Below are positions 1 to 64,000 of a stretch of 64,000 nucleotides of DNA, in pieces. Each line of letters opens with the position of its first letter. The stretch's first letter is position 1. This stretch comes from Thelephora terrestris (lineage: Eukaryota > Basidiomycota > Agaricomycetes > Thelephorales > Thelephoraceae), in contig WIUZ02000006.1 in assembly GCA_015956445.1 (NCBI GenBank), positions 1,178,001 through 1,242,000 on the forward strand, written 5' to 3'. The position numbers and the translations under genes were made by a program. The notes beneath the pieces are model-generated. The model did not search any database, was not told where the DNA came from, and saw only the letters and a list, made by a program, of their open reading frames with translations.

Positions 1-1
1 C

Positions 2-1230
2 GTGCCCGCTACGAGACTGCGTCTTCTGCGTCTTAAAACGCCAGGAATCTCACCACAAATCACTGTCCTCAAACTCGTCGTGAATCGGACTTACGTTACC
101 CACCGGAACAACGCGTCAGACTTGCTTTCACAAACCCTGGATGTGAAGCGTGGAACCCGGAGAGATACAGTGGGGCCTTTCGTACTGGGAGTGAGCCCGT
201 CGCAGCAGAGTGCAGAGAACGTGAAAAAATGGTCCGAGCTGAGTACAGGTGGAAAAGGTGTGTGTTTCGAGCGAGCTTGGTTATGACGCTGACAGTCACG
301 CACACCTCCCGTTCTTACCTGTCGATAAGCCGCTAGGACTGCTTCGAGGACGGGCAACCTGGTTGTAATCCTCTTCGGAGCCGGATTCTCGGCCCTTCTT
401 CTGTACGCTCTAACCTCAGAACTGTTCTCGAAAAACTCGCCAACTGTTCTGTACAAGGATGCTTGCAAGCTAATTGAAACATCGCCCCGTGTACACCTCA
501 AAATTCCCCTCCATTGCGAGTCATGCTGACAATACTTGGACAGGTTGCTCGGTATCTTCATGGACCCCTCACCTTTCACAACAACCCACCGAGCGCAATC
601 CGCCCCAGGCATCGAAACAGACATGTCTCTTCCTACATTCGCTCTGACAAATCGGGGAGGGAACACATGTTCCTACACTTTTACATCCAAGGCAGCCAAC
701 CTGGGACAAAGGCTACCGACACATCTGAGGGTCACTTCAATTCTATGATTCACTGGACCAGCGACGGCCTCTCACGGCTGAGTAACATGTCATTTGATGA
801 CGTAGTCGACGGAGTTAGGGCTCGCGCTGCAGGTGCAGCAGATTCGTCGAAGGCGTTGTTTAGGTTCCTCAGCGGTGAACATACGTCGCCGCCTTCACCC
901 AATCAGCCTCCAATCCGCGAACCCGCGCCAGTGGAACAGAAATCAAGTAGCGCTTGGAGTTTCGCTGGTCTGTTCTCCGGTATCAAGGGGAAGCGGCGCG
1001 GGGACGGCTTGGATGCGGCTGATGACAGGGTATTCCTTGAGGGTGAAGCCCACGCAGAGCTGGTTCGCAACGATCAAGGATACTTCGACTTCAAGGACCT
1101 TATCGTGGAGATACCGAGTACGTTGTTTCTCCAGACATATGTGCCCCACACGAGTGCCGACGACTTCCCAGATTCGCATGCTTCGAATCGTACACAAGTC
1201 GCCGTAATTCTGTCTGGACAAGGGGACTGA
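2..1230 (+). CDS. TIM21: TIM21, mitochondrial presequence translocase subunit (5' partial)
   Basis: Exons 2-257, 330-490, 544-1117 and 1172-1230 give 349 codons in the window; the start codon lies upstream. Tim21 is a single-pass inner-membrane protein that links the TIM23 translocase to the TOM complex and respiratory chain. A leader-like basic N-terminus is followed by WSELSTGGK, one membrane segment (about residues 95-113, NLVVILFGAGFSALLLYAL) and an intermembrane-space domain that opens GPLTFHNNPPS and contains GREHMFLHFYIQGS. It is interrupted by a Pro/Ser-rich insert before GEAHAELVRNDQGYF, as I recall for agaric Tim21. The introns are 72, 53 and 54 nt with GT-AG ends, and removing each restores the family reading, including VEIPNSHASNRTQV across the last join. 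Its 3' end converges on VMA7 with 83 bp between stop codons. Confidence 0.88.
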
Positions 1231-1313
1231 TCGCCAAACTGCTCTTGCATACTCAGTTGTACCATAGTATTGCACAACTTAACCTAATGACACTCCTCCA
1301 ACACGAAAAACAA

Positions 1314-1842
1314 TCACTCTCCGAATAGTTTCTGCACTCGCTTGAGCACGGAGTCCTTCGATGGGTCATATGGGTGATCTTTGGAGGGGATCTCTAGGAG
1401 GGCCGGGAATGCATTCTGGTACCGGTCGACCATAGGTCTAATCTTCTCTGCTATCTGAACATGCGCAGCCGCTGGTCAATGGCTAGGCGTCGTGAAAGGG
1501 CAGAACCCACACACATGTTGGTTGATGAGGAGGATGGCTATATCCTGACGTTCCGTGAACCTCTCAAAAGCATTCTCAATCGTCGAAATTTGTGTCTCTG
1601 TGAGAGAGGTTCAGTCAGAAAACCAGGCACCCAGACCGATGACCCTCACTGGAGTCGACGATGAGGAAATTCTTCTCGTGTTTCTCGTCAATGTGGCCAA
1701 TCCCAGCCAATAGTAGGCCGGTTATTGAGTCCTATGCAACAAGGAACTTCTCAGTTGCTCAGCGTGACTTGAAGAACCCAGTCAGAGTTACTTCATCGCC
1801 GATGACGGCCAGGAGGTTGCGATCTTTGAAGGATGTGGTCAT
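1314..1842 (-). CDS. VMA7: V-type H+-ATPase subunit F
   Basis: Exons (minus strand) 1842-1792, 1731-1650, 1597-1515 and 1454-1314 encode 118 aa, the normal length for this subunit. Subunit F sits in the central stalk of the V1 sector and couples ATP hydrolysis to rotation at the vacuolar membrane. The start reads [17 protein letters not shown], followed by [23 protein letters not shown], then [19 protein letters not shown] and a C-terminal VQKLFGE. The three introns are 60, 52 and 60 nt, all GT-AG, and each join falls inside a conserved stretch. The start codon is only 48 bp from the likely start of the divergent ECD gene, so the two must share a very compact promoter. Confidence 0.93.
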
Positions 1843-1890
1843 GGACGTCACAGTTACCGAGGCACACTCCTCATGATCCACGACCATCAC

Positions 1891-4840
1891 ATGGATATCT
1901 ACAACCGACCACCTGCAATATCTGAAGATACTGTTCAATATAGGCTCTACCCTACGCAGCAATCCGCTGACAAGGTCTCAGCGCTGACCCTCGCAACTGT
2001 GCTCAAAAGCCATGCGGATGATTTACTGCCCGGATTCTTATGGCACAGAGATCCATTTGAACTCAAGGTCGTGTCGGATTCGAGTGGTTGGCTGTTGGAG
2101 GGCACTGTGCGCGTCGGAGACTGCGTAGACGACGAATGGTGCGTCGTTTGGCTGCTCAGGGAGATCTCCAAGAAATGGGACGTCGTAATAAGGTCTGTTC
2201 CTCCCTACCCCACTCGCTCTTCGTATTAAAACTATTCCGCAGTGTATCGGACTCGGACGGAGAGTTCCTTCTCATCGAAGCAGCCGAGGTCATACCGCCT
2301 TGGGTGACACCTTCCAACGCCGAAAACAGGGTGCGCACCATTTCCCGATAAGATTGTGCAGTTGGGTGAGTATTTAAATACTCGTTTTTTCATAGATCTG
2401 GATCTACAACTCCCAGTTACACCTTATACCTCTCTCCTACACCTCTTCGTCCTCCTCAAGACCCCCCAAAAGACAAACACCCGGACGAAACCAGAGCGAT
2501 GACGAAGGCGTTGACTTCCTGGAGGATGATAGCTACATCTCAGTCAAAGATGCGTTGAAATTCATCAGGGATGAGACTGTGCAGACGAGAGCTCCGAGTG
2601 AGTTGGAAGATGTCGTCTGGAATCGAATATCACGGTACAGATGTTCATCATTACCACTCTTTGTGGGTCTAAACACCTCTTGAGATATCCTGCTGCCGCA
2701 ACTCAGCACACCCATGTAACAAGAGCTTGGTTGCCAACAGACATCGCGAAGGCACTCCGCGTTGACCCAACTCTCGTTCAGAAACCAGCGGAAACGTTCT
2801 ATACCCGAGACGCAATCCAACTTCGTGTGAGTGCGACGTTCCGCGCCCTCTATGACTATTTAACCCTCATTCACAGGCAGCCCATCGTATGTCAAGGTTT
2901 CCTCCACAGCCAACCGTCCTCACGACGGTGAGAATGACAAGAGTGGCTTACGCGCAGTTGGTCGGGCAAAAGTTTCACCCCACCAAGATATGGGGTTACT
3001 GGAAGGAAAAAGAGGGGACAAATGAGTGGCGGTGGAGGGATGTTGGGATGAAATTGGTAAAGACTCTCCTTTGGTGGACATGACTCGGCTTACGATTGGT
3101 CAATCAGGCATCCGGATTCGAGATGTTGTATCAGGAGAGCAAAAACCGTTCAGACGCGACAAGTAACACTGCCCAAGTGACTGTACGGCCTACCTTCTCA
3201 TGTCGATTGGCGGCGGCTCACGAGTACTCCAGGATGAAGCGCGAAAAGACGCTTTGAGACGCGATCCGGAATACGTCAGTTATGTCGAACGCCTGAGATC
3301 TGGAGGGTATTTCGGCTCAGAAGTTCCCGAGTCTAATTTATGGAAGACCTTGGAAAATAAGGCTGCTGCCGCCTACGTCGACTCCAGGAAGGAAGAGTAC
3401 GTGGTCCTCTCGAGCGTCCCGGGACTTGACCTGACCAGCTGTTCAGTGATGTGAGACGTCCTTCCTTTGCCTCGAAGATGAACGCTGCGCTGAAAGCTGC
3501 TGGTGATATCGATTTCTCGAAATGCCCAGAGGAAGGATCAGACAATTGGTTAGACGTTGGTGCGGAGGATTTCAATTTGCAGAACATGGAACCTGGACGA
3601 TCCAGCGGTGTTGACACGATGGGTGTTGATCGTAAGGAGGAAGAGCTGGTGCAGGACCAAGCTTTAAAGTTGAAATCACTTGCCCAAAAAATCGAGAAAT
3701 TCGTGGAAGGGGAAGGGGACCTGGATGGGGCGCTGTTTGATGAGTGGGTAGTCTGGAGTAACCGCGCCATTTTCATTGCTGATTGAACTGCTAGTGACGA
3801 TGCCGACGATGATTTCTCAGAAGGCATGCCCGATTCAGATGTCGACTCGGATCCCGAGGCTGGCGCAGACGTCGACGACGCGGCCAAAAGCCAACTTGTC
3901 CCCGGCTTGGAACTTGGAGAATATGGGAAGATGCCACCGCTTTTTTACGCAAACTCTCAGAAGGTTGGCCCAAATCCAGAAACGGAGAAGGAACCACCCA
4001 ATGAACCGGTTGTCGATGAAGATAAGGAACCACCACAGGTGATGAGACCAATTCGCCCACCTATCCTCCCAAGGGATAAGTTCGACGGCGTTGATTCGGA
4101 TGACGAAACCGACGAAGACGAGCTCCCCGTTTGGAATGAAGATTCGGATGAGGACCACCCTGAACTTGTTGGTGAGGTCGAGCCGGATATGAACGAGGAG
4201 GAGGAGGAGTTTTTGGCATTCTCGAGAAAGGCTCTTGGAATTTCGAACGAACAATGGAACGACATTATCAACGAACGGAAGAACCGCGGCGGTTTGTGCT
4301 ATTATCTCCGTTGACTCGATTCGAGTGTTAACACCAGATGCAGCCTTTGTACCTCACACTATCACCCTGCTAGAATCAAAACCGCAGGCTTCCGAACAAC
4401 CTCAGAACGGCGGCGGGACTAATATTTGGTCACAATCAGCCAACGGGTCCAATACAGGAAAAAACGCTGCGCTCGATTCTTTCGAGTCCGTTATGCAGGC
4501 CATGGACGTCGAGCTCGCTCGTTCACGACCATCTAACGGGAAGCATAAACCCTCCGCAATGAGCAAAGAGAAGGGAAAAGGGAAGGCAACAGAAGCCGCT
4601 ATTCCCGTTGACGGTGATATCGATGCCGCCATGGACGCAGAGCTCAAAGCGCTTCTTGGAAGTGAGGGGCTCGGTGATGAATCAGATGGTGACGAAGAGG
4701 GTGGGGACACTGGGATAGACTACAATCTGATCAAGAACTTTTTGGAGAGCTTCAAGAGCCAAGCGGGGTTGTCGGGTCCGGTCAGTAATCTGGCGGGAAG
4801 GTTACAACCGGACTTCAAGCTCCCAAGAGACTTCAGTTAG
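1891..4840 (+). CDS. Ecdysoneless/SGT1-family protein (ECD)
   Basis: Ten exons: 1891-2192, 2243-2330, 2396-2634, 2685-2826, 2877-3056, 3108-3176, 3233-3396, 3447-3743, 3795-4291 and 4344-4840, coding for 824 aa. The ECD family acts in pre-mRNA splicing and cell-cycle progression in animals; fungal members are thought to be transcription or splicing cofactors. Family signatures are WHRDPFEL near residue 51, LEGTVRVGDCVDDEWCVVWL, the block DSDGEFLLIEAAEVIPPWV with NAENR, GYWKEKEGTNEWRWRDVGMKL, DALRRDPEYVSYV and ALGISNEQWNDI. The C-terminal half is acidic and low-complexity. All nine introns are 50-65 nt. A second in-frame ATG at 1873 would add six residues; 1891 is preferred because it leaves more 5' leader. 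Do not confuse with the unrelated Hsp90 cochaperone also called SGT1. Confidence 0.9.
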
Positions 4841-4917
4841 AAGACAAAATATGCGTATAGTATTTGGCCTCCTTAGCCCCAGCGCAGAAGAGATTCAGCA
4901 ACCTTGTGCTACAACCA

Positions 4918-5826
4918 CTAGCTGTCGCGTCCTTTGACCCCCTCAGCTTCGAAGCCAGTTCTTGATTGTTCCTCTGACCGCCTGAACTCCTGCACACGCT
5001 CCCTTATCTCCTCCCTGCGTTGCGTCCCGAACTCTCTAGCTTCTTGCCTCGCACGAGCTAGGTTTTCTGATGCCTGTTCATGGCGTCGTTCGTACTCCAC
5101 AGGTGACCAAACGAATGCAGGGAGGAGGCTTATTACAGCAGACTACGGAGGGCTGTAAGTTACCTGCGCCAGCAAATCGATGAACATGATTCAGACGCAC
5201 CACGAACGCGACGCAAATAAGGATGTTATCTCGCCGTCTATCCTCCGGCGTCATGGGGCCGTTGCTCGGCGGAGCGTATTGATGTCCGTAGTGGGATTGT
5301 GAATAAGCGTGTGCTTGCGGTCCCCAAGAAGTCCCCCGATGTCTCCGACGTTCAATCTCACTCCTAAATTCCCAATCCTTCCCGGCTTCGGGACCAGACC
5401 ACCGTGAGGGGTGACCGGGTTTCTTTCCCGTGAGAACGTCATATGCGTCCTTTATCGAGCTAAACCTCTGGTCTCGTGTCCGTTTTGAAAGGTCCGATGT
5501 TCTGCTGTGAGTAGAATCTGGGTGGTGTACCCGAACGAGTTCGTAATCTTTCTCCGAAGGAACGGCGCTCGAGAACGTGAGGCTCCTGAAAGGCGACCGT
5601 TGAGTTGAAGAGACTCACACCTAGCTTTTACTTGTTTCTGACTTGCGCCTATGGGAAGATGGAAGATCTGGTACGGAGTCGGTCGCGGATGCGACGGGTA
5701 CGAAAATTGATGTTGCGGAGGAGCGACGGTGGCCAAGCACCGTCGCGTGCTGCTCACAGCGTGGAAAGGAAAGTAGACAGCTGCAGGAATTGCCAACGGC
5801 CTGGGGTGCAAACAAGTCAGGAGCAT
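4918..5826 (-). CDS. Mitochondrial-type J-domain (DnaJ-like) protein with one membrane segment
   Basis: Exons (minus strand) 5826-5619, 5547-5201 and 5142-4918 encode 259 aa. An Arg-rich, leader-like N-terminus with RRCLATVA is followed by a J domain: YQIFHLPIGASQKQVKARYY, then ELVRVHHPD, with the invariant HPD at residues 78-80. Such J proteins stimulate the ATPase of a partner Hsp70. Correct splicing uses GTGAGT at 5618 and leaves RYYELVRVHHPD intact; a nearer AG acceptor would disrupt helix II. A hydrophobic segment (about residues 178-197, ILICVAFV joined to SAVISLLPAFVW) precedes a charged helical tail rich in Glu and Arg. Fungal relatives are annotated as mitochondrial J proteins. It converges on ECD with about 77 bp between stops. 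Confidence 0.8.
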
Positions 5827-6303
5827 CGTCGGGAAACCATAAGCTCAGTTGAGAATCGTGGGCTTCGGGTGAACTTGGGAAACAGACGGAATGAACCCGA
5901 GAGCCTTCAATTATGGCCCGATGGGGTCACAAAGTCGAGATCGGTGACGAGGTCGCTGGATTCGCGATCTACGGAAGAGTCCGAAGGTTGGCTGCGATCG
6001 GCTCGGTGCCGTGAACCAGTGATCGGCACCAACGTCAGGGGAGAGAGGAGAGGGGAGGCTAGCTGGTGTGACCATCACCCCTCTTGTTTCTCGTCGCCCA
6101 TCTCACTCTCTCTTCCCTCGCTCGCAACATCTGCCCACAGTTCTTAAGTAGTATATTGCTTCCTTCACCTGTCCAGTCAGAATTTTCACTTGTGAGCGGC
6201 TCCTTCTAGGCTCTGTGTTCTACTGAGCGAGTGCTTGGTTCTACCCAACCCACACTCAGCATCGCACTACTTGTCGCAGGCCGCTCCCTCGTGTCAACCT
6301 TGG
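5827..6303. other. Intergenic region between the J protein and F-box gene 1
   Basis: About 480 bp between two divergent starts. Open frames here have no recognisable composition or motif. The right half is pyrimidine-rich, typical of fungal 5' flanks. I see no RNA gene or repeat; it probably holds both promoters. Confidence 0.5.
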
Positions 6304-7532
6304 ATGTCGGATCCACGACTACCACCAGAGATCCTCGACTACATTGTCGACTTTCTCCACAACAAAACTTGGTGGCTCAAAAGGTCCTGCCTTGTCGCCA
6401 AATCGTGGGTTCCTCGCACGAGGAAACACCTCTTCAACGAGATCGTAATCGTGTCCCTCAATAGCCTCGAGGCGTGGTGGAAGGTTTTCCCTGAACCAAA
6501 TAGCTCGCCTGGACATCACACCCGCTCCCTGTTCTTTCTTTCTGTGTACTTTATCTTCCCTGAGGCTGCGGGAGGGTCCATTTTGGTCCGCCCGTTTCCT
6601 AACGTCGTGCGATTGGTGATCTCGAGCAGTAAGGATATCTCGCACGTTCGCCTCCTTCCATAAATTCTCACCGGTTTCTCGAATTCACGCAGCTTGGGAA
6701 CTCCCCGCCCTTACAATCTCCCGATTCTGCGAACTCATCTGTTCCCTGCCCCTTCTTGAGGACGTGGAGCTCGAAGCTGACGGGATAGAGAAAGACGGCG
6801 ACGACGGTCCCGTATTCCAACCTCGAGCCTCGCCCCCGCTGACCGGAACCCTTTTACTCAATGTGTCCGGAGGGATGGAACACGTCGCTCGCGGATTGTT
6901 GGCCTTATCCAACGGCATCCACTTTCGGAAATTCTTCTGCACCTGGCATCTCGAGGAAGACCATCAATGGGTAGCGGCTTTGGTAGAGAGGTGTTCTCAT
7001 ACCCTTGAATACTTTGAAATCTATCGCAAAGGTCCGTTTCTTCCGCTTCCGTGATGGCGCCAGCGTCTGACTTGCGCTCGCGGTAGACCATTCCTCAGCA
7101 GCTTCGATCGACTTGTCCAACGCGACGAAGCTCAGAGAGGTGGCTTTCTGGTTTGACTTCGACGCCAACTGGATCACACACACGCTCAAAACCATCTTGC
7201 CTGAACACGGAGATCTACGAAAGATCTCGATATACATCAATCGGTCTTTTGACGGTTCTGCCGATGACCCCGTAAATTCAAAGATGACTTTCAGAGAAGA
7301 GGTTCATAGGCAGTGGATGGACCTCGACGACCTTCTCGTCCAGCTCTGGGAATCGCATTCGGTTCGCACCAAACTCATAGTGGAAGGGAAGCCAGGATGG
7401 GTGTACATAGTCGCTGCAGGCTTGTTGCCAAAGATAACGAAAAGAGGGGATAATCTAGGCTGGAAAGCAGCCTCGAATTCAGAGCGAATTTGGGAGAGGA
7501 TGCGAGGGAGGGAACTGCCGTGGGAGTACTAG
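6304..7532 (+). CDS. F-box protein, copy 1 of a local duplicate pair
   Basis: Exons 6304-6628, 6693-7031 and 7087-7532 encode 369 aa. The F-box is at the N-terminus (LPPEILDYIVDFLHNKTWWL, then CLVAKSWVPRTRKHLF), which would dock to Skp1 of an SCF ubiquitin ligase. The rest resembles the fast-evolving leucine-rich region of agaric F-box proteins, with NVVRLVIS, LPLLEDVELEADGI, LVERCSHTLE and ATKLREVAFWF. No substrate can be inferred. Introns are 64 and 55 nt. Copy 2 at 27284-28473 has the same exon lengths for exons 1 and 2 (325 and 339 nt) and the same splice sites; copy 1 keeps a longer C-terminus ending ELPWEY. An in-frame ATG at 6235 is not conserved in copy 2, so 6304 is preferred. Confidence 0.75.
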
Positions 7533-8070
7533 GATAATCCAGCTAGTGACTTACGCCGGTGCATAACAACATCTTCTGGTGCTGTGACCCTGGAACGACA
7601 AAAACAATGATCATCACCATCGACGAGCGGCATGGCTCACAACCGTCCCAGGGTGACGGAGAACCGCGTGTACATATCGAACTTATGCAACCCCCCCCCC
7701 TGCATTTTCTTGCTCTCCTTTTCCCCAAAAATTCCGCTGTCGTCCCGCGATTCAGGCCACCACATCTACAATAAACCGCAAGGGGCTGTGAGTCTCCGCC
7801 GGTCACGCAGGTTCTAATCGAACAGACAACGAGGCTCCCCTCCCTCCCGGTCGTGGGGATTACTGCTCGCTATTCAGGTTAAAATCATCACCAACTTCAT
7901 CAGTCTCGTTGTACATTACTATAGTCCCTCAAGCCCCCCGAAGCAAGCATTCATCTTTGCTGCCAGTGCCAGATCTATGACCCAACTCGTGGTGCTGTCG
8001 TCTTCTATTCAAATGCACACATTGTGAGTTGTAATAAGTAATAAGGGAACAAGGCTCAGTGAACGACTGG
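6304..8070 (+). repeat. Segmental duplication block A, left copy
   Basis: F-box gene copy 1 plus about 540 bp of 3' flank. The partner is 27284-28965 in the same orientation, about 21 kb away. Similarity by eye is high throughout, with small indels, and continues into intron and 3' sequences, so this is DNA-level duplication and not only protein similarity. Confidence 0.8.
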
Positions 8071-9162
8071 CGTGTGGCTCTGCCCGGACCCCAACGGACC
8101 GCCCGATCGAGCCCATATCTGGCTGACTCTTGCTGAGATGTGCCGTAGTAGGCTATACCGGAGCGCTCCCCACCAAAGCAGTTCTCCCTGCATCCCCCTC
8201 CCCTGCTCTGCTTCGAATTTTAGGCTGGATTCCAGCCTAGGTTACCGGTCCCCTTCTAGGAATCGCTCCCTCGATCGCGCCATCCTTGCCTGTGAATTCG
8301 AGGCTGGATTCCGGCCTAAGCTACACAACAGCCTTATCGAAGTGGTCATCGAAGGATCGAGGACCCAGAAGGAATAGAAAACTTATTCCTCTACTCAAGG
8401 TGTCCTCATAGGCCCGATTCTTTTCGTAAGGGTGCAAGTCTCTGCACAGGTGAAGAAACCCACTCCCGAGCCCAGCAGCAGGAGTCTCACAAAGGAGACA
8501 CGAGAATGGCCGTGAGTTTCGTCCTGCCGTACCATGGTCTCTATCTTTGACGATATGATCTACGCAGGAACCGAACGAACTCAACGCCAACAATCAATCA
8601 CACGCATTCCCTTGCCCATACCCTCCACTGGTTCGACCAGAGTCCATCCCGTTCGTGACAGATATCTTCCGATTGAAGAGAGGGCCTGGTAGCGGACTGA
8701 AAGTCGTCTCTGACGATGACCTTTCTGCTTGCACCAATGCCTTCTCGCGGTTGTCACTCGGCCCGCCATTTCCCCAGAGAGCTTTTGGAACCGATCTCTA
8801 CGATTAAGTGACAATCAGATGTCGTCGTTTTTCCCTCTATAAAGTAGTTTAGACATCTCGGACTGTGCTCAGATCGAACTCTGGAGCGTATTGCGGCTGC
8901 CACACCCGGGAACATGTCCAGGTGCAAGGCACGTCCGTATCACATATGAAATTTGGGCGCTTCAGAGCGATACGTATTATGACGGCCTCTCCGTTGAAAC
9001 CCATAATCAGTGACGGTGATTATTTATCTTTGAGGGAGGTCGTTCCCTTCCCATGCACACTCAAAGGTCTCCGAACGCATCGTGTGCTTAAAAGTAACAT
9101 GTATCGAATTCACCTTAATGTACATCGTGTTTTCTTACGCCCTATCACCTTGTCGACTTTCA
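7533..9162. other. Gene-poor spacer, left copy of duplicated flanks
   Basis: No gene is supported here. 7533-8070 has a related copy after F-box copy 2 (28474-28965), including a C-homopolymer followed by TGCATTTTCTTGCT and the phrase TACTGCTCGCTATTCAGG. The sequence near 8080-8110 recurs near 29270. From about 8868 the sequence is the left partner of an inverted copy at about 30880-31142. Two copies of the near-palindrome AGGCTGGATTCCAGCCT (one with a change) lie at about 8222 and 8301. Confidence 0.6.
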
Positions 9163-9500
9163 CTACATGAATTTACCGGCCTGCGGGAAGTTGTAAATGC
9201 GCGAGCCCATCGGTCCTTACGAAGCACTCACCAACGACATGAGACCGCCCATTCCTCCGCCTCCACCTCCACCAAGCTTGGACTGGACCATGAGTTTCAT
9301 GATGGTCATCCCAGCGCTGTTGATGGCATCTTGCTTGTTTCCTGAAGCGGAGCCTCCGGAAGAATCGAACAACTTGGAAGCCTCGGCCATGGCCATCGAG
9401 ATCAAGTCGGATTGGGAGCTCCCTCCTCCTCCTCCTCCTCCTCCTCCACCGGTGAATTGCTTCAAGACCTACACGGCGGTGATGTCGCACGTGAGCGATT
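8868..9500 (+). repeat. Segmental duplication block B, left copy
   Basis: Covers the last two exons of the beta-flanking-type gene and about 300 bp of its 3' flank. An inverted, diverged copy is at about 30500-31142. Shared pieces include ACCTGGACATGT, AATCACC followed by TCACTGATTA, and the exon phrase GGCGGTCTCATGTCGTTGGT when read in the other orientation. Confidence 0.75.
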
Positions 9501-10476
9501 GAGAGGGGAAGAGTGCATCGGGCCGGACCATACCTGCATGGCGGCGGCGCTGCCCATAGACTTGGAACTCATTCCATCAGAAGATCCCCCCTGATAGATC
9601 TTCCTGTGAGCTTCGGTCACCTCCTCCTCATCGATCGGTTCCTGATGCTACGAAATCGCCCCACGGCCTCGTCAGCCAAGAGGACTCAGGAGGTTATAAT
9701 GCTAAGCCTCACCTTGTGGGAGTTGGACTGGACGTGGCTGAGGGCGGAAGAGAACATGGAAGAGTCCTGGGAGGAACCATGGGCAGAAGCCTTCTTAACG
9801 ACCTCTTCCTCGTTGACTTCGCGATCCCGTCAGTCAAAACGACCGCGATCTGGGAGGAGAGGGGGAGCTACGCACAGAAGGACTGGTTCTCTCCTCCACC
9901 GCTGCGGTTGTGAGGGGAGTTGTACTCCTGGCCTCCAGTCTTGGAGTATCTCTGACCGCTATCGTCTCCATCGTCGTCATCGCCCCTACCACCACGGCGC
10001 TGAGGTTGATTATAACCCTGGCCTCCGGTGTTGGAATACTTTTGACCGCTATCGTCTCCATCATCGTCATCTCCCCTACCGCTACGGCGTTGAGGTTGAT
10101 TATAACCCTGGCCTCCGGTGTTGGGGTATCTCTGGCCGCTATCGTCTCCATCATCGTCGTCTCCCCTACCGCCGCGGCGTTGAGGTTGATTATTACCCTG
10201 GCCTCCAGTGTTGGAGTATCTCTGACCACTATCGTCTCCATCGTCGTCATCTCCCCTACCGCTGCGGCGTTGAGGCGGATTATAACCCTGACCTCCAGTC
10301 TTGGAAGTTCTCTGATTACTATCGTCCCTATCATCTCCATCATCTCCATCGTCCCCGCCACTCGGGCCTGGCGACGTCAAAAAACGTAAGATTCACATAG
10401 AGAATAATTGCAGTTTGCAGATCTACGAACGGCTGGATTTTGAATAGGCACTGAGGCCTTGCTGAGCTAAACTCAT
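9163..10476 (-). CDS. Beta-flanking-type protein (glycine-rich, DUF7721-like)
   Basis: Exons (minus strand) 10476-10431, 10367-9876, 9816-9713, 9647-9534, 9468-9232 and 9180-9163 encode 336 aa. The start MSLAQQGLSAYSK, a Gly/Asp/Gln-rich middle, EEEVVKKASAHG, DSSMFSSALSHV, SSKSMGSAAAMQ, LIGM-like LISMAMAEASKLFD, ASGNKQDAIN, MTIMKLMVQSK and the tiny last exon ending GKFM match what I recall of agaric beta-flanking proteins, named because they border the HD mating-type locus in many mushrooms. The function is unknown. Residues about 30-165 are near-perfect 30-residue tandem repeats (see separate entry). Five short introns (51-65 nt) are all GT-AG. A decayed inverted copy of its 3' half lies beside HD2 at 30493-30826. 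Confidence 0.75.
9931..10345 (-). repeat. 90-bp coding tandem repeat, about 4.5 copies
   Basis: Units of 90 bp start near 9931, 10021, 10111, 10201 and 10291 (the last incomplete). Each encodes 30 residues with GGQGYN, QPQRR, GRGDDDDGDD and SGQRYSNT in order. Unit length is a multiple of three, so copy number can vary without loss of frame. The charge pattern alternates Arg-rich and Asp-rich blocks, typical of disordered proteins. Confidence 0.9.
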
Positions 10477-11499
10477 AAACGTGTCCTAGTAAATCAGAGT
10501 GATCTATGAGCACGCCAAATATTTATCCTCCGGGATAGCACGGATGAGCTTACCATGGTTGAGGTATGAAGACTGATATCGTCAGATCGTAGCAAGAGTC
10601 TGAGAGAGAAAACGACAACCCCTGATATAAATATCCCCTCCAAGTTCCAGATCCCGGAGGGGCCCCTAGCGGACGGAGCCCAAATGGGGCCCCCCGCTAG
10701 TCCAAGAAAGGGATCACCTCCGGGTTACCATCAAGTCGTTGATGGTATGGAGGCGTCGGATTGTGCGAGGTACGCACGGGGTGGAAAAAGGAAGATTATA
10801 TTTGCTCAGAAACCAGAAGGGGGGGGGGCGGGAAGACAGGATAACAACATCTGCGGATGCAACAAAATGAAAGCGGAGAGAAAAGGAAAAGTATTAGAGA
10901 CGGTGACAATGATCAGTGGACACCAGAGGTGGCATGGAATGGAAACAAGCAAGGTGGTTGGGAAAGGGGAAGCGGGAAAGGAAGTCTACATATTTACGTA
11001 CGATTACAACAGCAAATGGGGATCAAGAAAATGAGACGTGTGGGTGACAGGCGACCCGAAACTTGTCCGTAAGTCGGAAGCCAGGTAGGGGAGGGTATGA
11101 GGAGGAGGGTGGGTGGGGTGGAATATCTAGGGTTAGTGAAAGAAAAGGGATAAAGAAAAGTCTAGTGTACGGAAAAGATATCAGAATAAACAGGGCAAAG
11201 CTTCTAGTAAAAGACGATAAAAAAACTACTAGAGAGAGAACGCATAGGTAAAGCCAAGAACAAAAGCGAAGAATGGAGACGTGGGTCGCGAGAGAGCTCG
11301 CCATTAGTGGTCAATACAGCGTTGTTGTAGAATCGCGTGATTGGTGACCGTTGCTCCATAACCGGAGATCACCTCACCTGAAGATGACCATTATGGTTCT
11401 TCGGCCACACCGCCCTTATCCGAGTCGCCTCTTCCACATACTACCACCGTAACGCCAGCGTCGCCGCAGTCGATGTGGCGATGCCAGAACCACCCCCGG
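10477..11499. other. Intergenic region between the beta-flanking gene and the SRPK gene 3' end
   Basis: A TATA-like ATAAATATTT (read on the minus strand) lies about 45 bp upstream of the beta-flanking start. The rest is purine-rich on the plus strand with short frames that lack family features. A short GC-rich hairpin at about 10665-10700 is the only structure noticed. No gene supported. Confidence 0.5.
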
Positions 11500-13478
11500 C
11501 TACCAGGTGAAGTCGAACTCCTCATCGTCCACGTTCAACCAGGGGTGATTCACCAGGTCCCTCGCCTGCGCACGCTTGCGCCAGTCCACCTCTAACATGG
11601 GGACCAGGAATTCGCAGAACGCCTTCGAGGCTTCCATCGTCCACATGTACTTCTCTGCCATGACTCTCTCCAGTGGCCAAGGCTTCAAACTCCTGATGCG
11701 TCTCAACTGGCCCTTGGAGTCAAAGAGCTCCCTACTGTACCTCCCGCCCATCTTCAGGTCGGTGGCAAAGTCACCGACCAGCTCGATGATCAGTGCCATA
11801 TGATCGTCGTCTTTCGAAAACAAGTTTGCCTGGGTCTGTGGATCGAACAGATACTCCGCTGTGAGCAGTTCAAACACGACACACGCGACAGACCAGATAT
11901 CTGCTGTGTGCGTCCAGTCTGAACGTCCCAAGATCGCTTCCGGCGATCTATACTGTCTTGTTTGTATATCCTCGGTGAAGTGGCGCTTCGATGGCGTTGC
12001 ATTGCCAAGATCTGCTATCTTAACTGATATAGGCAGAGGCGAGGTTGGAAATATGTCGACTTGGGGAGGTCTTTGACCCAATGAGTCTTCTGCCTTTGGG
12101 TTTTCGAGCATGACAGTTTCCGTAGAGGCCGCATTCTGGGGTGCCATTTGAGATAGAAGGGAAATCCCCGAGGGACCGCTGCTTTTCGTTGTAGCCGACG
12201 GAGGGCCTAGCGGTGGAGGATGATAGGAGTTTGGCGATTCTGAGATGGGCATCTGAATCTCCGCATTTGATATCATTAATTTGCTCATCGCAGATAGGGT
12301 GCTGCCAATGGAGATTGGCGAGGTTGCCTCCGAGATGGACGTGATGGAAGATGCGGTATTGGACCGGAGGGATAATGAGGAGGAAGTCGCCGTCGATGTC
12401 ACCAGGGAAGAGTCGCTATCCATGGAATTGGCCGAAGTCTGGCCCTTTGGACCGCTCTTGGGCCCGCCAGACACCCGAGTCATGTGCAAACCGGGTTTCT
12501 GGGTTGGGCTCGAGCTGGCGCTTGGGACCGGACTCGTGAAGGGACTAGACAGGGGCTGCGAGTCAAAGATGTGTACGTGTTTCTCGCGGCCCCCGGTCCG
12601 ACGTGGAATGGCTACGCCAGCTCGGAGCTTAGGTGGGACGCCCACTTTCCGAGAAGTGGGCGAGGGGGACACCGAGAGCTGTTGTTGAATATGCTGTTCA
12701 ATGTCTGGGATCACGATCACTAATAAGCAGAAAACGGTTAGGTCTGTTCCGTGGGCGACGGGAGCCCACTTACTGATATTCTCTGGTTTGATGTCTGTGT
12801 GCACTAGATCGCACTCATCGTGAAGATACTGGAGACCAAGTAAAACTTGCTTTGTGATAATCTTGACCAGAGCGACTGGGATCCCGGTCTTGTTGTTTCG
12901 TTCGATGAGAGCGAGAAGATTTTCGCCGAGCGGTTCAAAAACGAGACAAACGTGGATGTCCTCTGGTGCGCAATGATGGAATGAATCGAGAAGTGATACA
13001 ACATGTGTGTGGCCCGGGTGAGACGGGTTGGCTTCTTGCACGGCACGAAGGAGTTTGATTTCGTCTCTAGCGGTCTCTGCGTATCTACTGGCAGACTTGA
13101 CCACCTTCAAAGCGGAGTGTCGGTTGACCCTGGCGAAGGATGAGTGTCTGCATGAGATGGGGGTGCACTGGGACGGCAAAATCTTACTGGGTGTCATTCA
13201 CTAGCCAGACGGTTGAAAAATGTCCCCAGCTAGGTAAAATTTAGTCAGGAGGGGAACCCGCAGAAAAAAGTGGGAAAAACACACCCTAACTTCCTCATGA
13301 CAACATATCTACCGTCTTTGAAAGAATCTCTGAGCTTTACGGGGAGGTAACCGCCAGAGTTGTAATCCGCAGGTGATTCTTCATCCTTTGGTAGGGTGGG
13401 GGGATTCACGGGAATTATCTTGGGACCGCTCTGGGTGACTACGTATTGGTATTTTGCACAGGCATTCTTGGGTGCCAT
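11500..13478 (-). CDS. SR-protein kinase (SRPK/Sky1 family)
   Basis: Exons (minus strand) 13478-13285, 13229-13188, 13129-12774 and 12719-11500 encode 603 aa. SRPKs phosphorylate Arg-Ser repeats of splicing factors and control their nuclear import. The pattern YNSGGYLPVKLRD before the kinase core is typical, followed by the loop LGWGHFSTVW (residues 64-73), ALKVVKSA with Lys 87, the catalytic HTDIKPEN (from His 189) and the DFG-equivalent DLGNA at about 434. The TRQYRSPE activation segment and ADIWSVACVVFEL follow. A Ser/Pro-rich spacer of about 230 residues splits the two halves of the kinase domain, as in other SRPKs. The third intron (54 nt) is in frame and was removed because it restores KPENI followed by IVIPDIEQHI. 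Confidence 0.9.
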
Positions 13479-13715
13479 GAAATGGGTGGCGAAACGAACG
13501 GATGGCGAAGGAGGAGCAGGGAGGAGAGGGGGTCGTGAGAAAAATCACGTTCCGAATTATCGGGCGGTTAACCATAATTGGCATTATACTGTACATCCAC
13601 CGGCTAGTCGGCAGCGGAGTGGCAGACGCTGGATGCTCTTTCCATAAAACACCCCACTCACCGTCGGTTTACTCCGCACCTGTTTTCTGGTATCCAACTC
13701 AAACGCCGCGTTCAG

Positions 13716-15668
13716 ATGTCTACAGAATTACCGAACAAGCTCATCGGTGCGGTCGAGGATGAGTGGCAGCTCTTCAGGTTCATACTCCCCCCCTCCATTG
13801 GCCCCAGTGTTTGACTTGACATCGATAACAGCAACAATGCCAAAGATTACACCCTCGGCGCGACCATCGGGTTCGGAGCCTCGTCGATAGTATACTCGGC
13901 CACCTACAAGCCGCGAGGTGCAGGCAGACCTACCCCTGTGGCTCTCAAGGTCCTCGACCTTGACCGCCTTCCTCAACAAGCCCTGAGACTCTTGCAAAGG
14001 GAAACACAGCTCATGTCTCTTTCCAAACACCCCCACGTTCTTCGCGTACGTGGAACGTGGATGGACGGCCACAAACTCTACATCGCCCTTCGTCTCATGA
14101 ATGCTGGAAGCGCTGCTGACGTGATGTATTATGGCTGGGTGGGTGGCATGGAGGAAGAAGTCGTCAAGTGTATTCTGAAGCAAGCCCTAGAAGGGATAAA
14201 GTGCGCAGCCCTTCCTCTTCCCTGTTCATCCTTATCTCACACTCGACACGCAGCTATCTGCACATAAACGGCCTCATGCATCGCGACATTAAGGCAGCGA
14301 ACCTGCTTATCGATGATGACGGTACAGTCCTACTTGGCGACCTGGGGGTAGCAACCTTTCTCTGTGATCCTGAGGATCCGCGGCCCCAATCCTCTGGGTC
14401 TGACCAGCGACGAGTGGCCTCATTCGACCAACCGCCCAAACTACACCTCCCCCACCCTCATGCCCACTCCCTACCGCGACCTAGGTTGGGCAAGCGCAAA
14501 TCATTTGTTGGGACAGTGAGTTCTGATCGGATCGGCTCGCTTCGAATATCACCCCTGATTCCTCATCCTCAGCCGTGTTGGATGGCCCCGGAGGTCATAC
14601 AAGGCCACAAGTACGACGCTAAAGCAGATATTTGGTCTTTCGGTATCACCGCGCTTGAGCTGGCTCAAGGTCGACCTCCTCGCTCGCGCGAATCGCCCCG
14701 CAGCGTGCTGTTGAAGACGTAAGCCTCTTGGCAGTTTCGGATCAACCCACTTCGCCCAGCCCACTAACAATCCATCAAGTGTTCAGGATCCTTCACCCAC
14801 GTTGGACCGCACTGGCGGGTCATACAAATATTCCAAAGCGTTCCAAGAGATGGTAGATCAATGCCTTGCGAAAGACCCAGCGAAGCGCCCATCAGCTGCT
14901 GAATTGCTTTCATCTCCGTTCTTTCGGACCGCCAAAAAGAAATCGCATTTGGTTGGAGCCGTTCTTAGTGAGGACTTTCTCGCCCGGAAAATTTCGCACT
15001 AATCAATCGTTTGATTAACCTTATCAGAGTCGCTGCCACCGCTCGCCCACCGCCAAGAGCGACGTAAGCGTGCGTCTTCTACGTTCCATAACACCATGGA
15101 CTCGTGGGATTTCACGAACACCCTTTCGCTTTCCGTGAAGAGGCCTTCGAGCACGTCCCGAAGTTCGTCACCGCTCCCCGACGAGGTGCCACATACCGCC
15201 GATCCGGTGTTTGAGCTGGACGAGGATCGAGGCACGGACAAGGACCAACCACAGGATGACAGCGAAGAATCGTCCACTGGGCCGTCGACTCCCGGTCCCA
15301 CGACCCCGGTTCTCGCTGGGTTATCTTCCCCTCCAAAGAATGAAGTCACAAATCAGAACTTGTCTATATCCCCCGAGGATGGGCGCAAACCTGACTTGTG
15401 TTACAACCCTCGCCTCTCCACCTCAACTCCTATCCCCACTCGAGTAAATCATGTCAGGAGTGCCTCACGCTCAGCTCCGGGGTCACCTAGCGATCTGAAT
15501 GACGTACCTGCGACAGTTCCTGATAAGTCCTCCCAAGGCTCGAAACTATGGAACAAATTGACAAGGGGGTCGACTCGCGGAAGGAGGCTCAGCGCTGTCT
15601 CTGATAAGACCGGCACGCTCGTTCGGGTCATGTCCGCAGGATTTTCGGGCAAGTCATCCAGGGTCTGA
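13716..15668 (+). CDS. Ste20-group kinase, SPAK/OSR1 (Fray)-like
   Basis: Exons 13716-13777, 13832-14200, 14254-14515, 14573-14718, 14780-14967 and 15028-15668 encode 555 aa. The kinase domain has the loop IGFGASSIVY (33-42), VALKVLD with Lys 60, HRDIKAAN (153-160), DLG at 173-175, then SFVGT joined across an intron to PCWMAPEV, and ADIWSFGITALELA. After the kinase come LPPLAHRQERRK and DSWDFT, a signature I associate with fungal SPAK/OSR1-type kinases, then a Ser/Pro/Thr-rich disordered tail. In animals such kinases regulate ion transport and cell volume; the fungal role is not established from sequence. Introns are 53-61 nt and each join restores conserved kinase motifs. Confidence 0.87.
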
Positions 15669-16199
15669 TCGTCTCTGGATCCTCCTGTCAATTTTCCTTC
15701 TACCCAACCTTTCCCCACCAGTCACGACACAGCTACGATTCACGCCCACGGCTAGTATAGAGATCACTGGATACCTTCACGTGTTTCTGCATTTTGTCTC
15801 TCGTCGCAATCCCAGGCACAGCACGTCACCCTGGAACGTGCGGCGTCTGTATTTTTACGTTTGCTGGCTTGTACTTGTTATGTAACTTCCACATCGTCCT
15901 GTTCCTCGTCCCCGTATCTTTTTGCCCCACCCCCGTCGAGCACGCCCCTTCCGTATATATCCCTCTTGCATGACCATCCCCTTATACATTCTTCGATGCT
16001 CGCGTTCACCAACAGATTGACACCCCGCGGCCCAGCAGATCAAAAGGGGGTGAGAAAATGGTATCATAACGATCCTCAGGGGTTGTGTCGTGTAGAAATT
16101 ACATGCCGTGTGTGATTAGAGTTTATACGTATACCCTACCAAAACGTGGGATCTAAGCCAAGAAGATGGAATACAGTTCCTTAGGCGACGATCGACCTT
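15669..16199. other. Intergenic region between convergent genes
   Basis: About 530 bp separating the stop codons of the Ste20-like kinase and the MFS transporter. It is pyrimidine-rich in the middle. I see no gene, repeat or RNA; it should contain both 3' untranslated regions. Confidence 0.5.
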
Positions 16200-18246
16200 T
16201 TACAGCGAGGCCCTCCCTCTGGGATCGAACGGCAAGAAAAGGGCGATGAGTCCAGAAACGATGAACAACGATGCCGATATGTAGATGGGGACCGATGTGG
16301 CAAGATTGGCGTACAGCGCGACGATGGGAGACATGACTCCGAACACTCGGTTGGCGGCGGCGACGATCGCGTTACCGGTCCCACGGTCCTTGGTGGGGAA
16401 GAGCTCGGGGGAGATAGCGTAGAGTACGCCGTACATGATGTTTGACGTGAAACTGTAGCCGCAGTTCCAGCCGAGCAAGGTGTTGGACGAACGGGAGGTG
16501 GTGGTGGCGAAGAGGAAGACGCCTGTGAGAACTGGGGAGAAACCTTGGTTAGCACCTGATTAGAATATGATGGCGAAAGCTAGCTTACCGGTTGAGATTG
16601 CGAGTGTTCCTTTACGGCCGAGTAGAGGAAGTTCTACCATCCATCCTGCAAGCAGCGCACCAGGGATACCGATCACCGACAAAATGACTTGCTGTAAACA
16701 GAGAGAACCTTGTTAATGGAAGGTCCCTATTTAATAAGGCACAAAGAGACTTACGTTCCGATAGGCGATGTACACAGAACTATCACCAAAGTGGGCCCCG
16801 CGAGTGAGCAGGAAGTAGGTGAGGAATGAATTGTAGAGCGGGAATGCCAGGCCGATGAGGGCCCAGACGACAATCAGCAGAGACGTCGACAGGGCCAATT
16901 TTCTAGTTGCAAATAGCGACCTGACGTGCTCCCCCCTCAGGTGTTCCAGGTTCCTTCTGATAACAGCGGCAACAGATGCATCAACACCGCCACCTTTCTC
17001 GGCCTCGATGTCAGTGTTAGCGATCACTCCGACCCTCTGAAGCTCCTCAAGGGTGAGTTTGTTGGTGGTACCGTTGTATGCGGCAACCTTTCCGAGAACT
17101 TCAATCGCCTCCGAATCGCGTCCACGTCCCATGAGGTATTTTGGAGACTCATAGAGGTCGAAGCGCAACCGTATGAGCCAGAGGACGAGCATGGTCCCGC
17201 CCATCGTATAGAGGAAGTATCTCCATCCTTGGTTCTCAGAAGCGGGGCATGGGGTTGTGACGTTGGGGCCCGGGCAAGAGAAGTTGGAGATCAATGGCCA
17301 TGCAACCTACGAATACGGGTATCAGATCCAGCTTTCACGAAAGGACTGGATATCGGGACGTACCAGACTACCAAAGAGCTGACCAAAGGCCCACCAAATG
17401 GAGAGGACGGTGAGGAGGTACTGGTGAGACGCCGGGACGAACTCTGTTTGAATTACGTCAGCGGACAGCGATGTGGCGGACAATGGAGTCAATTACCAAG
17501 GAAGATGGCAGAATCAACTGGCAGGTTACCGCCCACACCAACGCTCCAAACGGCAGCGAATGAGCACAGCGCGATGTAGTTGGGGGAGGCCCCGGCTGCT
17601 GTGGCAAAAACGCCGACGATAAGCAGAGTGGTATCAAAGGACCACCTAAAAATAGGATGAATATGATGTGCGCTCGTAGAATAATGCCATTGAGCATCTC
17701 ACCTGCGCCCCCAAATGTCTGAACCGACACCCCAGAAGACAGCGCCAATCAAGAGACCGATGTTCTGTTGGTCAGGCGACGAGGAAAGAATACCGCATGC
17801 AACGTACAATCAGACAATCAATCAACATGAAGTTGGAGCTCTCGGACAATGGGCACTCACCTGACCAAGTTTGAGGAAGGGTCCTTGGAAAGTGAACTCG
17901 TTCAGCACAGGCCCAAGTATCAGGCCCGTGACAATCTACGACATATCAGTTTTCATTCGGCCAGCTAGGGCGTTCTGGGACTTACAGGCCACAGGTTGTC
18001 GGCGAACCATCCAAATCCGGCCACAATGAACAGCATCCACTATAGACAACGAATAAGTACCGGTATTTGGGCAGAGTCGAACCAAGGACGGACCTGATAC
18101 TTGCCCATCCCAATCTGTTGGACGGCATTGTTCAGGAGCCTCGCTTTGATGTGATACACGCGATCGTCGCCAGGGACATCGTCTATGGAGTACATGTCAT
18201 GGACGGCCCCGCGAACTTGGCCAGGGGTCTCATCGGAGCGGGGCAT
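16200..18246 (-). CDS. Major facilitator superfamily transporter (SV2/SVOP-like)
   Basis: Exons (minus strand) 18246-18094, 18039-17986, 17935-17861, 17764-17703, 17645-17497, 17443-17364, 17306-16755, 16691-16589 and 16531-16200 encode 519 aa. About 12 hydrophobic segments are spread over the exons, starting WMLFIVAGFGWFADNLW. The MFS loop signature GVGSDIWGRR follows transmembrane segment 2, and ESPKYLMGRGR lies in the central loop. Near the end, LFPTKDRGTGNAIVAAANR is the usual motif before the last helices. Fungal relatives are called inorganic-ion or sugar-type MFS permeases; the substrate cannot be told from sequence. Eight introns of 50-96 nt are all GT-AG. An upstream in-frame ATG could add about 19-24 residues. 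It is divergent from MED6 with about 163 bp between starts. Confidence 0.85.
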
Positions 18247-18409
18247 GGTGGTCGGGGCTCGTGAAGAAGGGGGGTGACGAGCTGCCTCGTTGAAGCATTT
18301 CATATATAACGACAGCAACCATTCTTAAACTTTGTCGCCCGCAACTCGCGTCGGAATCCGATGATTCTGGCAGAAGTTGATGCATTGATGCCTTGATCGA
18401 GAACCCAGG

Positions 18410-19605
18410 ATGGATAACGTCGACCTCCACCCACCAGACGACTACAGCCACCGCTTCTTTATCTGGCACGAATGGATACAGGTTAGTTTCCTCTGAGAAC
18501 AGCCTCCTACAAACGCTAACACCATTAACTTCCAGGCCAATGGTCCGCTAAGAGCGGATAACGTCTTTGATTACTTTTCGCATTCGATGTTCTACGACAA
18601 GCAAAGCAACAACCAGGTTTTGAGGATGCAAACCATGCACACCGGACAAAACTTGGAGAACGAAGCCGAGGAACTCAAGTAGGTGAACTTGGCGACTGCC
18701 TGAAATCCTTTTGCCAACGTCGCGGATGTCCCACCTCAGGCGGTTCACCGGCGTCGAGTTTGCCGTAACTCACTCTGAGCCCCCCACGTTTTTCATCATC
18801 CAGAAGCGGGAGAGGCTGTCCCCTGATGAAGGTAAGTCAAAGAGCCTTTCTATTTCAGTTGGAACAGCCTCTTTACGTCTCAGCGTACAGTACGCCCAAT
18901 GGCCGCATATTTCATTATGAATAACCGCATCTACCAATCTCCGGACCTGTACACCGTGTTGTCCAACCGTTTGGTAAGCCATTCAGTGGCCTGTTCTGCT
19001 TTCTCACAAAAGCTCCACTCGATTCAGTTGACATCGCTTTCGTCCCTGCAAACATCGCTTGATATTCTGAGGACACACAAGCCACCTTTCTTGCCTCGTA
19101 CTGGATTCGTCTGGCCAATTATGGAACCCGAATCGGCCGGAACTGGGTCGGACCAGCAAACTGAGAAACGAAAAGGCACAGATGAGGAAACGAGCACGAC
19201 ATCCTCGTCGAATAGTAGGAAACACCAAAACCATTTTTTGTTATTTAACGCCATGAGGACGACGGCTGCACACGCCAGCACGACGTTCACGAACAACACT
19301 CGTCTGGTGGTCGATCAACCACCAGTGACGGAAACTGCCCCACCGGAGACTACGGTTGAAAGGGCAAGGAGTTTATCCGTGGTCGCCACTCCCGCCCCTC
19401 AACTACGGAGAAGCTCAACACCTCGGGTAGCCGGAACTGCACAGTCACCGGAACTAGGCAAAGGTCAGCCTGGCGCCCCTGGTGTCCCTCCGAAGAAAAA
19501 GAAGAGACGTGAGTGCTCGCAAGGTGGTTTTAGAAGCTTGGTGTGCCTGACTTGTATTGTATTACAGGTACTATTACTGCAGGTAGTACGCCCGCTCCGA
19601 ACTAG
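18410..19605 (+). CDS. MED6: Mediator complex subunit 6
   Basis: Exons 18410-18481, 18536-18678, 18740-18831, 18891-18973, 19028-19508 and 19568-19605 encode 302 aa. Med6 is a head-module subunit that couples activators to RNA polymerase II. Signatures are FFIWHEWIQ, DYFSHSMFYDKQSNNQVL, LKRFTGVEFAV, PPTFFIIQKRERLSP, then RPMAAYFIMNNRIYQSPDLY and the spliced SNRLLTSLSSLQ. The C-terminal part is Ser/Thr/Pro-rich and ends in a basic KKKKRR patch and a tiny last exon (TITAGSTPAPN). Two candidate acceptors exist before exon 4; the one at 18890 keeps the family reading. Introns are 54-61 nt. Confidence 0.93.
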
Positions 19606-19722
19606 ATCTCTTCCCTGTTGTACAGTTCCGGCAGTGTAAGAACTGTATGCCGTGCGGAGTTTCCCAAGGTATTCCTGATCCCTAACCGTTCCATGGAAAG
19701 CTCGCACCGGTGGACGGCACGG

Positions 19723-20545
19723 TTATCGGAGACCAGTCGCGCCAAACCTCCCAGCTAACCACCCGAGTGGGGTCTGAATGACGGCGTTGCGCGAGATTTT
19801 GTTCCCGCTTCCCAGCGCGAGTGGATTCGAGGATGAGAAAGACTTTTGTCGGGCTTGTGACGCTTGCTCGACTGTGCGACATTATTAAGATCGATCTTGG
19901 TGTGTAGGTAGAGGGACCTTACTTGCAGTCTGGATCTCGTCCACACTCGTTTCGAGCACGACGCCACCCTGAACTACCTCTGAGAGGATGTGGTGGGCCT
20001 ACGTCAGGTCAAAGTAAAGTTCGAGATGGATGGATTGATAGAAGCTCACCTCGTCGAAGTTGAATACGAGGTCCAGCTCGCAAACATTCTCGAAAGCCCT
20101 GTCTAAGGATTCCACGAATACCTATAGCATGAGGTGGCCAACCATCAACACCTATGATTTGCGCTCTGAAGTGTAGGAAGTCAAGTACCTGTATCAGATC
20201 CAAGATGCCCAGTTCACTCTCCGAAGAATCGACCACAAAGACAAAGTAAAGGGTCGCATAATTCCGATAGATAATCTGGAGCCTTTCACCCGCCATCGAG
20301 GGATGGTTCAGAAAAGAATCGAGCTCCGGGGCATCAAGGAAGTTGCACAACGCTTGAGACCGTGAAGAGACCAGCGAGAAGATCTTCTCCACTAAGAGCT
20401 GCGGTGATTTCTGGGGAGTCGTGTAGAACTTTATGAGTCGTGAGACCCCGGAGGTGTTGACTGGCTTTCAAAGCTGAAAGATCAGCGACGTGTCGTGGGG
20501 TTTAGCTTTGGATCGAGACTTGCATATCAGTACTGCGTGTATCAT
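19723..20545 (-). CDS. APS3: AP-3 adaptor complex sigma subunit
   Basis: Exons (minus strand) 20545-20524, 20460-20189, 20121-20050, 19998-19923 and 19871-19723 encode 196 aa. The small sigma chain stabilises the AP-3 complex, which sorts cargo from Golgi or endosomes to the vacuole. The reading MIHAVLIFNTSGVSRLIKFY, RNYATLYFVFVVDSSESELG, ILDLIQVFVESLDRAFENVC, ELDLVFNFDE and VLETSVDEIQTAI is that of AP-3 sigma; HHILSEVVQGG is the usual diagnostic piece. The first intron (20461-20523) has a GC donor (T|GCAAGT) and a normal CAG acceptor; the rest are GT-AG. The C-terminus is longer than in animals and ends GWLAGRFGATGLR, a less certain part. Confidence 0.9.
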
Positions 20546-20866
20546 CCGTGTGCGTGGCGGTCTCGGAGCAGCCGGAGATGATGATGATCGAGTCCGTCTA
20601 CACCGTGTCCACGGCCCTCCTCATGGTCTCTCCCTCTTGGATAACGCGTTGTCTCCCATTGGAGACAATGGGGCCCCCATGGTTCCGCCTCATATGAATG
20701 CTCCCGAAGCCCCGGCTCTTTCACGGGCTTTGGCTCTTGCACACCAAAAGACAAAGATCGGGCCACCCAACACGGTCTTTGAACCGACAGCATATAAACG
20801 ACGCGTTTTCATGTCCGTCTTGCTGCCTATCGCATTCAACTCCTCCTTCTGGACTTCTATATTAAC
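20546..20866. promoter_or_regulatory. Shared 5' flank of AP-3 sigma and the NYN gene
   Basis: About 320 bp between divergent start codons. Frames exist here but do not join to either gene with family sequence. I see no obvious TATA box at the usual spacing. Confidence 0.35.
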
Positions 20867-22614
20867 ATGATAAACGAACCGCTTGGACGCGTCGCTGTAT
20901 TTTGGCACTATGGTTCGTGAAATTCCGCACACTTTCCTCCGCTCGTCCCGTGGGCTGAGCACCACACAGATTGCCTTCCACCCCACTGCTTCGGTGGATC
21001 ACCGGGGGAATTTTCCCTCGCAACCCTCCACACCGTCTCCAACCTTCGACAGGCCCTTTATCAATTCGGGATAATCACTTCCTTCAGTGCCTACGCCACT
21101 TCGATGCCTCAGCAAACGAAGTGGGAGCTACAATCGCATGGCGTGACCGTTATCGACTGTATTTGGACGATGGCTGAGACCATGATCACCGGTAGGCCAC
21201 CATTTGTTACCTACTCTCTTTGGTCTCTAAACAGTTCATCAGCCGACATGTTCCGCTTTGCTTTGGATAACCCATCGCTGGGGACAAGACTTGTACTTAT
21301 TTCTTGCAGCCCTACTTTTGCGTACACGGTCGCCGTTCTGGAGGCTCGAAGATATCGGGTGACTGTTGTCTCGGCGCCGTCTCCAAATGGCGGCTTTCTT
21401 GTAGCACAGGCATCGGAAGTGATGGACTGGCCGTCCCTTACACGAGGAAACGCGAACCACCCGCGACCTGCTCCCTCCCCCCCTGCCCCGGCTATGCAGA
21501 ATTCGTCGGACAGGTCGTCTCCGGAGCATCCGACGGGGATTGAACCTAATCCCCACGCTGGCTCTATGGACTTTTTACATAACCTAGCTGAAGCGTTGGA
21601 GGTATGGAGGTTTCTTTTCCGCGAAATGCCACGTGCTGAGCGCATCTCTAGCATTCTTTCACCGTGAGCGATCTGAACGTCGCCGGCAACGGCGGAGAGC
21701 GATCAGCTTCGCCACTTGCGCATCCCAGTTCTGCGCGGCTGGAGGTCTACCAGCCCTTACCCGTGGATGGTAGCCCCCCTTCACGTCAAATCGAGGAGGC
21801 GATTCTGAACCGCCCCGTTGTTGAAGATGTAGGCGAACAGCCCGGTCCTCGTTCTTTCGATTCCAAGGGTCAATCCATCGACCTGTTGACCAGACCCTTC
21901 AACCGTTCGGTGTCTGAGTTGGCTCTTGGCGTGGGTACCGGCGCAGCGCGACCCCGAGCAAATAGCCTGCAGGACGAGCGACGCCTTTCGCCGGCTGGTG
22001 ACCTGACCTTGGAGGATCACATACTCATGAGGTCCCTGCCTGTCCCCACTGTACCACCCTCTTCTGTTGGGGGAGTGGCGTCGGGGAAACCTTTAAACGT
22101 CGAGGCGCCAACGTTCATCCCATCGCCGCGTTCGAACACCCCTCCGAATGTACCTGGGGAGGAACCTGCGACGACCATCTTCCCTCCCGCACCAGATCCC
22201 AGTCCCGTCGAGGAGCCGGTGCGAGAGAGCCGTTCACCATCCCCACGTCCCGAAAGAAGGGATTCTACCTGTTCCGCCACTTCCACTTCCTCCACAGTCA
22301 GGCCCGCTGTGGTCCCTGTGACCACGAGACCGAGACCGGGGCCACCTACGAAACAGACGTTCAGCAAGGCCGAGCGACGGGCAGTAGAGACGGTGATCAA
22401 CGTCCTGTTGGAAATGAAGAGCAAAGGGGAGGCTCGGGTGAACCCGAGGAGCCTCCCTCCTTTGATCTTGGCAAAGGATAGGATGGTTTACAAGGGCGTC
22501 GGGAACAGGGGGAACAGGTTCTGGAGGCTGATAGATTTGGGAGTTCGGATGGGCTGGTTGGAAGCTGGGCCGGCAAACGCTTGGATCGATGTTGGAAAGG
22601 GATGGACCGAATAG
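20867..22614 (+). CDS. NYN-domain protein with degenerate active site
   Basis: Exons 20867-20912, 20970-21191, 21243-21663 and 21729-22614 encode 524 aa. The N-terminal part follows the NYN (PIN-like RNase) pattern of basidiomycete proteins: VAVFWHYD where relatives read VAVFWDYEN, LHTVSNLRQALYQFG, LQSHGVTVID, MFRFALDNPS, VLIS followed by CSPTF where relatives read GDRDF, then YTVAVLEARRYRVTVVSAP and QASEVMDW. The acidic residues expected to bind metal are therefore mostly absent, suggesting a pseudo-nuclease. A Ser/Pro-rich linker leads to a conserved C-terminal block, FSKAERRAVETVINVLLEMK then LAKDRMVYKGVG and NAWIDVGKGW, possibly a winged-helix unit. Introns are 57, 51 and 65 nt; the last is needed to keep frame and is the least certain. 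Confidence 0.72.
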
Positions 22615-22842
22615 ACCCGGCGGGTTCTGTGAGGTTTGGGATGTGAGCGGGGTCCTATCGCGGGCGACCTGGATCTGACCTGCGAATAACTTGTATAAAC
22701 CCCGAATTGGATGTTTTCATTACTAGGTCGATGGTTGATCGACACACGTACAGCACAGATTACGATACTTACAATAATGATAGGGGGCACCCATCTCTTC
22801 GGGATTCAGCGGAGCTTTGACCAGTTGACCGCCTCGGGTCAC

Positions 22843-23270
22843 TCAAAAAACATCTAAAAACACCCACACCCGTTGCTTCTGAAGCCTGTGGACGTGGGTC
22901 CTGGATTTCGCTTGTGTCGCAGGCCCTGCGGACTCCTCCGCAGCTCTTTGAGCTTCCTCATTGTCTCTCGCAGGCGGATTGCGAGCGGGCTGTGGGTGGT
23001 AATCACGAGGAGGAGTTCCATCATATGATCGATCCCGGTCCCTCAGAGTCTCTTGTTCTCTGTCCCTCTCTCTTTCTCTATCGCGTTCTCTGTCACTGTC
23101 CTTCCTGGGTGAAATTGAGCTTGTGAGTTCTTCTTGGGCGTAGTTGCTATTCCTTGCTCCTTCTCCGGGGTCTCTCGATGTCCCTCGTCGGACGGTCGGA
23201 ACGATTTCTACTTGTCCGCACTTTGATTTCGAATCATCCCGCTTCCCACTCGGTAAATACCTCGCGGCTC
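22843..23270 (-). CDS. Possible exon with Arg-Asp/Glu-rich repeats, not recognised
   Basis: A minus-strand frame of about 140 codons runs to a stop at 22843-22845. It reads GKRDDSKSKCGQVEIVPTVRR, then EELTSSISPRKDSDRE and an RE/RD-rich run, DYHPQPARNPPARDNEEAQ, and ends VWVFLDVF. The composition is unlike non-coding DNA nearby, but no start codon in a good context was found. It could be a downstream exon of the gene at 23449-24357, a separate gene, or an expressed repeat. Its upstream part runs into sequence resembling the U transposon. Confidence 0.35.
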
Positions 23271-23530
23271 ACCCGCTTTTCCCCCTAAGCGTTGCTCACA
23301 CTCGTGCTCACTGAGGTTTGTCTCATTTTGTGTATTTATGCGCATATACTCATATCCTCATCTGACATGTAGCTAGATCTATTATCTCGTCTGCTTAGGT
23401 CAGCCAATATCAACGGGCGTTGCTGCTACTCGCACTCACTGAGATCTATCACCTCATCTGCTGGGATGATTTTCCAGCGCGCTCATTTCGCGGCTCATCC
23501 TTTGTTGCCCGTTTATCGCAATGCTCGGCG
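23236..23530 (+). repeat. Relic similar to the interior of the U transposon
   Basis: The phrase CGCTTCCCACTCGGTAAATA followed by CCTCGCGGCTCACCCGCTTT and CCCCCTAAGCGTTGCT parallels U elements at about 60282-60340 and 62985-63050 (CGCTTCCCACTCAGTAGATA, CCCCTTAGCATTGCT). A second match lies at about 23485-23525. No terminal repeats remain. Confidence 0.45.
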
Positions 23531-24357
23531 AGGCCGGGTTTGAGCTTGGCAAGCTGTGCCAAGTGGTCCTCAAGAGTCTCTGGACCGCCGTTCTGGATTG
23601 ATGGGATTAAGGTTAATCAGAATCCAAGCAGAATTTATGCAAGGAAGGAACAGAACAACGAGTGCAATCAGGGCAGCAAAACAGATGTTAAAATCAGAAC
23701 GATGCCTTGGAGGTGGAGAGAGGGACAATCACAACGACGGGAGCAAAGATGAACGCCACAAGGTGCAAGTGCGATGGCCTCCGTGGCAAAAAGGGTGAGA
23801 GAGTAAAGTCTCACCAAACGCAAATGCCGCCTCTGGTCTGCGGCCTCGAGGCAGCGCGGATCCCTGCGCTGATCCCTGTCCGACGGCATCCAATCCCAGA
23901 TGAGTCGCGAGGCCGTCGTGAGCTGGTCAAAGACCCTCTCGAAATCCCCCGTAAAAGGTTTACCGGTGATTAGTGAATTTGCGAGTTCTATGTCCCGCAG
24001 GTGATGTCTGGTGCTCTTTTTTAGATGTCGGGGGTCATCGCGAGACTTGTTGGCGAGCTCGGTGGTGGTGGCAAGACGAGTCTTCCTCTCAGCACGGGCA
24101 TCCCAGACCTGCCGCCTCTCTCTATCGGGATGAGGGTCTCTTCCAACCTTATTCGGGCTAGGTTGGCCGGACGCGGTGGAATCTTTGGAGCCAGACCGAA
24201 CGGTCTTGGCTGGGCCTGGGTGACGATGATTGTTGGCGGGATATGGCTGGTGCTGGTCTTGTGGTGATGGTGGCTGATGATAAGGTCGAGAAGCGAGCTG
24301 GGGGTGGTAACTGGAAGGATAAGCGTTTGGGGAATGGCTGGTGCTTGATGGACGCAT
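23449..24357 (-). CDS. Unrecognised protein, His/Pro/Gln-rich N-terminus
   Basis: Exons (minus strand) 24357-23815 and 23592-23449 encode 228 aa if a 222-nt intron (23593-23814, GT-AG, phase 0) is removed. The N-terminus is low complexity with repeated Ser, Tyr, His, Pro and Gln. A more ordered part follows: RDIELANSLITGKPFTGDFE, RVFDQLTTASRLIWDWMPSD. Exon 2 reads NGGPETLEDHLAQLAKLKPG then LAEHCDKR. I do not recognise the family. The 3' end is uncertain because 23236-23530 resembles internal sequence of the U transposon, so the present stop may lie in inserted DNA. Confidence 0.5.
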
Positions 24358-26191
24358 TGATCACGGTGACAGTCTAGAGTCTACTTTGTTGCGACGCCCA
24401 AGATGAAGGCTGATGAAGGGATGACTAGGGATGAAGCTTGAAGTGGGATACTATCGATCAGATGGAATCAAGTAGCGTGGGAGCCACGTGCCCACCCATT
24501 CCCAACACACCTCCAACTTGAAAGTGGCTTGGGGGAATACAACCCACGACAGGCACGGCACGACGAGAACATGACTCCCGCGCAGTCTAGGATGGCACAA
24601 AATTTTGCCACGGTGAGTGCTCGACCCTTCGGGCTGGCAGGTGCATTCTGACAACGCGGCGCCAATCGCGGCCTGAAATCGCTGGATATTCTCGCCTAAA
24701 ATTCCACCTCTCCGCATACAGCGCGATGCACCTTATTTGTGAAACGAGTCGGATAGCCATCTACAGATCTCAGCCTTTGCGCATAATTCGTACCGCGCGT
24801 CATCTCTGCGGTTGGGCGATTCTATCGCAACTGACTGGCACGGAGGTGCGCGTTGCAACATCGAGTTATCAATCCCGCTTTGTTTCAATACATCATGCAC
24901 ATCCCTCTAGCCTTGTGCGGTTTGGATAGTGCCACCCGGGATACCTTTGACATTCTTCGCCGTACCACTGGAGCGGGACGCCGGGATTACAATATACTCG
25001 CAACAGCCAATGGCATTAACGCACCTCGTAGCCATGTTATATTCTCAGCACGCAGGCGGTACGGGACAGCAACCCAATCGAGACCGGCCCTCGCTGGTGT
25101 TGCAGGCGTCCGAAAAAGCCACAGGGACGTTCCACTCCCACCTTCATCTCAGTTCACATTCGGAAGACCCCCGCTTCTGAGATTCCATACCAGCAACCCC
25201 GTGTTGATGATCCCCTGAACCCGCTTCCCAATAACTGGCACTACGTCCACCAGTTTTCATATCCCAGACCTGTGGCTCACACGCTCCGATACCGTGCACC
25301 GTTTGTGACCCCGTCGCCGTGAGGTATATGAGACACTTTTCCTCATCTCATCCCCCTTTCTTTCAGACCGTTGTTTTGTTTGCAGTATGTGCTCGACAAA
25401 TGCGTACTCCTGACTTACCATCGTCGGAACGTACGTGTATCTGGGCGGTCGCCTCTCTTGGAAAACACCCTATTCAATCCACCGAATGTTCCACACACAC
25501 CTACTACAAGAAGATGCGAGAGTCAAAATCAGCGTACGGAATCGAAGCTTAACAAGATCGTGCCTCGCCGGCAAATCAGCCCCAAGCCCTCCTGGTTCCC
25601 ATACCTGCGATCATTATCGGGTAAATCCGAGGCGAACTCGGTCCCGCCAAGTCGTTTACCCGGAATTTTCGATGACCGAACTGGGCGGTCACGAGTACCG
25701 GACTCCGCGATGTGTGCGTATTAGTTTCCAGACACAGTTAGCGGAAATGAGGTCCCCCCGCATTCCATCCGAGCATCGGATCTCGTTCTGAGCGGTCTCT
25801 CCTGCATAATTGGCCTCTCGAAGGGACAGCGTGCCCGGTTCAGCCCTGGTGACCTTACTGCCTAGCATGCAGCTTGGCCCATTGGGATGTGGGAAGCCGC
25901 GTGCCATCGGAACAGCGGCGCAGCACCGCCAGAGGGAAGCAGATGTCCCTCGGAGACCCCGCTTTGGCAAATCCACATGAAATCAATAGGAGGGAAAGGC
26001 GGTTGTGGCGAATAGACCGGTCTGGCTCTAGAGAATCACAGGTACTTTATATCTACCTGTGTGGGCGATGGAGGAGCGAACCACTCTATCAGACGAAGGA
26101 CACAAACATTCTTTACGAGCTTTACAACTTACAGAAGCAGTCAACGGACACAAAATTGTAGTACAGGATACGAGTCCGAAATACAACAGGT
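24358..26191. other. Long region without a supportable gene
   Basis: About 1.8 kb. Frames up to 121 codons occur on both strands but show no conserved motif or coding-like composition, and no pair joins through good splice sites into a longer protein. No tandem or inverted repeat stood out. It may contain long untranslated regions, a decayed gene or a non-coding RNA. Confidence 0.5.
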
Positions 26192-26706
26192 TTACTGGAA
26201 AAGCGAAGCGGCGCCTTTCATGGCGAATCTCTCTATCACTTGGTTGCCACCCTGCTGTCCGGTCCTAGCGATCGCAATATTAGCCGGCGAGTGATTATCA
26301 CGGTAAACGAAACCTTACTCAGCAAGGAAACAGACGGTCTCGCCATCGGAGAGAACAGCGACGGTCGAAGAATCCTATGATTGAGATGTCGGCAAATCAG
26401 ACCATCTGATGACGATTGAAACGGAAGACGACGCACGGGTGGCGTAGAGGAGTCGTCCTCGAATTTGACCTTCTCAGGGTTCCAGTGCTTCTGCAGATTC
26501 AACAACTTCTGCTTGAGCTCATCTCTGGACACCTTGTGCCCATCGACGGTCGACTTCACGTCGGTCGCGAATATGTTGTTGAAGTAGGTGCTGAACAAGT
26601 CGATTGGGCCAGGACCCAGGTGAATGTTGGGTGGAGGGTTCGGGAAAGAGATGTGGGGAGCAGCGAGGAGTTTCGCTAATTCTGTGGGCAACCACTCTGC
26701 GGTCAT
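26192..26706 (-). CDS. Small NTF2-like fungal protein
   Basis: Exons (minus strand) 26706-26437, 26374-26319 and 26264-26192 encode 132 aa. The reading MTAEWLPTELAKLLAAPHIS, NIHLGPGPIDLFSTYFNNIF, KSTVDGHKVSRDELKQKLLN, LQKHWNPEKV, then STVAVLSDGETVCFLAE and TGQQGGNQVIERFAMKGAAS resembles a small conserved basidiomycete family with an NTF2-like cone fold; no function is known to me. Introns are 62 and 54 nt, GT-AG, and the joins leave a continuous beta-strand pattern. The divergent start of F-box copy 2 lies about 580 bp away. Confidence 0.75.
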
Positions 26707-27283
26707 GGTCGTTGGTTTCTGAGGAAGGTTCTTGTCGATTGCCACCTCCGCAGTGGCTGGTTTATATATGATTTTGAATGTTGAACAAGAACATCCGACG
26801 GCATCGTTGCTTACCAAATCTGAGGTTCGTGCACATGTTTTGTGCGACCGTCTCGGGGAGTACTGCGCCATTTAGGATGGTAAGTTGATCATCAGACAAG
26901 GTACTTACTCGCCAGCGTGACTTCATCAAACGTTTCTCCACATATGTGTGGCATGTGCAAGGGCCGCAGCCGAAGGCCGTGCCAGCATGTCCCCTGTACA
27001 ACGCAGGGAAATGCAAAAATAGATTTGAGGCAACAAGAGGAGGGCGAGGGCCGCGGAAGAGAGCTGTAGTGTCGGACATCCCAAGAGGCCAGATCAACAC
27101 ATCTCCACGAAACGAGCAAGACAAGGAGAAAGGCTGGGATGAACAAGGCACGTCAACCGAGGTTCTTCCCGACCCCCCGTCAGCATTCTATGGGCGCTTG
27201 AGTGACAGAGCTCAGAGTCGCCATTGGCATCAGCCAGCATCAGCCCCACCGGCGGCCACGTGTGTGGACCACTCATGACCACG
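26707..27283. other. Intergenic region, divergent promoters
   Basis: About 580 bp between the NTF2-like gene and F-box copy 2. Two overlapping frames on the minus strand lack recognisable features. Similarity to the copy-1 5' flank stops near the start codon, so the duplicated block begins at about 27284. Confidence 0.45.
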
Positions 27284-28473
27284 ATGTCGAATGCACGACT
27301 ACCACAAGAGATCCTCGACTACATCGTCGACTTCCTACACAACGAACCTTGGTGGCTCAAAAGGTGCTGCCTTGTCGCCAAATCGTGGGTTCCTCGCACG
27401 AGGAAACACATTTTCAACAAGATCGACATCGCGTCCCTCGATGACCTTGAGGCGTGGTGGAAAGTTTTCCCGGATCCAAACAGTTCGCCTGGACATTACG
27501 CCCGCACTCTGTTCTTCCTCTCTGTGCGCTCTATCTTCTCCGGGGTTGCAGGAGGGTGCAGTTTGGTCCGCCCATTTTCTAACGTCGTGCGATTGGTGAT
27601 CTCGTGCGGTAAGGACATCTCGCACGTTCGCTTCCTTCCATAAATTCTCACTGGTTTCTCAAATTCACGTAGCTGGCGAATTCCCGACCTTTACATCCTC
27701 CCGATTCCTCGAACTCATCTGTTCCCTGCCCCTTCTTGAGGACGTGGAGCTCGAAGCTGACGGGATAAGAGAAGACGGCGACGACGGTCCCGTATTCCAG
27801 CCTCGAGCCTCGCCCCCGTTGACCGGATGCCTTGCACTCAATCTGGCTGATGGGATAGAGCCCGTCACTCGCGGATTGTTGGCCTTACCTGACGGCATCC
27901 ACTTTCGCCAATTCTTGTGCACCTGGCGTTACGAGGAAGAGCATCAGTGGGTAACGGCTCTGGTGGAGAGGTGTTCTCATACCCTTGAATCCGTTCAAAT
28001 CGATCGCAAAGGTCCGTTTCTTCCGCTTCCGTGAGGGCGCCAACGCCTGACTTGCATTTGCGGTAGAACATTCCTCAGCAGCTTCAATCGACTTGTCTAG
28101 CGCGACGAAGCTCAGGGAGGTGACGTTCTGGTTTGACTACGAAGCCGGCTGGATCACAAACGCGCTCAAAACCATCTTGCCTGAACACAGAGATCTACAA
28201 GAGATTTTGATATGCGTCTATCCGTCTCGTGACTCTTCTGCCGATGACCCCGTAGATTCAAAGAAGGTTGTCGGAGAAGAGGTTTATGAGCGGTGGATGG
28301 ACCTCGACGACCTTCTCGTCCAGCTCTGGGAATCGCATGCGGTTCGCACCAAACTCCTAGTGGAAAGGAAGGCAGGAAAGGTGTACAGAATCGTAACAGG
28401 CCTGTTGCCAGAGATGATGGAGAGGGGGATAATCCAACCAGAGACTTACGCCGAGCATAATAACATCTTCTAG
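27284..28473 (+). CDS. F-box protein, copy 2 of a local duplicate pair
   Basis: Exons 27284-27608, 27673-28011 and 28067-28473 encode 356 aa. It is a close relative of the gene at 6304-7532 with the same intron positions and exon 1 and 2 lengths. The F-box reads LPQEILDYIVDFLHNEPWWL, then CLVAKSWVPRTRKHIF. Later blocks are LPLLEDVELEADGI, CSHTLESVQIDRK and ATKLREVTFWFD. Against copy 1 about 70 bp are missing near the end, so the reading passes into what is 3' flank in copy 1 and ends AEHNNIF. Both copies remain open, so both may be functional SCF adaptors. Confidence 0.73.
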
Positions 28474-28965
28474 TGCTGCGACCATGGAACGACAGATAAA
28501 AATATGATCATCACCACCGACGAAGCTGCATGGCTCACGACCGGCCCAGGGTAACCGTATACATATCGAACTTATGCAGCCCCCCCCCTGCATTTTCTTG
28601 CTGTCGTTCCCCCCCTCAAATTCCGCTGTCGTCCCGCGATTCAGGGCACCATATTTACAACAAACCGCGAGGGGCTGTGAGTATCCGCCGGTAACGCAGG
28701 TTTCAATCGAACAGACAACGAGACGTCCGACCTCCCTCGCGGTCGTGGGGATTACTGCTCGCTATTCAGGTTAAAATTATCATCAACTTCATCAGGCTCG
28801 TTGTACAATATTATAGTCCCCCGAAGCCCCTCGAAGCAAGCGTTCATCTTTGCTGCCAGTGTCAGATCTATGGCCCAACTCGTGGTGCTATCGTCTTCCA
28901 TTCAAAATGCACACATTATAAGTTGTAATAAGTAGGGGAGCGAACAAGGCTCAGTGAACGACCGC
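27284..28965 (+). repeat. Segmental duplication block A, right copy
   Basis: Direct-orientation partner of 6304-8070, containing F-box copy 2 and its 3' flank. Shared landmarks are the C-homopolymer with TGCATTTTCTTGCT near 28580 and GATTACTGCTCGCTATTCAG near 28750. Confidence 0.8.
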
Positions 28966-30492
28966 GTGAATCACCTGAGGTCTAAACAAATTGCCGTGCC
29001 AGCAAGCGGGATGTTTGTCTCGTGGACTCCAGCCCAAGTTCAGAATAAGAGCACCTAACGTGAACACCGTACTTGGCCCAGGCTACGATATCGATACTAG
29101 TAGGGCCGTCAGCAGATTTGCGGATGCATGTGCTTCGATCTCGCGGCAAGGGGGAAGCTGGCCCCTGAGGAGAAACCCATATATAGGTTGAGACATGCGG
29201 CCAGGAGGGGGATTAGTTCTCTGCGAGGCCCAACCAGGCGATCATGGGAAGGGACGAGCAAGATATGGCTCCGGCCCGGACCCGAACGGACCACCCGATC
29301 GAAGCCATACCTCGGACTCTTCCGTGTATCGCGAATCAACTTTCCCGTCCTCTTTTTTCGAAACCGATTGCCTCCGGACTGTTGCACAACGCTACATTTT
29401 CTCAATCTAGTGCGAAGGGGTCCAGCGAACTTTGACTCGGTGACGAGTTTGTTTGGGATAGTGCCTCAGACGGCAGAAATCCAGGTTCTTCACCGAATCT
29501 CAGCGATCGAGTCGAGCGAGCAGCTGCTGCCACTGTGCTCACCCCCGCTTTCCAGCCAGTGGTAGGGTTCTTTCGCCACACAAAATTGTTTGCATTGTGA
29601 TTAGGGCGACCCCAAAGGACAAACGCACTTTCTAGCTCTCTGCCTGAACCCCTGGATGGCGAGGAACTATGGGCTTTGCGAAGGACTTGCCCTGGCTGAC
29701 CCGGGTGACAGTCTCTCGACCCTCGTTTCCTGTTTCTTTTAGTGGAAGGCCTTGGGGTATGCCACGAAGCAAGTCATGGGTGTGATTTCGCCAGGGTAAG
29801 AAGGGTTTCTATGCGGGGGAACGAGCAACAATTTCGGGCATACTTGGGCGAGCTTGAGGGTACAGGGAATGGCTCAGTAAGTTTTCTCAATACATGACAA
29901 ATTTCCAATGGGTTACCATCTGGCTACAGCAATCAAAACACGGGAAGAGATTTATTTCGTTTGCGTTTCTTCGGAGTGCAGATGACTACCAACCAACCAC
30001 TTCCTCCTCCACAAATTGCGCCCTACGAACAGGACGTAAATCAATCACCCGTCACCCTCGCCAATCCTATGAACATGGGACTACTACGTCTATGTGTTCC
30101 CCCGCTTTTATCGAAGGCATGGCATCCAAGTCCACCTTGCCAGAAACCTCCTACCTCCCAAGAGGCAGCTTCGATCGAATAACCAGCTTCGCTTCGTCTC
30201 CCTGCAGTTCCGACACTTTTGCCACCGGAACAACGACCTTACCCGTCCCAATCTCCCTTCCTAGATAACCCGATTCCAGGCGACCAGGCAGACTTGAGTC
30301 ACAGACGGTGCTTGACTGACGGAGCAAAGCTCGCCCTCCATGGCGGAACGGCACACCTTTCTCTTGCGAGCGACGACGAACGCTATTGATCGGCCGCTTC
30401 GCGCCACCCAGACCTTCGAACTTTCCCTATCGTGCCACCATCCAACCAGGCAGAAGCCATCAAGATTACCCGTCTCGTTCTTCGTCGCCCAT
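28474..30492. other. Spacer with duplicated flank and coding-like remnant
   Basis: The first 490 bp belong to block A. The stretch near 29240-29340 resembles 8070-8120. On the minus strand at about 30140-30310 a coding-like piece reads LPGRLESGYLGREIGTGKVV then VPVAKVSELQGDEAKLVIR; an in-frame stop follows and the same frame continues KVDLDAMPSIKAGEHIDVVV. This may be a decayed gene of unknown family. Nothing else is supportable. Confidence 0.4.
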
Positions 30493-30826
30493 CGGCTAGG
30501 CTCACGGGAAGATCCATAGCTCAACCGCTCACTGCCGTGTAGTTCTTGAAGCAATTCGATGGGGGAGGAGGAGCTCCAAAGCCGGCTTGGTCTCCCGAGC
30601 CATGGCTGGGGATATCAAGTCGTTTGATTTGTCTGGAGGCTCGGCTTGAGAAAACAATTGAGACGTTATCAACAGGGCTAGGCTGACCGCCATGAAACTC
30701 ATGGTCCAAGCCAAACCTGGCGGGGACGATGGAGGAATGGGCGGTCTCATGTCGTTGGTGAGTTCTTCGTAAGGACCGATGGGTTAGTGCGTAAACAACT
30801 TCTTGCAGGTCAATAAATTCATGTAG
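30493..30826 (+). pseudogene. Decayed 3' half of the beta-flanking-type gene
   Basis: The part matching exon 3 is reduced to GCTCACGGGAAGATCCAT and is joined to an intron remnant. Exon 4 (about 30543-30757) is shortened, with several small indels, and its frame is lost. The splice donor GTGAGT after TCGTTG and the last exon (30809-30826, VNKFM) are intact. Exons 1 and 2 with the 30-residue repeats are absent. Orientation is opposite to the intact gene. It lies about 0.35 kb from HD2. Confidence 0.8.
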
Positions 30827-31142
30827 TCAAGGTCGACAAGATCATAGGGCATAAGTAAATACAATGTACAGTAAGCTAAAATTGATACATGCTGCTTCTA
30901 GGCGCAGGATGCGGCCGGAGCTGGCTGGGTATGCATAGGGAGCGAATGACCTCCCCAGATATAATCACCATCACTGATTACGGGGATCAACGGAGGGAGT
31001 GCTCGACAGCCGTCATAGTGTCGCTCTGGAGCGCCCACTTCCATAAGTGATACGAGCGTGTTAACACCTGGACATGTCTCCGGGTGTGGGCAGTGCAGTA
31101 TGCTCCGGATTTCAGTGTAATCACCGCCCGGGGCGTAGAAGC
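30500..31142 (-). repeat. Segmental duplication block B, inverted right copy
   Basis: Inverted and diverged copy of 8868-9500. It ends about 40 bp before the HD2 stop codon, so the breakpoint lies at the edge of the mating-type gene pair. Confidence 0.75.
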
Positions 31143-31181
31143 TGCCTCATGGAGGGAGAGTCAACGGCAACTGACAGTCAC

Positions 31182-32444
31182 TTAACCGCAAAGGTCAGTC
31201 CCAAAGTTGATATCCTGCCACCCAGACTCAGGGTAGGGTGTAAGAAATTGCTCCAGAGACAGTGCTTCAGGGAATGGGTCTTTGCGGGCAAGAGTAGGAG
31301 GGATGGGTATGGAAGGGAAATCTGGTGGCGTCGATGGCGAACTCGCTTCAGAGCCATGGTCAGACACGAGTGAGGGAGTACGACTGGCACGTGAAAAATA
31401 GGATGATTCTTGAGATTCTAGGGAGGCAGATGGATGGATTGGCGGTCGGCGGTAGGGTATGGAGCAGGCCTTCCGTCTGTTGGAGCGGGGAATTTCGATA
31501 TTTTGGGTGGGAGGTATAATGAGAGACGGGGGGGACGGTGCAGATTTCGTGGGAGATCTCTCGGAGACAGCAGAGGATGTATCGAGCATCGGCGAGACGA
31601 GGCGGGGGCGCGAAGGGGAGAGCTGGAATTTTGGTTTGGTTTTTGAAGTGGCGTGCGCGTGGGATCTCGATTTGAGTGTTTTAGAGGGCTTTGGTGAACC
31701 CTTCTGGGAAGAAGGTGGTCCAAGTGACAGCCGCGAGAGCGCATCGATGCATGCATCAAGATCATTGGAGGATGCAGCTCTCCGTTCGTAGCCGAACATT
31801 CTCTCTGACAGGGGTATATGCGTTACAAACGAAATCGACTCCGGTCGAACCGGTGGAGGGTAGGCGCAAGGGAAAGCGTGCGGCGAGCTGCTAACGCCGA
31901 ATGGAACATTGGTCTGGGAAGGAATCTGAGGTGTAGAGCATAGCGTGTCGGGATGGACTTACGAGGCCGTGCGCGCTTTCGCTCAGTTTGAAGGTATCCT
32001 CGCGACTTTGCTTGGGTGGGGGGATGGTGTTACACTTCACCTACGTGGGGAGGTTCACATGAATGAAAAAAATTAGGGCAGATGGCTTTTCACCTTTGAC
32101 TGGAAAACGGTTTTCTTGTTTCTCCTCAAGAGGGATGCCTCTGCTTTGCCTATAGTTTCTTCCCTCAATTTCGCTACGGCCTGGGTGCAAAGCGTGATGA
32201 CCGCAGTCAAAAGCTTGGACCTAAGCTCCTTGCTGCTGTAACCACGGTCATCGCTAGCGGCAATAATTGCGCTGCATGCGTGGTTGTATTCCTTCTCCCA
32301 TGCTGCCATCAAGGTGAGAGCAGCGGAGTGGTAGAGGTTGGACGCTGTCGATGCAGTTCTGTTGTCCACCCCCAGCGCAAGAAGTGTTGGTGTAAGTGGT
32401 GCTGGGAGTGGAAACGCGTTGTTCGGGAGGAATGAGGTAGTCAT
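31182..32444 (-). CDS. HD2: HD2-type mating-type protein with degenerate homeodomain
   Basis: Exons (minus strand) 32444-32094, 32040-31963 and 31913-31182 encode 386 aa; introns are 53 and 49 nt. In mushrooms the HD2 and HD1 proteins of different mates dimerise and switch on dikaryon development. The N-terminal helical part (LTPTLLALGVDNRTASTASN, LYHSAALTLMAAWEKEYNHA, KAEASLLRRNKKTVF) has the look of an HD2 specificity domain. The homeodomain should follow, but exon 2 has only CNTIPPPKQSREDTFKLSES, and no Trp codon exists in any minus-strand frame between about 31880 and 32100, so the WFxNxR helix is missing. After it, SSPHAFPCAYPPP and a Ser/Pro-rich tail are typical of HD2 proteins. The HD2 call rests on context and the flanking domains. 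Confidence 0.68.
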
Positions 32445-32661
32445 GGCTTGCGAAAAGATGATGGTGGTTGAGGGAAGGGATGGTCCTCGTAACCCTGGGA
32501 GGGAGGCAAAAATACCGACCCATTGTTCTCCTGATCTAGGTTAAGTTTCCAGATCAGGGTGGACAATGGACAATGTGATCGGGGTTTGAATTTCTGTGGT
32601 GGTGGCGACTTTCCACCGCATGTAGTTTCTCACACCACAACCCCAACTCACTCACTCAACG
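32445..32661. promoter_or_regulatory. Shared promoter of HD2 and HD1
   Basis: 217 bp between divergent start codons, the standard arrangement of agaric HD pairs. It contains the direct repeat GGACAATGGACAATG at about 32561-32575. I found no match to the GATG-N9-ACA element known from Coprinopsis HD targets. Confidence 0.6.
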
Positions 32662-34222
32662 ATGCCATACGAAAATCCGATGCTGAACCAGGATGACTTG
32701 CTCTCCGCTGCGGTCTGCGACGAGGGTAACCAGGAGACCCTCTCAGAAGTTATTCTATCCAGGCTCAACATAGTTTCTCAATATCTTGCCAACGTGGATG
32801 CGGCGGCCGCAGCCCTCACCTCGTCAACCATGTCCGAGTTTGAGGATATCTTCTCCTCCCTGAGCTTGGAATCATTTGCCACGCCGACCCAGCCTGTGGC
32901 CGTCGTTTCTCCTACACAATGGCTACTCGACAATCTCCACAACCCATACCCGCCCGTTGCCGTTAAACACACGATGGAGGAATCACCAGAATTAGGAAAC
33001 CGCACGGTGAACGAGTGGTTCGCGAGGGCGCGTCAGAGAATCGGGTGGACTCGCCTTCTCCGCGATCGATTTGGTGGTTGTCGCTCTGCTGCGACGGATG
33101 CAGCCTTCCGCGCTTTTGTTCGCGATGACCCCCGTTCCCCTCTTGATGCAGAACTTTGCGCTGCCTTCATGGCAGTAAAGGCCCACGCCACTCTGGTCTA
33201 TACCCCATCGTCTCCGGGCACTTTGGACACCGCGCCACGTCTGTCGCCTCAACCTCGCAGCCCATCTGCAACCCCTTCGCTGACCCATTCCGCTGACTCC
33301 GAGGATAGCGACGATAGTTCCTCTCAACCGCCACGGAAGCGAAAGCGTTCAAGTTCTGAACGTCCATCGGAACCCAGTCTAGCGTCACCACCCCCGCTTC
33401 GAAAACGTCGTTTGTGAGTAGTGCGTTTCACTTTATAGGACACGGAGTAATTTTTTGCACCATCAAGGGCACCATTCCCCGAACGAACATCAAGCCCATC
33501 CCATTCACACCCCTCAACCAGTCCCACCACCGATAGCTCTCCCCCCTCCCCTCCGCGCTCGCGGAAAAGGCGACTGTCAGAATCGAATTCCGACGAGCCC
33601 GTAGTCAAGAAACCCCGAGGGTCAGACTGGGCTCAAAGAAAGCAAACGGTCTCAGACCCTTTGCCGTTGCCTACCCCATCTTTTGATTGGGGGTCATGGT
33701 GCACTGAGGCTTTTGCCCTCCCCCCATCGGCCACCACGAATCATCCGGTCCCTGATGCTCTCGATTTTGAGCTATTCAACTTTGAGGCCTTCCCCACTTC
33801 GCAACCCACTGGTCAGTCAGATTCTCAGCCCTTCCTCCTGCAACAGTAACTAACCGATCTTCTTAGACGTTGCCAAATCAGTTGCAGATGCGCATCCCAA
33901 GTTTTCTGAACAACCAGATGCATGGCTGGACTCGCTCTTTACATCTCCCAACCAAACTGAAGACCCATTGACTACTTCGTGGGAGAGTTTCTTCAACTTC
34001 GAACTCCCATGCAACTCATCCCCTCTGCCATCATTGACCAATTCACCGTCTCCATCCACCCCTGGCGCTCATTGGACAGTTTCACCTCCAGAACCGTCGT
34101 GCTTCGAATCGTCCGAGCCACCCCTATTTGACTTTTCATCGCCATCGCTGTTCAAGATACCCACTCTATACCCTACAGAAGGCGTCCAAATCGTTGATAG
34201 CGACCCATTAATCACCTTGTAA
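32662..34222 (+). CDS. HD1: HD1-type (TALE) homeodomain mating-type protein
   Basis: Exons 32662-33413, 33468-33811 and 33867-34222 encode 483 aa; introns are 54 and 55 nt. The homeodomain covers about residues 75-130: QWLLDNLHNPYPP, with the NPYP loop typical of TALE homeodomains (94-97), then NRTVNEWFARARQRIGW. The tract after it, RDRFGGCRSAATDAAFRAFV then MAVKAHATLVY, is the conserved post-homeodomain region of basidiomycete HD1 proteins. Two nuclear-localisation-like clusters (PRKRKRS, SRKRRLS) and an acidic, Phe-rich C-terminus (DFELFNFEAF, SWESFFNFELP) suggest transcriptional activation. The position usually held by Asn 51 is Arg (122) in WFARAR. It is divergent from HD2. Confidence 0.85.
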
Positions 34223-35331
34223 TCTCCCATGCCCGCTGCACTATGTAAACTATGCCGTGCTGACCATTTGCTCTCATGTATGTATTTACCATTACTGCAT
34301 CATATAACGCATCATCGATTTCTCCGTGGCTGTTTGCCGAAGACCCCGTCCATGGACCAGATCATACAATAATCGACTTGAATCCCTGCACCAGAGCCAG
34401 AGTTCGAGTTCGTGCGGACGAGGCTCCACAGCGACAAAACGTTCCCCGACCAGGGAAAATCAAATCGCGAGTCAACTTCCAAGGTATCGACTCGCAGACG
34501 GCACCGAACTACAGCGGTTTGTTGCCCTGTTTAAATTTGAGCTCGAGCGACGATTGCTGAAGATGTTTCGCAGACCCAAGGGGAATATCTAGTCCAGCGA
34601 GTGTAATTTCCTTTCAGACAATCAGGAGGGTCTGGGATTAGCAAACCGGGTAACGGAGCATACATCCGAAGTTAACGGCCCCAGACACGTCCATGACCTG
34701 AAGGAAGGAGTGCGACCCGCCGGTATTTCGGCCGTATTATCTTGCGCCGAACAGGTATATCTGAGGGTTATATAAAGCCCATCGCGGGGTCTCTCGCCTA
34801 CCATGAAAAGGGGTACTGCACCTTCGAGTCCTCCGGCTAGGATTCATTTCGAAGAAGGCACGCAAGGGTCTTTCACCAAAGAAAAACACTCTCCGGTTTC
34901 CTCCCTTCGTCCTCCGAGTCATCTTCGTCTTCCCAAACTCGTTCGCTGGGGATTAACGGCTCGAGATCCCCACAGCGGTTGATAACGACGTGCTTGGATT
35001 GAGATCTCGAGGGTGGGTGCCCTCCCGCTTTTTGGCTCGCTCCAGAGGGCCTGGGCCAGACCCGGTGAACGAGCGACTCGGAAGGCTTCTTCCAGATAGC
35101 CAATCACAGATCTAGCCTCAGTATGTCCACGACCGTTCTCGCTGAGCACTATGCTAGGCGAGGTGATCAACTCCAGGAAACGCCGGACACAGAGTGGAAA
35201 ACTAAAGAGTTGCTATTCATTTAGACAATCTCGGCCATGATTCTACACAGAGAGACAAAGTTATAGGGGCCCAATTCTAGTCGCAAGGGAAATGAGGATA
35301 AACAAGAGAGCGATTATTTGCCGCGAAGATA
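34223..35331. other. Spacer between HD1 and the TKL kinase
   Basis: About 1.1 kb. A plus-strand frame to 34592 ends ADGTELQRFVALFKFELERR then LLKMFRRPKGNI, coding-like but not recognised. A TATA box and short frame at 34769-34982 are listed separately. Two minus-strand frames near 34873-35170 have no family features. Confidence 0.4.
34769..34982 (+). other. TATA box followed by a short frame
   Basis: TATATAAA at 34769-34776 is followed 26 bp later by ATG at 34803 and a 59-codon frame (MKRGTAPSSPPARIHFEEG to DPHSG). It has no C-terminal CaaX motif, so it is not a pheromone precursor. The spacing is short for a fungal coding gene, so this may be chance. Confidence 0.2.
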
Positions 35332-37255
35332 CTACGAGCAGCGGCTCCCAAAGCGGCTCCTCCTGTATCTCCGCCTCCTATATCGATGGCATGTCTCTAG
35401 ACACCGAAGGACATCTTCAATATTCGGGCGGTCATTCGGGTGGGGTTCCCAGCACCTTTCCAACATCTTCCACAGACTATCCTTGAACAAGCTCGCCTCC
35501 CGACGAGGACGCTCTCCTTTCGCCACCTTCAAGAAAACGGTGAGGTCCGTGTATTCATGGTACGGCAGTTTCCCGCTGATGGTTTCGTATATGACCATTC
35601 CGAGAGCATAACAATCTGAAGATTTCGTCGGCCGGCTCCTTTCGAATCCACAGTGGTCCGGATCGATCAGCTCTGGACTCATCCACCGGACTGTGCCACT
35701 TTGTGCACAAGAGCTCGGGAAAAAAAGGTTTGCAGGGTCCGAGACGATTGTGACTAGACCGAAATCTGCCAGGCGGGCCTGGCCACTTCCATCGATTAGA
35801 ATGTTTGCCTTGATGGGTAAGCTCGTAAGACACAGAGTAGCCCAATTGATCTCAAACCTAAGCTTACACCCTTGAGGTCCCCATGAACCATTCCATTCTC
35901 ATGGAGGTAGATCAGCCCCTGCGCAACACCTGCCAGCTGGAGAATTCTTGGTTGTTAAAATGAGGGAGGCAAAGTTACAAACGGAGGACGTACGAGCTCA
36001 AGACGGTTGACCTCCGGATATTCTTCGACATATTGATTCATATTATATGGCATCCATTCTGACACCATTGCGAACCGGTTTTCTGACATCGATGCTCCTA
36101 TTAGCGGCAGGACATTGGGATGGCGGAGGAATCTCCACATGACAACCTCTTTGCAGAATCTCTGTGCATGACGTCATCATCGGCATATGGTGCACATAGA
36201 TCGAGCGACCCACGTTGATGACCCTCCGCAAATCGTCGTTTGAGTACATCCTGATAACCTTTACGGCCACATCCTGACCGCGATGTTCCCCCTTCCACAC
36301 GTCTGCATACCCTCCCCTGTACAGCGCATTGCTGGTTCGGTCGTAGCAAGCTTGGACCTGGAGGGCTCTCGGCAGAAGCGCGTAGTAACCACAAGTCCTG
36401 TACAACAGTTTAAGACATTGCCTTGGGGAACAAGGCAAAAGATCAGGCGCATGGAGTGCCTATTTAACGGAACGTGGCGATGCAAATCTCTGAGTAGATT
36501 TGTGGCGACAAGCAACTGTAGAACACACCTTATCCATTGCATCAATGAAGTTCTGTGCGTCGCTCTCAGAGAGACAGCGAAGCGTCTGCTCCCGGTTTTC
36601 ACTCGAGAGGATTGCGTTGATGAAGGAATGTGGCTCTTGCAGATCGAACCTACGCCTGACTAGGTGCCCACAAATCGTTTGGATATCGATCAGGATTTCG
36701 GCAAGGCCTGTGAGGACAGAGATGAAGTCGTACCACTCTCAGATACGGGGGTTGTAGCGCATTCGTCTACATCGGGAGGTGGTCTCATTGCGCAAAGGGA
36801 GGGAACGCCTCCCGTGTGGCTGTCAACATTTTCCTTGTTATGGTTTGTGCATGGGACGTTTTCGGGCCTGACCCTGGGACTGTTCAGTGTGGTAAGTAAG
36901 GGGGACTGAGTTTGATCAACGCGCCTCTCCGGATCCTCCCTCTCGAATTCGTCGAAGTCACCTAAATTCTTTCCTCGAAACGCGTTCTTCAACGCCTCCC
37001 ACGCCCTGGAACAGTAGCCAGACAGTGGCGCAGCGTATTTGTCATTGATCGTCATACCCTTGTTTGGGCATCAATAGAGTTCATCGTTGGATGCAAGGCG
37101 AGAGCACTGACCCAAATCAGCGCTAGGATAGTGCTTGTGACTCCAAATGCCTCCTTCCCTGGGAGGGCTTCGGCTACGCTATTCAAAACGGCGATCCAGA
37201 AGCTGAGTAGCGATAGTGCGATATTGTTCGCGTGGGTTGTTGTTGTCGTGATCAT
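35332..37255 (-). CDS. TKL-type protein kinase of the agaric expansion
   Basis: Well-supported exons (minus strand) are 35332-35808, 35868-35936, 35994-36161, 36214-36421 and one from 36526 to about 36715; 5' exons up to an ATG at about 37255 are likely but not resolved. An upstream helical region reads FISVLTGLAEILIDIQTICG then FINAILSSENREQTLRCLSE. The kinase domain has YRGGYADVWKGE (loop), VAVKVI, RFCKEVVMWRFLRHPNVLPL, HGDLKGANILIDG, DFGL and WMSPELIDP, then SSDCYALGMVIYETISG and RCWEPHPNDRP. Many agarics carry dozens of such kinases with unknown targets. Catalytic Lys, Asp and DFG are present, so it should be active. The hydrophobic start (NIALSLLSFWIAVLNSV) may be a helix bundle and not a membrane anchor. 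Confidence 0.75.
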
Positions 37256-38388
37256 TAGTGACTAGAGGAGCGGGGATGTGTTTGATCTGTGCTAACGATT
37301 GTGCGGGGTGTGATGTAAGCACAAAGTGCGCACGATGTTGCGCAGTCGGGTACCTCGGGTTGATGGGCCGGCGGGCTAAAGTATGGAGAGGAGTGCGCCC
37401 CAGAATGGGAGGTAGGACGTGAGTTTATATAAGAAATTCCTTCACCCTAGGTCGTAGATGTAAACCGCAAAGGAACGTTTATGGGTTTGCACCTTTACGA
37501 TCAAGCCAAGAACGGCGATCGTGTTAAGTGGTATCCCGATTTCCCACATGGCATACCGAGGAATTTTCAAGGCTCGTTATGAACCTACCTGTCCGCCGGT
37601 ATGGATTATGGATCATGGATCATGTAGTGTCCGGGCAGCAGAGTCCCCAAAAAGCGGAATTGTGTATTGATTCCCGGAAGCCACATATTGGACCTTGGCC
37701 CCAGCACCTGAGTTTCTTCGAATCCAGCGAGAACGCCCCAAGGTATCCATACTCAGGTCAGGGTCAGGGTTTGAGCGAGGAGGAGGGAGCCACCGGTGCA
37801 CCGGAAGAGGCGTCGCCCCCCTAGGTACCGTCCCCTCGCAAACCGTTCCTCCTCCGCCTCTGAATTCGAGGCTGGATTCCAGCCTATGCACCGGAGTCCA
37901 AGTCACCTTAGTCGAGATGAGATATCGTGACATCGGCGTGACGGATTTTGGCAGGAGGGTCACGCCGCGTGATCACACGGACGAGCTCAGCGCCCGGTGC
38001 CTGGCAGCCGCTGTTATGCCGTTTCCTCAGATCTCCAAGTCCTAGCTTATGTTGCCTACTTGCGTAGAACTTGATGGGAATTTGGTTTCCCAGTGGGCCG
38101 CGCCACAGTCGATATATCAATCAGATCCTGACAAGTACTAAGTAGTTGTGGTTTTTGGATACTTGACCCTGGCCCTATTCACGTTGATGAAACCGTCTGA
38201 GTCTCCCCGCTGTCGGATTCGCCTTGTCCACCTCTTTGGTTCAGACCCACTGGGGTGTGCGCCGCCGCCGCGCCCTGGCTGGGTAGACTCATTCAGGTTC
38301 AATCTTGGAGCCCTGATCGCCCGATTTTTTGTTGGGCGTATGAACAACTGTTTGTATATATAGATAAGGCCTTGAGAGCCCAGGTACA
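37256..38388. other. Spacer between the kinase and the F-box gene
   Basis: About 1.1 kb with no supportable gene. It carries the third copy of the near-palindrome AGGCTGGATTCCAGCCT, preceded by GAATTCG, at about 37862-37887, as at 8301. The GC-rich frames near 37700-38040 appear fortuitous. Confidence 0.45.
37868..37887. repeat. Dispersed near-palindromic 17-mer
   Basis: AGGCTGGATTCCAGCCT is an inverted repeat apart from its centre. It occurs here and at about 8222, and with one change at about 8301; two of the three are preceded by GAATTCG. It may be a remnant end of a small transposon. Confidence 0.4.
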
Positions 38389-39905
38389 TCACAATGCACT
38401 GGAACAATCCCATACCCAGAACCCACCCGTATTCATATCTCTGGGACGCGTACGGATCGTCCGTCTCTCACAAGTGATCACCGGCTTGCAGTCCAAGTAC
38501 TCAAATCCCCCATTCGCCTCTTCCTTCTTCACCGCAGACTCCAGCAGCCGCACACTAAAGTCCTCAATGCAACCATAAACGTCCACGCAGAGCACCAACC
38601 GAAACTTCCGTGCGTTGTGCATCTCGCGAAACACCCTCAGCTGTCGCGGGAACTCCCACAGATCTGGTCGATTGCGATGGCGGATGCAAATGGGGTCCGT
38701 GTCGCAGCGGTAGCAGGATGCCGACCCGCCAAAGTCTCTGTCGCGATAGATGATTACGACATCGAGCATTCCAGGAGATGCAACGGAGGAGAGCACGGTT
38801 TTCAGGAATTCAGGTGTCGCATCCCCCCCGCAGGAGATTAATTCTGCTGTGGTTTCGAATGTCCGAAGGGCCTTGTTCCGTGACAGATCAAAACGTAATC
38901 CCTGTCTTTTTGCTACAGATAGCTACGTTGAGTCCGCCTCCTCTCCTTCAGAAAAGAAAACTCACCATATGGATCAGTTTGGTACAACCTCAGCGTCTCC
39001 AGGGTCTCTGCGCACTTTTCCAAAAGGAGTGGTAGACACCTTACCCCGAAGAGGTCCATTTGATGGAACCGAAGCCCTCCAAAAAGCGTGACCATATCCT
39101 TCACAATCTGTGTCCTCGTGAATAACGCGAGCGTCAACCGTCCTCGCAGTGGGGGTGAGGAGGGGGGAATGAGCGTTGTGTCGGCCATATTCTCTTCTTC
39201 GTACCTGAGGGAAGCATAGCAAAGCTTGAGGTCTTGGAGATTCGGAAAGAGTCCGATGAAATACACGATCTGTCGGGATGAGCCATTTGGCTGTTTGAGG
39301 GCAAGGAACCGAAGTGTCGGTGAGAGGTGTCCGAAGTACCGTTGAAGGTCTGGCATGAAGCGATATAGTTGGAGATCATCTATCCCAAGTTCTTGGAGGT
39401 TCTTGAGCGCGGAAAAGTAACGCAGGTTGCGTTCATCCAGCCGTTCGGGAGTGAAACAGCCATGACTGCAACGCAACAGGCGGATCCGGAATCGTTTGAC
39501 GAGTGGGAGTAGGTCCAACTCGTACATCTTTTTGAGCGGCTCAGGCCACAAGCGCCTTTTGTCCTCCACCGGGGCCAAGGAGTCGTGATCTGTTGTGAGG
39601 GAGTGGTGAAGATCACGGAGGGTAGCGATGTACCAAGAACGACAAGTCAAGGAGCATGCTAGAAGAGTGGTTATGTCATCAATGAAGTAGGAGAGAACCT
39701 CTTCCACGAGTTCCACTGGGAGCCTGGTGATCGGAGATGAGCATACAATAGATGCCTTTGTGGCATCTGAATTAAAAAACGACTTGATTCCGGTTTTCGT
39801 TAGGCACCAAAATGTGTTGATAAGGGATTGGTTAGCTGCAGTAGCGTTAGCAAAACACGATAGCGATGAGATACGGGGTAGATAGGCACTTGTTAGTGTG
39901 GACAT
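38389..39905 (-). CDS. F-box protein with leucine-rich C-terminal region
   Basis: Exons (minus strand) 39905-38966 and 38912-38389 encode 487 aa, with one 53-nt intron. The F-box is at about residues 59-100 (ITRLPVELVEEVLSYFIDD then LACSLTCRSWYI). Leucine-rich patches follow: LKNLQELGIDDLQLY, LSPTLRFLALKQ, FPNLQDLKLCYASL and LEKCAETLETLRLY. The last exon reads TFETTAELISCGGDATPEFL, VVIIYRDRDFGG and ARKFRLVLCVDVYG. It belongs to the expanded agaric F-box class and not to the duplicated pair elsewhere in this window. Its target is unknown. ATG 39905 was chosen because upstream in-frame codons lack another ATG. Confidence 0.75.
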
Positions 39906-40053
39906 ATGTGTCTTTGTCACCAGTGTTGTTATTACTGTGAGTTCTCGCCAGGGGAGGTAGGATCGGGGAGAAGGAATTCTGGACGGGGTGATGGTGATGG
40001 TTATGGGTCAGTGCGGCTCATCGATCGGATCGGCTGCAGACCGATGCTCACCG

Positions 40054-40407
40054 AGGGAAGTGGGTTTGGAATGAACCTAGCAATCCCACCCCCTTTGGCC
40101 GTCTCCTCTACCTACATCCAACAATGCCCCTTTTGGAGTCTCTTCGGCCAATATTTGGCCCTCTCACAGATGTGCTCAGTAAGGTGAAGCCAAAGCTTTT
40201 GGAAGTGCGGATGGATCTAGTTGTAAGTGTTCCAGGTCAATTATGTTTGCAAAATCTCACCAAGCACAGCAAGTTGAGTTAGAGGTGAATCGACGCCAAG
40301 CAACTGGTAGTAGTTCTACGCTCCAACATGAGGATCACCTCAACGCCGATCGCTTGCGCATAGTTCCAGCACCCAGCAGAGAAAACATAGACACATGTGT
40401 TGATCTG
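40054..40407 (+). other. Host segment X-Y, copied in inverted orientation in the repeat nest
   Basis: X (40054 to about 40225) and Y (about 40224-40407) are contiguous here. X recurs inverted at 60942-61112 and Y inverted at 62310-62497. A frame through X (KWVWNEPSNPTPFGRLLYLH then LESLRPIFGPLTDVLSK) can be joined by a GT-AG intron (about 40224-40270) to Y (QVELEVNRRQATGSSS, DRLRIVPAPSRENID), so it may be a host gene piece cut by the U1 insertion at 40408. I do not recognise the protein. Confidence 0.6.
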
Positions 40408-40443
40408 TATGGCGGTCGAAGTGCACAAAAAATATGCTCGCGC

Positions 40444-42004
40444 TGTCGGACCCCAGGATTATCATTATTTATTTACGATTTTACGCACAATTTATAGTCA
40501 ACAAGTTGAACAATGGATTATTTAAATGATTAAAGAATTATTTAAGCCTGATGAGATTAGATAACAGAAAGTCTAATTATAATCCATTCTAGATAAGATA
40601 AGATAAGGATCCTACAGATTAGATCAAGAGATCAGATAGCCATGGAAAGCCCTAGAACATCATGGAACTTCCTGGAACACGCTGGAAAGTGCTGGAACAT
40701 TCTAGAAGGTGACGGAACGTCACAAATGTGATAACTTGTCACACCAAGAATGCTATGGAAGCAGATGGAACATGACGGAATATTATGGAACATTGTGGAA
40801 AGTGCTGGAATGTTCTGGAACATTCTTGTGTAAAATAGTATATATAGACCTCAACCCCACTTCTAAGAGAAGAACAGGTACCTACTGCTCAGGAGAAAAG
40901 CACAGTTTGCTCTATCCTCACATCAGCTGAGCATCTTTTTGCTCAGTGTCTCTTTTCCCCCCCCACTTTACATCTACCCCCTCTCTCTCTACATCTACCC
41001 CCTAAAGTATCTACCTCAATTCCCTTAGGACTGATTGGTTGAGTGATTTGAGCAATCACATACCATATTTTAGCCCTACCCTCTGTGAGAAGAAGTTCTA
41101 AGTCAGAAGAACTGAATAAGCTTAGTACACTTGAGACGTTGGAATCTTGGTATCTGTAGTACTAAAGTCTGAAACTTTAGGCAGATAACCCCACCTCAGA
41201 GAAGTGACTGACTGAGTGACAGCCAGATTTAGCAGTACCACAAGGACTTACGACATATTTTACGACATAGGTTTATTATCTGAAGATTATTGAAGACATA
41301 TCAGTTAGACGTACTAGACGTCACCTGCAGCAAAGTTTAGGGTATCAGTTATACCCTCCCAGTTTTACGACATATCTTGTCACCTTTACAACATATCTAG
41401 CACAGCCCCAGGTGTAAGTGTACACCTTCCCTTTTAGGTCTAGTCACACGACACAGCCTCAGCACAGCCTTAGGCATAGCCCTAAGCACAGCATCAATAC
41501 ACAGCCTCAATACACAGCCTTAGGCACAGCCCTAAGCACAGCCCTAAGCACAGCATCAAAGCACAGCCTTAGGAATTCAGCCTCAAACACACCATTTGAG
41601 CACCCCCCTCTTTCCCCCTCCCCTTTGGTCTACCCCAGTAGATCATCCCCTCCACTCTTGATCCCCCCCTTAGATCAGGAACTCCATTCCCATCAAATCA
41701 CCACCAAACCCCCACACACCAGATAAGCGTCTAATCAAGGAACAGGAACAACTGAGTGATATAGTACGTCTGATTCCCTTGGAATAATACTGAAGGACAC
41801 ACTCACAGAGTAGATCCCTCAGCGAACTCATCAGGTCCGAGAGCCGGAAAGAGGAACCCCGCTCACCCTGTGGAGTTGTTAGTCGAGTTCATAGACTACT
41901 CAACCAGCCTGCTTAGCTTCTATACACTTAGTCTCTAAGCGAACCAACTGGGTCTAGTTATCTTCTGTATAGAACATAACACTACACCACCCACGAGCAC
42001 GACA
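40444..42004 (+). repeat. 5' LTR of the giant element
   Basis: 1561 bp, TG...CA ends. It contains many repeats of TGGAACAT-like motifs in its first part, a TATATAGACC promoter-like box, and CACAGCC/TTAGG repeats later. Confidence 0.93.
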
Positions 42005-42006
42005 AC

Positions 42007-42024
42007 TGGAGCCCACGGCGAGGG
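42007..42024 (+). other. Primer-binding site of the giant element
   Basis: TGGAGCCCACGGCGAG starts two bases after the 5' LTR, the usual place and TGG start for a tRNA-primed site. The matching tRNA was not identified. Confidence 0.6.
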
Positions 42025-42110
42025 AATCCAGTGTAAATACACATATCACCCAAGACACCATACATACCATTAGACCCTTATCCACCCCTATCCCCCTCCC
42101 TACTACTACC

Positions 42111-45100
42111 ATGACTCGTTTGTCTGAATCTGAGAATGAACGGTCCCCAACCACTAGGAATGAGGAATTCTTCCCCTATACTGGTTCCTATTTGGAACTA
42201 CCTTCCCCTAACAGATCACGTGCTCCACGTACATTCAATGGAGAACCTCACAGTCTGGAACCTTTCCTGGAAACCTATGAACACCTCTGTGAACGTTACA
42301 GGATTATTGCATCCAGAGAAAAGTACCAAGGACTTGTCAGGTATTGCAGTGACAAGGTAGCTCGGAAACTCCGGAGCTTGCCTTCCCATGCCAATAGAGA
42401 TTATATTGAACTCTTGAAGGATTTAGAATACTTCTTTGGAGAAAAAGAGGTATGCCTAAACATGGGAAAAATCGAGGGATTTACAGCTAAATGGAGACAA
42501 CACAAGATGCGTACTCTCCATGACTTCAAGAAGTACCAGTTAGATTTTTGGAAACTGGTAGGCTTAGCTAAAGAGAAGAAGAGAATCTCCAACAGGGAGG
42601 TTCGCAGATACTTCTGGGAAGGACTGAATGGGTCCCTCAGAAGGCAGCTGGAATCACATATGAGAATGGTGAACCCAGATTTGGACGTAACCATCCCATT
42701 TGAGATCTCAGACATTGAAAGAGCTGCAAACTCTGTTCTCAACCCCAATAGGTTTGACCAGCACCTCACAACTAGGACTGGGTACGATTCCTCCGAATCA
42801 GACTCAGACTCAGATGCAGAAGATGACAAAGACAAGGACAAAGGATACAGTTCAGAAGACGAATCTGATGTTGAAGTAAAACCCCTTACTCAACGAAGAA
42901 CACCCCCTACCCCTCCCAAGACACCCCCTAGAACCAAGAAGCGTAAAGGCAAAGGTGACAGAGACCTCAACAAGCTTGTTGAAGAAATGAGCAGCTTAAA
43001 GATAACGGAACCAGAGTACTTCGTTAAGTATGTTCATCTCGTCAGAGAATATCCTGAGCTTAAAGACGTAGTGGAAGCGCCTGCAAGACAAGGTGCCAAC
43101 AAACCCTTTAGGCAAAATGGACAGTTTCAGAGAGACCCTCCTCCCCATCAGCAATTCAATAACCCACCCCGACAACCCTTCAACTCCCCTTCCCAACAAC
43201 GTTTCAACCCAACATCTCAACAATCGGGAAAACCCCCTCAGCAATCATATTCATTGGGGACAGGATCCAATGCAATTGGTCAGAACTTCACTTGCTTTGG
43301 TTGTGGAGAACAAGGACACCACATCAGGTATTGTGAAGAAGTAAACAAGCTGGTACAGAAAGGTAAAGTAGTCAGAGAACCAGTCAGTGGTAGACTCCGA
43401 CGACCTGATGGATCACGAATTATCCGTTCGCAAGATGAAACCTGGGTTCAAGCAATTAAACGTGAAGTAGCAGAAGTGCATTTCACGGAAATTATAGCAT
43501 ATGAGCCTAGTGTAGATTTAACAGACAATTATCTAGAAGTGGAACGTGAAGAAGATGATGCTAGCTCAGATGAGCAAGAAGAATTAGGATGGGCCTCTGG
43601 GCAAGTAGCTAACTATCAAGCTTATGGAGTACAAAGGACACAAGGCATCACTAATGTTCATCGTAAAGAAGCAGCTCGAGGAATCTTACCTAGCGGACCC
43701 CAAGGAATGAAGAAATTCCCCAGGAGTGACAAAGCACAAAGTTTGGGTAGGAAAGAAATCCCCATCAACCCAGGCGTCAACCTTAATGCCAACAAGGCAG
43801 GGAACCCCAAAGGAATGGGTACCGTAGACATCAACAAGAGCGTAGTTAAGTTGAAACCTAATGAACAAACGGTGCCAATGGATGTTGATAAGGCAGTCCT
43901 GATGAAACCTGGTAAGGGTTTTAGGAAGGAGCCTGCGCATCAACTTAAGCCCAACATCGTCAAAGTCACTAATCCCGGGCCTACAGGAAGAAATTGTTCA
44001 GAAATTACTAATGAAATTCTGAGCACTCCAGTTACCCTAACTGTACAGGAGATAGTGAATAATTCGCCTTTTTTGCGACGAGGCCTAGCGACCGCGATGA
44101 GACCACATCGTGAGGTTTTAGGCCCAACTCAGGAGAAAACAGGCTTTGTCGGAGAGGTTTACGAGGACCATAATATGGACCCATCTGATGAAGACATGTC
44201 AATCCAGGAAGAAGATGACGAAGAAGAAAACTACCTCAATGATCGAATGCTAGAACCTCAGATAAACCAGGACAGAGGAGATCTGTTGAAAATTCCAGTG
44301 AAAGTAGGAGAGGCCCAAATGACTGGAATATTTGACAGTGGATCTCAGCTCAACATCATAAGCCAGGAATTGGCTGAGAGCGCCGGAATACCTTGGTTAA
44401 CAGCTGATAAATACCAAATTCAGTTAGTTTCAGTCGATGGTAACCTGACCAAATGCGCCGGAATGGTACCAATGGCTGAGATGATAATCCAAACTGATGA
44501 TGGACCAGTATCAACCAGAGGTAACCTGTTTGTTAAGCCCCATGCTGGATTCCAGTTGCTCCTAGGAAGACCCTGGGGACGACGGAATCGAGCCCATCTC
44601 TTTGAAGACAAAGAAGGGTCAAGAATAGCATTCTTAACTAAGACAGGGTGGCACAACATAACCCCTCTTGCTAATCTAAGAAAGACAAGTAACCCTGGGC
44701 AACTGCCCAAAAGGAAGCAAAGGCAAACAGCACAAGTCTATGCTGCTCAAGGATCCCATACCATCGAAGAAGGAGAGGTACCTGAGACAGAAGCAGAAGA
44801 AGAAGAAGAGTACGACTTTGAGAGCAATAATGCCTACATTGGTTCTCAAGCCCTGGAAGACAGAAGAGAAGATTTCCCCTACACACCTCTGAATATTGGA
44901 GAGATAGAACCCCCTACCCCGGCACAGCGTCGAATGATTATAGAGATTGAAGATGAAGAAGATGAAAGGAGAGAAGAAGAGAACAGAGAAGTTCAAGCAC
45001 CGGAGAACCCGAGAAATGCACCGGAAACAAGCAACCCAACAGAAGAAGAAACCGTTGATTCGGAACTCTATGAAACATTTATTGATAAGGTACTAGACGG

Positions 45101-48100
45101 TGTATCTAACCAAGAATGGAATGAGTTTCAGGGATTAATGGCACAGGAAAAGCAGCGTGACGAAGAACGATGGAAGAGGCTATGTAAGAAGGAAACTAGC
45201 CCAGAAGCAATGGATCAGGATGACTCGGACTCAAGTGACCAACGGAACGAAGAATGGAACGAAGAAATCGAGCCGTCGCAAACCCTAGCTACCCCCACGG
45301 AAGAACCCGGCCGAAGTCCGCCGACAAGTACCCGAATTACCCAAAAGGGAAAAGACAACCTCGAGGGAACAAGTAAGGTACAGTTAACTAAACTACGACG
45401 AACAAGACGGACGCGGTACTTAACGGAACGCGCAAAGGGCGCCGAGTATCAGAGGTACATAGGTAAGTATCGACATAAAGAAAGGCAGACGCGCGAGATG
45501 ACGCGTACCCGACGGAAGGGTGACGCAGCCGAAGTCTACTCGTGTGGACTAAGCGTGCAAGAACTACTCGACGAACTAGGCGAAGGGACTAATGACGATG
45601 ACGTAGCCGACGAAGACAGTGAAAGGCCCGGATCGGCAACCAGGTACCGCCGAAGTTATGAAACGGATGATGAAGACGACGCCCTGACGTCAGATGAGTC
45701 ACGGGATCACGAGGTTCCCGAAAAGGAAAGACTTACCCCCCGAGAAGCCCGAGCGTGCAGTCTTGAACGGCAAGACAACCGAGAAGACCCAAGAAGGTTA
45801 ATAGCCGGCGGAGAAGGCTACGAAGACCTGACGCCAGACGAAATGGACGCCGAAGAAGACACGGACACCGGAGTTAACGAAACGGACCCAATTTCGAGGG
45901 AAAAACTTACCACGAATAGTTTAGCCCGAGATGAAGGAGTCTCTGAAGGACTGGACCCGACCCAAATAGGTAAGTATTTGGACCCTGCAAAGAAGGATCT
46001 TCAAGGATGCCGTACAGCTAGTAATTTAGATAGTGGTGAGACACGCGCATATGAGTCTAGCCACGGATTAGAAGAACTTAGCTTGTTGGCAACGAACGAA
46101 GAAGGATTGATTAAAGAACCTAGCACGGAACGGGTCAGGTCAAAAGACGAAGGAAGAAGATCTCAGGACGTACCGTTTGACGCCGCCGAAAACTCGTCAA
46201 AGGCGGACGAATCAAACGCCGTGAGCGAGACAGGGTGCCGTAACCCAGAAAGGCTGTGCGACGAACAAGGTACACACGGCCTCGAAGAAGGAGTAGCTGA
46301 ATCCGGACTGGCAGCGGAATCAGGCGACATGGAAGATGAGCCTAAACCACGAATCAGTAAAACCGTCCCACGAAGGCCGGAGGTATTCGCCGCAAAAGGC
46401 AATAAACCATGGGTACAAACCGTAGAAAATATGGAGTGTGTCGTAACGCCCGAAAGCGACACCGATCCGCAGCGCCAATATATTGACGAACATAGAACGG
46501 ATAACGAACCCGACCTAGGACAGGAAAGGAAAGGAACATCGACGCCGGAGCCAGGAGATCGTCTTAATGAAGACGGATTGAGTCGAGAAGAAGACATGGA
46601 AGCCGGATATGGAACGGCGGAAGACGGAGACGGACGCAGTAGTCCGGTAGATAGTGAGTTCAGCGATGAACGAGAACCATTTGGTATGAAGTACATACCG
46701 AAGCCGGACTACCTGCCAAGAGGACTATTGGCGTCCAAAGAAATGACGATCTACGGCATCGACGACGCCCGGCGCGAACGACACATCTTCGCGAAAGATG
46801 TGACTCTGGCCTTAGAAGACCCAACCGGCGAACCTGTGATGTATCATGGGGACGTCACAATGCGGTTAGACGAGCCAGAGCCGGGGTCAGTATTATATGT
46901 GCCTAAAAGAGACAAGGTCAAGAAGGCGTATAACTTTGTGTTCAGCAAGAGCCTATCCCTCAACCAATCAATAACACTGCTGACGGAGACAAGGAAAACC
47001 GACACACCTGAAGGTAACGAGATCAAATGGAACGGCCTAACCCAGTACGAGCTGGAGGCCGTGATCGATGAATTGGAACGGGACCCGCTGATAAAGAGTG
47101 GAGAAACGCGGTCGTACTCGATTCAAAAGAAAAGTGATGGAACGGTCGAGGTCAGGAACGGATTCAGTCACATGAGAACCTGGAAACAAAAGAAGGAGAA
47201 GCCGCAAGAGAAAGAAACGACGGATGAGGAATGGATCGACGACGGATTCCGCTATGGCATTGTGGAAAACCAGTTGAAACGTAAACCGACTTCCAAATCG
47301 GGAAGTGACCCACCGGCCTCCGATCGAAAGTTAGACGCCAATGGACAAGGAAGGGATAGCGATCCAAGTCACGGTGAAACGAGCCGTTCGGTCGGTCTGG
47401 GAAACTCGTGGACTTGTAACGAGGGACCAGACGACCTACGAAGTCAAGGAGAAAAAGAATTAGTTAATGTATTTCGTATAAAAGAAACTGAACTCACGGA
47501 TGAGGAAAATCCGGCTACCCCTACACCTCTCACCCCAGGATCTGCAAAGACGGAGTCAGCAAATAATGGTAAGTGTTCTTGTGGACGTTTGGACGTCCCC
47601 GAGCTCACGAGGACCTCTGTACAGACGGAATTGGCTCCTTCTATGAGGGACAGACCCCCCAGTCCGCCTTCCCGATACCGTATTATCGACTTACCGGTCC
47701 CCGAGAACGTCCCCAGCGTGGGCGAGGTAGTCGACGTCGATATCCCGCCACCAGAGGAACGAAGCCCAGGTATCCTAGCAGCGGCGCACATAACCCAGCT
47801 CCCCGACCCTACTCTGGGCCCCGACGAGATCTCATACTTCGCGTACGGCGCCATAATCGTCGGTGGCGGAAAGGACCAGCCCCCATTCGTACGCAGGGGA
47901 CAAGCTTATGTCCGCCTCTTCACCTCAAACTTGGACAACTTACCCGATAGACCCCTACCCCCTCCTGCGCCTCGAGTCCTGGAAGCATGCTCCAGCATCT
48001 TCCAAGGGTCGAGGAACCCTACGCCCGACACCCAGGTGTACCTTCAAGTACCCCGGAACACCCCCTTCGAAGATCAGTCCGTTGCACGACAATCAGCTTC

Positions 48101-49934
48101 CGTGATACCGCCGCCCTTCGACCCACGCCAAACAACGGCTGTCGACGAACACAACAAGACATTAACAAGGAACGAGATTATCGAGCGAATCAGGAAAGTG
48201 CAGCAACTGCGAGTGGACAGCCCGAGCGAAGACGAAATGGACCTAGAATCCAATACCGCGGGTAAGCACGATCCGATTTTCAACGAACAAGTCGAAACTG
48301 AGGAAAACTTAGCTTCTGACGACGAATCCGACGCCCCCTTGCTGCAACGACCAAGGACGCCTCACCCGATGGCCAATGCCCGACGATCTTTGGAGATCGC
48401 AAAGGATCTCGATGCTAAGAGGCATGGGTATACGCGGGTCAACAACGAAAGCCTGGACACCATGCCAGACTCTCCTCCGCCACCCCCGAAGGTCCTAAGC
48501 TGCTTGCTACCACCTATCGAAACGCTCGACGCGTTGAACACCGGACCTGATTCGCCCAAAATCCGCTATTACCAGGATGATATCGAAGACGACGAGCTGG
48601 ACGACGACGAAGTCATGACGGACGGCCACGATAGGTTCGTCAACACGAAGGACATCCCTTCGTGCGACTTAGGCAAGTCCAGGACGACGGGATCAAAGTC
48701 GAAGAAAACATCGACCCCCGACGACCCTCGAGAACAAGCTGAGATTGACCGCAATCTCAGCTTCCTCGCACCTTACCTCGATTACCTCCAAGAATGTGGA
48801 GATCGCGCCGAGATCTTCCAGTGTCTCGCAAGCCTAGGACTCCTCCAGATTGCCTACGACATCGGGACGGAGCGATGGTACGGGAAAGAGCCCGACCGCG
48901 AGTACTGGGGCGCCAAGATCAGCCACGAGCTTGAGGAACGCAAGTACCGAGCCTCGAAACTCCTGGCGTCGAAGGAGAAGGAGGCTGAGGAAGGAGAAAA
49001 GATGAGAGGAAGGAAGAGGGAAGTGGACTACGAAGGAAGGAAGAAGAAAAGAGTTAAAGAAGAAGAACGAGACGAGTTCGGCAACCGAGCCTACACGGCT
49101 GGCGATTGGTTCCCCGACGTCCAGGCCCCTCCTTACCCAAGCGATAATGAAGAAGAAGAAGAAGGCGCTTACCTGGACAAGATCCCGGGACCCTCGGAAC
49201 GTGGCACGTCTGACCCACCGTCCTCCCCCGAACCTGACGACTTTGAGGACATCGCGACACGAGTCTCGATGCTTGAAGATCGCGTGTACGCCACGACCGA
49301 AAGCCTCAAGGAGAAGATCACCTCGCTTGAAGATCAAGTTTTTGCCGACGGATGCCTGCTTACCGAGCTCCAGTGGAAGATAAACGAAGCCAGGAGGGCC
49401 GATAATGAGCAGCGCGCAGACCAGATTAGGATGAATCGCCGACAGGACCCTAGGGTAACTCACCGATATCTGACACGATCAGTGACAGCTGCCGAAGGAC
49501 GGACCCTAGACACGAAGAAGGTGATCGCAAGAATTAGCGGGGAAATTAAGACTTTGGAAGGAAAGATCGAAGACACCCGTGCCGAGATCACGTCAATCAA
49601 AGGCAAGATGGATTCGGTGCTGTGTTTGGCGCCCGACATCGAGAAACTCGCTAAGGTCGTCGAGGAAAATTATAAGATCCAGAACAAGACGACTGCCGCC
49701 CTATGGGAAGAGTTGGACTCCCTCAAGAATGTCTACGGCCCATCGACTCTCACCGCCCTCAAGGATCATTCCCTCGATATCGCCGTTCTCGCCTCCCGCT
49801 TCCAATACCTCTACCAGGTCGTGATTTCCGCCATATATTCCGCTAACGCCCGCCCATCAAACCAAGATTGCGCCACCCAGGATTCCCCTCACCCTCATGT
49901 TAACCCTACTGTCAAGACTGTGTCCGCGTTTTAA
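42111..49934 (+). CDS. ORF1 (Gag and protease plus long extension) of the giant LTR element
   Basis: A single open frame of 2607 codons. The N-terminal 210 residues are capsid-like (FNGEPHSLEPFLETYEHLCE, then FWEGLNGSLRRQL). A CCHC zinc knuckle (CFGCGEQGHHIRYC) is at about 395-408. A retropepsin-like aspartic protease follows, with FDSGSQLNIIS at about 741-751 and LLGRPWGRR later. The remaining 1,700 or so residues are very acidic and disordered-looking, with long Glu/Asp/Arg tracts, one ordered-looking stretch (KYIPKPDYLPRGLLASKEMT) and a coiled-coil-like end. Usual gypsy Gag-protease regions are a few hundred residues, so the extension is remarkable. I found no known domain in it. Confidence 0.82.
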   Translation: MTRLSESENERSPTTRNEEFFPYTGSYLELPSPNRSRAPRTFNGEPHSLEPFLETYEHLCERYRIIASREKYQGLVRYCSDKVARKLRSLPSHANRDYIELLKDLEYFFGEKEVCLNMGKIEGFTAKWRQHKMRTLHDFKKYQLDFWKLVGLAKEKKRISNREVRRYFWEGLNGSLRRQLESHMRMVNPDLDVTIPFEISDIERAANSVLNPNRFDQHLTTRTGYDSSESDSDSDAEDDKDKDKGYSSEDESDVEVKPLTQRRTPPTPPKTPPRTKKRKGKGDRDLNKLVEEMSSLKITEPEYFVKYVHLVREYPELKDVVEAPARQGANKPFRQNGQFQRDPPPHQQFNNPPRQPFNSPSQQRFNPTSQQSGKPPQQSYSLGTGSNAIGQNFTCFGCGEQGHHIRYCEEVNKLVQKGKVVREPVSGRLRRPDGSRIIRSQDETWVQAIKREVAEVHFTEIIAYEPSVDLTDNYLEVEREEDDASSDEQEELGWASGQVANYQAYGVQRTQGITNVHRKEAARGILPSGPQGMKKFPRSDKAQSLGRKEIPINPGVNLNANKAGNPKGMGTVDINKSVVKLKPNEQTVPMDVDKAVLMKPGKGFRKEPAHQLKPNIVKVTNPGPTGRNCSEITNEILSTPVTLTVQEIVNNSPFLRRGLATAMRPHREVLGPTQEKTGFVGEVYEDHNMDPSDEDMSIQEEDDEEENYLNDRMLEPQINQDRGDLLKIPVKVGEAQMTGIFDSGSQLNIISQELAESAGIPWLTADKYQIQLVSVDGNLTKCAGMVPMAEMIIQTDDGPVSTRGNLFVKPHAGFQLLLGRPWGRRNRAHLFEDKEGSRIAFLTKTGWHNITPLANLRKTSNPGQLPKRKQRQTAQVYAAQGSHTIEEGEVPETEAEEEEEYDFESNNAYIGSQALEDRREDFPYTPLNIGEIEPPTPAQRRMIIEIEDEEDERREEENREVQAPENPRNAPETSNPTEEETVDSELYETFIDKVLDGVSNQEWNEFQGLMAQEKQRDEERWKRLCKKETSPEAMDQDDSDSSDQRNEEWNEEIEPSQTLATPTEEPGRSPPTSTRITQKGKDNLEGTSKVQLTKLRRTRRTRYLTERAKGAEYQRYIGKYRHKERQTREMTRTRRKGDAAEVYSCGLSVQELLDELGEGTNDDDVADEDSERPGSATRYRRSYETDDEDDALTSDESRDHEVPEKERLTPREARACSLERQDNREDPRRLIAGGEGYEDLTPDEMDAEEDTDTGVNETDPISREKLTTNSLARDEGVSEGLDPTQIGKYLDPAKKDLQGCRTASNLDSGETRAYESSHGLEELSLLATNEEGLIKEPSTERVRSKDEGRRSQDVPFDAAENSSKADESNAVSETGCRNPERLCDEQGTHGLEEGVAESGLAAESGDMEDEPKPRISKTVPRRPEVFAAKGNKPWVQTVENMECVVTPESDTDPQRQYIDEHRTDNEPDLGQERKGTSTPEPGDRLNEDGLSREEDMEAGYGTAEDGDGRSSPVDSEFSDEREPFGMKYIPKPDYLPRGLLASKEMTIYGIDDARRERHIFAKDVTLALEDPTGEPVMYHGDVTMRLDEPEPGSVLYVPKRDKVKKAYNFVFSKSLSLNQSITLLTETRKTDTPEGNEIKWNGLTQYELEAVIDELERDPLIKSGETRSYSIQKKSDGTVEVRNGFSHMRTWKQKKEKPQEKETTDEEWIDDGFRYGIVENQLKRKPTSKSGSDPPASDRKLDANGQGRDSDPSHGETSRSVGLGNSWTCNEGPDDLRSQGEKELVNVFRIKETELTDEENPATPTPLTPGSAKTESANNGKCSCGRLDVPELTRTSVQTELAPSMRDRPPSPPSRYRIIDLPVPENVPSVGEVVDVDIPPPEERSPGILAAAHITQLPDPTLGPDEISYFAYGAIIVGGGKDQPPFVRRGQAYVRLFTSNLDNLPDRPLPPPAPRVLEACSSIFQGSRNPTPDTQVYLQVPRNTPFEDQSVARQSASVIPPPFDPRQTTAVDEHNKTLTRNEIIERIRKVQQLRVDSPSEDEMDLESNTAGKHDPIFNEQVETEENLASDDESDAPLLQRPRTPHPMANARRSLEIAKDLDAKRHGYTRVNNESLDTMPDSPPPPPKVLSCLLPPIETLDALNTGPDSPKIRYYQDDIEDDELDDDEVMTDGHDRFVNTKDIPSCDLGKSRTTGSKSKKTSTPDDPREQAEIDRNLSFLAPYLDYLQECGDRAEIFQCLASLGLLQIAYDIGTERWYGKEPDREYWGAKISHELEERKYRASKLLASKEKEAEEGEKMRGRKREVDYEGRKKKRVKEEERDEFGNRAYTAGDWFPDVQAPPYPSDNEEEEEGAYLDKIPGPSERGTSDPPSSPEPDDFEDIATRVSMLEDRVYATTESLKEKITSLEDQVFADGCLLTELQWKINEARRADNEQRADQIRMNRRQDPRVTHRYLTRSVTAAEGRTLDTKKVIARISGEIKTLEGKIEDTRAEITSIKGKMDSVLCLAPDIEKLAKVVEENYKIQNKTTAALWEELDSLKNVYGPSTLTALKDHSLDIAVLASRFQYLYQVVISAIYSANARPSNQDCATQDSPHPHVNPTVKTVSAF

Positions 49935-52006
49935 CGTAAGAAACGCCACCCCTATCCACCTCACTCGTTTATTGACGTCCAACCCACCTCGTGCGCCTTA
50001 TCAACCCGACCCGTAACATAATCTTTAGTCAGGCGGATCGGATTCAGAGAAACGTTTGATCCGATCTCCGGTTCCTGGCGCCTTTCCTCATTCGTAAGTC
50101 GGCTGTCGACTTAAGCACTTTTTCTTCCGTCTCATTGACGCCCTCATCTCTCTCTCTCCCCCACGTCCTCGGACGTCCCTCTCTCTCTCACGTCCCTCGT
50201 TCTTGACGAACGTCGGACTCTCCCATCGCTGGTCGACTGTACAACACCTCCGCGGTTCCTCGCTCGTCTCTGACGCCTCCTCGCTTTGCAACCTTGCTCT
50301 GCCGCCGCCTACCAACATACCCGACCCCGACCTTATACCTCCACCCCAACTCTATCCCGGCCTCTCAACTCTCTTTTTTCGACATTGACGACTACCCTAC
50401 AACCACCTCTATCGGCTAATTCACCTTTTACGACACCCCGCATTCCCCAAACAGTAAATTTCCCCGCCTAATCTCTCTCTCACTCATTTTCGCCTACTCT
50501 CCCTCTCTCTCCCTCAACTCCCTCTCTCACCTACCCGCCTCTCGCCTGACTACCACGGAAACGCCAACGGCGTCTAGTACCCTAACCCTTAGACTGGGTA
50601 CCGCGCGTTCGTGACCTTCCGCTAAGTCCCCCGTCTCGATTTCTTTTCGTCCCGCCCCCTCTATCCCGTTTCGCCAAACTCCCTCTCTCCTTCTCACTTT
50701 CCCTTGATATTTCCTATATTTTACTTGGTCCTAATCTCTCTCAGACCTAGCCTAGCCTGGTCTACCGCCTCACATATCTCACGCCCAATCTTCTCCAGAT
50801 CCCGCGTCTACCGCGCCGCTCAACCGTCGCCCTTCCGTCAACACTCAGATCCCACCTCCCCTTCCGAAGACCTCGACCGCAACCTCTCTCCACCCCCGCC
50901 GTTTCTCTCTTCCCCCTCAAACCAACCTCCCGCCGTTCCTACCGCCTCTCCTGCGCACGCCGCTGCCCTCGTCTCCTCCAAACGAGCGCGCCCGCCGTCA
51001 CCACCACCCGATCTCTACGTCTCGATCTTTCCGTACCTCGCTCCCCTTCAGGCTTTTGTTACCGTTCTCTAACACCCTTCCTTTCAACAACCTTACCTTT
51101 TGCCTGAACGTTAGTCGTTCCCTTTTGCCCCCCCCCTTCTTTTCTACGCCCCTTTCCATTCAATACTACCCTTCACCTTCTTCCCACCTTATTTTTTTTA
51201 CGGACAACTCACCCCTCTCCCCGCGTCGGTTATTTGTTTCTATTGATCGCGGCGTATTGGATATACGCTTTGATTTTGTTAGTTTTTTTCCTTTCTCATT
51301 TGCTCCTCATTGCCGCGCACATATTACTACTTCCATAGGTAAACTACTTTACTGTTAGTTTATCTCAAGTGCAACAAGAGTAACCCTTACCTCCTTTTCA
51401 ACCTAACTCTCGTGTGATAAGTCCTCGGCTTATCAAGCCCTCTCTCACGCCTTACTGAAAGGTTAAAGTATTTTTCTTAGTTGGGCCGATTTTTATTATT
51501 ATTATTCGGTCTCTATCCTACCCTTCTCTCGTTTCCCACTCCTCTTTCCCGTCGTACGCCGCATACTAATCGCGCGGCGCAACTTGAAAAAGTTCCCCGC
51601 GGATTCGGATTTTCGCCCTCCCTCTATTCAATTTTTTTTACCTTGTTTTCACCCTTAAATAGTTCCCCGCGACCTCATTGCCTTATTTTAAATTTTTTTA
51701 TTCCCTCCACCCGTTCTTTCCTCTCCTTTGTTCCCCCTCTCTGTTTTTTCCGTGCCCCGATCATTTTCTTCCGCTCTCCCGGTTTCCCCTTCCTCTTTAT
51801 TTCTTTTTCCCACGACCTCTCCGCCTCGATCTTCGTCCCGCTTCATCGAGTCTTTACCCTTTCTTCCTTAGCTTTTTTTTCGGTTTCTCCCGCCCGCCCA
51901 CCCTTCCGGCCTTTGCTGATTTTTTTTTCTTTTCCTTCTTTTTTTTATTTTTGTTTGTTGTGGGTGCCCGTTGGTACAGGTGAAATAAAATTTTTATTTA
52001 CATACC
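49935..52006 (+). other. Pyrimidine-rich spacer between ORF1 and pol
   Basis: About 2 kb of C/T-rich sequence with many CTCTCTC and TTTTTT tracts and no convincing protein. It may carry signals for pol expression, or result from an older insertion. Confidence 0.5.
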
Positions 52007-55000
52007 ATGTCCCACCAAGCTACCAAGTCCGTAGACAGGACTAAGAAGACCTGGGTAAGACCAATTTCTCCCCCTATTCCCCCTAACCCCGTTACCTCTC
52101 TTAGGTACAACTCTGACTCAGACTGGGATACCCAAGCTGAGCAGGAGATTTCTGACCAAGAATCTTGGAAAGAATTACCTGGCTTAGTGCCTCAGTCTGA
52201 TGACTCAGATGAAGATGAAGAGTCGAACATAACCACCCTCCCTTATGATACACCCCGTGCTGTGTTCAAGTACAAAAAAGTACGTGACAAAGTGAGACCT
52301 GTAGCCATACAGATCCCTGAACATCAGAAACCCCGGCGTACTATTCCCCGAGACCCCCTCCTCAATCTCCCCAAGTTACCCTTTCACCCTCCGACATTTT
52401 CCCCTACTCCCAAGATTACCTCTGAACGTATGAAAGAGCTAGCAGTAGATAGTCATGAGGAACTATGGCCTGAAGAACGAAAGCTACTTCAGCATGTACT
52501 CTGTATCAATGAAAGGAGCATTGCCTTTGATGAGTACGAAAGAGGAACCTTTCGTAGTGATTATTTTTCAGACTATATTATTCCTACCATAGAGCATGAA
52601 CCATGGATAGAAAAGAACATACCCTTAGGATTAGCCCACAAGGATGAAGTCCTACGGTTACTAAAGGAGAAAATCAATGCTGGAGTCTATGAGAGAGCTC
52701 AAACTGCTTATAGATCCAGATGGTTTTATGTTCTCAAGAAAGATGGCAGCTTACGTATAGTTCATGACCTCCAACATCTAAACAGCATTACGATCAGGGA
52801 TTCCGCAGTTCCCCCTATTATTGAAGAATTTGTAGAAGCCTATGCTGGACGTAGTGTCTACACTGTATTGGACATGTACTGGGGATTCCATGCCAGAGTA
52901 CTTGACCCTCACAGTAGAGACTTAACTGCATTCCAGACTCCTATAGGTTCCTTTAGGATTACGTCATTACCAATGGGATATGTAAATGCCCCAGCGGAAT
53001 TTCAGGATTGCATGATGTTTATCCTTCAAGATGAAGTCCCCGATGTAGCAGGTGTATTCATTGATGACATACCAATCAAAGGACCAGCTACGAAATATAT
53101 TCAACTAGATGGCAAGGAGGAAACTCTCCAAGAAAATCTAGGTATCAGAAGATATATTTGGGAACACATTAATGATGTACACAGAGTTCTTCATAGGATT
53201 GGAGAAGCTGGAGGAACAGTATCAGCTAAGAAGATGCAGCTCTGCCGTGCAGAAGTAGAAATAGTAGGACACAAGTGCAGTGCTAAAGGCAGAGAACCAG
53301 TAGATTGTCGTGCCCAGAAGATCAAGAATTGGCCAACTCCAATTAACCTGAAAGAAGTTAGAGGATTCCTAGGCCTCTGTGGAACAGTGCAGATTTGGAT
53401 TAAGGACTTTAGCCGTTTGGCTAGACCCTTGGTCGATCTAACCAGAAAAGAAACAGAGTTCCATTGGGACACAGAGCAACAGGAAGCCTTTGAAAAGCTA
53501 AAAGACTTGGTATCAAGCGCACCAGCTTTACGATCAATTGATTATTCCAGTAACAAACCTGTTTACCTATCAGTAGACACTAGTGTGCATGGAATAGGTA
53601 TGATTCTCTCTCAAGACGATGAAAATGATCGCCGTATCCCAGCAAGGTATGGATCTATTCCCTAGGAGGATTCAGTGATCGCTATGGCCAATCTAAACTA
53701 GAGCTATACGGACTATTCCGTGCATTGCATAAGTTTAGAGCTTATCTTTCTGGAGTTAAGAATCTGATTGTAGAAGTTGACGCTTCTAGTATTGGAGGTA
53801 TGCTAAAACACCCCGATATTGTCCCAGGAGCAACAATGAATCGATGGATCAAGGGAATCAAACAGTTTCTGTTTGAACTTGTCCATGTTCCTGCTGACAA
53901 ACACAAAGGACCAGATGCCTTGTCAAGAAGAAGACGTGCCACCGATGAAGAAGACTTCTCCCAAGAATCAGACCCAGAAGATTGGATAGATAGAATTGCT
54001 TTAGCAGCTGAAATCCGAGAAGACCCCCTCCCCTCAAGATCCCCCTCTTTCCCCTCACAACCTACACCCGCTCCAATCCACCTAACCCCTCGACCCCCTT
54101 CACCCCTCCCTCATTTGGAAGATGCAACCTTCCTGGACGACAGTGTCAAAGCTTCGTATGCTGTCTCCTCAAGTCATCAGTATTCTGATGAAGATCTAGT
54201 CGCCATCCTTAGATATTTAGTTACGAAAAAGACTCCGAACTTTAGGTTTTCCAGGCAGAGGAAAGCTTTTCTCAAGAAGGCAGAACCCTTCTACATGGAA
54301 GAAGCCCACATGTACAAACGTCGCCTAGGCTACCCTACCCAAGTAGTAATCTTCCCCAAGCAACGAAGGAAAGAAATCTTATGGGAAGCTCATGAAGACA
54401 TAGCTCACCATGGAGTATGGGCTGTGGAGCAGTTCGTAACCCTTCGGTACTTTTGGCCAGGAATGAGACAACAGATCAAGGAACATGTACAAAGCTGTCA
54501 TACCTGTCAAATCAGAAGCACCAAGAAGATGCATATTCCTATCACCGTTTCCCACCCTCCCCGTTTGTTTAGCAAGGTCTATGTAGATGTAATGAGTATG
54601 CCCTTAGCCAGAGGTAAGCATTGGTTAATCAACTGTAGAGATGACCTTTCCGGTGTTACGGAATGTAAAGCTATAGCAAGGGATAAAGCCAAAGTCATGG
54701 CTAGGTTCTTCCTAAAGAAGATCATCCTGCGTTATGGAATAGTTCTGGAAGTAGTAACAGATAACGGTCCTTCCTTCGGGAAAGAATTTTCTGATCTACT
54801 GGAAAAATATGGAATACGTCATATCAAGATTTCTCCCTACAATTCTCAAGCCAATGGACCAGTAGAACGTGGTCACTATAACATCCGTGAAGCACTAGTA
54901 AAGTTGTGCAAAGGAGACTTATCCAAATGGCCTCTCTTTGTCTCAGCAGCTAACTATGCCGACAGGATCACAGTACGAAAGTCTACAGGATATAGCCCGT

Positions 55001-55572
55001 ATTACTTGTTACATGGAATTCACCCCTTACTACCAGGAGATCTTACTGACGCTACGCTATTGGTCAATGACTTTAAGCCAGGAATGACCAGACATGAACT
55101 TGTCCAGGCCAGAGCACGCCAACTGCTCAGGCTTCCAGAAGATATAGCTAAAGCACGGAAAATTCTCCAGAAGTCAAGATTCAAATCCAAGGAAGCTTAT
55201 GAAAAGAAGTTTGCTAGGCGTCTCAGGAAAACAGCTTATCGGTCAGGTGATCTAGTACTAGTACGAAATAACCGGATTGAAAACAGTGTGTCTATTGAAA
55301 GGAAGACTGCAGATAGATACATGGGACCCTACCGTGTCATAAGACGAACTCAAGGAGGATCTTACATCCTGGAAGAAATGGACAGTAGTGAACTAGCAGA
55401 ACACATAGCCGCCTATAGACTAATCCCATATGTAAAAAGACAGGATCTAGGCCAATGGGCTGAACTAGTCACCTCAGATAACGAAGTTGAAGATAAGAAC
55501 CTCCAGGAACAATCAGATGAAGATACCCAAGGATCTCAGCAAGAAAGCAGCTCGGAATCATCCACTCATTAA
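52007..55572 (+). CDS. Pol region (RT, RNase H, integrase) of the giant LTR element
   Basis: Reverse transcriptase signs are VLKKDGSLRIVHDLQHLN, the LPMGYVNAPAEFQ block and VFIDDIPI as the YxDD-type box. Next come the connection LRGFLG-type VRGFLGLCG, an RNase H start (SVDTSVHGIG) and its tail with HKGPDALSRR. Integrase has the zinc-binding HH and CC pair (DIAHHGVW, CHTCQIR) and the core with YVDVMSMP, VTDNGPSF and NGPVERGH, then a C-terminal GPYRVIRRTQGG. No chromodomain was seen. The element is treated as a fossil; the region looks nearly whole with about one interruption. Confidence 0.85.
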
Positions 55573-56083
55573 ACCCCCTACCCCCTACTGTCATTACACC
55601 CTGTATACGGTTATCTTAGCAACTTATCCCCCACCAACAATCCAAGACTTTCCCTCCCTTACGCCTGGAAAGCAAACAGTGGCACAAGAAGGCCGACATC
55701 AAGTGACGCATGGAACCATCAATAGTTATGTCAATAACATCATCCATACTAATCTGCTTATGGGAATATGATCCGATCAAGATAACCTTATCAAGAACGG
55801 AGCGCCCACACCAAACAGCATATTCACACGAAGCGGCGAACTGGCCTCTCCGCTAACCCTTTTTTCTGTCCCTCCCCACTCTCTCTACTTAACTGCTTGA
55901 AGAGACCACACAATCGTTACCCCTCCCCTCTCCTCTCCAACCCCTATACCAAAGGTGCGGCCAAGTCCTTCCCTCAGACATCCCCAGGACCTGACTTCAA
56001 GATCCGCGACATAGCCACAACACTGGTATTTGGCCAAACCGTTCATTACAACGCCAAAACCCCTCCCCCTTCCTTTGAAAACC

Positions 56084-56407
56084 ATGGAGTGTAGTTACGC
56101 TGAAGGAAATTGCGTACTTATCACCCTCCCTCCCAACACCTGCCTCACCTCCGTCTCCCACATCCTCCTTTACCTCCTCAAACACAAGAAGGCCCGCCAG
56201 CAAATTTACATGGCTGCTGAAAAACGTCGCTCCACGACCTGGGAAGCCATCTGGGTCGACCACGAATCCTTCCTCTACCCCTTCCTCCTCGAACGCAATA
56301 CCCCAGACAAAGTATTTATGGAAGACATCGAAAACCAGTATCTCGCCAGCATCTGTTCCCAAAAACATCGAATTGCGAAGTCATACCGTAGTTTAGGCAT
56401 AATCTAA
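56084..56407 (+). CDS. Accessory ORF a of the giant LTR element
   Basis: 107 codons downstream of integrase. It reads LTSVSHILLYLLKHKKARQQ, IYMAAEKRRSTTWEAIWVDH and FLYPFLLERNTPDKVFMEDI. It shares a pattern with the next two ORFs: an S-x-LxYLL helix, KRR, an aromatic/His segment and a charged helix. The function is unknown. Confidence 0.5.
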   Translation: MECSYAEGNCVLITLPPNTCLTSVSHILLYLLKHKKARQQIYMAAEKRRSTTWEAIWVDHESFLYPFLLERNTPDKVFMEDIENQYLASICSQKHRIAKSYRSLGII

Positions 56408-56877
56408 ACTACCAATCAAAGTAGATAGCTGCCCCCCCCCGCGAATTTAAAAAGTTCCTTTTCCCACCGTCATTAATTTACCCCGAATGACTAAGGAAGA
56501 TAAGAATGCAGAAGAATATCGCCTAGGACGGCAGAGGCCAACAATAGGAAACTGACTCCAGCCGGAAAAATCGACATCCTACCTTACGAACTTAATGACT
56601 TAACGACAACGCAACACAGTAACATTACGACTTATGACCCATAGAACCTTACGACATCATGACCCAGCAACATTACGACCCCCAACCACAAACAACCGCC
56701 ACCTCCTACGTATCCTCCCCATCGAACTTTACCCATCAAGCATGTTAATTGCACGACGTTACAAGAAACAAGTTGATGTTATCGCCTACATGAAACGGTA
56801 GGACTTGTACACAAGCGAACCAAAGGAATAGCTAAAGAGGTCCTTGAAAAAGCCACTACAAATTCAGGATCATCCGG

Positions 56878-57168
56878 ATGACCCCCGTGTCAGAACGAAC
56901 AAGAGACCACATTCCCATCAAGAACTATATGGGAGAATCCTGGAACTCTGCAAGCGACGTCTTAAACTACCTACTCAAGAACAAGGGCCTACGCCAGTAT
57001 CTACTCAAAGAATCTCTCAAGCGGAGGACCATAACCGGATGTGCCGGATGGTTGAACCACCCTCTCCTTCATTCCTACATTAATTTGCGACTAGTAGATA
57101 ACGACAAGAAGTTTGTAAGGCAGGTGAAACGGCACATACGTCAGTTAAACCTTAAACCTTGTAGTTAG
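56878..57168 (+). CDS. Accessory ORF b of the giant LTR element
   Basis: 96 codons. SASDVLNYLLKNKGLRQYLL, KESLKRRTITGCAGWLNHPL and LHSYINLRLVDNDKKFVRQV align along the whole core with ORF a (S-x-x-LxYLLKxKxxRQ, KRRxxT, WxxH). It is probably a tandem paralogue. Confidence 0.5.
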   Translation: MTPVSERTRDHIPIKNYMGESWNSASDVLNYLLKNKGLRQYLLKESLKRRTITGCAGWLNHPLLHSYINLRLVDNDKKFVRQVKRHIRQLNLKPCS

Positions 57169-57821
57169 GAACGTCTCCTTAGCAATACCTTTGCTCGTCT
57201 ATACAAACGTCCGCTCCGCCCGCCAGCAATACATGTTTTGTCCCGTTTTCCATCCCCCCCCTCCCTTCCAATCAAATTTCGTCCCGATTTTTATATATCC
57301 TCAATCACTTCACCATTCACGCGTCCAATCCCTTCGCCCCTTCACCCTTCTAAGAACCGTCTCTTTTCCCCTCCCTCCTTCTTATTCAATTTTTATGTAA
57401 CCTTCTTCGATCGGCACCTCTGATGGCGCCTGGTCACATCGAATGCAAATTTGTCAATTTGCCTGGACCCGACCCAAGGTCTCGGCCTCATTCGGTTATT
57501 TCTATTTTTAGTTATATTAGTTTCCCCTTTTTATTCTGAACGTCCTAGCTACTAACCATATTAAGCCGTAACATTCCGCCCGTTAGCATTCCGCCCGCTT
57601 GACACCCTCACCTGTCAAACGTTCTGCCCTTCCAGCGCCCAGCTGTCAAAAACTAAATTAAGTCTAGAACCTATCAAAGCATTTGTCTTACCACCTTGCC
57701 CCTTACATGAGGCCAAACCCATTACGAATAAAAAGGTTTGGATGCGATCACGAATGGAACCGCCAGCTCATCGCCTTCAACGGCAAGACCCTATCACAAC
57801 CAACATCCCTTCCCAGAAAAC

Positions 57822-58298
57822 ATGCACATCATCGACTACTGTGTAGAGCCAGAAGGAATAGACCAGTATTGGACTACCTCCCTCGAACTCTATTGCTACC
57901 TCTACTACAACAAACGGGAACGGGTTCGCTTGCAGACGCTAGTCAACTTGATAGGAGAAATCGACGGACAATTCTTCCACCTCTACCACCGATGTGATCC
58001 ATTCCACCTACGCCTCAGAAAAGGACAAAGTGATCTGGAATTCCAGTACCATCTCAGAGTCCTCTTCTATTCAATCAGGATTGAGATGGTCAGGGTCTAT
58101 CCCTTGGAATGTACGTCCACCTCTATTGTGTTTACAATCAGTAAATATAAAATAATGAATCCCAGACTTGTTGGGATAATTGCGATCAGGGACGATCGTT
58201 TAAAGTTCCCCGCGGATGTCGGACCCCAGGATTATCATTATTTATTTACGATTTTACGCACAATTTATAGTCAACAAGTTGAACAATGGATTATTTAA
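57822..58298 (+). CDS. Accessory ORF c of the giant LTR element
   Basis: 158 codons, ending inside the 3' LTR. TTSLELYCYLYYNKRERVRL then IGEIDGQFFHLYHRCDPFHL parallels ORFs a and b more weakly. The C-terminal third, GIIAIRDDRLKFPADVGPQD, has no counterpart in them. Confidence 0.4.
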   Translation: MHIIDYCVEPEGIDQYWTTSLELYCYLYYNKRERVRLQTLVNLIGEIDGQFFHLYHRCDPFHLRLRKGQSDLEFQYHLRVLFYSIRIEMVRVYPLECTSTSIVFTISKYKIMNPRLVGIIAIRDDRLKFPADVGPQDYHYLFTILRTIYSQQVEQWII

Positions 58299-59777
58299 AT
58301 GATTAAAGAATTATTTAAGCCTGATGAGATTAGATAACAGAAAGTCTAATTATAATCCATTCTAGATAAGATAAGATAAGGATCCTACAGATTAGATCAA
58401 GAGATCAGATAGCCATGGAAAGCCCTAGAACATCATGGAACTTCCTGGAACACGCTGGAAAGTGCTGGAACATTCTAGAAGGTGACGGAACGTCACAAAT
58501 GTGATAACTTGTCACACCAAGAATGCTATGGAAGCAGATGGAACATGACGGAATATTATGGAACATTGTGGAAAGTGCTGGAATGTTCTGGAACATTCTT
58601 GTGTAAAATAGTATATATAGACCTCAACCCCACTTCTAAGAGAAGAACAGGTACCTACTGCTCAGGAGAAAAGCACAGTTTGCTCTATCCTCACATCAGC
58701 TGAGCATCTTTTTGCTCAGTGTCTCTTTTCCCCCCCCACTTTACATCTACCCCCTCTCTCTCTACATCTACCCCCTAAAGTATCTACCTCAATTCCCTTA
58801 GGACTGATTGGTTGAGTGATTTGAGCAATCACATACCATATTTTAGCCCTACCCTCTGTGAGAAGAAGTTCTAAGTCAGAAGAACTGAATAAGCTTAGTA
58901 CACTTGAGACGTTGGAATCTTGGTATCTGTAGTACTAAAGTCTGAAACTTTAGGCAGATAACCCCACCTCAGAGAAGTGACTGACTGAGTGACAGCCAGA
59001 TTTAGCAGTACCACAAGGACTTACGACATATTTTACGACATAGGTTTATTATCTGAAGATTATTGAAGACATATCAGTTAGACGTACTAGACGTCACCTG
59101 CAGCAAAGTTTAGGGTATCAGTTATACCCTCCCAGTTTTACGACATATCTTGTCACCTTTACAACATATCTAGCACAGCCCCAGGTGTAAGTGTACACCT
59201 TCCCTTTTAGGTCTAGTCACACGACACAGCCTCAGCACAGCCTTAGGCATAGCCCTAAGCACAGCATCAATACACAGCCTCAATACACAGCCTTAGGCAC
59301 AGCCCTAAGCACAGCCCTAAGCACAGCATCAAAGCACAGCCTTAGGAATTCAGCCTCAAACACACCATTTGAGCACCCCCCTCTTTCCCCCTCCCCTTTG
59401 GTCTACCCCAGTAGATCATCCCCTCCACTCTTGATCCCCCCCTTAGATCAGGAACTCCATTCCCATCAAATCACCACCAAACCCCCACACACCAGATAAG
59501 CGTCTAATCAAGGAACAGGAACAACTGAGTGATATAGTACGTCTGATTCCCTTGGAATAATACTGAAGGACACACTCACAGAGTAGATCCCTCAGCGAAC
59601 TCATCAGGTCCGAGAGCCGGAAAGAGGAACCCCGCTCACCCTGTGGAGTTGTTAGTCGAGTTCATAGACTACTCAACCAGCCTGCTTAGCTTCTATACAC
59701 TTAGTCTCTAAGCGAACCAACTGGGTCTAGTTATCTTCTGTATAGAACATAACACTACACCACCCACGAGCACGACA
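58217..59777 (+). repeat. 3' LTR of the giant element
   Basis: Same length as the 5' LTR and no difference found by eye over the blocks compared. It is followed directly by the CG run and GATGCAATCAC of the U1 end. Confidence 0.93.
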
Positions 59778-60941
59778 GCGCGCGCGATGCAATCACATCG
59801 CGCGAAACCTGTCACCCCACACGAAACTCCCCAATCATCTCGCACGAATCTTGTCGCTCACCTCACACGTGTTGTCCCCCACGTCGCACAAACACCCAGA
59901 CTCCTCCTGAGGGGGATTCCCGCCTTTTTTCTAATAGACCCGAAGGTAGGCAGTCTATTCTGTCAGTTTGCACACTATATAGAGGTAGTCTCGGGGCGGT
60001 ATTCCCATTTTTCTGACCTTCGGAACGGCCTCGGGACTTTCCGAGACCGTGATCCGATCAATTCTTCAGTCTTCCGCTAGATTCCGCTTAGTATTGCCGC
60101 GAATTGACATTAGAATACTCGCCGGGCGTGATATTGCCACTGAGGCTCCTGTTTTAATTAAGACTTGCTAGCATTCCTATGTTTAATTTGATCCTATGTT
60201 ATTTTTGACATATTATTGATTATATGTTTGCCCGTTTTCGGCCTTGGCCGCATCCCGTTTCGAGACATTCCGCTTCCCACTCAGTAGATAGTAACCTCAC
60301 TGCGGTTTGTCCACTTCCACCCCTTAGCATTGCTTTTATTTCTCATGTACTGAGACCATTCTATCCTGTCTGTCTAGATGTGATCCCGCCGAACACTCCT
60401 TCACCATTTCATGATAAAACAGTCAAACTACTAAAATATGTCGAAAATAACATAAGATGAAAACAAATATAAGAAGGCCGTCGTGAGTCCTAGAGGGGTA
60501 AATACATACTTGAAAATATTATAAAAGGAGTCTCAGTGGCAGTCCGACGCCCCGGCGAGTTTTCTAACGCCAATGCAACGCCAATGTTGGGCGGAATACC
60601 GAGGAATTGATCGGATCACGGTCTCGGAAAGTCCCGAGGCCGTTCCGAAGGTCAGAAAAATGGGAATACCGCCCCGAAACTACCTCTATATAGTGTGAAA
60701 ACTGACGGAATAGACTACCTACCTTCGGATCTATTAGAAAAAAGGCGGGAATCCCCCTCAGGAGGAGTCTGGGTGCTCGTGCGACGTGGGGGACAACATG
60801 TGCGAGGTGAGCAACAAGTTTCGTGCGAGATGAATGGGGAGTTTCGTGCGGGGTGACAGGTTTCGTGCGGGGTGACAGGTTTCGCGCGATGTGATTGCAT
60901 CGCGCGCGTGAGAATATTTTTTGTGCACTTCGACCGCCATA

Positions 60942-61112
60942 TACAACTAGATCCATCCGCACTTCCAAAAGCTTTGGCTTCACCTTACTGAGCACATCTG
61001 TGAGAGGGCCAAATATTGGCCGAAGAGACTCCAAAAGGGGCATTGTTGGATGTAGGTAGAGGAGACGGCCAAAGGGGGTGGGATTGCTAGGTTCATTCCA
61101 AACCCACTTCCC
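60942..61112 (-). repeat. X', inverted copy of host segment X
   Basis: 171 bp, reverse complement of about 40054-40225. It forms the loop of the U1/U2 palindrome. Confidence 0.85.
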
Positions 61113-62309
61113 TATGGCGGTCGAAGTGCACAAAAAATATTCTCACGCGCGCGATGCAATCACATCGCGCGAAACCTGTCACCCCGCACGAAACCTGTCA
61201 CCCCGCACGAAACTCCCCATTCATCTCGCACGAAACTTGTTGCTCACCTCGCACATGTTGTCCCCCACGTCGCACGAGCACCCAGACTCCTCCTGAGGGG
61301 GATTCCCGCCTTTTTTCTAATAGATCCGAAGGTAGGTAGTCTATTCCGTCAGTTTTCACACTATATAGAGGTAGTTTCGGGGCGGTATTCCCATTTTTCT
61401 GACCTTCGGAACGGCCTCGGGACTTTCCGAGACCGTGATCCGATCAATTCCTCGGTATTCCGCCCAACATTGGCGTTGCATTGGCGTTAGAAAACTCGCC
61501 GGGGCGTCGGACTGCCACTGAGACTCCTTTTATAATATTTTCAAGTATGTATTTACCCCTCTAGGACTCACGACGGCCTTCTTATATTTGTTTTCATCTT
61601 ATGTTATTTTCGACATATTTTAGTAGTTTGACTGTTTTATCATGAAATGGTGAAGGAGTGTTCGGCGGGATCACATCTAGACAGACAGGATAGAATGGTC
61701 TCAGTACATGAGAAATAAAAGCAATGCTAAGGGGTGGAAGTGGACAAACCGCAGTGAGGTTACTATCTACTGAGTGGGAAGCGGAATGTCTCGAAACGGG
61801 ATGCGGCCAAGGCCGAAAACGGGCAAACATATAATCAATAATATGTCAAAAATAACATAGGATCAAATTAAACATAGGAATGCTAGCAAGTCTTAATTAA
61901 AACAGGAGCCTCAGTGGCAATATCACGCCCGGGCGAGTATTCTAATGTCAATTCGCGGCAATACTAAGCGGAATCTAGCGGAAGACTGAAGAATTGATCG
62001 GATCACGGTCTCGGAAAGTCCCGAGGCCGTTCCGAAGGTCAGAAAAATGGGAATACCGCCCCGAGACTACCTCTATATAGTGTGCAAACTGACAGAATAG
62101 ACTGCCTACCTTCGGGTCTATTAGAAAAAAGGCGGGAATCCCCCTCAGGAGGAGTCTGGGTGTTTGTGCGACGTGGGGGACAACACGTGTGAGGTGAGCG
62201 ACAAGATTCGTGCGAGATGATTGGGGAGTTTCGTGTGGGGTGACAGGTTTCGCGCGATGTGATTGCATCGCGCGCGCGAGCATATTTTTTGTGCACTTCG
62301 ACCGCCATA
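61113..62309 (-). mobile_element. U2, inverted near-identical copy of U1
   Basis: 1197 bp with ends TATGGCGGTCG and CGACCGCCATA. It is the reverse complement of U1, differing by eye only by about one base in a C/G run. The mirror axis with U1 is at about 61027, in the middle of the X' segment. Its right junction with Y' equals the Y-U1 junction at 40407/40408 in inverted form. Confidence 0.8.
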
Positions 62310-62497
62310 CAGATCAACACATGTGTCTATGTTTTCTCTGCTGGGTGCTGGAACTATGCGCAAGCGATCGGCGTTGAGGTGATCCTCATGTTGGAGCGTA
62401 GAACTACTACCAGTTGCTTGGCGTCGATTCACCTCTAACTCAACTTGCTGTGCTTGGTGAGATTTTGCAAACATAATTGACCTGGAACACTTACAAC
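62310..62497 (-). repeat. Y', inverted copy of host segment Y
   Basis: Reverse complement of about 40224-40407, lying between U2 and U3. It ends TACAAC, which is repeated after U1 at 60942-60947. Confidence 0.85.
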
Positions 62498-63612
62498 TAT
62501 GGCGGTCGAAGTGCACAAAAAATATTCTCACGCGCGCGATGCAATCACATCGCGCGAAACCTGTCACCCCGCACGAAACTCCCCGTTCATCTCGCACGAA
62601 ACTTGTTGCTCACCTCGCACGTGTTGTCCCCCACGTCGCACGAACACCCAGACTCCTCCTGAGGGGGATCCCCGCCTTTTTCCGAATAGATCCGAAGGTA
62701 GCCAGTCTGTTCCGTCAGTTTGCACACTATATAGAGGTAGTTTCGGGGCGGTATTCCCATTTTTCTGACCTTCGGAACAGCCTCGGGACTTTCCGAAACC
62801 CGTGATCCGATCAATTCCTCGGTGTTCCGCTTAGCATTACCGCGAATTGACACCCGAAAACTCGCCAGGCTCTTGCAACAGCCTTCCTACATTTGATTTT
62901 ATCTTATGTTATTTTCGACATATCGTTGATCACATGTTCGCCTGTTTTTGGCCTTGACCGCATCCCGTTTTGAGACATTCCGCTTCCCGCTCGATAGATA
63001 ACCTCACTGTGGTTCGCCCGCTTTCGGCCCTCAGCATTGCTTTTATTTCTTATGTACTGCTGCTGAGGTTATTATATCCTGTATATCTTGATGCGAGCCC
63101 TTCGAACACTCCTTCACCAATTTATAATAAAATAATAAAATAATCTAACTACTAAAATATGTCAAAAATAACATAAGATGAAAACAAACATAGGAAGGCT
63201 GTCACGAGTCCTTGAGGAGTAAACACATATGTAAGGACTTGAAATATCATGAAAAGAGTCTCAGTGGCAGCACAACGCCCCGGCGAGTTTTCAGATGTCA
63301 ATTCGCGGCAATGCTAAGCGGAATACCGAGGAATTGATTGGATCACGGGTTTCGGAAAGTCCCGAGGCCATTCCGAAGGTCAGAAAAATGGGAATACCGC
63401 CCCGAAACTACCTCTATATAGTGTGCAAACTGACGGAACAGACTGGCTACCTTCGGATCTATTCGGAAAAAGGCGGGGATCCCCCTCAGGAGGAGTCTGG
63501 GTGTTCGTGCGACGTGGGGGACAACACGTGCGAGGTGAGCAACAAGTTTCGTGCGAGATGAACGGGGAGTTTCGTGCGGGGTGACAGGTTTCGTGCGATG
63601 TGATTGCATCGC
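62498..63612 (+). mobile_element. U3, diverged copy entered by another LTR element
   Basis: Starts TATGGCGGTCGAAGTGCAC after Y'. The inverted ends are close to those of U1 and U2 while the centre is diverged and shorter. The right end is cut at 63612, just after GATTGCATCGC, where an LTR begins. No coding capacity is seen. Confidence 0.7.
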
Positions 63613-64000
63613 TGTCGCGACGTCGAAACTCCCAATCTCCGATTCCTTCCTATTGGTCGTTCGACTCCATTGAGTTCCGGACTCTTCTTGGCCTCACGAC
63701 TGCCTCGAGGCAGCCTTCACCCTGATCACCGGACCGCCTCTATTGTTTCTCGGACATTCTTCCCCGCTTCGCACCTCCCCTCGGTGTCGAGTTAGCTGAG
63801 GTTGTAGTGAAGAGGTCTATAAGAACTCTTACTAGTCCTTCTTGGTTTACTTAGAAGCTAAGCGTTAACAACTAAGTAGGCTGGTTGAGAAGTCAGTTAT
63901 CCCGACTATCAACTCCACAGGGTGGGCGGGGTTTCGTACTTTCCGGCTCCTTGTCCTGATGAGTTCGCTGAAGGAGGTTGTAGGTCCTTCAGATGTGTTC
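63613..64000 (-). mobile_element. Edge of a second, related LTR element
   Basis: Starts TGTCGCGACG at the break in U3. Read on the minus strand it resembles the end of the LTR at 40444-42004 (shared CAACTCCACAGGGTG, GATGAGTTCGCTGA, GAAGCTAAGC). It continues beyond the window. It is a different family member, clearly diverged. Confidence 0.65.

Follow-up and report, generated by a model that had tools for sequence, protein, structure and literature searches.

The gene at the HD2 position of the mating-type locus of Thelephora terrestris has no detectable homeodomain, and it belongs to the only HD1/HD2 pair that we could detect in the genome. HD2 is normally the main DNA-holding part of the HD1-HD2 heterodimer, and the recognition motifs of HD1 proteins are often degenerate. 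By its defining domain, a classical 60-residue homeodomain with a WFxNxR motif, the gene falls outside the HD2 homeodomain proteins; its position, partner and tail make it the HD2 of the locus, minus the homeodomain. The explanation that we favour, with about an even chance of being right, is that the gene lost its homeodomain and that the haplotype acts in crosses through its HD1 and the HD2 of the mate. Coordinates below refer to the window, the whole 64,000-nt stretch of contig WIUZ02000006.1 that was analysed.

The locus is a classical HD (MAT-A) mating-type locus of an agaricomycete, which the earlier note had not recognised; it is marked jointly by the family matches of HD1, the divergent gene pair and a beta-fg-like gene (Table 1). 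HD1 has a TALE-type homeodomain (Homeobox_KN, E 3.6e-8) and a Mating_C C-terminal region (PF12737, E 1.6e-9), both over the cut-off. Its splice borders were chosen by eye (GTG...AAG and GTC...TAG), and the first acceptor, AAG, is less certain. Helix 3 of HD1 reads WFARARQR, with Arg replacing the Asn of WFxNxR; such an off-consensus recognition helix is ordinary within the known HD1 range. The basic stretches of the protein resemble nuclear signals, as judged by eye. In the published descriptions, HD1 proteins carry nuclear signals and a poorly conserved recognition motif, HD2 proteins carry a classical homeodomain, and the two pair by their variable N-termini (PMC8305134; PMC10739230). Mating_N (PF12731) gave 0 matches genome-wide and likewise 0 in the controls. 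HD1 and the HD2-position gene are transcribed divergently.

Regarding the flanking genes, DUF7721, which we take to be the beta-flanking (beta-fg) family, has two matches in the genome, both at the beta-fg-like gene about 21 kb from the HD pair. This gene spans approximately 9.2-9.8 kb, perhaps up to 10.4 kb. A TAG read through in the first DUF7721 row is probably an intron border, because the open frame 9465-9647 (E 5.9e-13) leaves it outside. An open frame adjoining the DUF7721 exons (9868-10392, minus) contains a tandem Gly/Asp-rich repeat (RGDDDDGDDSGQRY...) with an offset of about 90 bp per unit. The gene mip does not flank the pair: all nine Peptidase_M3 rows, which represent two genes, are on contig C45, and the HD pair is on C56. 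One of the two genes reads as a putative mip in translation. The same contig carries three STE3 receptor genes (G000:C45:220k-396k), with the Peptidase_M3 genes at 286k and 664k.

Table 1. Features of the HD locus and of its rearranged second copy (positions in the window)
Feature	Position	Strand	Remarks
Flanking segment, copy 1	6303-8067	plus	pieces 6303-7455 (86.7 % identity) and 7532-8067 (86.5 %)
Stretch upstream of the last exon of the relic	8340-8560	plus	weak alignment with HD2 from the end of exon 1 through intron 1 and exon 2
Decayed second HD2 copy (relic), last exon	8589-8804	plus	54.7 % amino acid identity to HD2 residues 155-218
DUF7721 exons of the apparently intact beta-fg-like gene	9531-9811	minus	E 1.7e-11 and 7.0e-5; open C-terminal exon 9223-9468
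Flanking segment, copy 2	27283-28962	plus	pieces 27283-28434 (pairs with 6303-7455) and 28427-28962 (pairs with 7532-8067)
Beta-fg-like gene, broken second copy of its 3' end	30529-30783	plus	interrupted by two in-frame stops; HD2 lies tail-to-tail with it
HD2-position gene without detectable homeodomain	31182-32444	minus	open three-exon model, 390 aa
HD2 exon 3 (C-terminal tail)	31182-31925	minus	23.8 % Ser+Thr, 39.9 % Ser+Thr+Pro
HD2 introns 1 and 2 (53 and 37 nt) with exon 2 (78 nt)	31926-32093	minus	nothing else lies at the expected homeodomain site
HD2 exon 1 (N-terminal part)	32094-32444	minus	two long helices predicted, 28-67 and 71-115
Intergenic region shared by HD1 and HD2	32445-32661		217 bp, divergent head-to-head pair
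HD1 gene	32662-34222	plus	483 aa; exons 32662-33413, 33468-33811, 33867-34222

The three exons of the HD2-position gene (32444-32094, 32040-31963 and 31925-31182, minus strand) are joined in phase 0 across introns bordered by GT...TAG and GT...CAG and give 390 codons and a stop. Exon 1 encodes 117 aa and ends in RRNKKTVFQSK. Judging from published HD2 lengths, the homeodomain would be expected to start at this exon end, which would leave about 108 aa ahead of it; this is less than the 130-150 aa published for the N-terminal parts of functional HD2 proteins, and one Agaricus HD2 with 99 aa was termed truncated (PMC8305134). AlphaFold2 was run on exon 1 as a single sequence without alignment (mean pLDDT 67.6, pTM 0.44), and the two long helices that it predicts hint at a fold other than that of a homeodomain with its three short helices. 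The frame of exon 3 stayed open in 2 of 5000 composition shuffles, and its Ser and Thr content can be set beside the 23-26 % published for the C-terminal halves of Agaricus HD2 proteins (PMC8305134). The earlier note had described an N-terminal domain and a Pro/Ser-rich tail as kept, and both are seen here, the former as a helical N-terminus in a weak model and the latter in the composition of exon 3.

No family model calls the gene an HD2; its assignment comes solely from position and layout. This leaves room for the idea that it never was an HD2 and that an unrelated gene occupied the place beside HD1. We consider this highly unlikely, given the divergent pairing at such a short distance, a beta-fg-like gene lying tail-to-tail with both copies (see below), and N-terminal helices followed by a Ser/Thr-rich tail, as published for HD2 proteins (PMC8305134). 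In Pfam the spliced protein matched DDE_Tnp_1_3 alone, below the threshold (15.0 bits against a cut-off of 27).

The homeodomain was sought by Pfam, by enumeration of splice forms and by a scan for TGG codons, and none of these detected it, which agrees with the earlier description of an HD2 without a WFxNxR helix. The gap in TGG codons reported there for about 31880-32100 is real and in fact wider, as none occurs in any minus-strand frame between those at 32244 and 31722. The accompanying claim that helix 1 is shortened has to be replaced, since nothing of a homeodomain can be recognised. Pfam searches at E <= 10, in which the HMMER filters discard most matches above approximately 0.1, found no homeodomain in seven proteins, namely the spliced HD2, two pieces of the locus in other frames and four pieces of the relic. 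We enumerated the open-frame splice forms of a bounded region, allowing introns of 35-300 nt for one intron and 35-200 nt for two, and obtained 11 one-intron and 173 two-intron forms. None of the 11 has a tryptophan in residues 81-160, the stretch inspected, and none of the 173 has one in residues 91-200. The modelled protein itself has tryptophans only at residues 49 and 379.

Two candidates for a concealed homeodomain were rejected. Residues 66-117 of exon 1 form one long helix (71-115, in the weak model) and have no Pfam match. A frame-shifted helix 3 (YLQTERKRARPRK, frame 31823-32029, minus) meets a stop right after the acceptor, takes part in no listed canonical join and has no Pfam match.

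The earlier note had also proposed that DNA binding might come from another HD gene pair. This is unsupported, as no other mating-type HD1/HD2 was found in the 40.6 Mb assembly. We searched with the Homeobox_KN, Homeodomain and Mating_C models, with the DNA pattern for WFQN[RHQK]R, and with HD1, HD2 and the relic as protein queries; their sensitivity is known from this one genome, with no positive control from another fungus. Homeobox_KN recovered two places, the HD1 of the window and a TALE gene on contig C15. The PF00046 model at E <= 10 gave 11 rows genome-wide, nine of which read as general homeodomain genes and were rejected as an HD pair: a three-homeodomain gene on C17 (four rows), two genes on C1 (two), a gene on C58 (two) and the TALE gene at C15:39141 (one). 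The remaining two rows are weak and below the cut-off (C60 and C15:155279), with no Homeobox_KN or Mating_C match beside either. The gene on C17 (G000:C17:474384-475732), which reads as three homeodomains, adjoins a pantothenate-kinase-like gene, as judged by reading the ORFs. The WFQN[RHQK]R pattern, used for the genome search for another WFxNxR pair that the earlier note had proposed, occurs in three places, all of them inside general homeodomain genes, and revealed no other pair.

Mating_C has a single match over the cut-off in the genome, which is HD1; a weak row on C12 below the cut-off was rejected because it lies inside a phosphatase-like gene according to the ORF reading. As genome queries, HD1 exon 1 matched itself only and HD2 matched itself and one relic. 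The relic matched itself and HD2, plus two further matches at E 0.15 and 1.6. The 4.2-kb neighbour of the pair is single copy, and thus no second haplotype was seen. Two scans of viral contigs resulted in no relatives of HD1 or HD2.

The relic, which the earlier note had overlooked, is a second, decayed copy of HD2 within the window. Its 64 residues at 8589-8780 (plus) align with HD2 residues 155-218; after this conserved core most of the tail is gone, and then the C-terminal FGTDL motif and the stop follow as in HD2. The C-terminal core of the two copies represents an old divergence under constraint (64 codons, dS 1.06, dN 0.31, dN/dS 0.29, bootstrap 0.13-0.57 with 990 of 1000 replicates usable). 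Its divergence far exceeds that of the duplicated flanks, as old mating-type lineages would lead one to expect.

Upstream of the core the relic aligns with HD2 only weakly. The DNA score of the whole stretch was reached in 6 of 1000 dinucleotide shuffles and 4 of 500 simple shuffles, and that of the stretch matching HD2 exon 1 alone in 167 of 500. At the protein level the comparisons with exon 1 were not significant, neither in three frames (192, 751 and 1551 of 2000 shuffles) nor in further comparisons (938 and 628 of 2000), and the same applies to exon 2 (1244 of 2000). An ungapped comparison reached in 1 of 5000 was discounted because the pieces had been picked by eye. The gap between the two flanking motifs measures 234 nt in the relic versus 246 nt in HD2. 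If the upstream motif, the weaker one, is rightly matched, a homeodomain exon would not fit next to the small exon in either copy. Pfam gave no homeodomain match in the upstream pieces of the relic (E <= 10). As neither HD2 copy has a detectable homeodomain, its loss is probably older than the split of the copies; given the weak upstream alignment, we regard a common loss predating the split as likely, not as demonstrated.

These data also bear on the idea that an assembly or gene-model error is to blame, with the homeodomain exon missing from the contig or the homeodomain too diverged for Pfam. The gene model and the contig are indeed known from the assembly sequence alone. However, the lack of tryptophan in all two-intron forms speaks against such an error, and so does the similar spacing in the relic, if the weaker motif is rightly matched; we find an error of this kind very improbable.

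The relic is part of a rearranged duplication. An inverted duplicate pairs 8784-9482 with 31205-30529 (73.6 % identical), and HD2 and the beta-fg-like gene lie tail-to-tail in both copies. Copy 1 (the 8340-8804 side) has a broken HD2 next to an apparently intact beta-fg-like gene; copy 2 (30529-32444) has an open HD2 and a broken beta-fg-like gene. The earlier note had considered a decayed pair, and decay in the surroundings of the HD2-position gene is real, as the second copies of both HD2 and beta-fg are broken. The window also contains two direct repeats of 1561 bp (40444-42004 and 58217-59777), 100 % identical, around long frames that look gag-/pol-like by eye; they probably mark a recent LTR-element insertion about 6 kb away from HD1. 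A nested family of direct and inverted repeats follows at 59778-63620, with the longer pieces approximately 81-99.9 % identical.

In such surroundings the HD2-position gene could be a pseudogene in progress, which lost its homeodomain by a recent local deletion and has not yet gathered stops in the rest. Besides the broken copies in the rearranged locus, truncated extra HD2 genes are known from Trichaptum (PMC8970355). Nevertheless, the frame is open and phase-0 joins flank the lost part, the second copy likewise lacks a detectable homeodomain, and the gene is the only open HD2 found, so we regard a pseudogene as unlikely.

Our preferred reading is a haplotype that serves as a donor of HD1. 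The HD2-position gene has lost the homeodomain and retains an open frame, two canonical introns, an N-terminal helical part and a Ser/Pro tail. Such a protein could still pair via its N-terminus but would be unable to bind DNA as HD2 normally does; a heterodimer containing it would therefore be without its main DNA-binding part. In crosses, HD1 would pair with the HD2 of the mate, which is assumed to be intact. Provided that a single compatible combination is enough and that defects in the HD1 homeodomain are tolerable, this would suffice, and the lesion could then persist. According to the published accounts, a single compatible HD1-HD2 combination does suffice (PMC5100862), and for this reason mating need not fail when one allele has lost HD2. 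The loss of single hd genes inside cassettes is described as common (PMC10739230), and a defective HD1 homeodomain as tolerable. The evidence on HD2 comes from one genome, a scope at which a damaged allele and a species trait look the same.

The species trait is the main alternative: the homeodomain-free HD2 may be kept throughout the lineage as a working subunit that, paired with HD1, contributes specificity or stability. DNA contact would then be made by the altered helix of HD1 (Arg for Asn) or by another factor, or else the large set of pheromone receptors would run mating and the HD pair would be otherwise employed. Both locus copies are without a detectable homeodomain, and yet their core shows the old, constrained divergence given above; no other HD2 was found in the genome. 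The open frame of 390 codons is also in its favour, as a neutral, substitution-only simulation kept it open in 0.139, 0.039, 0.038 and 0.004 of 1000 runs at 5, 8, 10 and 15 % change, respectively. STE3 receptor matches occur at 12 places (29 rows), nine of which have both domain ends. On the other hand, in a single genome the constraint after the loss is inseparable from the constraint before it, and the HD2 proteins of the publications consulted have the homeodomain, their main DNA-binding part. We take these variants together as possible but doubtful. It seems rather unlikely that the homeodomain-free HD2 has become fixed in the lineage as a partner-choice subunit, with control passing through the altered helix of HD1 or a third factor.

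The HD2-position gene and its locus can be set beside several known systems. The gene resembles the HD2 genes described from other agaricomycetes (Agaricus, Pleurotus and Coprinopsis) in its divergent pairing with HD1, helical N-terminus, beta-fg in the locus and Ser/Thr-rich C-terminus without a known domain, and it differs in that the HD2 proteins covered by these accounts have a 60-residue homeodomain with WFxNxR, while none is detectable here. Pycnoporus cinnabarinus is reported to have a mating-type homeodomain protein with a lost or degraded DNA-recognition part, and from Postia placenta it was reported that the HD1 motif was not found; in Pycnoporus, however, the degenerate HD1 accompanies an HD2 whose homeodomain is complete, whereas here HD2 lost it and HD1 is off-consensus as well (PMC4101180). 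The xHD2 of Trichaptum abietinum, an extra copy of HD2 in MAT-A, is truncated and decaying like the relic at 8.4-8.8 kb, but it is additional to other HD2 genes, and here we found no intact HD2 (PMC8970355). In Inonotus hispidus a usual flanking gene of MAT-A also lies on a different contig; there the displaced gene is beta-fg and here it is mip. That species has one HD1/HD2 pair and a single HD1, and the accessible text of the report does not mention a missing homeodomain (PMC12858565).

Truncated extra HD2 copies and degenerate HD1 proteins are thus already known. A genome whose only HD2 is without a homeodomain was not described in the literature available to our search, most of it outside subscription journals. 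With a homeodomain-free HD2 in its only detectable pair, the genome makes it possible to ask in a natural setting whether partner choice is separable from DNA binding, and how control of mating gets lost or moved. If the gene is only a damaged allele, it would mean that the loss of HD2 can persist in a haplotype that donates HD1. If it is true that the homeodomain-free HD2 is fixed, the self/non-self part would be split from the DNA-binding part in a natural species.
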